Source: Helicostylum pulchrum
Lineage: Eukaryota > Mucoromycota > Mucoromycetes > Mucorales > Mucoraceae
DNA: 56,120 nucleotides
Direction of reading: 5' to 3'
Assembly (NCBI GenBank): GCA_025677825.1
Contig: JAIXMO010000097.1
Location: 1-56,120, forward strand
A program made the translations under genes and the position numbers. This document shows positions 1 through 56,120 of this stretch, piece after piece. Positions within the stretch are counted from its first letter, which is position 1. Every line of letters begins with the position of its first letter. Under the pieces are notes generated by a model. It was not told the DNA's origin, ran no database searches, and worked only from the letters and a program-made list of their open reading frames with translations.

Positions 1-248
1 TATATCGCTCACCTATACTCTTAAAGAAAAAGAAACGCATTCAATCAATCTATAACTTTTTTTTTTTATTTATTTATTTGTTCCAGACGAAGGTTTATTT
101 TTTTAAGGTTAATTTACCCCTTTTTATTAAGCCATACCGTGATATTACTACACGATATGTCTATTTATTTAAAAATATATATAAGACACCATAGTAGACC
201 TACTCCGGCGATTAAAGTTCAAGTTTACCCAGTACACTTTTCTTGCAG
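1..248. other. Left edge, no gene seen
   Basis: AT-rich sequence with a T-run near 58-68. I see no open frame of note, no RNA gene and no repeat shared with the array that starts at 249. It is the left flank of the LINE; no target-site duplication could be matched by eye with the element's right end. Confidence 0.5.
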
Positions 249-1520
249 CCTTTGTTTCTTTAAGAAGGAACATAATAAAAGCCAGCCCACTAACCACATT
301 TAATGGACAAAAAATCTAGCGTTGTTAACACGCAAGTCTACCAACTTGATGCCACTGGTTTTCATTATGTTGCAAAGAGATACATGGTGTAGTAATAAGA
401 ATATTTGACGGACCTACGTCCGACCGTGATGGCTAGTACATACGCCTATAAAAAACGTGTACTGGTAGGTACAATGCTTCCCATAAGTATATTCTTAACT
501 ACATAACGAAACAATCTATATGGCTTGATGAAAAAGTTAGAAAAATACATTTACTTATAGATCTAAAGTGTATACTTTCCTTTATAACCTTTGTTTCTTT
601 AAGAAGGAACATAATAAAAGCCAGCCCACTAACCACATTTAATGGACAAAAAATCTAGCGTTGTTAACACGCAAGTCTACCAACTTGATGCCACTGGTTT
701 TCATTATGTTGCAAAGAGATACATGGTGTAGTAATAAGAATATTTGACGGACCTACGTCCGACCGTGATGGCTAGTACATACGCCTATAAAAAACGTGTA
801 CTGGTAGGTACAATGCTTCCCATAAGTATATTCTTAACTACATAACGAAACAATCTATATGGCTTGATGAAAAAGTTAGAAAAATACATTTACTTATAGA
901 TCTAAAGTGTATACTTTCCTTTATAACCTTTGTTTCTTTAAGAAGGAACATAATAAAAGCCAGCCCACTAACCACATTTAATGGACAAAAAATCTAGCGT
1001 TGTTAACACGCAAGTCTACCAACTTGATGCCACTGGTTTTCATTATGTTGCAAAGAGATACATGGTGTAGTAATAAGAATATTTGACGGACCTACGTCCG
1101 ACCGTGATGGCTAGTACATACGCCTATAAAAAACGTGTACTGGTAGGTACAATGCTTCCCATAAGTATATTCTTAACTACATAACGAAACAATCTATATG
1201 GCTTGATGAAAAAGTTAGAAAAATACATTTACTTATAGATCTAAAGTGTATACTTTCCTTTATAACCTTTGTTTCTTTAAGAAGGAACATAATAAAAGCC
1301 AGCCCACTAACCACATTTAATGGACAAAAAATCTAGCGTTGTTAACACGCAAGTCTACCAACTTGATGCCACTGGTTTTCATTATGTTGCAAAGAGATAC
1401 ATGGTGTAGTAATAAGAATATTTGACGGACCTACGTCCGACCGTGATGGCTAGTACATACGCCTATAAAAAACGTGTACTGGTAGGTACAATGCTTCCCA
1501 TAAGTATATTCTTAACTGCA
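249..1520 (+). repeat. 339-bp tandem repeat array, about 3.75 units
   Basis: Unit starts fall at 249, 588, 927 and 1266, exactly 339 bp apart. The first three units are complete. The fourth stops matching near 1517 and runs straight into the leader of the LINE ORF1. By eye the units are identical. Each contains a short inverted repeat (CGGAC-CTAC-GTCCG), a TATA-like CCTATAAAAAACGTG and no long open frame. Position and head-to-tail layout fit 5' UTR promoter monomers of a non-LTR retrotransposon, as known for rodent L1. That role is inference; a satellite next to the LINE by chance is the alternative. Confidence 0.9.
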
Positions 1521-1646
1521 TAACAAAACAACAGAATGACGAAAAAAGAGGGAATTCTTGATACACAATCCATGATCAACCCAAAAAATGTGACGTAGAT
1601 CTTAACAAGTAGCCACGCTACTTCGTCACATGATAAATTGAATTAG

Positions 1647-3120
1647 AGAGAAATCACGGAAAACACTTCCGGGACGTTATACCCAGACAACGTTTCCTCT
1701 CCACCATTAACTTCTTTGTCCCCTACATTAGAGACAAATGAGCCGCCAACTGACGTGTCACCTATTCGTAGCTACGCAGCTGTCACCTCAATCTCATCTC
1801 GCTACTCGCCTAATTTGAGAATTAACACCAACTCGACAATGGTAACCTCATCTAGAGTTAGAAAAGAGGTACCTCTATTTCGTTCCTCCGCCATTGGTGG
1901 ACGCGCTGATGATAGTTCCAGACAACTAGCTCACCGTACTGGTACTACAGACCATTCCGTTTTTTACCAAGTACCTAAGCACCTTTCTTCGTTGAAAGCT
2001 GACCTTCACACTCAGATCAGACAATTGTTTCCTTTTGGAGTCGGCCTCGGGTTAACATCCTCAGAAGATAATGAAGGTACAACTATCGAAATCACCTTGA
2101 ATGATAAAGAATCCTGTGAACCTGCGGTCGCCTCCCCCATCACTATCAAGGAGGTGACATTTCACGCCTCACCTGCGGTACACCCCGACCAAGCAAGCTC
2201 TTCGTGTTAATTTAACTAAGTTACCTATATGGAACCTCGATAAGCTTCGTAATAGTTTAATGAATAATCTTTCTAGATACGGTATTGTAAGAGAGATTAT
2301 TATATATCTGGACGATTGCTCAGGCAGTTGGCTTACAGGAAATGGACACGTATACATTGAGCGACCCGTTCAAAACGATAAAACTTTTGAAACCTTATCG
2401 TATAAGATTCCTTTAGAGGCTGAACGTACATTCTGTTTAGGCACTTGAACAAACATAGGAAAACACTGTGCTTACTGCAAAGATACTGGACATTATCGAA
2501 AAGAATGCACCAAAGCTCCCGAGGAAAAAAGACGCTGTTTCCAATGTGATAACACAGGCCACATAGCCCGTAACTGTTTCCACACCAAAGGGGATGATTC
2601 CACGTCGAGCAAACGAAAACGTGAGTCTCGTAATCCCTCCTGCCCTGTGTCTACATTGCTTGTAAACACAGTACTTCCTGTCACACCTCCTGTTACGTCT
2701 ATTGCTTTGGTTGACTCACCCATCTCAGTGAACGAAGTTACGACCGTCCATGATAGCGATGATACCGTTTTCTCTACTGATCTCATTACTGATAAAAACG
2801 ATGCGACTTTTAGTACGGTCACCAGACAAAATACAACATCTGAGTCTCCTTCAACCCAAGGGTCTGATGCTAGTTTATCTCGCCCACGACGCACCAATGC
2901 AGGATACAATCTCACCTTACATGATTTTATTGTACCCACAACTACTAAAACATGTAAATGCGGTGGCACAGATCATCAAAAGACCAATAGTTCTAAGTGT
3001 CCGTTGAATAAGAAAAACTTAGAGAGTAACCCTGCCAATATGACTCCTGTAATCACTACTACCAACGAAACTCAAACGTCCGAAATTCTAGTAACGTCGA
3101 ACGCAATGGAGGAGGATTAA
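1647..3120 (+). pseudogene. LINE ORF1 (RRM plus CCHC zinc-knuckle nucleic-acid chaperone), broken
   Basis: The frame opens after a TAG at 1644 and no ATG opens it, so the start is unknown. A Ser/Thr-rich N-terminal part runs to about 2200, where a frame change is needed. An RRM-like segment follows (VNLTKLPIWNLDKL, then SRYGIVREIIIYLDD). A TGA at 2446-2448 interrupts the frame just before two CCHC knuckles (CAYCKDTGHYRKEC and CFQCDNTGHIARNC, about 2470-2580). The remainder is low-complexity Ser/Thr-rich, with a further Cys/His cluster CKCGGTDHQKTNSSKC near 2950-3000, ending in TAA. The RRM-knuckle order is typical of ORF1 in this LINE group, where the protein binds element RNA. Confidence 0.8.
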
Positions 3121-3195
3121 ATTCCTTTCTCCTATGTCAATTAAACAACCCTTTAGTCTTTCCTTAAAATTTTACTTCCCCGACCTCACTTTATT

Positions 3196-5218
3196 ATGAA
3201 TAATTCAACACCATCATCTAATAATTTTGACGATTCCCCCGAATCGTTCTCATCCACTCCTTCTCATTCATCCGCGACTCGATCCCCTTCTAATTTCAAA
3301 ATCGGTACTCTCAACTGCTGAGGCCTCCGCAAGACTGCCGACCCTACTGTCGGCAGTAAATTTATCCGATACTTACGTACTTTATCTTTTGATATTCTCG
3401 GTCTTCAAGAAACCCCACGCAACTACAACAGACATTCGTGACTTATTTCACAAGCAATTTCAAGCATGCGCTAGTTATTGGTTACAGTATTGTGGTATTG
3501 TATGTTTTTCTCCCGTACTTACTATAACTAACCCCATCTGGGATACCGTTGAATGGACCTTAACAATCAAAGTATCTCACATACATGATATCTTCGATCC
3601 TGCATCAATTATGTTTACGTTAGCCACGATTTGGCTCGTTCACTTGTCTTATACCTAATGCGATATTCATACAACCTGTTTGGTCTGACCATATGTTATT
3701 ATCTTTATCCCTTGACTTGGAGCCACCACCTGTGACAGAGGATAATCCGGATACTTCACCTAAACCCGGTAAAGGAATTTGGCGTGCTCATCCACGATTA
3801 GCTTCTTCGAAACCCTTCCGTCGACAAATGTCTAAAACTCTATCGGGTCTTATTGCTTCGTTACCGGCTGACATGACTCCGCAACTTAAATGGGATACGA
3901 TAAAACTGGCGGTCAAAACACAAGCAAAGAAATATGCTCGCAAACAAACCTATTCCTTGTCTACTGCCGAGAAAATTCTACAAAAGAAACGGTCCAGAAC
4001 CACAAACGCCTTCTGCAGCACCCGTCATTAAGTTCAATTTTACTACCGCAGTTATAAATTATCGGACACCAACTGGCGTCAATACAACAACATCATGCTG
4101 ACAAACTCGCTCTGCGATCTGGCTTACACTGGAGAGAACAAGGTGAACTAACAGCTGGATACTTAAAACGAACAGTTACTCAGCGCCAACAAAAAGTCCT
4201 TTTCCGAGCAATTCAGCACCCTACGTCCGCTGTTCTTTGTACTACTAACGATAGCATGCTTAATGCAGCTCAAGTTTTCTACTCTGAACTTTACTCGCCA
4301 GATCCTGTCGATACGGATGCTATAGACGATCTTCTACAATCATTATCGGATACACTACATCTATCTGAATCAGATCAATATTGGTTAACGAGCTTATTCA
4401 CCTGGGACCAAATAATAGAAGGAATCTCTCGTTGACCGAGGAAAAGTAGCCCTGGTATAGATGGTCTTCCGTACGAAATTCTTCATTTGGTCTTTCTACA
4501 ACCTGACTGTCGTATTGTTTATATTTTGAAGAATGAATTTCAAAAAAAAAAAAAAAAATTAGGATAATTGAATCGTCCGCTCTTCCGTATTATTCATTTC
4601 ATCGTAAAAAAAAAAAAGAAAAAAAAAAAAAAAAAAAACCAACCATATTTTAAGAATTTATGCTATCATATATACTTTTTTATCAACCTTCGTGAATAGG
4701 TTGGATACTTCCTGAAAATTTGCAGGGATGAAGTAGAGGATGTTCTGGTGTGCTTCCATAGAGACACACTCTACAGATATCTACCGAATATTAATAAATT
4801 TAGTTTCTTAGGGAGGAAAAGAACGAAGTTCCAATTGTATCAAGCATGCTACGTAGGAAATTCGTAATATGTATACAACACTTTCTTTCAAATATCTCTC
4901 AATTCTATCGGTTTGGCAGCAGCTTTGGTCGTCCTCCTTTGATAGTCCTTTCTCGGTAAACCACTTACAACGGGCCCTCTTTCGGCTCAAATTTCCAGCC
5001 AGCTCCTCTGAAAATACTCTTCCGCCTTCTGCATGTATTGCATGCACTCTCCTTGCCATCTGGTGATCTCATTTCAGCTTTATCTTTAACGATCAGCCTT
5101 TTCATTACTTTATTTTAGAAAACAGTTCTCGTGATCTTATGTCGTCACTAATAAACTAGAGCCGCTCATGGTCTCCATATAAAAGATAATCGAATCGTCA
5201 CAGGAAGGTCGTACAACA
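3196..5218 (+). pseudogene. LINE ORF2 (APE endonuclease - reverse transcriptase), broken and internally deleted
   Basis: ATG at 3196. The endonuclease start motif IGTLNC-stop-GL is hit by a TGA where family members have NCRGL or NCWGL; FDILGLQET follows near 3390. The closing endonuclease motif WSDH is at about 3688-3700 in another frame. A linker with GIWRAHPRL and a helical TPQLKWDTIK segment precedes an RT palm fragment (PRKSSPGIDGLPYEIL, about 4437-4480) that has a TGA before it. The rest of the RT is absent; A-rich sequence fills 4543-4640. The C-terminal portion is recognisable around 4970-5110 (LAIWWSHFSFIFNDQPF), aligning by eye with the end of the LINE fragment at 11440-12900. Confidence 0.75.
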
Positions 5219-5316
5219 AGTGGAGATTATAATTGTAGTTCTCTTTTTTTTACCTTTTTTTACTCTTTCTTACCTGCGTTTTTTTTTTTTTTTTACCTTT
5301 TTTTTTGTGCGTTTTT

Positions 5317-5391
5317 CTCTTTTTTACGTGTGCGTTACTCTTTTTTACGTGCGTTTTACTCTTTTTTACGTGTGCTACTCTTTTTTACGTG
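5317..5391 (+). promoter_or_regulatory. Four near-periodic CTCTTTTTTACGTG boxes upstream of the paralog A start
   Basis: The exact 14-mer CTCTTTTTTACGTG begins at 5317, 5338, 5359 and 5378, that is at spacings of 21, 21 and 19 bp, about two helical turns. A related ATCTTTTTACGTA is at 5410. The block ends about 40 bp before the ATG at 5433. The ACGTG core is a common bZIP/bHLH recognition core, so phased activator sites are plausible, but this is inference. A simple pyrimidine-rich repeat is the alternative. Confidence 0.5.
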
Positions 5392-5432
5392 TCTTTGTGT
5401 GTTTTTATTATCTTTTTACGTATTTCGTTAAA

Positions 5433-7008
5433 ATGTCTTCTCAATTGATCAAGCAAATGTCTAAAAATGCCAAAAAAAAACAGCTTATCGAATTAAAATT
5501 AAACGAAAAAGAACTTGCAGAAGTCGATGCATCTGTATCAAAGGCCAAAAGAAAATCAGATAGGATTGCCGAAAAAACTAAAACAAAATCAGTTAAGCCT
5601 TTCGGAAGGGACAATGTTCGAATAAACGGTCTTCCTGGAACACTAGGAGATAATCTACTCAGGCTTGGCTCTGAAATTGTAGTCAGCGATAAGAAAAGCC
5701 AATATTTTTCGTACTTATCCAGAAATTGCATCATTGATATAACTAACAATAAAAACGGTAGCCAAATTAGTTTGCTTGGTACTAAAATTCAGTCGTATTT
5801 TAACAAGTATAAATATACCGTGGAAGATACGTACAATTTAAAGTATCCGTTTACTTTTGATAAAGTCGATACGAATAAATCTTTAAAAAAAAAATATCGC
5901 CAGCTAGACAGATACCCTCCGAAAAATAAAAAAGAAGTAGTACTAAAAAAAATATGCGTTCATATTTTATATCAGTGCGCTTATCTCCCTCACTCATACA
6001 AGTACTTTAACAAATGCTCGGAACAGACTCTCCTTGTACGCTACTGGGGAAACATATTCGAATATTTCTTCATTAGACAAAATAAACAGTTAATCCAATG
6101 GTAAGTACAGGTTCAACATAAATGCAGAGTATCCTTGAAGCTGACTTAAATCCATTTTTCTAGGGGGGATACTGTCTCTTTAAGCTGTAAAAAATCTAAG
6201 TTGATGTTCAAACTTGATGTCCGCATATTAGCTGAAAAGGATGGTACTGAATTTGACTTGGCCAACGGTGAAATTGCTTCTGTTTCAGGAAGCACCAAGA
6301 GTAAATATTATAAAGATGCGTTGAAGCTTGCCCTCTCTTCCAAACAACATCTCAACCATATTTTATCGTCCTTACCTAATATTACTGCCGAAGAAATTGC
6401 CAGCATCAAACTCCCTATTATTCAAATCATGGGCTTGACTGTGCACATTAGCTGTTTAAGTGTTGTTGATAAAAATTTATATGTTTTACAAGACGTCTAC
6501 TCTTTTAACTATCCAAAAAACATCAAAGAAATTAAAGGAGGCGCTATCGGACGTATGATGACTGGACTTCTACTGATTGATGTAAGCTAACTTGAAGTTT
6601 GTAATGAACCTTATTAACTTTTAAACCGTTTAGGAAATGATAAATAATATCGATGATACCTATGAAAACCTCATTTGTAACACTGGTGATAAGATTGAAG
6701 ATATTAAAAATGAAAAGAAGAAGAAAAAAGTAATTAACATATCTGACGAATTTACCTCTGCTGTGAATTGGAATTCTTCTTTTTGTAGAGGTGGTGATAA
6801 AGATGATGAGGAAGAAGAAGAAGAGGAAGAAGAAGATAATGGTGGTGACGATGAAGATGAGGAAGATGATGAGGAAGAAAGTAGTGAAGATGATGATGAA
6901 GATCATGATGATGACAGCGGTGATGATGACAGCGGTGATGATGACAGCGGTGATGATGACAGCGGTGATGATGATGTCAGTTTGACAGATTCTGGCGATG
7001 AAAATTAA
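5433..7008 (+). CDS. Uncharacterised acidic-tailed protein, paralog A (intron-poor copy)
   Basis: Three exons: 5433-6100, 6164-6581, 6634-7008; 1461 nt, 486 aa, junctions in frame. The start is the ATG giving MSSQLIKQM, the counterpart of the paralog B start; an upstream extension to 5220 is only T-rich translation. Domains seen: Lys-rich N-terminus (residues 1-60), a middle region with NGLPGTLGDNLLRLGSEIV, NCIIDITN and KKYRQLDRYPPKNKKE, a well-conserved exon 2 segment (about residues 223-362), then a highly acidic tail with DDDSG repeats. No known domain recognised. Nuclear or chromatin-type binding would fit the basic head and acidic tail, but that is guesswork. Paralog B lies tail-to-tail at 9503-11246. 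The gene starts about 215 bp after the LINE end. Confidence 0.75.
6907..6966 (+). repeat. 15-bp minisatellite coding DDDSG, four copies
   Basis: Units GATGATGACAGCGGT start at 6907, 6922, 6937 and 6952 with no mismatch. They encode four DDDSG repeats in the acidic tail of paralog A. Paralog B has an acidic tail but not this array, so it expanded after the copies separated. Confidence 0.9.
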
Positions 7009-9502
7009 TAACACTTTATTGTATGAATAGTAATATTAGGGCGATTCTAATAAGCTTTATGATTATAATATATTTAAAAGAATTGTTCTACCGTAAATTA
7101 TGTGTTGTAGTTCGACATATTACGTACAACGTTAATAAATAATGACTTATTCTTTCCCTTTTACTGCTTTGGCGGTATCTTTTTTCGTAAGAGATATGTT
7201 GCTCCTTTTTTATTTAAGGCTTCTAGTTTATTTCATTAAAAAATCACGCCTCAAAGCCCGGGTAAGAGCTGTTACAGGATTTTAATAAGCTCAAAACAAC
7301 CATGTGTAGCGACAGGACAAGTAACTCCTTGTATTATCAGCGGTAGATATAAGAATAAGACGTTTTCGTAATTGACAGATAGAGATCTGCCCAAAAGGGC
7401 AGACTATAAAGATGAATAACTTTAAATAGCCAACAGGTTTTTCCCTATTTAAAACTTACTTCATAAAATATATGAGTTAACAAATGTTTCGGAGTCCTAG
7501 TAATAGTTAGTTTTATATCTAAGAGGTATCGTAATCCTAAACAACAAAAATAAACATGGAAGTCAGGCCATTTGATTATTAATTTAATTAGCAATATAAA
7601 TAAAACATTTACGTTTTAAAAAAATAAATAGAACATCTAAATGATTTACTTCTTGTAAATCAGTTTATATATATTCTTTTACAACAGCTTTGCAATGTGC
7701 TTTTATAGCTCAATCCCAAAAAATTAAGGCAAAAAGAACTAATGGGAGGATAGCTAAATTAGGAAAACTGACAGCGGGGAGGGATTTTAAAAAAAAAAGT
7801 AAAAATATGTCTAATGATATACTTTGGTAACTCATAATTAGTAGTAAGTAATATGTACCATATAACGGATTATTAATGCTTCTTATTTTTGCTTGTATAA
7901 AAAAGGACATATTAGAAGCGTTTTTTTATTTATATCAAAACTCGAAAAGCCAATCTCCCAGTAATTTTTTGCGTTTTTAGAGAGAATTTAGAGCGAATAC
8001 CAAATGGAGACATATCCTTCTCCTTTAGTTTTGATAGCCCTGCTATTGTTATATCTTGGCTTGATTTATGGCCCCTAACTATATCCCACACAACACGAAA
8101 TATCTGGTATCGCTTCTTACATAGGAAATTCCTGCATAAATCAATTCTACTGTTGTAGGGCTTTTATATCTATCTTGTGACTAACTAATAATTAATAATC
8201 GAACTTTTTATAGAACCAAACAGTCAATTATATTTGGGTAATATCGATAATTATTTATATGAGAGAAAAGAGATAATATTTTATTTTTAAATCAAATAAT
8301 GATTTGTACGTTGGTAAAATGATACATGGTACCACATATATCCCATGAACTATGAACCGGACCTAGAGTCAAACCAAACTCTAGCCTCCTCTCAATTATT
8401 GACAAACATAGAACATTTTGGTACTCTATACTTTCTACCACCGCCTACCACACTACATTGTTTTATGCCCAATTACGACCTCTCATATTTTTGTTCAATT
8501 AGCTCTTTATCTATTGCTTCTCTTGATCAATTTATTTTATATAAACGTGTCGATCCCTCTGCAACGGATATGTATATTCTTCTTTTATTCAAGTTACTTT
8601 CATTACCACAGATGGTGACCCTCCCTTGGATGATTTCCTACTATTAGCTACCGCAGCTACTCTCGAATCAATCTTGTATCTTCATTTTTAAGGAGTTCCA
8701 TTCAATACCGACTCTGTGGAGTAAATGATTGCCACCAAATTTCTCAGCGAAAACGAAACAAAACAAAACGTTCCCGATGGAGGGTATCTTACACGTAATC
8801 CCTCCTTTTTTTTACTCTAGAATTATTCCGGTTCCTTTTTATTTTATTACGTAACTTGTTGATAACTCTAAAAAAAAAAACCCAAATCCTATTGAAATAT
8901 AAGAACTAACTATAAGTTTATTGTTGTTAGTTAAAAAAAAAAGTTATTTTTGAGCTTTTACTACAACTTGCTACAAAACTAATTATTTAAAATCCTTTAA
9001 AGCATAAAATAAGTTAAAGAAATAAAAGAGAATTCAATCCTTATATACAAAAAAAGGAAGTCGAAACACTTTTGCAAAAGAAATTGGGCTTAAAAAAGAA
9101 AAAGAAAGCCTTGTCGTTTCTCTCAATGAGAAAAGCCTCACAGTAAAAGCTAAAATGCTCTTTAACAATATTAAAATTGATGGCTTGTTTCAAGAATGTA
9201 AACATATCAACGAAATTTTGTAGAACATATCCCCCCCCCCTTTTTTTTTGCTCAAATGGGGTAGAATATTTAGTATACGAAAAGGAATCGCTAAAGTACT
9301 TGACACTATATATACTAGACGTAGTGTTGCATGTTTTCTAATCATTGTGTTATAAAGTATTTAGTAAGAGTTTTATATGTAAATATGTAGAAAAGCGGAT
9401 AGTTGACTTTTCAAAAGACAAACAGTTTTATTATGAACAAATAAAAAAAAAAAAAAAAAAACTGTAACGATAACTTACAAGAGCAAATTTACAGATAAAA
9501 TT
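7009..9502. other. 2.5-kb AT-rich spacer between the tail-to-tail paralogs
   Basis: No convincing gene. The stretch 8345-8700 on the plus strand is less AT-rich and gives a 100-aa open frame, followed in another frame by DGDPPLDDFLLLATAATLES. It could be an old transposon fragment, but I cannot name it. Several A- or T-runs occur (8868-8880, 9230-9249, 9442-9460). No arms of an inverted repeat were seen beyond the two genes themselves. Confidence 0.4.
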
Positions 9503-11246
9503 TTAGATGTATCCATCTTTGGAATTGGTTGAATTGTTATCATCATCATCATCTTCATCACTAAAGTCATCATCTTCATCACTAGAGTCATCGTTATCGT
9601 CTTCACCACTAGAGTCCCAAATAACTGAAGAAATATATTCATCACATTTACCAACTTTTTTCTTTCGATTCTCTTCACTTTTTATATCATCAATCTTATC
9701 ACCAGTGTTACAAGAGAAATCTTCATAAATGTTATCAATATTACTTATCATATCCTAAACAGTTTAAAAGTTAAAAGAGATAAGGAATATTACAAATTTC
9801 GAGCTAACTTACATCAATCAGTAGAAGTCCAGTCATCATACGTCCGATAGCGCCTCCTTTAATTTCTTTGATGTTTTTTGGATAGTTAAAAGAGTAGACG
9901 TCTTGTAAAACATATAAATTTTTATCAACAACACTTAAACAGCTAATGTGCACAGTCAAGCCCATGATTTGAATAATAGGGAGTTTGATGCTGGCAATTT
10001 CTTCGGCAGTAATATTAGGTAAGGACGATAAAATATGGTTGAGATGTTGTTTGGAAGAGAGGGCAAGCTTCAACGCATCTTTATAATATTTACTCTTGGT
10101 GCTTCCTGAAACAGAAGCAATTTCACCGTTGGCCAAGTCAAATTCAGTACCATCCTTTTCAGCTAATATGCGGACATCAAGTTTGAACATCAACTTAGAT
10201 TTTTTACAGCGTAAAGCGACAGTATCCCCCCTAGAAAATAAATACAAGTCAACTCCAAGGATTTTTAGTAATTCTATTCAATTCACTTACGATTGAATCA
10301 ATAACATATCTTTTCGGCCGAAATAGTACTCAAATATATTAACCCAGTAACGCTTTTTAAAGCACTTGCCAGAAAGAGGCAAATAGGCGTTCTGGTATAA
10401 AATACGAACACAAATCCTTTTCAGCACTGCTTCTTTTCTGTTTTTGGGTTGATACATGTCCAGCTGGCGATACTTTGCTTTTAATGATTTAATACCGTCT
10501 ACCTGAAACGAAAAAGGAAAGCAGGGTTATTTGATCATTTATTTAATTATAAAAATAAAAGGTATACCTTGTCGAAAAGAAAAGGACTCTTTAAGTTGTA
10601 TGTTTCCGGAATACCATACTTATATATCTCTAAAAAATGCTTTACACTTGATCCTCCCAATAAAGCAATCTGACTCTTGCATTCATCATTCGTAATGTCA
10701 ATAATACAATTTTTTGACAGACTAAACGTTTGGATAAGAAAAAAAGCAATGAACATAATCCTGACATAAAACTTACTTTAAGAAGTACTTGTCTTTTATG
10801 TTATTTGCAACGATTTTTGAAGCGAGCCTGATCAGATTATCACCTAAAGTTCCGCATAGTCCTTTTATCTTTACTGTATCCGCAGCAGAAGTCTGATAAA
10901 GAAAAAAAAGGGAGGTGATTTAATGACAACAATAGCTTTTGTGGTATTACTATATATACCTTGATTATTTTTGCTTTACTTTTTTCCTTGGTTTTACTGA
11001 TCTTTCTCTTCTTAGTTGAATTCTACTAACATTTTAGTACTCAAAGTGTCTTTTGTTGTTGAATACTTACTTCCGTTGAAATAACCTAAATAATAAATTA
11101 CAGGTTATAATTTATGATAACCTTCATAGTAAAAAAAAAATACTAACCCTATGTGCTTTTACTAGCTCTTGTTCTTGCAATTTAAGTTCAATGATTTGTT
11201 TCTTTTTAGCATTTTTTGCCAATTGTTTAATTAATTCGGAAGACAT
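9503..11246 (-). CDS. Uncharacterised acidic-tailed protein, paralog B (intron-rich copy)
   Basis: Eight exons in transcript order: 11246-11148, 11085-11071, 11022-10960, 10892-10777, 10721-10568, 10502-10291, 10230-9813, 9754-9503; 1329 nt, 442 aa. All junctions are GT-AG and in frame. Exon 2 is a 15-nt microexon (VISTE). The protein begins MSSELIKQLAKNAKKKQIIE and aligns with paralog A throughout (GTLGDNLIRLASKIV, NCIIDITND, KYRQLDMYQPKNRKE), ending in an Asp/Glu/Ser-rich tail. Exon 7 is the same length as exon 2 of paralog A (418 nt) and almost identical in sequence, while other exons differ heavily. Function unknown. The 3' end of a LINE fragment lies about 190 bp upstream. Confidence 0.75.
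9813..10230 (-). repeat. Inverted copy of 6164-6581, near-identical 418-bp exon
   Basis: The reverse complement matches 6164-6581 base for base by eye, apart from two substitutions within the first 25 bases of the exon (TCTTTAAG versus GCTTTACG). Matching breaks off a few bases into the introns on both sides. The rest of the two genes is clearly diverged at protein level. A local exchange such as gene conversion is the simplest explanation. Confidence 0.85.
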
Positions 11247-11439
11247 TTTTTTTTAAAATAAAAAAAAAACGTGAGAAGGGAAGTTTGTTGGAGACCAAAA
11301 TTGGCTCTGATTTATTTGTGATAGCATTAAGATCACGAGATTTGTTTTTAAGGGCTTTGGGGGATTTTTTTTTTTTTTTCTAAAATAGGGTAAAGGAAAG
11401 GACTGAGAAGAGAGCAGAATGCCATGTCTGTTAAATTGG

Positions 11440-12900
11440 GAAATGCGGAAGAGGAAAAGGAGTAAAACTTAATTTCACCAGTTGTTCACGAGATAAGGTT
11501 AATAAAAGAGACCTCGCCATAGAGACTACTGTTGGAGTAAGGGAAGGTTGCTCGTTAAAAACGAAACTGAAATGAGCTCGCCAGATAGCAAGGAGAGTGT
11601 GTCATCGGTAAGTCTTCAGGAAGGACTTCAGGGTACACCGGGCATTTTTCGTGATATTCCGTTGATGTAAGGCGTGGTCCTGATTGTGTCAGAAAGCAGG
11701 TCGTGAGAAAGGAGTCAGCTTCCACTCTTGTGTGAGTGATCGGAGTGAAAGGGGGACACCAAAGCGAGCGAATCGTGATTCTATAAAAGTTCAAATAAAG
11801 TAAGGGACCAAGGAAATTGTATCTTTCCGAACCGCCTTTACGAACTTCTTGACCAGCCTTGGATGGATAGTGAGTTATTTCAGTGGGGGGGGGGGGACGA
11901 AATCTGGTGGTGCAAGTAGTTGGATCGATCAAATACTCATCCTGAACTGAAAGTTTCAGTACTGATTTACCGACTATTGGTGTAGATTCTGGCTTAACAA
12001 CGGCGCTAATCAGCAAGCGTAGTGTAGTTTCTAAGTTGATCTCTACGCCGGAAAAATATTTAGGGTGAAAATCGATTGCTCGAAATAATAAATACATTGG
12101 GCTGTCTCTATCAGCAAGTCGGGAATGCCGTATGCCTGGGAAAAGAAAGGAAAGCCGGTAGTCGGAATCGAGAATGGCTGTATGGCAAGGTAGCTCGAGA
12201 TGATATATAACATAGTCTGCAAGTAGCGGAAGCACAATAGATTGTTGTAGTTCATCGGCCACCCAAAAGTCGGGATGTATGTTTGGCAAATTGAGAAGAG
12301 GGCGTAGCCATCGAAGCTGTAGAGAAGATTGCTGTATAAACGGATTAAGAAGACCTAAACTACCAGATTTCCTATCTAGAGTCATTTTATCAAAACTAGT
12401 TCGAGGAAAGCAGCGACGACTGATGAAACCAGATATAAGCGAGACAACCGATGATAAGAACTCTTTTGTAGCGGAAACAACCTGGAGCATATACCAAAGT
12501 TTAGACAGAATGAGACTATTAGCAACTCTAGCAGAATTTATTCGACACTTGAATAGCAATAGTAACATGACCTTGAAATGACAGAGACCAGTGACTATGA
12601 ATATTGCAAGCCGATTCGATTTTTCAAAGGAGACTATTTTGATGTACATCTCTTTGCCTAGGATTGTGAAATATCGGATAACCGAGATAAATGATAAGGC
12701 CAGATGCCCTTGTATCATGCCAGACTGAAATATTATTCTGAGATAATGGGGGTAAATCCAACAAGGAAATTCCAGCTCCAATTTAAGACGTATTTTTTTT
12801 TCGCTGTTTCGAACTTCACCAAAAAAAGTAGTTTGTCCCACCTCTTTTATTCTCAGTTGTGTAGAAGCTCTAATCTGCAAACACCTTTATTCTTTCCAGT
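11440..12900 (-). mobile_element. LINE ORF2 3' fragment (RT thumb and C-terminus), frame-damaged
   Basis: Reading on the minus strand, an upstream frame gives YLGYPIFHNPRQRDVHQNSL and ACNIHSHWSLSFQGHVT (about 12715-12550). The longest frame (12880-11555) then gives ANSLILSKLWYMLQVV, RRCFPRTSFDKMTL, KSGSLGLLNPF and LQLRWLRPLL. These are the conserved post-palm blocks of L1-like elements of Mucorales. The C-terminal HFSFVFNEQPSLTP block continues past the 11555 frame end to about 11460. The element lacks ORF1, the endonuclease and the RT palm, and needs frame changes, so it is a 5'-truncated relic. Ends are approximate. Confidence 0.8.
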
Positions 12901-13054
12901 TATTTCAAGTATCTTTCATCTTGGTTTTCAGGACTTCACCATCAATCTGGAATTCTTGTAATATTTTTACTGGTTTCGTTGATTTCACTGGATATTGGCT
13001 CGAATATTATTATGCAAAAGAAGTACATTATGATTTAAAAGCGCGATTCACAAT

Positions 13055-14215
13055 TCAGAAATAAGTTGTTATTTTCATCTCAGCAACTTCATGCAAACTT
13101 GGGTTTTTCCGTACATCGCTTCGAACGGTTACATTCCAACCAAAAAAATTCAAAAGCTTTTTACTGTCAGAAGACTTGAGTTCTGCGCCATCATAGTATA
13201 AAGTAGTTTTTAGTAGCGGGTTCTTTAATAGAGACGCGTTCATTTTAAAGCCGTACATATACCCATCTAACAATCGAGTTGATTCAGCGATACTACTATT
13301 ACTACTATTATCTGCACCTTTCGTAAAAAGACAAGTATAAGTTTTGTATAAATAAAATGACAATTTAAACACTTCAATACCTGCCTTTGCGTTTTTAGTA
13401 GACAGGATTATTCTCATTTCTCCTTGCTCTTCTTGAGCTAGATCTTCTCCTTCTCGGTCTTCTCCTTCCGAAGTATGAGCTGCAGATTTTTTTTTTGACT
13501 ATCCGACAGGTTTTTCCCTACAACGCTTTAAAGGATCGATATGGTCCAAACTTAAAGACCAGTAAGGCTTAAAGTTAGGCTTTTCAACCGTATAAAAAAG
13601 AGTGCGACCATAAACAGCACATCTGAAGTCATTATTAACACAAATATCATAAAGATCTTTCGCGCTAACTAATTCAGTAGTACTGTGATGATGGTGCGCA
13701 GCTCTTTCTTTCATTTGGGCTACGCGCTTTATCATGTTTTGCATTACTTTTCGTAAATAATTCCAGTCGGTTGGTGGGCTGTCGGAATATCTCCCTTTAC
13801 CAACCAGGCCACTTTTTCTTCTAATACTCCTTTTGCAAAGGAATGCAACCTGTTTTGGTAAAAAAAAAAACTTACTAGTTGTCAAAAAAAACGATTACAT
13901 AAAACTTTCCTGGAGCAGTCTAGACAGAGCTGTACCTTTATCACACTCTTTGTGGACGTATCTGTCGACAAGTCACCGTTGATAGATGTAGCAACGACAT
14001 AACATGCCTTACACAGTACAACTGTTTCCTATTATTTTAAAAATTAGTAAAGAAGAATCTTATGTCTGTTAAACTAATTTATTACGGGTGCCTCCCATAA
14101 ATAAAGATATAAGTAAAAAACCTAACGTGTGTATTTACTTGGCTGATATCGCTTAAATCTTTTAAAGTGCACTACCTTTTCTTTTTTCTTGCTCTTCGGC
14201 TCTTCTCCTTTTCCT
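13055..14215 (-). pseudogene. Zinc-finger/HNH-like gene with in-frame stop, 5' end unresolved
   Basis: Minus-strand exons: a basic segment ending KRFKRYQP (to 14139), an exon with LCKACYVVATSINGD (about 14010-13940), then 13840-13499 with FLCKRSIRRKSG, an HHHH run and FRCAVYGRTLFY followed by SLDHIDPLKRC. The Cys pair plus S-x-DHI-x-P resembles the core of HNH or endonuclease VII-like proteins, though one expected Cys is absent. A TAG at about 13499-13501 ends this frame, yet the same frame continues through an acidic linker (TSEGEDREGEDLAQEE) into a further 120 residues ending at 13055. Either a nonsense mutation broke one gene or two frames abut. No start ATG fits: the ATG at 14243 meets a stop. 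Confidence 0.45.
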
Positions 14216-14243
14216 ATATTTTTTTCCTTTCGTGGTCTAGCAT

Positions 14244-16372
14244 ATTTCGCGGATAGGTACACTATAGACCTATATATAGTAACCCATCCGAAAATAAAGA
14301 GTCCATTCCAAGTAGACCATGTGTTAAATATGTGAAGACTAAAGAATAAGTAAAAAGAGGGGTCGAGTAAAAGTACGTTGAAACGAAAAAAAATGTTATA
14401 AAAATTTTCTCTATAAAAAATGTTTATCAGTGCCTTTTATCGTCACATCATCTTATGATATAATTTATACGAGAGACTTTACTTCTATGTATTAGACCGC
14501 CACAATAATGAGGAAAAAATAAACTGACTGACGCGAAACACTCTACTATTAAAGTCAAGTTCTTTATGGTACTTTCTTTACCAATGGTGTCGAAATTATC
14601 TATTATTATTATTTCTGCCAAAATCGCATAAAACTTTGGCTATACACTGTAGCCTATAATCGACTCTATTTTGTTCTCTCAAAAACTAACCAATAACCAG
14701 TTTAATTCCCTTTACTTAAACAGTTACCACGGCTTAGCATATGTAAACCATCAGCTTCTTTTCAGTAAAGTCTGAAAAATTATGTTGGTAGCACAAGTTC
14801 TCTCCTACGGATAAAAAAAAAAAGATGGTCAACAGGTTAAATTTCGAAAGAATCAATTCCCAAAGGCTGGTCTCGAGCTTTTCATAAATGAGAAAAAATG
14901 ACAGCCGTGAAAAAAACTCTTCTGCTTCTGATGGGAGTGGCCTTATTGCATATAATTTAAAACGGATGAAATGGGATGAGACTTAAGACCGGAGTGTCTA
15001 AAGGTTATCATACTGTCAAAAGAACTGCTTATATAATGTATGAAGTAAAAGTAGAAGCCTATTAATTGGATTGTAAGTTATGTTATAAAGGGTTTTCTAT
15101 CGAATGGGGACAGTTACTAAGGCATGATGTTGATATTACTTTGTTGGTACTGTATCTGGTGATATCTCTCTAGTAAAATGTACCTCTTGTTGTGGCGCAA
15201 TTTCCGTTTGCTCAATTCGTGAGATATTAATCTATGGACAGAGCTTCTGCTGTAGACAAATTTTCTCCTTTTTTGAATAGTATTTTTGTGTCTCTAGCAT
15301 TTTTTACTGATTTTGACAAATGTCAACCAGTGCTTGATCTTGCTGTTTATTTTAATCCCGATTAAAATTTTATCCGCGGTATTTCAATATAAGTGTACTT
15401 TTCAAAAAAAAAAAAAAAAAAGTTTTCCAGGAATAGGGCGGTGACAATGCAAACGAATACTATTAAAAAAAAGTAGGTAGGTCATATAGTCAATTTATAC
15501 GGTTAATTAAAACTGTAATATAAAATACACTTATACGTACACAGACAAATGGCCACCACATGTAATAGTAGTAAAGAAAATGGTTTCGACTGGGCAAGCT
15601 CCTCCTTCGCATTTTCTAAAAAAAAAAAGTGAAAGAAAATAAAAGGCTGACTGATAACTATATATAAGTAAAAGGTAATATAGAGTCGTATATAACAGTA
15701 CAGCGAGAAGATACTGAGGATGAAGAGATTGATTGGAATACTGTCCAGCTATCTGCCCTTGAAAAACCTACGTACAACCTCACTCTACTATAATTATAAA
15801 ATATATCCAAGTCCTGTGCTTTGTCAGCACAAGAAGAATCCAATTCGTACTTACTGTTGCTGTGATCACCCGAAGAAATTTGTTTGTCTGCTTTTAAAAA
15901 GAAGAAAGCTCTCCTGAATATAAATTACCTTATATGATAAACAAATTCTCTTGCATAAACCAGTAGTAGTTGTACGTATTACACACAAAAAAAAAAACCT
16001 ATTTACGTATATTTAATCAAATACAAAGAAATAAAAATATCAAACGATTGATTGTATATAAAGAGGGTACTTTCCGTATTTTTTTTTCCTTTAGATATAA
16101 TACTGAATAAAAACATAAACACTTTATCTCAAAGTAAGTAAATCGTAGACTACTTTTTAGAGTACGTTTAATTGACAACTTTTAAAGGTACATTCTGTCA
16201 AAGACTCATCCAATTAGCTGTTGACCACTCCAGTAAAGGTACATCCACTATCAAAAAAAAAAAAAAAAAAAAAATACAAGTGCTTATATAATTTTTATTT
16301 CGATATATAGAAGGGCATGATTGACTCGGCCCAGATGTCGATTATGAAGAAAGACAAACCAACAGGCTAAAC
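14244..16372. other. 2.1-kb intergenic, no gene recognised
   Basis: AT-rich with poly-A/T runs (14813-14823, 15404-15421, 16254-16274). At 15690-15910 three frames carry fragments such as EDTEDEEIDWNTVQLSALEK and a Cys/His cluster, but none connects. It may be a transposon relic that I cannot classify. No tRNA-like cloverleaf seen. Confidence 0.4.
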
Positions 16373-16868
16373 ATGTTTGGTGATTTTATCACTGCGGCTT
16401 TCAGAAGATTACGAGTTAGAACTCCCTCCCCTACCCCGCCCTCTCCTTCTCCTACACCGTCAGCACCTTCTTCCTCTGAAAGAACTTTTCTTCCATCCCT
16501 ACACTCTGTATATCCTTCCCCTCCCCCAACAACGGTATTTAGCCAAAGATTCATTCATTATATCAACCAAACTGAGAGAGACGAAACCATACAAATGATT
16601 GACCAGCGGGATGAGGCTGGATTAACTCAGTGTTTTTCAGAAGATCTAGTTACTTGGTATGCCCAAGGTATTTGGTATATCAAGAGAAATACAAAAGACT
16701 ATTTAAAATCCGAGTTTAGAGTAGAGGACCCTAGACAGAAGGAGCTTCAGTCCAAAAACAGATCGTAAGAAGTATTTTTTGGTAAAGTATACAAAAATTA
16801 TTTTTAAATATATGAAAAGAAAAACTAACAATCTTTTTCCTTTTTTTTTCAGCGCGTTAAAAGGATGA
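16373..16868 (+). CDS. Small hypothetical protein with Pro/Ser-rich N-terminus
   Basis: Two exons, 16373-16764 and 16853-16868, joined across GTAAGA...CAG; 136 codons, 135 aa ending SALKG. Residues 18-37 are Pro/Ser-rich. A charged helical part follows (SQRFIHYINQTERDETIQMI) with a Trp-rich WYAQGIWYIKRN segment near residue 95. No known family recognised. A long T-run before the acceptor and the tiny last exon are normal for this window. It may instead end unspliced at the TAA after S131. Confidence 0.45.
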
Positions 16869-18633
16869 ACGTAAATCTTTAAACGTAACTTTTAATAAAA
16901 TTCGTCTTTTTATGAATAAAAACTGTCTTCTATTCTCTCATCATTAACAAAAATGAAGACATGGTCCCTAATCGCACGTATGTTAATTATACAGTCATAT
17001 CCAAACGAGTTTGATAAAAAGATAGTGAAGAGAGCGTACCAACAGAATCCTGCATATAAAAAAAAAGAAAAAGGAAAAAGAAAAACATTAGTTGGTAAGT
17101 GCTAACACATTGATTACACGACCAATTTTTTCAATTCTAAACACTTTACCACATTCCTCCTTAAAGTATTAATCTTTAACGTCAAGAAAGAACGTACTAA
17201 CTATAATGAACCTTTTTTTTTTACAATATAACTATTTTATCGGTATTTGTTTACCAACCTCCACCGTAAACTATAAAGGTCCGTTCGTTCCAAGTTGTTA
17301 TTATATTTCCATGCTGGTTACCGGTCTAATTCAGAACACTATTATTTTCAATCCTAGCCAGCTTGGTTTTGAGTTTGCGTTTCCAGATAGGTTAAATTTA
17401 AACCACTGTATACAACAAGTACAAGTTAGACAAAGTAGCAGATTCAGTTATTGTAATCGCTAATAATAAGTACGCGCTACAAGTACTTTCGGATACTAAA
17501 ATCATCATTCAACTTCTCTTCCCCTTTTATTTCGTTTTACAGTTATTTTATTATTTGGCAAAAAAGTGACATCAAAAAAAAAAATTAGGACTTTTCTGCT
17601 TGAGTGCGTAGCGTACAACAAAATGAGTGTATTCGTTTAAGTTCTACGACCACTAGCAGGAACGTAATATCGAGCAGTAGGTCTAGTTTCGTATTAAACA
17701 TCATGTTTAGTACACTCTTTTGTCATGTATGCTATCATCTGTGACTATATCAAAGTTTATAGATTTAAGAGATAATGGTCTTTTTGCAAAATGCCACTAG
17801 ATTTGGTGTCTACTATAGTGTGTAGTGGGTGGGCTTTGATACGGTACATTTAACTGAACTAGCTTAAACCGTACGAATGTTTATCCATTTTGAATACTCT
17901 GACAACTCCAGTATTACAGCGGCCTCAACTCTTATAGATACCATTTGAAGATCGCTCTGCTCAGTTGTGTTCAAGCTATTATCGAAAATAAAGAAAAAAG
18001 TATTACCGCTAGCGCCTAAATATCAATGGCAATAAACATTTTTCAAATTTTTAAAGCTCTTGAAAGCTAAAGATATTAGTTAATTCGTTTCATAAAGCAT
18101 CATGTTGTTTGCACAAAATGAAATGGTTGAAATGAACTTTCTTAGTTTGTTTGCTCTGCATTAAACTAGAATGACAATTATTAAAACGATAAAGGCTTGA
18201 AATCCGGTACTATGTTTCAGCCTTACCGTATAACAGAAAAAAATTGATTAGATGAATTACTTTGCTGCTTGGCTTTAAGTGTGGAAGAGTCTAAGGCAGT
18301 TCTTATAAATATGATTGAAATTCTCATGAAGACTGGTATCTTTCCATGCTATTTGAGATTTATACTTTTTAGATTTATATTTTTTAATTAGGCTATGTTG
18401 GCATGGTAGACTTTATAAGATAATGTTTGTTATTGATTGCCGCTTTATAAGCTACCTTCAAATGCAGCACCACCATTGACATGAGGCTGACAGATAGATT
18501 CCCAGTCAATTTTTTTGTGTGACCCTATTTTCTTCAGCTATAAAAAGTCTATTTGTCACACAGTAAAAAAAAAAAAAAATGATATTCTTGTTGAACTCTA
18601 AAAGCCACTACTGCCCGTTTTTTCTTCCCTTAA
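16869..18633. other. 1.8-kb intergenic with one weak open frame
   Basis: The only coding-like stretch is 17206-17463 plus, 85 aa, reading FVPSCYYISMLVTGLIQNT and LGFEFAFPDRLNLNHC. It looks more like protein than chance translation but has no partner exon or family I can name. The rest (17464-18633) is AT-rich and unassigned, and holds the promoter of the MoaD-like gene. Confidence 0.35.
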
Positions 18634-18955
18634 ATGTCCCAGGTAAGTTTTTAAGAATACATTTTTTTTTTAATGGTAAAAATTTAATATAGAATAGGTT
18701 CAATTACTTTACTTTGCCGGTATCAAAGATATCACCGGTAAAGAACACGAATCAATTGATATTATTAAGGATCAAACTACCTTAAGTAACCTATCTGATA
18801 TTTTAATATCGAAATATGGTCCGTTGTTTCAAGAATTACTATCTAGCTCAATGTATGCCGTAAATATGGAATACATCGAGAAAAATAATGAAGCGGATAC
18901 TGTACTTCAAGATAAGCAAGAAGTAGCTATTATTCCACCCGTTAGTGGAGGATAA
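18634..18955 (+). CDS. MOCS2A: Molybdopterin synthase sulfur-carrier subunit (MoaD/MOCS2A)
   Basis: Exons 18634-18642 (ATG TCC CAG) and 18698-18955; 89 codons, 88 aa. The protein is a ubiquitin-like MoaD fold: VQLLYFAGIKDITGKE at the start, a central helix region ending KYGPLFQELL, then VAIIPPVSGG at the very C-terminus. The terminal Gly-Gly is the residue pair that MOCS3-type enzymes adenylate and thiocarboxylate, so that MOCS2B can insert sulfur into precursor Z during molybdenum cofactor synthesis. The length matches the family (about 80-90 aa). The acceptor is the second AG of AGAATAG; the first would break the frame. The neighbouring carrier follows 108 bp downstream. Confidence 0.9.
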
Positions 18956-19063
18956 GCCCCTACTGAAAATAAAATAAAAAGCTACTACTACTACTACTAC
19001 TACGGAAGGAGTTTTTTACCCTTTTCTTTACGCACAAAAACATTTACTTTTTTATTATTATTG

Positions 19064-19951
19064 ATGGCAATCGACTATTTTTATTTTGTAGCCTCTGGTA
19101 CCGCTGCTTTAGTTGCCCGTTTAATTACTTATCCACGTAAGTAGTAATAATATTAACAATAGTAATATTTTAGTAACCCAAATATTATTACTTTTTTAGT
19201 TGACACGATAAAAACTCGTTTACAAACTAGACATGACCGACATTATTCACCCATTTTACAAGACAGTTTTCCTAAACCGCCTCCGTCCAGCATAAATGCT
19301 TTTACTTCGCTTTATAGAGGCTTGAGTATTACTTTATTGTTTTCTGTGCCCGCAATGACACTTTACCTTTGTACATACGAATGGGTAAAAACTTTATTAT
19401 TTCTTCAACCGTTACTTGTACACGCTATTGCTGGTTGTTTTGCCGAACTAGTAGCAGGTTTATTTTTTACACCTATGGAAGTGATAAAGAGTCAGTTACA
19501 GATCGATCAACTTGAAACGAATACCACTTGGTCACTAGCTTGTTCTATTGGACGCCAAGAAGGATTGGTTGGATTTTATAGAGGTTACTGGATTACGATT
19601 GCGGTATTTTTACCCCACACTGTCACCTATTTTGTAGTTTATGAACAATTAAAAGGATTGTGGATAGTAGAGGATCAAACATTTATTGTATTTTTGTTAT
19701 GTGCAGCTATTGCTAGCGTATTGAGTATTGTTGTCTCTACACCATTAGATATTGTAAAGACAAGATGGCAAGTATCGGCACAAGATGTTGCGTTTCAGGG
19801 GGGTCCTGTTAAAATTGCTAAACAAATGTGGAAATATGAAGGGAAATGGAGAGCTTTTACACAGGGTATGGCGGTCCGTATTGCTTGGGGGATTCCATTG
19901 ACGACTATTACTATGGCAGTGTATGAGCAATTGATACGTTTACACAAATAA
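19064..19951 (+). CDS. Mitochondrial carrier (SLC25) family protein
   Basis: Exons 19064-19136 and 19200-19951; 825 nt, 274 aa, the usual size for an inner-membrane carrier with six helices. All three signature motifs are visible: P-L-DTIKTR at the first exon junction, TPMEVIKSQ in the middle and TPLDIVKTR in the third repeat. Each is followed by a matrix loop containing FYRGYW or a similar [FY]xG element. No presequence is expected. Substrate unknown. The first repeat motif is split by the intron. The poorly conserved second motif (MEVIKS) does not point to one subfamily, so I leave it unnamed. Confidence 0.9.
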
Positions 19952-20007
19952 AACGGCGTTTTTTTATTATTATTATTAGGTATTATTATATATATGTATA
20001 TGTATAG

Positions 20008-20617
20008 TTAGTGTTGGGTTACGGGTCGTAAGGGAATATCCATTTGCGGGTTATCAGTTAGCATCTTTTTTCTTCTTTTGATCAAGTAGGATTCTAACAA
20101 AATGGCATTCTTTGTATTACATTTATACATGATGTCAATAATATCACCAACGATAGGAACTAGACCAATCTAAGAAAATAATGTTTTTTTAGCTTAAAAT
20201 AATAATAATAAATAACGCGCGTGTGCTAACCATAAAATCAAAACCAACGTTAAACATCATTCGAGATATTAATTCAGGCGGTATATCTGCTTCCATTGCT
20301 ATATGTACTAATTGAAGAGAAAACAATAGGCCTATAAAGTCACCAATGACAGGCACAAATCCAATAATACCATCAAAACCTACTTGAAAGCAGCAACATG
20401 ATAGACCTCGATCAAGAAAATGAGCTCTTCCTTTTACTCGTTTCAAGATCTTTTGTTCTTCTAATGAGAGAACTGAATGAGGTGCTTGTGTCTTTTTCCA
20501 CCAGTTTTTTTTTACTTGAATTTCTTCTTGTTGCTTTTGATAAGCAGCGTTTGAGCTTTGACTTTGACTACCAGCAAAAGATTTTAAAGCGTATTTAGCG
20601 ATCGCTTCTTTACTCAT
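20008..20617 (-). CDS. DUF4112 family membrane-associated protein
   Basis: Exons 20617-20231 and 20169-20008; 549 nt, 182 aa. The C-terminal two-thirds carries the DUF4112 pattern: FDGIIGFVPVIGDFIGLLFS, then ELISRMMFNVGFDFM, then after the intron IGLVPIVGDIIDIMYKCNTK. The two GhVPhhGD repeats are the family hallmark, with hydrophobic stretches suggesting membrane association. The N-terminal 60 residues are polar. Biochemical role of the family is not established to my knowledge. It faces away from the carrier (convergent, 56 bp between ends). Confidence 0.85.
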
Positions 20618-20707
20618 AATATTTATAAAGAAGAAGAAGAAGAAGAAGAAGAAGAGAAAAAAGAGAAAAAAGAGAAAAAAAAAAGGTGTTTATTTTATAA
20701 AAGGAAA

Positions 20708-21907
20708 TTAAGCACAGTAAACCTTGGCTGGAATAATAAATGGTCGAGTACCATCAGCCACAAATGGGGGCGTGATGACTAGAATAAGCTCTGTACCTTG
20801 ATTGACAGAATTCATTATGTTTTCATTAAATTTGGAGCCTTGCTGTAAAGATAATATTTCTAGTGTATCTTGTTGCTGTAACTTTATAGCTAAATTTAAT
20901 TGCATAGCAAGTTGAATGATTTCAGTTATTTGAGTGGTAAATGGGTCACCTAAAATATCTGTATCATACTCATACATATGAGATAGGCCACTAGATAAAA
21001 GAGATATAATATGCTGCTTTTTAGATTCAATTTCAGTTGATTGTTCATTTGATTGAGATACAATAAAATTAGTTATTTGTTGCTTTAATCTTGAAGCCCA
21101 AGAAGTATTTCTTTTATCTATCCAATCATGTATCGTTTCAAATGAACGATTCAGGGATACACCGGGATGAATAGAAGTTTGCAATATATGATGCATAATT
21201 ATATCCATAATAAACCTTTCAGTTAATAAAGAAATGATGCTCGTATCTCTTAATTGGTTATCATTACTAAAGTGTGTTTTTATAATGTCTAGTGTAACTG
21301 TGTGTTGAGGCCAAGCTAAACATAGTAAATCTATAGTTATATCTTGCTTCATGTATTCTTCAAGTAAACTGCATAAATTATTAATTTGACTAATCATTTG
21401 TTGAATAATTGGATAAACAGACTCTTCTTCTTCGTTTTCAGTTGAATTTAACGACTTTACATGAGAGTAAAACCTTGTTTCCATACGTCGATATTCCAAC
21501 TTTTTTGTTTCTACTTGTTTTAACAGTAAATTATACACTGCTTCTAGCTTGTTCAACTGTTTATTTCCATCATCTCTCTCTTCTTCTATCTCGATACACT
21601 CTTTTTTTACTGCACTCTTTTCTTGTTCAAATTGGTCTTCTATATCGTCTTTTTCATTTTGAATACGTTCAACTATTTCCTTGTGGATTTGTAGTGATTC
21701 ATTTAAAGAATAAATGATTAAATCTTTATCTGATTCTGACTCTCCTTTTAGTTTCATCCTTTTATAACCACCCAACTCGAATTCTTTGTCTTCTTCTTCT
21801 GTGTCTTCTTCTTCTTCTTTAGCTGTTAGTGTAATAGAATCGGTTTCTTGACTCATACTTTCATTGTCTTTTATTCTACTTTCTGTTAATGTCTGTGCCT
21901 GTAACAT
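20708..21907 (-). CDS. Coiled-coil protein, uncharacterised
   Basis: Single exon, 399 aa from the ATG at 21907 (MLQAQTLTESRIK). An in-frame ATG at 21967 would add 20 hydrophobic residues with no sign of conservation. Residues 35-50 are acidic. A long coiled coil follows (about 65-165), then a helical body with LCLAWPQHTVTLDII and WIDKRNTSW. The C-terminus reads LILVITPPFVADGTRP and ends IPAKVYCA, which looks like a conserved tail, but I cannot assign the family. It lies head-to-tail behind the DUF4112 gene and divergent from the KHE gene. The start is flanked by AG-rich and poly-A tracts. Confidence 0.65.
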   Translation of the reverse strand: MLQAQTLTESRIKDNESMSQETDSITLTAKEEEEDTEEEDKEFELGGYKRMKLKGESESDKDLIIYSLNESLQIHKEIVERIQNEKDDIEDQFEQEKSAVKKECIEIEEERDDGNKQLNKLEAVYNLLLKQVETKKLEYRRMETRFYSHVKSLNSTENEEEESVYPIIQQMISQINNLCSLLEEYMKQDITIDLLCLAWPQHTVTLDIIKTHFSNDNQLRDTSIISLLTERFIMDIIMHHILQTSIHPGVSLNRSFETIHDWIDKRNTSWASRLKQQITNFIVSQSNEQSTEIESKKQHIISLLSSGLSHMYEYDTDILGDPFTTQITEIIQLAMQLNLAIKLQQQDTLEILSLQQGSKFNENIMNSVNQGTELILVITPPFVADGTRPFIIPAKVYCA

Positions 21908-22165
21908 AATATTTGTTTTTTGAACAAAGAAAAGGGAGAAAAAGAAGAATAATAAATGCGTATGCACCCATTTAAAAAGGAAAAAAGAAAAAAAAAGGAG
22001 TCACTTTCACGAAAAAAAAAGGAGTACTTGTATGCAAACATTTAAACAGTAACGAATAACGCACGGGAAAGAAAGCGTATTGTTACGCTGAGAAACCTTT
22101 TATTAAACTGTATATGAATATATACCTTGTAACCATAACTAGGGTTTTCGATGATGTGAAAGTGA

Positions 22166-22197
<32 letters not shown>

Positions 22198-22266
22198 GCG
22201 CTATAAAAAAATAATATAAAATAGCTGGTCTGTATTGAAACGCTTTTTTTTATATTTATTCTAATA
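21908..22266. promoter_or_regulatory. Divergent intergenic region with 25-bp T-run
   Basis: The 359 bp between two divergent ATGs serve as promoter for both. They contain A-rich tracts, AGTGACC-like direct copies (GTGAAAGTGACCTC near 22155; GAGTCACTTTCAC inverted near 21999), and a T-run of about 25 at 22171-22197. The inverted GTGAAAGTGAC pair could be a shared element; this is by eye only. Confidence 0.35.
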
Positions 22267-23140
22267 ATGCGTCTTTATGCTATACCTATTCTAAAGAACC
22301 GATGGGCATATTATTGTCATTCAACCATACCATCTGTTTCTCGCTTAACAAAAGCTGTAGATTGGTCAAGTAAGAAATGGGAGACACTTGGTAAAGCCGA
22401 TTCCGACACTTGGAAAAAAAAGTTATACGTTCGTGGAAGCAACATTATGAATCAGTTGGACTATCAAGAATGGTTTTTTAAAAGCGTACCTGGTACAAAC
22501 GAAATAGAAAGTGCCGTAGAAAAGGTACGGTTAAAAAAGAACCCCCCCCCTTAAAGTAACTAGAGCGTAGAAATAATGAAATTTTTTTTTATGATGATGG
22601 TAGGTCGTAATTCATCACCCTACCATGCTTAGTAAGTCCTGTCTAGACGCAGAATTAAAGACATTGTTAAAGGAGCGTGTTCCGTATCATAAAAAATACA
22701 TGTATTACTCTGCTTATTGGGTGCCAATTACTTGTACATTTGTTATTGTTCCACTTGTACCTAATATACCATTGGCATATAACTTATTTCGATTGTATAG
22801 TCACTATAAAGCATATAAAGGTGCGGAACATTTACAGATTCTATCCGATAGAGATAGTTTAGAGTATACAGCAAATCAAGCAATCGATGGAGTATTTACC
22901 AACATTCACTTGAATGATGCACAAGATATTGAATTCCCAAACAAACTAAAAGAAGCATTTGAAGTATCACCAAAGAACCCCAATTTGATTTCATTAGAAG
23001 GTGACATAGACGGTGCACTGAGTCACGATCAGATTAAGCAATTAGTCGATAGGTTACAAATTCCTGGTTTAGAATTAGAGTTAAACAGAGCACGTTTCCA
23101 AATTCTAAAGCAAGTTGCCATCGAAAGATACAAAGCTTAA
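22267..23140 (+). CDS. Mitochondrial K+-H+ exchange-related protein (Mit_KHE1 family)
   Basis: Exons 22267-22524 and 22604-23140; 795 nt, 264 aa, joined as AVEK-VVIHHP. The N-terminus (MRLYAIPILKNRWAYYCH) is typical of this family, as are WETLGKADSDTWKKKLY and the hydrophobic hairpin ITCTFVIVPLVPNIPLAYNLF, with YKAYKGAEHL after it. The yeast relative is YDL183C, linked to mitochondrial potassium/proton exchange. The membrane hairpin (about residues 120-145) suggests an inner-membrane protein. The length fits. The ORF would stop early at a C-run if the intron were missed. Confidence 0.85.
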
Positions 23141-23712
23141 TTTTTCTGTCAAGAGAAAAACAGCTACTGTAATTTAAATATGTATGCATACACGTAAAAA
23201 AATAAAAAATACAGATATGCACGTGCCAATTTATTAGACAGAATAAAACTGAGATACAAATGTGAGTCATTACCTTTTTTAATTTTAGGGCCTAATTACC
23301 AAGAAAGAAGAAGGACGATTACATCACTTTGGATGTGTCAGAAGGGACAATTTTAACCGCAATAACCTTTATCCATCAAAAACTTGATTTGTTCTTTTTT
23401 ACAATTTAGGCAATTTTAGCATCTAACCCTTGCATTCAAAAAAAAACAACAACAATGAAGTAACAACAAAAATAAAAAATAGGGCATATCTAAAAATGTT
23501 GTTTATCTATCAATGACAACACTTGCAAAGAGTTTTAATGCTTATCTTTTTTTCTTTTTTTCTTTTTTTCTTTTTTAAAGTTTATCACCCGATTAATTTT
23601 TTTTGTTTTTTTTTGTGTATAAAAAGCGACTAATTTTCACTGAATCCAATTTTTTTTTTCTCTTCTTTTTTCTTTTTTCTTTTTGGTACTTTTAAAGTCT
23701 GAATTTTCCAAT
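23141..23712. other. Intergenic, promoter of the cyclin gene
   Basis: Poly-T and TTTTTC repeats at 23545-23576 and T-runs up to 23680; no coding stretch. The cyclin start follows. Confidence 0.4.
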
Positions 23713-24406
23713 ATGATTGCAATCCCTTCTTCAAGAAATCCTATTCCTCCAAGTTTTATCGGTAAGTGTTTATGCCTAAAAAAAAAAAAAAGGGACAGTG
23801 TAAAAGAGGTGCAAAAGAAAAAAAAAAAAAAAAAAAACGGTGTGGGAATTGGTTCCACAGGTCCCTGAAAATGGAATTTTAATTGTTTCTTTTTTAGACT
23901 TTGCTTCTACTTCTTTTGACGCTATACTGTTTCCTTCAGTTATACCACAAAAACCTATTCAAACAAACGGTGAAATACAAAGAAGACCTTCGCACTTGCC
24001 TGATTTAATTCCGTTTATATCTCTTATTACTGATAAATGTGATGTACAACCAGTACATTTAGTAATGGCTTTAATGTACGTTCAAAGGTTTAGAAAATCT
24101 TTGCCTTCTGGTTATAAAGCTGAACCAGAAGCTGCTCATCGTATCTTTGTCGCTTCTTTATTAGTAGCAAGTAAATATAGCGAAGACCGTTGTTTATCTA
24201 CAAAGCAAGTTGTCCGTGCTACTGGTGATGTATGGTCTATTAAAGAAATTACTCGTATGGAGCTAGCCTTTTTGCGTTTTTTACACTGGGACCTCTATGT
24301 GAGCCATGAAGAAATGACCTCCTTTTTAAGTGATTTGGGTTTCGATATCAAGACTATTTTACCTAATCGTCCCATTTTATTAGATGACACACTTCACGTG
24401 GCTTAA
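23713..24406 (+). CDS. Pcl/Pho80-like cyclin (cyclin N-terminal box)
   Basis: Exons 23713-23761 and 23898-24406; 558 nt, 185 aa, junction PPSFI-DFAST. One cyclin box covers about residues 45-165: LPDLIPFISLITDKCDVQ, LVMALMYVQRF, AAHRIFVASLLVASKYSEDR and MELAFLRFLHWDLYVS. The KYSEDR-type helix and short length place it with Pcl1/2-like cyclins, which bind a Pho85-type kinase. In yeast these act in phosphate signalling, glycogen control and cell cycle. The exact partner here is unknown. An XPR1/SYG1 phosphate exporter lies 1.5 kb downstream. Confidence 0.85.
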
Positions 24407-25890
24407 TTATGACTTGTGACAAAGCACACAAAATAACCTTACGATACCCCTCTCTCTCTTTCTCTCTCTCTGCTAATTGTTAAATATATGTAAATATTAC
24501 TACTACTACTACTACTATTCCCTTCTTTACTTCTCTTTCCCTATTACCTTATTTACTAGTTTAATAAATATCTCATCATCATCATCATAATGAATTTTCT
24601 CACGCATTGTACGACTCTGTTAGTATTTGTTATTTCGTCGCTAAACTAGCACTAATAAATCCTATGTTCAAGTGGTGTTTTAACTTTTAAAAAAATATGC
24701 ATTTATTTTATACACGCTCAGACACGTATATAAAAATGAAAAAGCAGGTCTATTTTATCGCCTTTCTTTCTCTTTTTTTTTTGCTGTGTAAGTATACCAG
24801 TAAGTATTATATACATACATGTGTATTACTTTTAAGATTACTCAACTTATATTATCCGGTCCGTACAAAAAGGCTTTACGGTTCTTCCTGAAACATAAAA
24901 ACGCTTCTTGCTCAAATGTGGTCTCCTACCATAGTACTGATTGGTCCAGATATCAGTCTCCTTTTCTTTTTTCTTTTTTTTTTTGCCAATTTACAAAGGA
25001 AACTGAAAAAGTAATATACCATACTTTCTTTTTCTAAGCCTGTAAATAAAAAGGTAACAAAAAAAACATTCAAGTTACCACTCAATACCAACATCGCCTC
25101 ACCACATAGGCCAGTAATCCAATCAGAAAATCGCGAGCTGTTAAAATCTTTTTTCGATATCTGTCTATCATCAGATGAGCTATATTTTCAGGGTAAATAA
25201 CTATATTTTATAGTAACTAAAACTGAAACAATATTTACAATCCTTTTTTTTCAGATGTGCATCTTTTGCAATCCTAAAAAAAGGTTCATTTATACTCTTG
25301 TCGACTTGTACAAAAAAAAAAAAAGATTACTTTGATCCAATATTCAATACTGAATGGTTCAACATGACAATCTGTTGAGTGTAGAAGTGCTGAAATACCT
25401 GTTGTATTTGATTATGTTAAAAAATATACTAAAATTTACGCATCTCTCCACGTAAGTAAAATATTTAAGAAGCAAAAAATATTGAATAGGTATTTATTTA
25501 TTTTTACAATGCTTACTTAGTTGGGTATAAAAAGTCAAGAATCCGTATAAGGATGAAAGTCTAGGCTTGACCGCTATTTCCGAAGAACAAACAGTCGGAT
25601 ACCTACGCTCTTTCTCAACATGATGATTAATAAAACTTAATATCTTTAAAAAATAAGCTTAATCTGTAAAGTTCCCGACTTTAATCGGACATTTGACGCC
25701 ATTGAGCACTGCCTGTGCGCTCTTTTTTTTTTTTTTTTTTTACAGATGTGCTCTTCCTCACGTGGTCAACAAGACTGGTTGGGATCGAAACAGTAATTTA
25801 GAATTCAATCTTCTTTAATTCGAACACAGTGACACTTCTTTTTTTACCCTTTCTCTCTCTCTTTTTTTTTATCCCGGCTTATTTCTTAAA
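24407..25890. other. 1.5-kb intergenic, possible gene remnants
   Basis: A hydrophobic MKKQVYFIAFLSLFFLL segment at 24736-24787 resembles a signal peptide and is followed by GTAAGT. Further on, SGPYKKALRFFLKHKNASC (24858) and NRELLKSFFDICLSSDEL (25120-25185, before GGTAAATAAC) look coding. They do not join into one convincing model. A degenerate small secreted-protein gene is possible. The last 100 bp is the pyrimidine-rich promoter of the next gene. Confidence 0.3.
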
Positions 25891-28800
25891 ATGAAATTTG
25901 CAAAATATTTAGAATCTGAAAGTATTCCGGAATGGAGAAAAGCGTATATCAACTACAAAGGCTTAAAAAAGAGATTAAAAGCCATTGAAAAAGTAAAAAT
26001 TATATTGCCTTTTTGTTTTCTCTGTAATTTAATATTTAAATCGCTCAAAATCTTAGCATCGTAGGCTCAATCAAATCGAAGAAACCCAAAGATTTGAACA
26101 AGCCCTTCACGATATCAATAATGATGAACCTACTAGACCAACAAGGTTAATTACCAGAAGTCAATCCGCTGTCTTGGACAATAGACCTCCTTCACAACCG
26201 AGAAGTTCCGTATCGTCTCGAGGAATCTTGAACAGATTCTCATTTCGATTCCATCGTAATGAAACGGAATTAGGTAGAATAACTTCTCCTTCCATACCAG
26301 GTAAAAAATTCTAAAAATATATATATATATTTGTAAATGTCTCGAATTAATTTAATAATTTCCATTAGCGGAGGAACTTCGAAATATGTCTGTATTAGAT
26401 GAAGCTTTAAGGCACGCAAGTGAACCAGAGCAATACTTTTTTGTCACGCTAGATCAAGACCTTGATGTCATATCTAGATTCTATAACGGTACCAATAAAA
26501 AAAAATTTAAAGTTATCATCATGCTACTGACACACACACATTTTTTTTTAGAAAAGGAAAAACAAGCAGAAGCCAAATTTGAAGCCCTCAAGATGCAAAT
26601 ACAGCTGGTTCGCGATTTTGCTGGTCAACTATCACAGTACAATGTAGCGTAATAAACTTTTTTTTTTTGTAATCTGTACATTAACTTTAATATAGAGTAC
26701 GCGTGATATTATATCAGGCGATGGCCGCTTGAATCTCATGAATTGGATCAGACGAAGAGGGTCAAATGATACCGATACAACAGATATTCCTGACTTACCA
26801 CCTACAATTGAATACAACGGTGATCATCATATGAGTTATAATGTAAAATCACCTTGACGTATTAAGCTTTTTTTTTACAGCTAACGCATTATATTTAGGT
26901 TGCTAGAAGTAGATTAAAAAAAGCAATTACAGAATACTATCGTAGTTTAGAACTTTTAAAGTCGTACAAAGTAAAGAGAGAAAGCGAGAATCAAAATATT
27001 GGTTTTATATATATGTACCTAAAAAAATAGTTTCTAGGAATTAAACCAAAGTGGGTTCCAAAAAATTTTAAAGAAATTTGACAAGGTAAAAACAAATATA
27101 AATACGTAAAAACGTTCAATGTAATAAATTATGTAAGAATAGACTGCAGGTTGGAAAGCAAGTGTGTTATACACACAAAAGATTAATAAATATCACTGGG
27201 CAACATCCCACAAGATCGACGATATTATGCATGATACAGAAGTAAGATATAACATATTTATATTGAAAAACATCAATTCCAATTATCTCTCCGGTATTTT
27301 TTTTTTTTTTAGAATTTATATATCGATGAATTCGCTGAAGGACACAGAAGAAAAGGTATGGCAAAACTTAGAATACCGGAAAGAGAAGAGGTAAATAGCA
27401 TTTATATGCATAGTATATAATATTTAACGTTAGTTTTAGCATTATACACCTACAACTTGGAGAACTGGTTTTTATATCGGCTTAGCTGTTGCATTACTTA
27501 TACGAGTAACACAATTAGCTTTAGACCCTAGAGTAATACATGACCTACCCAACCTATATTACAACTTACAGATATACGCTTGCTTTGGCTTACCTATTTT
27601 ATTTTGTCTTGGATTTTCTATCAATACATTGGTTTGGACACGATCGCATATTAACTATAAATTTATTTTTGAATTTGATCCTAGAGATAATTTAAATTAC
27701 CATGAATTTGCAGAGGTAAAAAAAAAGATAATGTAAACCAAGAAATATCGCTAAACTTTTTATCAGTTACCTTCGCTCATGCTTTTACTATTATCGTTTG
27801 TCATGTACATTGACCTTGATCAATCATTTTCGCCGACAGTACCATCTGAACTCTGCCCTCTAATCCTATTTGTATTTATGATGGCCATTATGACCTGCCC
27901 CTTTCCTATCCTCTATTACTCATCTCGTCGCTGGCTTGGTCTTTCACTTGGCCGAATCGTTCTCAGTTATTGTTTCCCTATTGAATTTCGTGATTTCTTT
28001 ATAGCAGATGAACTTAACAGTCTAGCATACTCGTTCTGGACATTTTCATATTTTACCTGTGCATACGATTGGCATTGGTTTGACTTGGATAAAAACTGTC
28101 CAGTTAAAATATTTTGGTTTACTCCCTTTCTAGCTTGCCTTCCACCATGGTGGCGTTTCCTTCAATGTATTCGTCGTTACAAAGATTCAAAAGAAAAAGT
28201 CCATCTTGTTAATGCCTTAAAGTATACAACTAGTATGGCTTCTACTTTAGCTACAGGTTATAGAAGAATACATCGTAAGTTCCTTCCTTTTTTTTTTATT
28301 CTCAAATATAAACTAAAAAAAAACCCCCCTTTACAAATATATATAGCTAATTATACTATGGAAATTATTTGGATAATTTGTTGTATCGTAAATTCGACTT
28401 ATACATCCGTTTGGGATCTTAAAATGGATTGGGGTCTTTTACAACCAGATAGTAAACAATTTTTATTACGTGACGATTTAGTGTTTTATCGTTGGACGTA
28501 TTATGTAGCTGCTCCTATTAATATCGCTTTACGTTTTGCTTGGGCATTAAATTCTGCTGGTCTCGGTGTACAAGGAGAACTAACCGGATTCTTAACCGCT
28601 CTTTTAGAAGCTTATCGTCGTATTCAATGGAATTTCTTCCGTTTAGAAAATGAAGTAAATATATTTATTTAATGTTTAATTTAATTCTAACTTTTTCTTT
28701 CTTTCTTTCTTTGGTAGCACATTAATAATTGCGGTAACTACCGTGCAATCAAGGAAATTCCTTTACCCTTTGCTTTCCGTGACAAAGTACCTACCGCCGA

Positions 28801-29113
28801 CGAAGAAGGGGGAATTCATCTTCCCGTCGAACCAGATGAGATTTCTTCTCCTACAGCTTCTATTATTTCTGGCTCACATGCTCCTTACGATAAACCGGTT
28901 CTATCATCCGGCGGTTCCTTCTATGGTCGTCGTGATTTCGAGAACAGACAAGACCTGGACGATATCGCACCTGCCAGTGATCCATTACGTAAGTTGAACC
29001 GTCAACCCTCTCTTGTCGGCGCAGTTTTGGATCGTATTAAATCTAGAATTCCTGAAAACACAGCCAACTCTGATACAGAAAATGAAGACGAAGAAGACGA
29101 AGATAGCGATTAA
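25891..29113 (+). CDS. SYG1: SPX-EXS phosphate exporter (XPR1/SYG1 homologue)
   Basis: Thirteen exons: 25891-25992, 26057-26300, 26369-26488, 26552-26643, 26696-26842, 26899-26970, 27038-27085, 27143-27241, 27313-27390, 27440-27715, 27767-28274, 28347-28654, 28718-29113. Total 2490 nt, 829 aa, every junction in frame. The N-terminal SPX domain (MKFAKYLESESIPEWRKAYI, YKGLKKRLKAIEK, ILKKFDKTAGWKAS) senses inositol pyrophosphates. Several membrane helices follow, then the EXS domain (DLFADELNSL-like DFFIADELNSL, PPWWRFLQCIRRY, NALKYTTSM, RFAWALNS, EAYRRIQWNFFRLENEH). An acidic Glu/Asp tail ends the protein. Family role: export of inorganic phosphate across the plasma or Golgi membrane. The gene is complete and intron-rich, and the ORFs it leaves unspliced show only a third of it. 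Confidence 0.95.
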
Positions 29114-29193
29114 AAAAAAATTACTTTGTATATTTAATTAGACTTTTTTTTTTAAAAAAAAATAATACACTTTTTTAAAGAATAATTATTTTT

Positions 29194-30340
29194 TTAAAGT
29201 TTAGAATCAGAACTCCAATGTTTTCTTAAAGTATCTACTGTTTGTGAAATAGCAGCCAAAGCATTATTCTGTAAAAAGGGTAACGTAAGGAACCCATGAC
29301 CAGTACCGCCATAGCAAACAGCAACCGTAGGTACACCAGCCTTTTGTAATTTCTTTGCATATGCTTCGCCTTCACTTCTTAATACATCTCTTTCTGCTGT
29401 AATAACTAAAGTAGGGGGAAGGTCCTCTAATTCTTCGAGGGGTGAAGAAAAGGGTACAGCAGTAGATAATTTACGTTCCTCTTTACTACTGAGATATGCT
29501 TCCCACATATACTGCATGGTAGTACGAGGTAAGAAGGCATTATTTTGATGTTCAATGTACGAAGCATTATCAAAATCGACATCAACAACAGGGTAATAAA
29601 GAACCTGATACTTGATACCATTATTACCACGTTGTTTAGCGAGAACTATATACATTTAAAATATATTTCAAAATTTACTAACATTTCAACTTACTTGTCA
29701 CAGCTGCAGAAAGGTTACCGCCAGCAGAATCACCCGAGATAACAAGTTTACTAGCATCTGCATAAAAAGAGGCTGCATTTTTTTGTACCCAACAAAGAGT
29801 TGCATAACATTCTTCTAATGCAACGGGATACTTGACTTCCGGACTAAGTGAATAATGAACAAATACGACACAACAAGGAAGTAAATTTACCAACTATATA
29901 AAACGTGTTACACAAATCGTTTTTCCCCCTTAAAAAAGAATTTTATGTCATCATAAACTTACTTCATTCGTTAAAATACAGTGAGTATTATAACTTCCAA
30001 GTACCCATCCACCACCATGTCTAAAATAATTATATTTAGCCATATTCTCGCATAACTTTTTTTTTTTTAAAAAAAAAAAGAAGACTTACAAATACATAAT
30101 GACGGGTAACACTTTATCTTTAGATCCCACAGGCCGAAGAATTGATATATTAACCTTGATATTATTAAACTCAATTTCCAAATCTTGTTTTTCAACTGCG
30201 GATGATTCTATCATGGCACTTGCTTGGTCAGCAAATTCACGGACATATTTAGGCTGACCTGCTTCTTCGTCTGTTGTCAATCCATAAGTATCTTTAATGG
30301 CTTCAAGAAATCTAGGCGCTGTAGGAACAGGTTTATACAT
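29194..30340 (-). CDS. Alpha/beta hydrolase, hormone-sensitive-lipase type, copy 1
   Basis: Exons 30340-30090, 30020-29963, 29893-29695, 29645-29194; 960 nt, 319 aa. Catalytic elements: oxyanion HGGGW in exon 2, nucleophile GDSAGGN in exon 3, acid in TAERDVLRSEGEAYA and histidine in GTGHGF in exon 4. The HGGG and GDSAG pair marks the HSL-like (abhydrolase_3) carboxylesterase/lipase group. No signal peptide, so probably cytosolic. Substrate unknown. Tandem with copy 2 (30654-31795), which has the same four-exon structure, so the two arose by local duplication. Converges on the XPR1 gene end (80 bp apart). Confidence 0.92.
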
Positions 30341-30653
30341 TTTTTTATAAGAAAAAGAAGAAAAAAAAAAAAGGTAAAAACTGAAAATCTATATTTTTTT
30401 TTCTTTTGATAAAAAAAAAAAAAGTTTCTTGATGACAGAGATTTTTTCCCTTACATAATTGGTGACACAAACAGATAAAGATATCTTTTGTGTCCTTTTT
30501 AATGCAAAATGACAGTAATGAAGTATGGTTCCGATTGGGAAAAAAAAAAAAATTATTTGGTAAAATAATGTGCATCTAAATTGACCGTGCAACAAGATTT
30601 CCCCCTTTTTAAACAAGTAGTTAAAACAAAAATAAAAAAAAAGATTTATTCTA

Positions 30654-31795
30654 CTACACATATATTAAATCCCAGTGTTTTCTCAAGACATCGATAACTT
30701 GTTGAACAGCAAGAATTCCTTGAGAACTCAGCACAGCGTCAGAAAGAAACCCATGGTTGGTACCTAAATAACGCACTGCTACTGTATCCACACCAGCCTC
30801 AATTAGTTTTGAAGCATACGCCTCTGTTTCGCATCTCAATACATCGTGTTCAGCCGAGATAACAAAAGCAGGAGGAAGACCCTTTAATTCTTGTAACGTA
30901 GCTATAAGAGGCACCATCGTACTCTTTTTTCTATCTTCAGCGTCATCACTATACGAATCCCAAAAGTAACGCATTAAATCTCTTGGTAAGAACATATTAT
31001 CTTGGTTTTTAATATAAGACTCTGTTTCAAAATTATCATTTGTAGCGGGATAGATAAGAACTTGATATGATATATCGTTACTGACAAGGGCCTTTTCATA
31101 AACTATAGTAATTATGAGTAAACACGCTTAAACATATATATAAGACTTAGGGGTACTTTACGTGCTAATCCCGCAGCAATATTTCCACCTGCTGAATCAC
31201 CTACAACAACAAGTGTTTTATAATCGATTCGAAGAGATCCCGGGTTTTCTTTCATCCAACTCAAGACAGCGCTACATTCTTTAATAGCAACAGGGTATTT
31301 TACCTCGGGACTCTTGGAGTAGTGTACAAATACGACACAACAAGAAAGTCCAACCACCAACTACTTTCAATTATAAGTTGCTTGCCAGTTTTGTAATATA
31401 CTGTATATAGAAAATACTTACTGAATTTGATAATCCACTATGCGTTTCATATCCTCCAATTACCCAACCTCCGCCATGTCTACACTTATATATTTAGTTT
31501 ACAAAAAAAATAAAATATATATATACTTTTTAACTTACAAGAACATAATGACAGGTAAAACTTTATCTTGAGAGCCTAAAGGTCGAAGTATAGAGATACT
31601 TACTTTGATCCCATCATGTTCAATAACCAAATCTTGCTTCTTTACCTCTGGTGCATTCTTTACTTCAAACATCTTGTTAAGAAACTCACGAGCAATAGCT
31701 GGTTGACAGGCTTCTTCGTTTGTTTCAAGTCCATAAGTAGACTTGACTGCTTCAATTAATGCAGGTTGCAAAGGGAATAAAGGAAACAATGTCAT
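30654..31795 (-). CDS. Alpha/beta hydrolase, hormone-sensitive-lipase type, copy 2
   Basis: Exons 31795-31539, 31479-31422, 31360-31162, 31102-30654; 963 nt, 320 aa. Intron positions and the middle exon lengths (58 and 199 nt) are identical to copy 1. Motifs: HGGGWVIGGYETH, GDSAGGNIAAG, SAEHDVLRCETEAYA and GTNHGF, so the Ser-Asp-His triad is intact. The N-terminus (TYGLETNEEACQP) matches TYGLTTDEEAGQP of copy 1. Protein divergence is clear, so the duplication is not recent. Its upstream region carries two X-box motifs at 32062-32098, about 270 bp before the ATG. Confidence 0.92.
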
Positions 31796-32853
31796 TTTTT
31801 AATATAATAGAAAAATAGATAAAGAAATTATAAAACAAAAACTTGCTTATTTATACAGGACAATTCCGCAGCAGCGGGAAATTAAGTGTTTCTCGTTTTA
31901 CTACGCGATAAGAGCCCATTGTTTCTCTTTATGTGGTACTATACCTTCCCTTCGCATAGTATTATTAATACTTTGGCATTACTAATTATTTTTTGGAGAC
32001 CATGAAAAAGAGATTAAAGTTACTGTGGTGTAACTTTCGCTGAATAATTAAGCGTAACACGGTTTCCCTAGCAACCGTTCGGCCCGTTGCCTAGCAACAC
32101 TTTCTTCAAACTTTTTGAGACCACTCAGTTTCTGACTATTATAACATATTTCAAAGATACGTACGTAGGTATTGATGTTTCGCTTTTGTAGTATCTGAGC
32201 TTATGATTCAATAAAAAAAAAAGTTAAAATATGTATTATAGGCGTTACGCTTAACTTTCTTGAAAACTGAAGATATCCTCACTGTATTTTTCAACCGCGA
32301 AACACTGCATGCGCTCTTTTTGTTAAAAATATAATTAGTACTTCTATTAAAAAAGTAGTCCATAGGAAAATGTCACTTTTGAATACATATTAATCGAAAT
32401 GTCTTTTTTTTCTCGCCGGGAACAACTACTATAAAATACTTTTTTTGTTTGTGTAAAAAATATATAATATTTATCATGCACCCACTTGGAACCTTCTAAT
32501 ACTGTTTTTCTAGTAAAATAGTGACACTTGAACGAGACAGACCGTTTCAAGTGTAACTTGCAGATCAATCCATGCGTATACAGTTTATAAAAAAACAAAC
32601 AATACGTCAATGTGTGTGTAGCCTTACTTTTCGACTCTTTTTAAAAAAATAATACCATCTCCGTTTCAACCTACGCGTTTTCCTCGTGGAAGAAGTTTAA
32701 TTGATATATAAGCTAAATATAGAAAGAAGGGGGATTTATTTTATTACAAAAAACAAAAAAGTGCGTGTGGGTGAAAGTGTGTATACATGGTTTATTATGC
32801 TTTTTTGACATTTTTTATATTATCCAAATTTTTTTTTTTGTATATATTTATAT
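31796..32853. other. 1.06-kb intergenic rich in small palindromes
   Basis: Between the hydrolase copy 2 start and the CCT3 stop. Besides the X-boxes it has a perfect 8-bp hairpin AAAGTTAC/GTAACTTT (32016-32037, 6-nt loop) and an inverted 11-mer pair TTAAGCGTAAC (32048) and GTTACGCTTAA (32244). No gene recognised: the 87-aa minus frame at 32347-32610 looks like chance. Confidence 0.5.
32062..32098. promoter_or_regulatory. Two tandem RFX-type X-boxes
   Basis: GTTTCC-CT-AGCAAC (32062-32075) and GTTGCC-T-AGCAAC (32086-32098) both fit the RFX consensus GTNRCC(0-3N)RGYAAC or differ by one base in the first half site. The second is a perfect 6+6 palindrome around one base. Fungal RFX proteins (Crt1/Rfx1) repress DNA-damage genes. 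The nearest ATG is hydrolase copy 2, about 270-300 bp away on the minus strand; CCT3 ends on the other side, so that hydrolase is the likely target. Confidence 0.55.
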
Positions 32854-34824
32854 TTATTGTTGGTCCATTTCTGGTTGTTGTTGTTGTTGAGGAGGAGCTC
32901 TGTTCTTTGAAAGACCTGAAACGATATCATCAACACGCAATAACAAACATGCAGACTATTAAGAAGAAAATATAAGTTTTCACGCATATAATAATAATAA
33001 AAAGTATTTTTTACCTCGATGGCAGTCTTGATAGTTTGAACCTTGACAGCAGTAGGTTCCCAAACACCATAATCCTTCATATCAACAACCTTACCAGCTT
33101 CACCATCAATACCAAAAGTATGTTCACCAGCAGCATGCTTGGCTCTCAATTGTGTCAAGGTCTTGATGGCATTACCACCACAGTTTTGAACAAGAGTACG
33201 AGGAATAACTTCCATAGCTTCAGCAACAGATCTATAAGGCCATTGTTCAACACCTTCAATTAACTTGGCCTTTTCTTCAAGTTTAACAGAGACAGCCATT
33301 TCAGTGGCACCTCCACCAGGAGCAAGCTTAGCGCTATAGAAAACGTTACGAGCAACGCACATGGCATCTTGAAGGTTACGTTCAACTTCGTTAATGATAT
33401 CCTTACTGGGACCACGCAAGATGATGGAACAAGCCTTGGGATCTTCACACTTGGTCAAGAAGGTGAAATATTCATCTCCAATCTTATCAACGTTGAAGAG
33501 ACCACACTTGGTACCAACATCAGTATCACGAAGGTCATCAACACGGTTAACAATGGTAGCTCCGACAGCACGAGCAATACGGTTATTATCAGTTTTACGA
33601 ACACGACGAATGGCAGTAATGTTGGCCTTTACGAAATAATGTTGTGCGAGATCAGAGACACCCTTTTCAGTGAAAACTAAATCTGGCTTCAATGAAATAA
33701 TCTTATCACACATGGCTTTCACTTGTTCTTCTTCAATTTGGAGAATACGGTTCCAATCAGCTTCCTTGGAAATTTCAATGTTTGTTTGAGATTCACCCTT
33801 CTTATACTCAAGAGGACAATCTAATAAAATAACACGAGGGTTCTCAATACGGCGACGCATCTTGGGATGAGTAATATCCTTGTTTAAGATGACACCATCC
33901 AAAACTTGAGATTCTTCAATTTCACCACCAGGGATCTAATAGTATAATACTTTTAATACCACCTCTTTTTTTTTTTTTTTTTTTTTTTTTGCATAACCAA
34001 CCTTTTCAACACGAGCATATCTCTTGATATCAACTTCAGTCTTACCAGTTCCGTCTTCTTCGATAGCAACACAACGAACAGCATCTAAAGCGAGCTTACA
34101 CATCAAGTCACTCCAAGTACTTACGAACTTTGTACCAATGGATGACTTGATCAATGCCATCATTTCATCTGTGTTATTGACATCAACAGGAGTAGAAATA
34201 TCTTCAACAATCTTTAAAGCATCCTCAAGAGCCTTTTTAAAAGCACTAATAATAACGATGGGATGAATGTTGTTTTGAACATGAGGTAAAGCGGCAGAAA
34301 GTACTTCACCAGCTACAAAAAAAAAAAAAAAAAAAAAAAAAAGGATAAAATAAATACAATGTACAACACGTCAAAAAATAAACTATTTCTTACCGAGGAT
34401 GATGACACTGGTAGTACCATCACCAACTTCTTCATCTTGTGTTCTTGAAAGTTCAATCATACTTTTAGCAGCAGGATGATCAACTTCGATTTCACGAAGA
34501 ATAGCGTTACCATCGTTTGTTAATAAAATACCACCCATGGGATCAAGCAACATCTTGAGCATAGATCTGGGACCAAGACAAGTACGAATGACATCAGCAA
34601 CAGTCTATATAAATAGATGACTAAGTATAAAAAAGGTTTCTTATTGTCTATTTGTATATATATATTACCTTGGCTGCAGTAATGTTGGAGAGTTGAGCTT
34701 TACGCCCTGACTCACGTTCCATATTGGTATCTGCAAAAAAAATAAAAAAATTACTTTAGTAACCTATTAAACACTGCTTTAATGTAGTCAAATATTTACT
34801 CATAACAAGTACTTGAGATGACAT
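32854..34824 (-). CDS. CCT3: Chaperonin-containing TCP-1 subunit gamma (CCT3)
   Basis: Exons 34824-34800, 34730-34669, 34604-34394, 34312-34002, 33935-33015, 32955-32854; 1632 nt, 543 aa, full length for a CCT subunit. Group II chaperonin signatures: TNDGNAILREIEVDHPAAK, GDGTTSVIILG (nucleotide-binding loop), RGPSKDIINEVERNLQDAM and KLAPGGGATEMAVS. Gamma-type features include KRYARVEKIPGGEIEES, DCPLEYKKGESQTNIEI and the C-terminus LRVDDIVSGLSKNRAPPQQQ. The protein forms one position of the cytosolic TRiC ring, folding actin and tubulin. The start ATG opens a 25-nt exon. The C-terminal polyglutamine run (QQQQQ) is unremarkable. Divergent from the peptidyl-tRNA hydrolase gene. Confidence 0.96.
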
Positions 34825-35005
34825 CTTGAAAATATATAATCTATTAAAGTAAAGAAAAAAGAGAAGAAGAAAAAATTTTAGCGCACGCGTTTTAGTGATT
34901 CTTTCTTTGACGTTCTTTTGAGGTTGTAGGCGGAGTTGGCAAACATCAACTCAGCCCCTGCTTCTTTGTTGCCTCTTTCTCTCTCTCTTTTTCTTCATTT
35001 CCTAA
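34825..35005. promoter_or_regulatory. 181-bp bidirectional promoter, CCT3 / PTH
   Basis: The two ATGs lie 181 bp apart in opposite directions. The spacer is relatively GC-rich in its middle (GGTTGTAGGCGGAGTTGG) and ends in a CTCTCTCTCTCTTTTTC pyrimidine tract next to the PTH start, with a GCGCACGCG element (34881-34889) near CCT3. Both genes serve protein synthesis and folding, so co-regulation is plausible. Confidence 0.6.
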
Positions 35006-35800
35006 ATGACTAGTACTAAAATATTGGTAAGACCTTTTTTTAAAAAAAAATTATAAAAGGAAGAAACCCTTACACTTTAAAAAATAAAAAAATAAAGCTT
35101 GTTGGTTTAGGTAATTACACTTTACCAAACACTAGACACAATGTGGGTATGATGGCACTAGACGCTATTGCAAAGTCATTAAACTTATCTTGGACGCAAA
35201 GCCGTACCTGGAAATCGGATATAACAGAGACGACAGTTCGAACAGAAGACTTGAAAGAATATCGGGTTACATTTTTAAAGCCTAGAAAATTAATGAATAT
35301 TAGTGGATCATGTGTAGCTCAAGCAGGTAAAACAAGAGTAAATCGTTAGAGAAGAAGAAGAAGCTAACGTTTTCAGTCTAGTCAGGGATCTTTCTGTACG
35401 GTCAAGTAATATATACGTATTTCATGACGATATGCAAAGAGACATTGGCAAAGTAAATATAAAGGAAACAGGATCAGCCAACGGACATAATGGTATTAAA
35501 TCAGTGATTGATAGTTTAAGAACAAAAGACTTTAAAAGGGTTCGCATTGGTATTGGACGCCCGCCAGCGAATATTGACGATCGGTCTAATGAAATAGTTG
35601 CCAAATTTGTACTGAGCAAATTTAACGAAAATGAATTACATCAATTAAATCAATTAGTTTATCCAATGTGGACAAAAGGTGGGTTAGAATTACTTTGTGA
35701 TAAAGGCGAATTAATAAAAGAACCACCACCAAAGAAAAAGAACAAAAAACCAAAACTAGCAGTAGTACAAGAAGGCAACACTGTATCTGTAAAAACATAG
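35006..35800 (+). CDS. PTH1: Peptidyl-tRNA hydrolase (bacterial/mitochondrial Pth type)
   Basis: Exons 35006-35026, 35098-35326, 35382-35800; 669 nt, 222 aa. Family motifs: ILLVGLGNYTLPNTRHNVG with catalytic His, then FLKPRKLMNISG, VFHDDMQRDIGKV with Asp, GSANGHNGIKS and RVRIGIGRPP. It cleaves peptidyl-tRNA released from stalled ribosomes; fungal copies are usually mitochondrial, although no clear presequence is visible. A Lys/Pro-rich extension (PPPKKKNKKPK, residues 200-212) follows the domain. The third exon uses the second AG (TCTAG) because the first would put a stop in frame. Confidence 0.93.
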
Positions 35801-35947
35801 AATTATAAATAAAATAAAAGTCATCTTATCAGATCCTTTTTCCCCAAAGGGGATATAAAAAAGATTTTTTTTTTCTTTCCTTTTTCTTTCCTTTTTTCTC
35901 TTCTCTTTTAACTTTATTTCGTCCTTTTATCTTTCTACTGGTACATA

Positions 35948-37825
35948 ATGGATCAAGAAACAAGGCCGTTATTATCAAACAATTGTTGTTCTGAACAAGA
36001 AGGTTGCTGCAGATACGACAATAACAACAAAGATAAACAAGTTACACCAACAACAACATCACTGTATATTTCAAATGAGAACAATGACACGACATGTCAG
36101 TTATCAAACCAACCTTGGAAATATAAAAGTGTAGCCTTATTATGTGCACTCTTCTTGGCTGGTAAGCAACAACAGTAAAAAAAAAAGTATTCATTAATAC
36201 TAACTTTTTTTTTATATGTAATATAGTTGGAAGTCATTTTGCGGCGCATACATTAGGTGCAATGAAATCAATAATTAAAAAAGTAAGCTTTTTTTTGTTT
36301 ATTTGTATATACTATTTGTTTATATATATACTTATATAATTAACAGGAGTACGGAATCACAAACTCACAATACGGTGTACTTCAATCAAGTGTTTCTATT
36401 GTAAATACAGTACTGCCATTGATTGGTGGTATTTTTATAGATGCATTTGGCACCATACCCGGTTCAATCTTAACAACCGTATTAATTGCATCCGGCAACA
36501 TTCTAGTGGCTGCATCTACCTCAACTGCTAATCTATCCATGATGATCACTGGACGTATACTCTATGGTATCGGTAGTGGCACTGTCGTTATCGTGCAAGA
36601 GACCATTCTTAGTCAATGGTTTCAAGGTCGGAGCCTAGCTGCCGTGATTGCGCTAATGATGACCGTCAGCCGACTTGTAATGTGTACACTATATATATAG
36701 TTATATATATACTATGTTATCATCTGACAACATATTTTTATCCTGTGTGTAGTCTTCATTTGCTGCTCAAGCAGTTGTAGTACCAATTGCAAATTGGTCA
36801 GGCTGGTACGGTTATGGTTTTTGGGTAAGAAGAAGAAAATTATTATACATACACATGTATTTACATTTCATCCCCGTTTTAGTTTTCTGCTCTATTATGC
36901 ATATTTTCTCTGTTGATTAATTTAATCTACATAATCTTGCTAAAAAACATTTCTACATTATCGGACCAAAAACAATGTCAAGTACAAGCCAATGTAATTA
37001 AACGTAAAAAGTCTTTTAGTTGGTCAAAGTTAATGTACTTGCCACATTCCTATTGGTTAATAGCTACCATGGAGTTTCTACTAGGTGGTGCCTGGGGTTG
37101 TTTCTTGCATATCAATAGTGAATATGTTAAATTTCAATTTGGTTACCCTGATGGTAAAGCTGCCGCTGTTGCTAGTCTTGCTCAAGTGGTACCTATATTC
37201 TTAATGCCCTTTTTGGGTTTATTTGTAGACCGTTATGGCAAGCGTACCTGGATGAGTAAAGTTTACTAAAGAAAAAAGTATTATTATTACTATACTAATT
37301 TATTCTTCTTAAAAAGTGATGTGCAGTGGAGTGACATTCTTGGGATCGTTGCTATTATTACAATACACAAACTTGAATCCCATCTTGGGCATGCTTAGTT
37401 TTAGTGCTAGTTTAGCTCTGGGACCCGTAGCACTGGTATCTTCAATTCCAGTTATCCTTCCACTTTCATTAGTAGGAACAGGTATGGGATTAGTAAAATC
37501 GTGTACAAATATAGGAGCTTCCTTATTCGATATCATCTCTGGCCTATTACAAGATGGAGATATCAATAAAGGATATAAAAGCGTAATAGAATTCTTTATA
37601 GTAATCGGCATCTTATCCATTATATCTGGTGTAACATTATTCCTTCTGGATCGAACCATCTATAGTAATATATTAGATGCCGGTAAAAAATCTAAAAGAA
37701 TGAATTCTGTTGGTGATAAAAGATATTTATTGAATCGAAAGTTAAAGATTAATTATCTTTACGGTGGAATTTACGTGTCTCTTGTTATTACAAGTTGGAT
37801 TTTATTCTTTAGATTTATAATATAA
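35948..37825 (+). CDS. MFS transporter (MFSD1-like), 12 TM
   Basis: Exons 35948-36161, 36227-36282, 36347-36676, 36753-36824, 36883-37255, 37317-37825; 1554 nt, 517 aa. A polar N-terminal tail with a dileucine-like ETRPLLSNN signal (compatible with endolysosomal/vacuolar sorting) precedes about 12 helices. Helix 2-3 loop region reads GGIFIDAFGTIPGS, helix 4 GRILYGIGSGTVVIVQE, and loop 8-9 GLFVDRYGKRTWM, the second MFS signature. Overall layout resembles the MFSD1 group of lysosomal transporters; the substrate is inferred at best. The C-terminus ends in a hydrophobic helix. Convergent with the MADS gene, only 6 bp between stops. Confidence 0.88.
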
Positions 37826-37831
37826 TAAAAT

Positions 37832-38302
37832 TTATTTTTTAACTCCTCTTCTTTGTTCTTCTTTGATATCTTGTCTCGGTGCATTTCCTGCCCAATATCC
37901 ACCACCACTGCCGCCACCACCAACACCAACACCAGGGCCTCCTTGTTGAGCTTGTGCTTGAGCTTGTGCTTGTGCTTGAGCCTGTGCTTGAGCTTGAGCT
38001 TGTGCTTGATGAGGCATGTAATGTTGTTGTCCGTTACCATAAAAAGCAGGTTGAGGCATTTGTCCATAAGCTGCTTGTTGTGGTTGTTGTTGAGGTGATT
38101 GACCATATCCTCCACTAGCAGCAGCTGGCGCATTGGGTGCGTTTTGACCTGGTGCCATATTATAACTAGGATAATTATTATTTGATTGTGCAGGATAATT
38201 TTGGTTACCATAACCACCACCACTAGGATTACCACTAGGATTATAAGGTTGTGTTGGTGGAGGAGCCTGTTGTTGATGTTGTTGATGTTGTTGTTGCTGA
38301 GC

Positions 38303-38334
<32 letters not shown>

Positions 38335-38945
38335 GCTGAGCTTGTTGTTGTTGTTGTTGTTGTTGTTGTTGAGCTGGAGGGGGAGGAGGAGGAAGTACAG
38401 GTGTCTCTACCTTCTTTTCTTCATAAGGTACCTTCTTATCTTCTACTCGAGGAGATGCATTGTAAGACGCGTCACCAGCCTGTGATAATTATAAATAACA
38501 AAGAAAAAGAGAAAAAGTTGTTAAAAATTTTATTTTTTTTAAACTTTTTTTTATTATAGCTTACCTCAGCCGACATGGGATCAGGTGCGTTTAAACAAGC
38601 TTGAATGAGATTCTTTCCTTCTGGTTTAGTTACGATGGGCTGTAACTTGACAGTGGTAAAAGTATAGACCAAGCCAGTTTCAGAAACAACAAGTAGTAAC
38701 ACTTGAGTTCCTGTCAAGGTACTAAGTTCATAAGCCTTCTTCATAATACCTGCCTTTCTTTTAGAAAAAGTAATGTGTCTACGATTCTTATCTTCAATAT
38801 ATTCAATCTTGATCTTTCTTCTACCTGACCTTCTGGCTGGCTTTTCTGTTTCCGAGTCTTCGGCTGCAGATTCAACTGGGTCATCATAGGCTTTAACCTG
38901 TTTCATATTATCTTGTTGTCTTGTATCAGTCAAGTCTGGGTTCAT
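37832..38945 (-). CDS. MCM1: MADS-box transcription factor, Mcm1/SRF type, Gln-rich
   Basis: Exons 38945-38565 and 38479-37832; 1029 nt, 342 aa. The MADS box lies at residues 41-100: GRRKIKIEYIEDKNRRHITF, KRKAGIMKKAYELSTLTGTQ, then VLLLVVSETGLVYTFTT and the SAM-type extension PEGKNLIQACLN. This is the SRF/Mcm1 (type I) class, which controls mating, cell cycle and metabolic genes with co-factors. The second exon is almost all low-complexity: polyGln blocks, a long alternating Gln-Ala run and Gly-rich end. Such tails act as activation domains. The repeats are likely length-variable between strains. Confidence 0.93.
37944..38373 (-). repeat. Coding microsatellites of the MADS factor (Gln-Ala and polyGln)
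   Basis: About 11 Gln-Ala alternations are coded near 37944-38010, and Gln blocks interrupted by Ala or His near 38260-38373. The DNA is TTG/TTGTTG-rich on the plus strand, giving poly-Val/Leu shadow frames. The mixed TTG/CTG and GCT codon pattern suggests some age rather than very recent slippage. Confidence 0.8.
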
Positions 38946-39837
38946 TTTTGATTTTTATAGTAATTTTTTTATTTTTATTTCCAATTATGAAAGGAAAAAG
39001 GAACGGGGAGTTACCAAATTCAGTGAGGTTAAAAAAAAAGAGAAAAAGAAAAGGGGGTACCAAAAGTCTTTTTTTAAAAAATATAACACATTTGATTGGT
39101 GTATCCAATATGACGTATACTACTTCTGTTTCTTTTTCAGAAAACGCCACCTGTGGGAAAGAACTTCCATTGGACTGTCACAGTGCATGTTGCCAACAAC
39201 ATTTGGAGAGAAAAACGGACTCGTACAAGTATATGACTTGTTTGCTTTTATTTATGAATATCTTTTGGAACAAAAGAATAGTATTAATACGCTCAACACG
39301 TAAGTTACAATATATACAAATATACTTCGTAAACATGAACTTACAATATGCATATGCTTATAGGGGGATCTTTTGGAACAAAATCAAATTTATTATTTGT
39401 TTCAAGTAAATAAATATATGTAATATTACACTCATAAAAAGTAAACCATAAGAATAACAGTGTCCAAAATTAAAAAAGTTGAGGGAGAAGAGCTAACTAC
39501 ATACTTGGCGGTATTACTTACTTTGTCCGGCAATTGATAAAATAGCAATTCCTTCTCTTCTTTGGCAACGCCAGTAAACAAGATTGGGCCAAAAACAACA
39601 TTATTTAAAACGGTCTTTACAGAAGAAACGTATCGTCATCTTTATTTTAAAAAAAAACTAATTCGTATTTAGATTGAAAAAAGAAAAGCAATCTTAATTA
39701 TAAGCTTAAATAGATCTCAAAAAAAAAAAGGTATTGTATTTTTTGTATGTGTAAATTCCCCCTTTTTAATAATTCCAGCAATTCGGGTCATAATGCATAG
39801 TTAAATCATATGTTTTGGCTTGTAAGTGTGTTGGTTT
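38946..39837. other. 0.9-kb intergenic with unassigned coding-like pieces
   Basis: Upstream of the MADS ATG. On the plus strand 39140-39410 reads NGLVQVYDLFAFIYEYLLEQ, then GTAAGT...TATAG and GGSFGTKSNLLFVSSK. On the minus strand 39640-39520 reads VLNNVVFGPILFTGVAKEEK, then LLFYQLPDK before a GTAAGT. Either may be an exon of a small gene or a remnant. They overlap different strands and do not close, so neither is called. Confidence 0.3.
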
Positions 39838-40325
39838 TTAGTCATAGCGGTAGTTGTTTGTTGTTTGTTCAGGTGGATCAGATATTAAGAGGTTACGCAT
39901 AGACATAACGTTACTTGTTGATTTAGTATTTTGATTGGTTCCACGTCTGCGTTTTCTATTTTATAAGAGCGTGTATAAATGACATGGTAGTTTATAAAAA
40001 AATGACATAACTTATGTTTCCCCTTACATGGATGGAGCTGTACCTGCTCTTGCCTCTTTACGAATCCGAATCCGAACTCCTTGATCCGAAAAGGAACGGG
40101 TTAGGTCAGTAGACTCTATTAAGAATGACGATTATTAGGATTTATTTATTTATTTATTTTTTAGCGTGTAAACATTTCATCTTACCCGACATACCAGGAA
40201 AGCCTAATTTAATTATAAAAGGTTATTAATTTTACTTTAAACATTAGCATTACTATTCTTACATTTAGGTGAAAATACTTGAAATGGAGAAGAATAAATG
40301 CAACACACTCTCTCTACATCCATTC

Positions 40326-40359
<34 letters not shown>

Positions 40360-41043
40360 ATTAGCGAGTTATAAATCATTTTCTTTAATACATATTACGC
40401 TCTTACCCGTTGATTTGAAACAAGGTGAATTTAAGCTTAAAGATGCCTTCAATTCTTATACTAATATCTGCAAATATAAAGAATGCACCTTCTGCATTAT
40501 TTGTGTCTTTTAATTTATGTAAAGACTGTACAACGGATCCTGCTGTAGTTCGATTACCATTTGCATAATGTAAATCGCTATCATCAATAGAGTTTACAAG
40601 TGTAGTATGCAGAAAGAAATTGGCGCTATTATAATAATCGCTACAATAAATAATTAATTTTTTTTTGTTCTCTCCTCTTTTTGTACCCTTCCCCCCTTTT
40701 ATTTTTATTTTACTTGAAATGTATAGTGTTACTTTGGTATAACTGAACGATAGGTGGTGGATCTAAAGGGCGACGATCAACTAAACAAAAACAAACAAAA
40801 AAAAAAAAAAATTTAAACATTTCTTTTTTTTTTTACTTTCTTTTTTTTTTTGACGTTTCTTTCAAACCTTTATCTTTGAAACTGCATAACCTTGCTTTTC
40901 GAGGTTGTTGTCGCACAATTAAAGAGTACCTATTTTTTTTTATTTTATAATCATTATTTAGTACAAATATATAAAACAATAAGAAACAATATTTACTTTG
41001 GTCTGGTGATAGGTGGTAACAATGGAGGATATCGATTATTCAT
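39838..41043 (-). CDS. Velvet-domain transcription regulator
   Basis: Eight short exons, easily missed: 41043-40997, 40929-40868, 40780-40714, 40640-40407, 40324-40263, 40203-40186, 40115-40028, 39955-39838; 696 nt, 231 aa, in frame throughout. Exon 6 is only 18 nt. The velvet domain spans nearly the whole protein: YSLIVRQQPRKARLCSFKDK, DRRPLDPPPIVQL, GAFFIFADISIRIEG, LKFTLFQING, CCIYSSPFQVFSPKCFPGMS and STDLTRSFSDQGVRIRIRKE. Family members (VeA, VelB, VosA, Ryp) bind DNA and each other to link development with metabolism. The short tail carries a basic KRRR. No PEST or C-terminal extension, so a VelB/VosA-like small member is likelier than VeA. Subfamily not assigned. The intron before exon 5 holds an (ATT)n microsatellite near 40328-40358. 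Confidence 0.93.
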
Positions 41044-44000
41044 AATATTGTATTGGTCATATAAACTTTATAGTACAAAATATATATAAAAAGAAGAAAG
41101 TATTAAACGGGGAAGAAAAAGAAAGCGAAAAGTGAAAATTCAAAATAGAATAAATAAGACTTCTTTTTTTTTTTCATTTCCTTATTATACTTGTATTCTC
41201 TCTCTTTTTTTTTCGCTCTCTCTCACTCTTTCTCTCTCGCGCACACTCACACATACACGCTCACACATAAGCACGCACACACACTCAATCACACACTCTC
41301 CTTCAAAAAAAAAAAAAAAAAAAAAACTCCCCGGTTGCTTTTAATCTTACTGGGTATTAAGATTAATTAAAAAATACAACATGTTATGCATTTACACAAA
41401 TAATATCCGTTGCTATGATGGCCCTGATTTTTGACTTTTAATTATTACTCCTTCTTGATATCAAATACTAAAAGAAAAAAAAAGAAAAAACGACATCGAT
41501 CGCCATACTTTAAAAATATACGTAAAAATGACATACTGTTACTTATTTTCTTCTTTCTTTAAAATTGCAAAATACTTTTAATAGACAAAAAGTGAAAAAA
41601 GAGGGGGGAGTGCGTATTATGTAAGTATATGATGCAAGTGCAGTTTAAAATCTATAAATTACATAAAAAAGTATGAATCATTGATCCTCTCCCCTCACAA
41701 TCGAAAAAGAACATTCTAGCTATCTAAATAGTACTCTGACCTCTTTCCCTCCCTTCTTCAGGGTCCTCTCCTATTATATATATACACACACACACTCTTT
41801 CTCTCTCTCTCTTTGATACGAAGAGAGAGAAAAAAATCCCCGGAAATAGATCTTCTTATTGAAATATATATGCACAATAAAATCCGATTTTTCCTATGCA
41901 CCCTTTTCTGATTTAGTACTTAGTTATTTTACCCTTATTGCTAACATTGCAATTTAATTTTGTTTAATAAAATATATACTTTATTAATTATATCTTTTTT
42001 ATCCATGTTTTTTTTTGCCTCTTATTATGCAGGTAAGTGAATAAGTTTCGGCTTTCATTTGAGTCTTGACCTAAACGCATAATGCATGTATTCAATAGCT
42101 CTAAACACTATTCTTTCCTTTTTTTTTCCTGAGCCGTATTTATTTCCCTTGTATCTATAACAATATGAGACTGTCAATTATTATAAACAAACATAAAACA
42201 TAAACATTCGGCCTCTACTTTTTTTTTATATGTTTGTGAACCATGTGTTGGCGTTTATTAAACTCGCGTTATAGTTATTAAATAAAATAAGGAAACATAT
42301 TACCATACAAAAACATATGTTTATTTGCGTGTGGGTTTAAATGCTTAAAAAAAAAATGTAGCCTGACGTATCATTCGGAATCAAGTCATTCTATATCGCG
42401 TGTACAGAAAAAAAAAAAAAGAGTTTCATGTCAATCAAGGGGATGTATGTGTAACTCTTCTACGCATCTGGTCATTATTGTTACAAAAAAGGCAAGTCAG
42501 TTTTTTTTTCTTGAAACCAAAATTCTAAAATATAAACTTACAATGTAAACTTCTACTAGTTTTTAATACTAGGAAATGGGGAGTTTTTTTATCTTCGAAA
42601 GATGACAAGGACCTCCCCGGTAGCAATTACAGTATACGATATATAATGCATGTTTCTTGATGCCTTTATGTTTATTTGCCATAGTGTATTACATGTCTGA
42701 TTTGGGCAGAGTAACACACTGAGCAAAGTAACACCATCAATTTCAACATTTTCAGTATCGTTTCTGGAGAAATTGGAGCAAGTTTATTTTTTATAATTAT
42801 TATTAGTTTATGTAAGTATATATTTAAAGCGTAGTCAGTTGCCTTGGAGGTCATGTATTCTGTAACAGGAAAAGTTACTAGTAGTCCTTCACGCTCGGCA
42901 ATCTTTTACTTGTTTACAAGACGTCTTGCTAGTCCAGGAATGGTACCTTTCATCGAAGAAGGAAATACAGCGTCTCTAAGAGCAACTAGAGGGATAATAT
43001 AAAGTATAAGAAAAGGCTTTTTTTTTAAAAAAAAAAAGAATAAAGCTTCTTGTCCTTCTGCTTGTCCTTCATTGTTGTAGCACCAGTTACGTTTTCCTGC
43101 ACTTCTTGTAACTGGTTTATTGTTCTCTCGGTTAATTTCCAAAATTTAAAATTACTTTCGTTCAGACTCCATTCTTCTTTGTTATATCTTGCTCTGTTTG
43201 CTTACCTTAGTGATTTTGTTCTTTATGTTTATTATCTCTTGATTTTATTATTTTGGATCTGTCTCTTAATTTCTTTTGACTCTGGTTTTCTTAAGTTAAA
43301 TTACTTTTCTGGTTCTTGTTTGTCTGTGTTCTCATATATTTAAAAAGGTGTATATAAGTTACGGAGAACTTATCTTTTTTAGAGGGGAAGAAGTGGAATG
43401 ATAATAATTGGAATTATTATTGGTTGTCATCTTGATGCTTTGTGAAAGGCTATTTTTTTAACTTGAGATAAATTACAAAGTTATAAACACCCATTTTTTT
43501 TAGCTGGGCAGACTCTCTTTTGTAAATCTTTTTTGATTATTATTACAACTATACAATTCTAGCTACAATATTACGCCGTATAACTAATTATCTCTCACTA
43601 TAGACATACTTTTGATGTCCACTATGAAGTAACACGTTTCACTCATAGTTTCAGCGGTTAATCGCCAAAGAACCGCCAGCAAAACTACCTGAAGCATCCC
43701 CGTACTGGATTTATTATAATAAATCCTATTTTTTATCAAATATTTTTTTTTTCTCTCTTTTAAGCATTGTTTGTATCATTTTTTAACGTTCCCTTCCCGC
43801 AAAATATTAGACTCCCCGCAACGCTAACCCATATTTGGGTATTATTTATTCGTAACTTTTCTGATCGGGTATGTAGATTGTACTATCATATTTGTCTTAA
43901 AAGATTAAAATGTCCAAAATTTGTTTACTAAAAGTGGCGGGAGGAGTATATATAGAACGCCTTTATCATATATAGCTATATATATAATAAAAATGAGGCA

Positions 44001-47000
44001 GCTAACGTGAGAAGAGATTTATTTTACTTTAAAATAAGCCGTGTCTATTATAAAAAAAAATCTCTTTTACTAGCATTGATTAAATGCTCATTGTTCTTTT
44101 TCTAATTGATATATTTAATACAGCTCTATGCCCTCCTTTTTTTGTAAGCTATATCAATTACGTTTACAACTTACGTATAACTAAAACTATTTTTATTCAA
44201 AAAAAAAAACGAATTAATTATCACCCCCTCTCTCCGTCATTTTTTCCGCAAAATACTTTTTCTAAGCTAACGTTAGACATTACTCGCTAGATCAAGAATG
44301 CTTCTTCTTTGGTAACGGAAAACTGTTCCCTTGGAAGCATACCATCAAGAAAAAAACCTTATCGACATTACCGAAAAATCTCTCCTCCTACGCAAAATTA
44401 ACTCACTTATCCCCTCTCTTTTTTTTTTTCATTGCATATCTCTTGATAATTTTTACGCCTGTACACTCTCGCTTCGAATATCTTTTTAATCGTGTGAAAC
44501 ATTACGCCTCCCTTTTTTTTTCCTAATGTAAACATACGTATATTTATATTGTTAAATCAGATAACCTTTAGTTAGTTGTCTATTTGCTACTGCTTACACG
44601 TATAAGCACTATTACTAATAAATGAGCCAACTCCGTTCTCTTTTATTACTAATAGAAAAAAGAGCTTTATTACAACTTTTAATATGACAGTTTTTTCCCC
44701 ATATTTGCATAATAAACGATCGAAGGGGGACACATCCACTCACGTAAAATATAATTGCCACAGTGAGGCTCGCAATACTTTTATCAAGTTTTTTTTTTGT
44801 AACAGTACTAACCGAAAAACTCTCAGAACAAACACCTAAAATGCATCAAGAACCTGCTGCCCCCTGTTGTTCTTTCTGAGAACCCATATTACTATGTTTT
44901 CTTTTTTCGTCCGCGCACGGATTTTAATAATAAAAAAGCAAATCCTTCGGACTATCTGAACTTTAATAATATGGCGTTATATTGGATGAAATACGTAATA
45001 TATTATGGTACAATTTACCTCAAGCCTAATTACTTATTAATGCACTTATCTTTGTGCGTCTTAACTGTATTGCTTTTGATTATTTAGTTCACAAATCAAG
45101 AAAGGTCTAAACTACTACTACTGCTATCAGACACCATGTCATTACATATTGCTATCGAGCAGAGAGTATAGAAAAGCAATACAATACAAATGAAAAGAAG
45201 AAACTAATAGAAAACACACAAAGTCAAAGTTCTCAAAGAAACTACTCGCTAAAATCACAACTGGCCGTGGCTTGTTTGTTATTCATCAAAACTAAATAAA
45301 TATTTCCTTGTTTTTACGTGTTTCTTTATGGGGAGTTCCTGACACACGTTCCATTTACACGCACAGGAAAAAAAAAAAGTGTAACGTATTTTTTTTTTTT
45401 CATGCGTTCAACTTAGTCGACATTCGCATAAAAAGGAGCTTGTATAAATCAAGTTGGAGCAGCAGGTATTTACTATGTATATGGCATAATGAGTAAATAT
45501 ATCACAGGCTCTATTATATCACTTATTTGTTACTTTTTTTTTGCGAGTCTTTTTCTTTTTTTTCTTCTTCTTCAGTTATTATTTTTTAACTAACTCATAC
45601 GGGTCCTTCTTAGAGTAACTGTTATTAGTAAAGGTACGCACGTGAAAAGTGATCTGTCACCTTTTTTTTTTACTGAACGTGTAAATAGAACGTGTGTCAA
45701 GAATTTCCCATGAATTGACAGGTGATGATATTTTATCCGTTTACAAAGGAACTCTGGCAAATTTTTGTAAAAATGAAGATGAGAAAAAGCTCCATAAAAA
45801 TGTCCATTTGTTGTGAATAATATATTATACGTTTACATGGTACTTTATTTATATTTCCATTACTCTCTCTTCAATTTCAGCATTGACAAAATGCAAACAA
45901 TAATACTTCCTCTTATTTTTCTTAGTTTTAAAGTAGTACTTGAATAAATGAAAAATCAGTTTTTTTATAAATGATTAAGTGTTATCTTTTAGAGACATTA
46001 TTAAATATGAAATCATAGACTTCTTCCTTTTATAAAAAAAATTGGCCAGGAACTTTAAGAATAGAATACACGAAACAGCGTGATGAAGCAGCCACAAAAT
46101 ACATTATGAACATGCTTCTTGCAATTGAAAGTAGATTTTATTAACTTTGCAAATTCTTAAAAAGAAATATTCTGTAACTGTTTGGAGCCCCTCAATAATT
46201 CATGTATTATCATCATTGTTAGAGGTCGCTAATTTTGATGAGTAGGCCTCTCTTTTTCTTTTCTACTCTTGGCTGACAGTACTCTGAGACAAGCATATCT
46301 TAACAAGGTGGGTATTATCTGTAAAAATAAAAATAAGAATATTTTCTTATTAAATTGAACTTGAGTATCGTCTACGTTGGCGCTTTTCCATTACATCTAT
46401 CAAAGCCTCTCGAACTTTGTACAATATATATAGTCATTAATAGTCGTGTAAGTATGAAGTACCATGATACGATGACAATCCCTATTTAAGAATATAAATT
46501 TAGAAATCATGATAATGGAAATTACTTTAAAGAATAAGAGTTGATCTTGACGCTAGTCAAGTAACTACTAACTATGTATCGAAATTTCGATTTTTTATTT
46601 CTGTCTTCTAATATACAAATAACTAACTTTCTATTATTGTGAATACACTGTTTGTAAACTACCTTTTTTACTTGTAATTAAATAATAAATCGACATCCTT
46701 AAGTAATTGGTATCCTCCGACAAGTATACATATTTTTTTTTTGAACTTTGGTTCTTTCGTCCTATTGATTGAAAGAATCCTGTCCTGCATTTCTGATTGA
46801 GCGATCGATCTTGGATGAGAACTTCTTATCGCTTTGATGAATTAATTGAGTCACCAGAGCTATGTGAGAGTGGGAAGTATTACAATTTAATCGTGGTTAT
46901 ATTCATAACCCCTTGTTGTAATGCGCAAGCTTGTAGTAGTTGCTGCGGATGACGATATAAAAGATAAGTGAAGATCTCTTTTTTTACGTCTTTCTTTTTG

Positions 47001-47273
47001 TCACTAATTAGTTTTAATTAACAATAGGGAGGAAGTTGTAATTCTCATTCATTCAACAACTTATACTTCAAAGATGGCTTTTTTGGCAAATCCTATAATC
47101 TGACGCAGGCCGGTCTTTAACAAACTACGATTTTTTAAGACCCCTTTTGGACTGATTCAATAAAAAAAATATTTTTACTTATCGTTATGAACAATAAAAT
47201 ATGATATCCGGTTTTTTTTTTAGAACAAGAGTAAAACAATTCTTTTTTCGAAATACCAGTAATAATAATATAT
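41044..47273. other. 6.2-kb gene-poor AT-rich region
   Basis: No convincing gene. It starts with a TC/CA-rich microsatellite (41197-41308) and a 22-A run. A (TC)n-loop-(GA)n hairpin lies at 41797-41832. Weak coding-like pieces: 43160-42906 minus (LTERTINQLQEVQENVTG, then VALRDAVFPSSMKGTIPG after an AG), 43655-43710 plus (RLIAKEPPAKLPEASPYWI) and 44300-44420 plus (FGNGKLFPWKHTIKKKT). None has supporting partner exons. The region differs from the compact 18-41 kb block. It may be regulatory, decayed transposon, or simply non-coding. Confidence 0.45.
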
Positions 47274-48600
47274 TTAAAATATGAATACAGTTAGAGTAGG
47301 AATGGTGTTGTTCATCGTTTTCGGTGAACTGGTGTGCGCGAGTTCGATTGGTTTTTGGTGTAAAAAAAATAAACCGCTATCAAAACTCTTACTTAAATAA
47401 TTGGTCTTTTGTTCGCTCAAGTATAACAAAGCTTCATGTTGAGGTAACCGATTGGCATTTTTATTATTCAATATCTATAAACCAAATTAGCGGATGATTT
47501 TCGGTTAATTTAATATTTTAGCACAACTTACAGCAACTACGTTGTTATACATTCCACTACTTTCTTCAGTTAAATTATATAAGGGAGTGGATTGGTTAAC
47601 GAAAATTGACCAGCGCGTATTAGAAAATGCAGGTTTAATATATCTGGACGCCCAATCATGAGCAATATCGATAATCCCTGACAAGGAAAGACTAAATGAG
47701 AATAAATTAGTCTAATAGGAAAAGTGTATTAAGATGAACTTTGTCCATTGTGTATATTACCGTAAATCTTGAGCAAGAACGTCATCACTTTCGTCCCAAT
47801 TCTGTAGTATTGAAGCTGAGATGCGATTTGAATGCTCAATATCGCCTTCTGTCTTCAGGAAAATATCGTTTATGGCTTCTTCAGGCGGAACGTGCTCTTC
47901 GTTTTTTAGTTGTTTATAAGAAATTTAGGCAAACAAATTAAGAAAATAACGTACTTGAGCTTTATATACTTACTGTTTCGAACGCCCATTTGAACAATTC
48001 ATGCCTTATAGTTTCACTGCTACTCAGTGTTCTTTCTGGTAACATATTAATTAACTCTTCCAATAGTTTGTTGCTGCGCATTATCTTCACAATATTCAAA
48101 GTTCGATTCATTGCCTCTTTCTCTGTCAGATAATCTGTCCAAAGTTGTCGTGGCAAACTTGGTCTAACAATTCAGAAAATAAATAGTGTAAATGTACATC
48201 ATACGTGTCATTTAATTCAAGTACCTACCTCAGAAATTTGTCTCTTCTGTTCGGCAATAGCTTGTTTATCGTTTAGTTTAGAGATTTCCAAAGCCCTTAT
48301 TCTCCAAAGATGCTGGTTGGCGCTATCATTATGAATGGCTATTTAAAATATTAAAAATTAAAATCTTAAACCAAACTCGTATAAAACAGTACCATACTTT
48401 TTAAAAAAACAGTGTTAGATTTTGGATACAAGTTCTATTTACACGTCTCAGAAAAGAAAGCGTATGTGTATTACTTTTTTCACGTACCTTTATAAAAGGA
48501 GCCCATATATCTGCACGGTATTACCATCGGGTGGAGAACATTTGAGCAAGAAGGTCTCGGATGGAAGGCAGTTTCTTTGAAGCGTGTCCGTTTGTAAGAG
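47274..48600 (-). CDS. Unassigned multi-exon gene or relic
   Basis: Minus-strand exons with consistent GT-AG borders: one ending near 48488 (RFKETAFHPRPSCSNVLHP, MVIPCRYMGSFYK), 48338-48229 (AIHNDSANQHLWRIRALEI to KRQISE), about 48160-47992 (PRQLWTDYLTEKEAMNRTLN to KWAFET), about 47905-47765 (EEHVPPEEAINDIFLKTEGD to LAQDLR), about 47670-47530 (IIDIAHDWASRYIKPAFSN) and about 47490-47274. The peptide pieces look like real protein, mostly helical, but I do not recognise the family. One junction (48229 to about 48163) is out of phase by one base in my reading, so the gene may be decayed. The start is unresolved. Confidence 0.4.
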
Positions 48601-48925
48601 TATAAAGAAAACAAAAAAGCTAAAGAAAAAATAAAAGAATATAAGACATAAGCTCATTTAAAAGGCGAACATATAAAATACTTGCTGGTATGCATAGCTA
48701 ATAAAAAATAAAGTAGAGAAAGAAAGTGATTAAATATTCTAAAAAAAAATACGTAGAATAAATAGTAGTTTGAGGATCATTGTTCATGATAAGATTGGGG
48801 GCTCATTTTCTACCTAATGTGATCTGTTTAGTTAATCGTTTTTACGTGGATATCTACAATTTGTTGTTACAACATCAAAAATACCGTTTTAACTTGTTTC
48901 ACACAAGAAGGTAAAAATAAAAAAG

Positions 48926-49032
48926 TGAGGTTACAGTGTGCAACCTCAGACAAATGTCAAAAAAAAAAGTGAGGCTGCAGGATGTAACCTCAGACAAATA
49001 TAAGAGAAAACTGAGGTTACAGCCTGCAACTT
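48926..49032. repeat. Three spaced copies of a GAGGTT hairpin element
   Basis: Copies begin at 48926, 48970 and 49012 (spacing 44 and 42 bp). Each opens with TGAGGTTACA or TGAGGCTGCA, and the first two close with AACCTCAGACAAAT, so each is itself a hairpin (GAGGTT...AACCTC). The third copy breaks at its 3' end. A-rich spacers separate them. Could be subterminal repeats of a DNA transposon or a small structured element; nothing similar is repeated elsewhere in the window by eye. Confidence 0.7.
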
Positions 49033-49927
49033 TTCCGTAGTTAGATGCTACCATTGATAATTCACTTTAAACTATGTTATTCCTAACGAATCCATATTTA
49101 ACAAAGATCCAATCTAAATAAAATAATGAAGAAAGTCTAATCTTTCATGTAAAAAATATTTTCAGAGTATGTATTGGACGAGGCCGCATTTATAGAAACA
49201 CTAAGTAATATTTTTTAAAGACATTTTTTATTTGAACTTCTGGAGTTAGGGGCCAAAATGAAATAAAAAAAGAAAAAAAAATGGTGAGAGCAGTGAAAAG
49301 AACAAGACCTGGTCGAAAAGTCTTCGCTTAATGAGCAGAACCTATTAATTAGGCCCAGGGAAGTGGTTCATTCCTATGATCCTTGGAGATATCCCAGACT
49401 CCAAGAATCTCTTACTCTTGATAACACTTGTTGCAAAAGTGTTTGCCGAGACATACGACTGAAGAGGTGTCATTTTGTGATCACCCACCAGAAAAAGCCT
49501 CCCATTTTTCAATCTGTTCTTCAAACTGAAGGAGCAACGAGTTTCTGCTTGCATCGGACAAACGAACTGCCTCCGCAACACCAAGCTTAAATCTTGTCAT
49601 TTTAGCTTCTAAAAGTAAACGATCTTTCTGGATTGTGTAACGTTTTCTTTAAGCTTTACGGCCGCTTTCCTTTTTTTTTTCGAGTCTTTCCTTTTTTTTT
49701 GTTGCAAAGTAAGAGGCTTTGTATTTCTATTCTTTTTTTCGACCTGTTCCTTTTTTTGTTACAAAATAAGAGGATATGTATCTCTTTTCTTTTTTTCGAT
49801 CTTGTTGGCAGACATTTCTTGATGTTGATTTAAATTGAGAAATAAAAGGAAGACATGTGTCAAAAACGAAATTGATCTTAAATATTAGATTGCGTCGGTA
49901 ACCTAATTTGATAGAAGAAATTGTGCA
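49033..49927. other. Intergenic with a short broken minus-strand frame
   Basis: At 49615-49345 on the minus strand two adjacent frames read KLGVAEAVRLSDASRNSLLL and FEEQIEKWEAFSGG, then PLQSYVSANTFATSVIKSKR. This looks like a decayed protein segment of unknown family. The rest is T-rich with direct imperfect repeats at 49660-49800 (CTTTTTTTTCGA-type, three copies). Confidence 0.35.
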
Positions 49928-51076
49928 ATGGGGTCCGGGAAAGGTGAATCTGATAATTATTTTGGAACCTCCTTATTTACCAAACAGTTAAGGAAAGTAA
50001 GGTTATTGGATGAAACGAAAGATGACGTGAGTTTTAATTTCGAACGCCCTTATTTACCTAACAGATAAGCGGTTTTTGAAAATAAATAAAATAAAATAAA
50101 AACATATTTTAGTCTTTTCACTTTAATGATATCAAATCTTTTTATTTTAAACAGTGTCAAGTAATAACGCTACATCTATTCATATTATTTGTTATACGCT
50201 CATTTCAGAGAGACTTACCGTATCTTTGACCAATTGGGAGAAAGCGGTAGCAGACTATATTCCCCTCCACGGTGTCAGATTTGTGAAAGGCACAACTAGA
50301 ACCGCAGAGGAGCAAGAGAGGGCACAAGCTCAGCGATTAAATGCCACCAAAGGTCCTAAGCCCAGAACCCGCTATGTTAATTACGTTTTCAAAACGTATT
50401 ACTCTTGTCATCATTCCGGTGAAAAGAGGCACGCTAAAACAGAGCAAAACAATAGCAGCGAAGGGTCTAGAAAGTTACAAAAAAAAGTAACAAAAAATTG
50501 AATGTACTGCTAACTAGTTTGGTAGCTACCTGTTATAAAAGCGATCCTAATAACGTTGTCTTGTATCACACTGGTAACCATAATCATCAGATTGCTGGGC
50601 TTGAAGACTCGAAGTTTCTTCCATTGTCACAAGTAGCTAAACAGTTGAATGAGCAAATATTATGCAAAGGATTCAGAAAGAGAGACACCAGAATTTCAAT
50701 TCAAAACAATTTTCTTCGTCATAGTCAAGCCAACTTTAATATCGATGTAGAGCAATCTCTTGGTAACAAAGCTCAAGTTATCGTTCACCGTGATCAGATG
50801 GTTCACTCCACAGAGAAAAAAGCACAAGATCCGAAAGATTCCGTTAAACTTTGGTTGACCCAGTTAAAAAAAGTTATTTTATGGAGTCAATCTGCGTTGT
50901 GTTTCAAAATTTCAGTTAGTAGGTTGATTGTTACTGTTGAGGATGTTACCAATTGTGCTTTATCTAAAGCTCTAATTAAATTATCACTACTAGTAGTAAG
51001 AATTGAATTCCTGTTAATGTACATACTCGATATAAGATGCGAGAGACTGCTTGTAAAAGCATGTGGAAGGTTCTGA
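49928..51076 (+). pseudogene. MULE-type transposase N-terminal fragment (WRKY-GCM1/FLYWCH-like zinc finger)
   Basis: A first segment MGSGKGESDNYFGTSLFTKQ (49928) may be an exon before GTGAGT. The main frame from about 50205 reads LTNWEKAVADYIPLHGVRF, then YYSCHHSGEKR (about 50398), a Lys-rich stretch, and in a shifted frame KIECTAN / ATCYKSDPNNVVLYHTGNHNH (about 50500-50590). The C-x2-H...C...H-N-H pattern is the zinc-binding module at the N-terminus of many Mutator-like transposases. The frame shift near 50500 and absence of a DDE domain mark a fragment. It sits head-to-head to tail with the Fanzor gene, 170 bp from its 3' end. Confidence 0.55.
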
Positions 51077-51126
51077 AGTGAGAAATAATAGTCTGCATTT
51101 TTTGGTTTGAGAAGCCTTTATTTATA

Positions 51127-51235
51127 AGAAAGAAAAGAAAAGAAAAGAAAAAGAAAAGAAAAAGAAAAGAAAAGAAAAGAAAAGAAAAGAAAAGAAAAGA
51201 AAGAGAAAAGAGAAAAGAGAAAAGAAAAGATTCTT
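51127..51235. repeat. (AAAAG)n microsatellite
   Basis: About 109 bp of AAAAG/AAAGA repeats with a few single-base variants, ending 11 bp beyond the Fanzor stop. On the Fanzor strand this is a CTTTT tract just downstream of the coding end, where a guide RNA scaffold would be expected in OMEGA systems. Confidence 0.9.
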
Positions 51236-51245
51236 TGAAACGGCT

Positions 51246-54200
51246 CTAAGTTTCTTCATTGTCTTCATCTTGTTGCCTTATACCTCTGGACAGTTGTTCC
51301 GGTCTAGATTCCAGGTCGAATCCTTGTTCAACATACGCAGTAAGGATTTGCCTGATGTTGGAAGCAGCGTTAACGTCTCTATTCCAATACTAAGAAATAT
51401 ATATTTGGTGCAAGTATAAATATATTCCTAAACTAAAGGGTTATATTACGTACCAATGGGCCGGCGTTATTTCCAGCTTGACATTGCCGGCACAGCTTCA
51501 GCGGATAAATGTCACAGCTTCGTCCTACAAAAGTTAACGAAATCAGCACTAGTTTATTGTAAGCGCCAATAAGTGAAAAATAGACTTTACCTGGACGAAC
51601 TCGTTCAGGACATTCACTAGTTTTGTGCAAGACGTGGTTTTCTTCATTAAAACATTTTAGTACTGCTTTTTTTTCGTCTGGGTGTCCATCTTGCCCGTTT
51701 GAACGATGTAGTTTTTTTCTATAAATTTAAAAAAAAATGAGTATAAAGAACTATAATTTGCTGTACTATTTATAAAGAACGAATAGTGTTACGTGTGTGT
51801 GTACAAACTAGACGCTCATCAGGTGTCGTTTCTAATCTTCCAAAACAATGGGAACATGTTACAGACGTACGGAATTCATCGACTGGAATTACAAGGGCTT
51901 TAGTTGCTATTGCTCTTTGTATCGCCTATACATCGAAAAAGATAAATAAAAAATACTAGACATTTACATTGCGCATAATTTTTACCTTTACTGGAATAGG
52001 AGTGTTGCCTTTATAGGTGCTTCGAATGGAAGCATCACCATATGCTACAACAGTGCGTTGATTATTATTACCTGGAGTCCTAATTGAAGGGGGATACGAA
52101 GGACGAGGATTTTGAGAGAAACGTCGTATAATCGTTCGGCGATATCTCTTTCTTATCTTTCGTTGATGTGAAGAAGAAGAATCATGAGAGAGTTTGTACG
52201 GTTCTTCCTTGTTTGTCGTACCAAGAATAACTCGGGCTACATGATCTTGAGCTCTTTGGCGATTTGAATAATTATGCCCCTTATTCTCCCTGTGCTTATA
52301 GGATTTCATAAAGTCAAATATCCTATATATTTATCAAATAATTAAGTTAATTTTCTATCGTCCATTACAATTATTTTATCTTATACTTTTTGTGTTCTTG
52401 ATAAACAGAATTTAAGAACTGTCTAATTTCGTAGGTATTGGAAACCTTTGAGCTTTTTAGGCGGTCTGTAAGAATCCTTGCATTCTCTCTTTATTACGGC
52501 TTTGTAGCTCTCTTTGATTAATCCACTGCATACCCGAACGGAGCCTAGTAGGTTAAATTTTTTTTTAGTAGTCTATTAAAATTGTTGTGTGACTAACGTT
52601 ATTGACAATAAACTTACTTATACGACGCGTTACTAATCGATAATGAGTGTTCCTTAGTAGTGTACTTGTTAGTCAATTCTTGAGGTGTACAGTCAACGGC
52701 ACAAACAATGTCGCGAACACCTAGCAAAAAAAAATTAGTGTCTATTATACTCATACTTTTAATATTTAACATACCAGGGTCAATTCCAATAATTCTGTCC
52801 TGCAGTGTAATACCAGTTGGGTTTTTATACAATGGATATATACCTCTGGTCTTGTTTGTCAAGTTAAGATTTCTTTTCTGAAACTTTACTTCCTTCGTAT
52901 CAAATGGTATTTGCTCCCTGGATACTCGCTCAAACAAAACTGAAATTATGTGGCCATCAGTAGTGAGACCAAAACCAAGTTTTGCTCTTCGGAGGGGATC
53001 GTTAATATCAAGATCATTATTTTCTCCTTGTAAGTACGTTAAACACCGTTTTTGTAACTTATTAATATTAAACAGAGTTTCCCAAATTCTCTGTCTATTA
53101 GCAATTCCCGAATAAATATCAAGAAAAGCTGTTACGCCTATAAAATTACCGTTACGACCCAATAAATCATCCGGTATGCGAATATTTCGATTATTGGCTT
53201 TTTCAAATAGACCATACATTGTAACATATGAATTAAGAGGAAAATGAACAATTCGATGACTCGACGGGGAAGGAAGGAGACAGCAACGTTTGACCGGCCA
53301 ATCAACGTTACGTGAGGCTTCTTGGAGCAAACGATAGCTCACACGTAAATACTTTAAAGGGTGTGCCTTGGCGCTTTCGTAATCCAATAAATCTTCAGGT
53401 TCAGTAGCACGAAAGTCAGCGTCAAATATTAATTTAATACGATTGTATACATCTATAAGGCCAGGTATTTCATGTTCAATTTGTAAATCTTCGTATTGAT
53501 GATGGTTGATAATTCTATTGGCGGCTTTCTTGGCTATACTAAATCAAAAATATAAGTCATTATTCAAAGATATTGAGTGCGATATATATATATGAATATA
53601 TATATTTACCTATAGTCATGACAGGAACTTGAACATTATTTCGTCTTTGATGAAACAATAAGAAGCCTTTGAATAGATGAATCATCCATAAATTGATAGA
53701 AAGAAGATGCATTGTGACATCTAGATAAAATAAGAGTTAAGTGTCTCTAAATATATAAAGTATATATCGAACTCACTTTGAATTATAGAACTGACTATAA
53801 CTATGAGAAATTCCCCTGTGTATATTGTCTACAACTGGTAAGTTATAAAAATAATTAATCTGTGCCAGGAACCTTTCTTGAAACATCAAAGTCATCAAAG
53901 TATGATACGATTGACCTATTGAAATTCCTAAAATTGAAAAAAAAAAACTATATTAAGATACTGCGTATATGGGAATTTTTCTACACTGTCACTTACAATT
54001 CGCCGATTATCGTTTTCAGGGTCTGCTAAAGCCTTTCTATATACGTGAGACCAAAAAGTCTCGTCGGTAACGCTCGGAAAAATGAAGCTTGTACTCAGGA
54101 TCTCTTAACGCCAAAACAATTTGCTGCAAGGTAGAATCGACAATTTGAAAATTTTGGTAAAATTTTTCAGCGATATCAATCGTTTGTAATAGAATTTTGC

Positions 54201-55336
54201 GTGTTACGGATATATTCTTGTGCTATTTCGTTTTGGTTCAAGAAATCTTGGTCTCGCAACTCTTGTTCTCTCATTCTTTGTAAAGCTGCTTGTGAAGATA
54301 GAACTGCGATCTGGATTTGCCGGATAGTTCTCAAGCGAACGTTATCTGCCTGTTCTAATGGTTGTTCTCTTAAAATAGTTGCAAGTTTCCCACGCAAAGC
54401 TAAAATTTTACGTTCCAGATCCCTTAGATTTCTAGCATTTTTGAAGGACTGCTTGTTGGTTTTCAGTTACCGAGTTAAAAAGAGCAGTGAGCTGTTCTTC
54501 AGTAGTGGTCTTGACATTTTCTGCGGCTTCGGCAGCACGAGCAGTAACAGTTCTTAAGTCTGTAAATTGCGGATGTAGGTCAAGTAAACTAAGCGAATAT
54601 GTAAGCTTAGATTGTCTTGTGCCGTTCTTTGTTGTTCATATTCAAGTTGTCCTTCTTGACTGTTAATATTATTGTTTAATTCTACTAATAGTTTCGTCTA
54701 ATCGTTGGCTGGTGGGAAGTATTTCAGTAAAATAGTTTTGTATTTGAGCGCGCAAATCCAATAAATTTTCATACTGGTTGGGAATGATTTGTTCTTGTTG
54801 TAATGAATTTGTTGTTTGTTGTAATAAATCTCGAAGTTGATTCATCAAAAACGTTTCGTGAAGAATTCTTCGCAAATATATTTGAATTTGGGGGACTTGT
54901 TGGGTTTGGTAAGCAAAGAGTTCAACACATTGAGTATTAAACCACTGAATCACCATAAATAAAACAAAATTCAAGGCGTCACGACGAGCAATGGTAAATT
55001 CTTCTGCTACCTTACGGAATAAGTTTTATTACTTACTGATAAATTAAAAATGATAAATTTTACGCTTTTAATCAATTGATTTTTATCTCATAGACTTTAT
55101 AATTAGGCGTCAAAAGAGTAGCAAGTTTACTCTTCGATTAAAAAAAGGCTTTGTAAATCTTATCGTCAGGTTCTTCAGGTACAGGGTTTTGGGGCGGGAG
55201 GATTATCGTCAGGATCCACTCTTCGTCTTCTGCGATCACTGGCAGTTAGTAGGTTTCTTTTTCTTTTCACTAAATATATATAAAAAACAGTGTCAGCGTA
55301 CTTATATTATAGGGTGTTACAAAACTTACAGGTCAT
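51246..55336 (-). pseudogene. Fanzor (eukaryotic TnpB-like RNA-guided nuclease) gene, frame-damaged
   Basis: Exons read on the minus strand: 55336-55330, then from 55269 an N-terminal part with NLS-like KRKR and RRRRR; a helical region to about 54000 (ARRDALNFVLFMVIQWFN, several frame changes); 53533-52775; 52720-52618; 52544-52387; 52322-51986; 51925-51793; 51718-51591; 51524-51454; 51389-51246. RuvC-I is RIIGIDPGVRDIVCAVD, split by an intron after GIDP. The RuvC-II site reads VVAYGDASI with no Glu, and the alternative Glu lies in VDEFRTS, as in the rearranged Fanzor active site. Zinc ribbon: CSHC and CRQC. RuvC-III is WNRDVNAASNIRQ. Frame breaks: about 55160, 54680-54070 (several), 53650, 52475 (GAGAGA run) and the 51793/51718 junction. 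Confidence 0.85.
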
Positions 55337-55523
55337 AATCGAAATAATAAGTTTTTTTAAAAGGAAAAAGAAAAGGAGAGGAGTATTTATATGCCTACGA
55401 ATCCTTTTATTACTATTTAGAGATTGTTTAATCATAACACTAGAGGTCTTCACATATAGCTTGTCAATTAATCTTCGCAAAGTCAATGAATGAACCCCTT
55501 TTTTTAATAAAGTTTGTTTTGAT

Positions 55524-55570
55524 TGGACGAGAGCCAACGTTTGTTTAGTTTTTTTCTTGGCTCTCGTCCA
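55524..55570. repeat. Perfect 14-bp hairpin upstream of the Fanzor
   Basis: TGGACGAGAGCCAA (55524-55537) and its exact complement TTGGCTCTCGTCCA (55557-55570) enclose a 19-nt T-rich loop. It lies 188 bp before the Fanzor ATG. It could be a transposon end, a structured RNA or a transcription terminator; no second copy seen near 51.1 kb. Confidence 0.75.
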
Positions 55571-56120
55571 TTTTGAATCTACTTTTTCATAAAAGGATTG
55601 AAATAAGAAAAGAAAAAACTCGTATATCAGGATATCTCAAACTATAAATCAAACTTTCATTGTTCTTATAAATACCTTCCATTTCTTTTCCAACTTTTTT
55701 CTTTCTTTCTTTCTTTATTTTTTTTTTATCTGCATTATCCGAGAAAAAAGAGGGAAGTATAAGTTTCATAAGTGAAAAGAATAGTTTTCATATACAGTAC
55801 TCAGTTTTACTTATTTTATAGAAATACACTGTTCTGATAATCAAGATGGTTGCTGAAAAGAAAGCGAATACCTACTTAGGTGTTATAGATCTACATATCC
55901 TCTTGGTAAAGCACCTATCCTTATTTATAATAAATCAATCCTACAATAGGTTACTTACCTTTATTGAAGGCCTGCTAAAATTCTTGCTAGTTAGTAATCT
56001 TTTATGGTCTTTGGTAACAACTGCTGCCTCTATTTTCAAGCTGATGCTACTCTTTGGTTATCTTTCCTCTTGTACCCCTTAATTTTTTTCCTCTCGAAAG
56101 GTTTTTTAATGGTGGCAAGA
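55571..56120. other. Right edge, possible gene start only
   Basis: T-rich sequence, then a 78-aa plus frame (55846-56082) that begins MVAEKKANTYLGVIDLHILL. It could be a first exon, with a GTAAAG at 55910, of a gene continuing beyond the window, but there is no supporting downstream exon. Confidence 0.25.

Follow-up and report, generated by a model that had tools for sequence, protein, structure and literature searches.

The locus and its gene model

The window analysed here, a stretch of 56,120 nucleotides from Helicostylum pulchrum (contig C166), carries on its minus strand a Fanzor gene, flanked on both sides by parts of a Mutator-like (MULE) DNA transposon (Table 1). An earlier note had listed the Fanzor motifs in order along ten or more exons of the minus strand; all of them are present in that order, the model has 13 exons, the limits proposed (51246 and 55336) coincide with the end of the stop codon and the start codon of the spliced model, and the basic KRKR/RRRRR stretch that it placed near the start lies in exon 2. 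In copy L010, which supplied the splice model, all 12 introns have GT..AG borders and measure 54-76 nt each. The large Fanzor protein has about 1,100 aa and an expanded zinc ribbon, and its N-terminal region in exon 3 looks coiled-coil-like by eye.

A search of the same genome with a 2,355-bp query found four more near-identical copies, three spanning the whole query and one covering part of it. Chance can be excluded as the source of the pattern, because there are near-identical genomic copies and because a family with only 43% protein identity repeats the pattern exon by exon.

Table 1. Features of the Fanzor gene and its carrier in the window
Feature	Position	Strand	Remarks
77-bp START fragment of another copy	49965..50041	+	Abuts END of the window element
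CRE-like ACGTCA (TGACGT on + strand)	50023..50028	-	14-19 bp outside END
END terminal inverted repeat, GAACGCCCTTATTTACCTAACAGATAAG read inward	50042..50069	+	Boundary common to copies; length judged by eye
Truncated MULE transposase (MURA) fragment	50151..50872	+	tblastn of 519-aa transposase frame; DNA identity with family B 92% (678 bp)
Fanzor gene	51246..55336	-	13 exons modelled; splice model transferred from copy L010 by alignment
Exon 13	51246..51389	-	YWNRDVNAASNI (RuvC-III Asp, codon 51377-51375); stop ending at 51246
Exon 12	51454..51524	-	Second CxxC (CRQC)
Exon 11	51591..51718	-	Extra Cys/His-rich insertion of zinc domain
Exon 10	51793..51925	-	VDEFRTS (alternative RuvC-II Glu, codon 51877-51875) and first CxxC; one 2-nt frame-changing indel
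Exon 9	51986..52322	-	AYGDAS strand
Exon 8	52387..52544	-	2 frame-changing indels
Exon 7	52618..52720	-
Exon 6	52775..53533	-	C-terminal end IIGIDPG (RuvC-I Asp, codon 52781-52779)
Exon 5	53610..53720	-
Exon 4	53777..53926	-	2 frame-changing indels
Exon 3	53997..55025	-	Long N-terminal region, ~340 codons; 5 frame-changing indels; intron 2 acceptor altered
Exon 2	55087..55269	-	Basic KRKR/RRRRR stretch; 1 frame-changing indel; intron 2 donor altered
Exon 1	55330..55336	-	Start codon 55336-55334; splice model from L010 by alignment
START-proximal non-coding part of element	55571..56120	-	Common to family B; START repeat itself beyond contig end

Identity of the nuclease

The gene is of the Fanzor1 type, since the translation of a sibling matches an ordinary Fanzor of the same genome and the only significant PDB match of a combined profile is the Fanzor1 of Parasitella. 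When sibling L011 is translated without admixture of sequence from other copies, its protein aligns with L034, the in-genome Fanzor, over the stretch between DPG and the first CxxC (BLASTP, 2e-8), and a three-row profile of large Fanzors only (A2) matches L034 at an E value of 9.2e-12, with the Asp, Glu and Asp and both CxxC pairs aligned. A four-row profile (A1), made of family A, to which the window copy belongs, family B, C130 and L034, matched Parasitella Fanzor1 (9cf0) at a full-sequence E value of 5.3e-6, with no single stretch significant alone (i-Evalues of 0.082 and 2.4), and the Spizellomyces Fanzor 8gkh at 0.22. The A2 control weakens the match to Parasitella Fanzor1, because without the L034 row it is lost: A2 returned no Fanzor from the PDB up to an E value of 10. 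Single PDB searches with the exon 6 frame, the L012 protein and the L011 C-terminal region returned no Fanzor, and L034 alone returned only GtFz1, at 0.07. On the Pfam profile PF07282 (cut-off 26.3 bits) L034 scores 42.1 bits, the family B row 25.3 and family A 17.2, which leaves A and B below the cut-off. A search of NCBIfam gave no result, and matches to two short peptide patterns, 67 in viral contigs and 595 in prokaryote contigs, included no confirmed relative.

The DPG of RuvC-I, within IIGIDPG, is present in families A and B and in C130. In L011 the alternative RuvC-II Glu (E960) is followed by FRTSVT and C967, that is, it stands six residues before the zinc finger, and all four rows (A, B, C130 and L034) show this arrangement of Glu, six residues and CxxC without change. 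The available text of PMC10711439 defines Fanzors by an alternative RuvC-II Glu at this distance ahead of the zinc finger. L011 also agrees with the Fanzor1 pattern quoted from Bao and Jurka (PMC3627910, in part), D-X(125,275)-[TS][TS]XX-C4 zinc finger-X(5,50)-RD, through D743, T963 and S964, CSHC at 967, CRQC at 1041, and R1057 and D1058. Its spacing departs from the TnpB search filter DPG x(120-160) E, CxxC x(12-18) CxxC x(4-8) D, which the available text of PMC10711439 presents as a filter and not as a Fanzor1 definition: 214 residues separate DPG from the Glu, the CxxC pairs are about 70 apart, and 13 residues precede D1058. The metal site of SpuFz1, the Fanzor1 of Spizellomyces punctatus, as given in the accessible part of PMC10432273, is Glu541/Asp383/Asp606. 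The reading of the gene as a Fanzor with a repositioned RuvC Glu is upheld by the spacing of Glu and CxxC, the similarity to L034 and the A1 match; the active site that the earlier note called rearranged is, on the account in PMC10711439, typical of Fanzors and nothing special. A Mucoromycota origin of the copy is plausible, given that the best PDB match comes from Parasitella and that MuDr-type elements with Fanzor1 have been reported from Rhizopus, Phycomyces and Mucor.

Decay of the window copy and its relatives

A comparison with L011 reveals 11 frame-changing indels in the window copy, distributed over exon 2 (1), exon 3 (5), exon 4 (2), exon 8 (2) and exon 10 (1). With so many lesions, one of them in a zinc-ribbon exon, the copy is a pseudogene, a dead Fanzor. 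The good preservation that the earlier note saw in the catalytic part is confirmed only in part, as exons 8 and 10 (zinc ribbon) are frame-changed too. Between the window copy and three siblings, exons are 98.7-98.8% and introns 98.4-99.2% identical; exons have diverged as fast as introns, and there has been no constraint since the copies arose.

No fully open reading was found among the modelled large-Fanzor copies. In L011 a single internal stop is accompanied by changes to both splice sites of intron 2, and in L010 the frame changes once. L025 is interrupted by stops in exons 3 and 9, and a frame change is suspected in it as well; exon 3 of L026 contains a stop, and the acceptor of its exon 4 is altered. 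In L043 the last exon has a stop. L012 is 5'-truncated, with an altered intron-11 donor and the first zinc Cys lost. It could be argued that faulty assembly produced the frame changes seen in the window copy and that the gene is intact in the cell, given that most of its differences are single-base indels and that upstream of the start codon the contig continues for 784 bp and breaks off within a repeat. However, the altered intron 2 splice sites are common to the window copy and L011, which is on another contig, and the two-base insertion in exon 10 is common to the window copy and L013; changes common to separate contigs are unlikely as read errors, and this explanation is considered improbable.

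The carrier element and its relatives

The Fanzor gene of the window is cargo inside a Mutator-like transposon of family A, of which there are five near-identical copies, with two complete siblings of 6.0 and 6.7 kb. START and END repeats are paired in six elements of 2.7-8.0 kb. Perfect 8-bp target duplications flank two of these six complete elements, both of family A (CCCATCTT in C139 and ATTTAGTT in C87); none was found in the three complete family B copies nor in the Fanzor-free C94:129968, except for a possible 7-bp duplication at C108. Target duplications of MULEs range from 8 to 11 bp. If the window copy is a simple insertion into another START, a START repeat and the 8-bp duplication TTAATTTC are expected past the end of C166. 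END often lies about 13 bp from a CRE-like ACGTCA.

The transposase fragment of the window comprises only the N-terminal ~250 residues, is frame-broken and is convergent with the Fanzor gene. The family A element is non-autonomous. Its own transposase being reduced to an N-terminal fragment, it would most likely have moved with transposase supplied in trans by relatives of 8 kb (family B) or 2.7 kb.

In the 8-kb family B elements, Fanzor and MULE transposase occur together in the order START-Fanzor-transposase-END. The transposase domain PF10551 is above cut-off in four of the five (C108, C138, C32 and C94:32898) and below it in C115 (26.5 bits); it is also above cut-off in the transposase of the 2.7-kb Fanzor-free sibling MULE at C94:129968-132653. 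In the transposase of copy L018, FAR1 scores below and SWIM above the Pfam cut-off. On C154, a distance of about 2.1 kb separates large-Fanzor matches (44650-46809) from a match to MULE transposase at C154:48920. C109, considered as a third type of cargo, proved to be a truncated family B copy. A plain inversion of B as the origin of family A was rejected, and a recombinant is more likely, because END beside the transposase N terminus is also found at C84:21478 and C90:384754.

The long multi-exon gene with its basic N-terminal stretch could also be viewed as a nuclease that the host has domesticated for a function in the cell. This is highly improbable, since the elements are near-identical, multi-copy and bounded by terminal repeats, with target duplications in two, the modelled copies carry different lesions, and their exons diverge as fast as introns. 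What the window very probably holds is a large gene for a Fanzor1 nuclease, now decayed, that is cargo of a Mutator-like DNA transposon.

Exchange of the Fanzor and search for a guide RNA

START DNA of family A (C139) is 96% identical to that of family B (C138) over 1,293 bp, with 95, 92, 85 and 83% for the other family B copies, and the transposase DNA of A and B is 92-93% identical over 678 bp. Their Fanzors share 42.8% of amino acids over 958 codons (pS 0.752, pN 0.387), and synonymous sites are saturated. Carrier DNA so closely similar around Fanzors so far apart means that the Fanzor has been exchanged as cargo.

RNA folding of five stretches at element ends revealed nothing unusual (z from -0.38 to 0.29), an Rfam scan of the window gave no match, and a tRNA scan of the window gave no result. 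In the family B copy L026 only about 75 bp separate the Fanzor stop from the transposase start, for which reason an RNA encoded at an end or overlapping coding sequence is predicted. The earlier interpretation as an OMEGA locus is not supported in the sense of a locus in working order: the gene is a pseudogene, it sits inside a MULE that had gone unnoticed, and neither folding nor Rfam located a guide RNA.

Possible role and comparison with known systems

The product of an intact copy would be an RNA-guided DNA nuclease acting in the nucleus, with target DNA cut at its Asp-Glu-Asp RuvC site. For TnpB it has been proposed that cutting the vacated site favours transposon retention through repair from the filled copy. 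By analogy, cleavage of the site vacated by the MULE, followed by repair on the template of a filled copy, would help the element to be retained; the gene in the window is no longer capable of this.

Alternatively, the Fanzor may merely hitch-hike, as a former independent Fanzor transposon or a captured gene that was inserted in a MULE, so that nuclease and transposase would be functionally unconnected. This is a serious possibility, if somewhat short of an even chance: the Fanzor-free sibling shows that the Fanzor is unneeded for that element's existence, and the unremarkable RNA folds at the element ends point the same way. Nevertheless, two deeply diverged Fanzors (43%) are found at corresponding positions behind a START region common to both, and C154 again brings large-Fanzor and transposase matches close together; recurrence of the association speaks against a single accident, and does not thereby prove a functional link. 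A bolder proposal, which we regard as doubtful, is that a site-directed MULE uses the Fanzor as a functional module that can be exchanged: the transposase would set one end at a preferred distance from a CRE/ATF-type site, and the RNA-guided cutter, swapped between carriers as a cassette, would secure the insertion by cutting the unoccupied site.

The available text of Bao and Jurka (2013; PMC3627910) describes Fanzor1 in the MuDr-type elements ROr-4, PBl-3 and MCi-4 (Rhizopus, Phycomyces and Mucor), reported there to encode no MuDR transposase and to have 9-bp target duplications. Like them, the present elements are fungal, with Fanzor1 between Mutator-type terminal repeats; unlike them, siblings here carry both genes, two copies have 8-bp duplications, and the Fanzor has been exchanged. 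The families could be the same. Among the matches listed from titles and abstract starts of the open-licence literature, nothing beyond that survey described a MULE with Fanzor and transposase, or CRE-directed MULE insertion. The present elements share with the MULE/MuDR superfamily the terminal inverted repeats, the FAR1-MULE-SWIM transposase of the siblings and the 8-bp duplication of two copies, and differ in the Fanzor cargo and in the frequent ~13-bp spacing of END from the CRE-like motif.

With the Fanzor1 of Parasitella parasitica (PpFz1), the best PDB match of the combined profile, the large Fanzor shares the series DPG..DEFRTS..CxxC..LWNRD; it differs in its long extra N-terminal region and the Cys/His-rich insertion between the CxxC pairs. 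According to the accessible part of PMC11423790, the RuvC domain of PpFz1 (PDB 9cf0-9cf3) contains an FRI insertion of ~100 residues, which binds cyclophilin. A comparable domain was rejected here from spacing, as in the alignment of A1 with PpFz1 the large Fanzor is about 60 residues shorter ahead of the part that matched; families A and B do have Pro-rich stretches, but these are closer to the Glu and are absent in C130. The Asp-Glu-Asp site motifs also align with those of SpuFz1 (8gkh) in the A1 search, at an E value of 0.22. The SpuFz1 element measures ~2.1 kb, with a single frame and the guide RNA at its right end (PMC10432273, in part), whereas here there are 8-kb composites in which no guide RNA was located.

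Why eukaryotic transposons keep Fanzors is a question that becomes testable here, by comparing the retention of carriers with two different Fanzors or none. The composite elements hold the transposase reported missing from MuDr-type Fanzor elements in the 2013 survey, and the large protein with its expanded zinc domain is a branch that can be set beside the Fanzors of solved structure. The preferred spacing between insertions and ACGTCA offers a way into the question of target choice; if targeting is indeed directed, insertion would occur about 13 bp from a TGACGTCA site. If the bolder proposal above were true, a site-directed MULE with its Fanzor would be a eukaryotic DDE-transposon counterpart of the TnpA-TnpB partnership.

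Gene model and state of the window copy

The RuvC and zinc-ribbon motifs on which the earlier note based a Fanzor nuclease were found in the order it described, on the minus strand of the window (contig C166, complete at 56,120 bp, in a genome of 32.2 Mb and 168 contigs). Comparison of sibling copies and one diverged relative led to a predicted gene of 13 exons, with 12 GT..AG introns of 54–76 nt in the sibling L010. The predicted spliced frame of another sibling, L011 on contig C116, has 1,100 residues and one internal stop. Relative to L011, 11 indels change the frame of the window copy; they fall in exons 2, 3, 4, 8 and 10. The window copy also has altered intron 2 splice sites, an alteration common to both. 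The window Fanzor copy is dead. Against three siblings, its exons (98.7–98.8% identity) and introns (98.4–99.2%) have diverged equally, and dN/dS within the family is 0.5–2.3, from few differences; judged from these comparisons, nothing has held the reading frame after copying.

Features of the window and of related loci
Feature	Location	Strand	Remark
Fanzor gene	window 51246–55336	-	motifs run from 55336 to 51246
END of window element	window 50042		inverted repeat, common boundary of family A
START fragment	window 49965–50041		directly followed by END of the Fanzor element
CRE-like motif	window 50023–50028		ACGTCA
Open frame	window 11555–12886	-	resembles reverse-transcriptase fragment by eye; possibly retroelement remnant
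Open frame	window 2449–3120	+	resembles CCHC zinc-knuckle protein by eye; possibly retroelement remnant
Motifs of L011 translation	IIGIDPG 739, AYGDAS 924, DEFRTS 959, CSHC 967, CRQC 1041, NRDVN 1056		residue positions
Palindrome, sibling L010	L010:2325–2422		near-perfect, 49-bp arms, upstream of Fanzor start, where START region common to families A and B stops
Fanzor-free third form	C94:129968–132653		2,686 bp, transposase present
Truncated family B copy (C109)	L060:1–1876		breaks off in Fanzor exon 3; frame runs on into unrelated sequence (308 residues)
Third large-Fanzor family, L043	C130:58300–62500		last exon contains stop
L033	C136:293214		above PF07282 cut-off
L034	C158:323164		above PF07282 cut-off

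Relationship to Fanzor1 proteins

By its sequence, the window gene is of Fanzor1 type. A glutamate six residues ahead of a CxxC pair corresponds in this gene family to the alternative RuvC-II glutamate of Fanzors, as described in PMC10711439. The L011 translation matches L034, an ordinary Fanzor frame of this genome that exceeds the cut-off of Pfam PF07282, at 2e-8 (BLASTP). At the profile level, a three-row profile (families A, B and C130) found L034 with an E of 9.2e-12, in an alignment that brings Asp, Glu, Asp and the two CxxC pairs into register, but family A by itself reached only 17.2 bits for PF07282. With L034 as a fourth row, the sole significant PDB match was the Parasitella parasitica Fanzor1 (E 5.3e-6 over the full sequence, no individual stretch being significant alone), followed by the Spizellomyces Fanzor1 at 0.22; without L034, no PDB Fanzor was matched up to E 10, so the large-Fanzor proteins are, at this level of comparison, remote from the PDB Fanzors. 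PF07282 gave 51 matches in the whole genome at E up to 1, 17 of them above cut-off, which marks a genome rich in predicted Fanzor/TnpB-type zinc domains; these 17 loci, L033 and L034 among them, include many other Fanzor or TnpB-type genes.

The predicted protein of about 1,100 residues is larger than most Fanzor1s, given as 600–700 residues in PMC11423790, and its N-terminal region is enlarged by exon 3 (about 340 codons). Some 70 residues separate the two CxxC pairs in A, B and C130, whereas the linker of L034 is short; this stretch holds three extra cysteines, one histidine and a YPLK motif, conserved across the three rows, and may bind a second zinc. In the C130 gene, window-gene exons 7–8 and 9–12 are fused, several introns being absent.

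Carrier elements and exchange of the Fanzor

Family A consists of five copies, on C166, C139, C116, C87 and C83, with a single common boundary; the other boundary of the window element is past the contig end. Two copies are complete and have a perfect 8-bp duplication (C139, 6,738 bp; C87, 6,047 bp, without the 5' part of the Fanzor). The members of family B, on C32, C108, C138, C115, C94 (internal deletion) and C109 (truncated), follow the order START, Fanzor, transposase, END, START and END being the terminal inverted repeats; the three copies with both repeats measure 8.0 kb, and the MULE domain exceeds its cut-off in four of the five elements having a transposase. In the window copy only the first ~250 residues of the transposase are present, frame-broken and convergent, and the third form, on C94, has a transposase and gave no Fanzor match. 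Taken together, these sequences indicate that the window element was non-autonomous and that the Fanzor is an optional cargo of its carrier.

The START region of C139 (A) is 96% identical to that of C138 (B) over 1,293 bp, and to those of other B copies at 95% (C94), 92% (C115, part), 85% (C32 and C109) and 83% (C108); the transposase fragments agree at 92–93% over 678 bp. The Fanzors, in contrast, have an identity of 42.8% across 958 codons when L011 is compared with the exons of the family B copies L025 and L026 (exons 11–13 left out), with saturated synonymous differences (pS 0.752) and pN 0.387. On this sequence evidence, such a divergence between the Fanzors cannot have built up while they sat on these closely similar carriers; one Fanzor replaced the other. 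Since pN is low while pS is saturated, the comparison shows that the ancestors of A and of B were under protein-level selection, prior to decay; pN reaches its minimum, 0.271, in the final 268 codons, the RuvC-holding part.

A CRE-like site outside END

Exact ACGTCA occurs within 35 bp of END in 8 of 19 distinct flanks, a set that includes the window's own (10 counting both strands), beginning 12–18 bp outside; it starts exactly at position 14 in five, or in nine when up to one mismatch is allowed. Five flanks (C139, C94a, C90b, C132b, C94M) lack it even at one mismatch, as do all 13 START flanks. The binomial chance of 8/19 is 8e-16 against the window's own base rate, for a motif picked after the data had been seen, and three END flanks share the longer ACGTCACACT, so the flanks may not be fully independent. 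The preferred distance outside END and the absence outside START suggest oriented, site-directed insertion. TGACGTCA is present inside START itself, and the window END adjoins a START fragment at the CRE-like spacing, as expected of a nested insertion.

Six near-identical START fragments of 77–83 bp (L045–L049 and that of the window) stop at a common base or close to it; the five solo ones, which measure 77 bp or in one case 83 bp, run into unrelated DNA and show no target duplication.

Novelty and proposed working

A 2013 paper (PMC3627910) described Fanzor1 from MuDr-type elements in Rhizopus, Phycomyces and Mucor; those elements have no transposase and show 9-bp duplications. To that description the present sequences add composite elements with both genes, Fanzor exchange between closely similar carriers, an enlarged Fanzor protein and a CRE-like site at a preferred distance.

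No guide RNA was located: neither element end folds better than shuffled sequence, and family B copy L026 has hardly any room for one between its Fanzor and transposase genes. Cutting activity is predicted, the cutter being known here from its motifs. As the terminal repeats are common to all forms, the element would be moved by the transposase of B-type or Fanzor-free relatives. Once imported into the nucleus and loaded with a guide RNA, an intact Fanzor would use its Asp-Glu-Asp site to cut matching DNA; the emptied site, once cut, may then be repaired from a filled copy and the element thus retained, as has been proposed for TnpB (PMC10432273).
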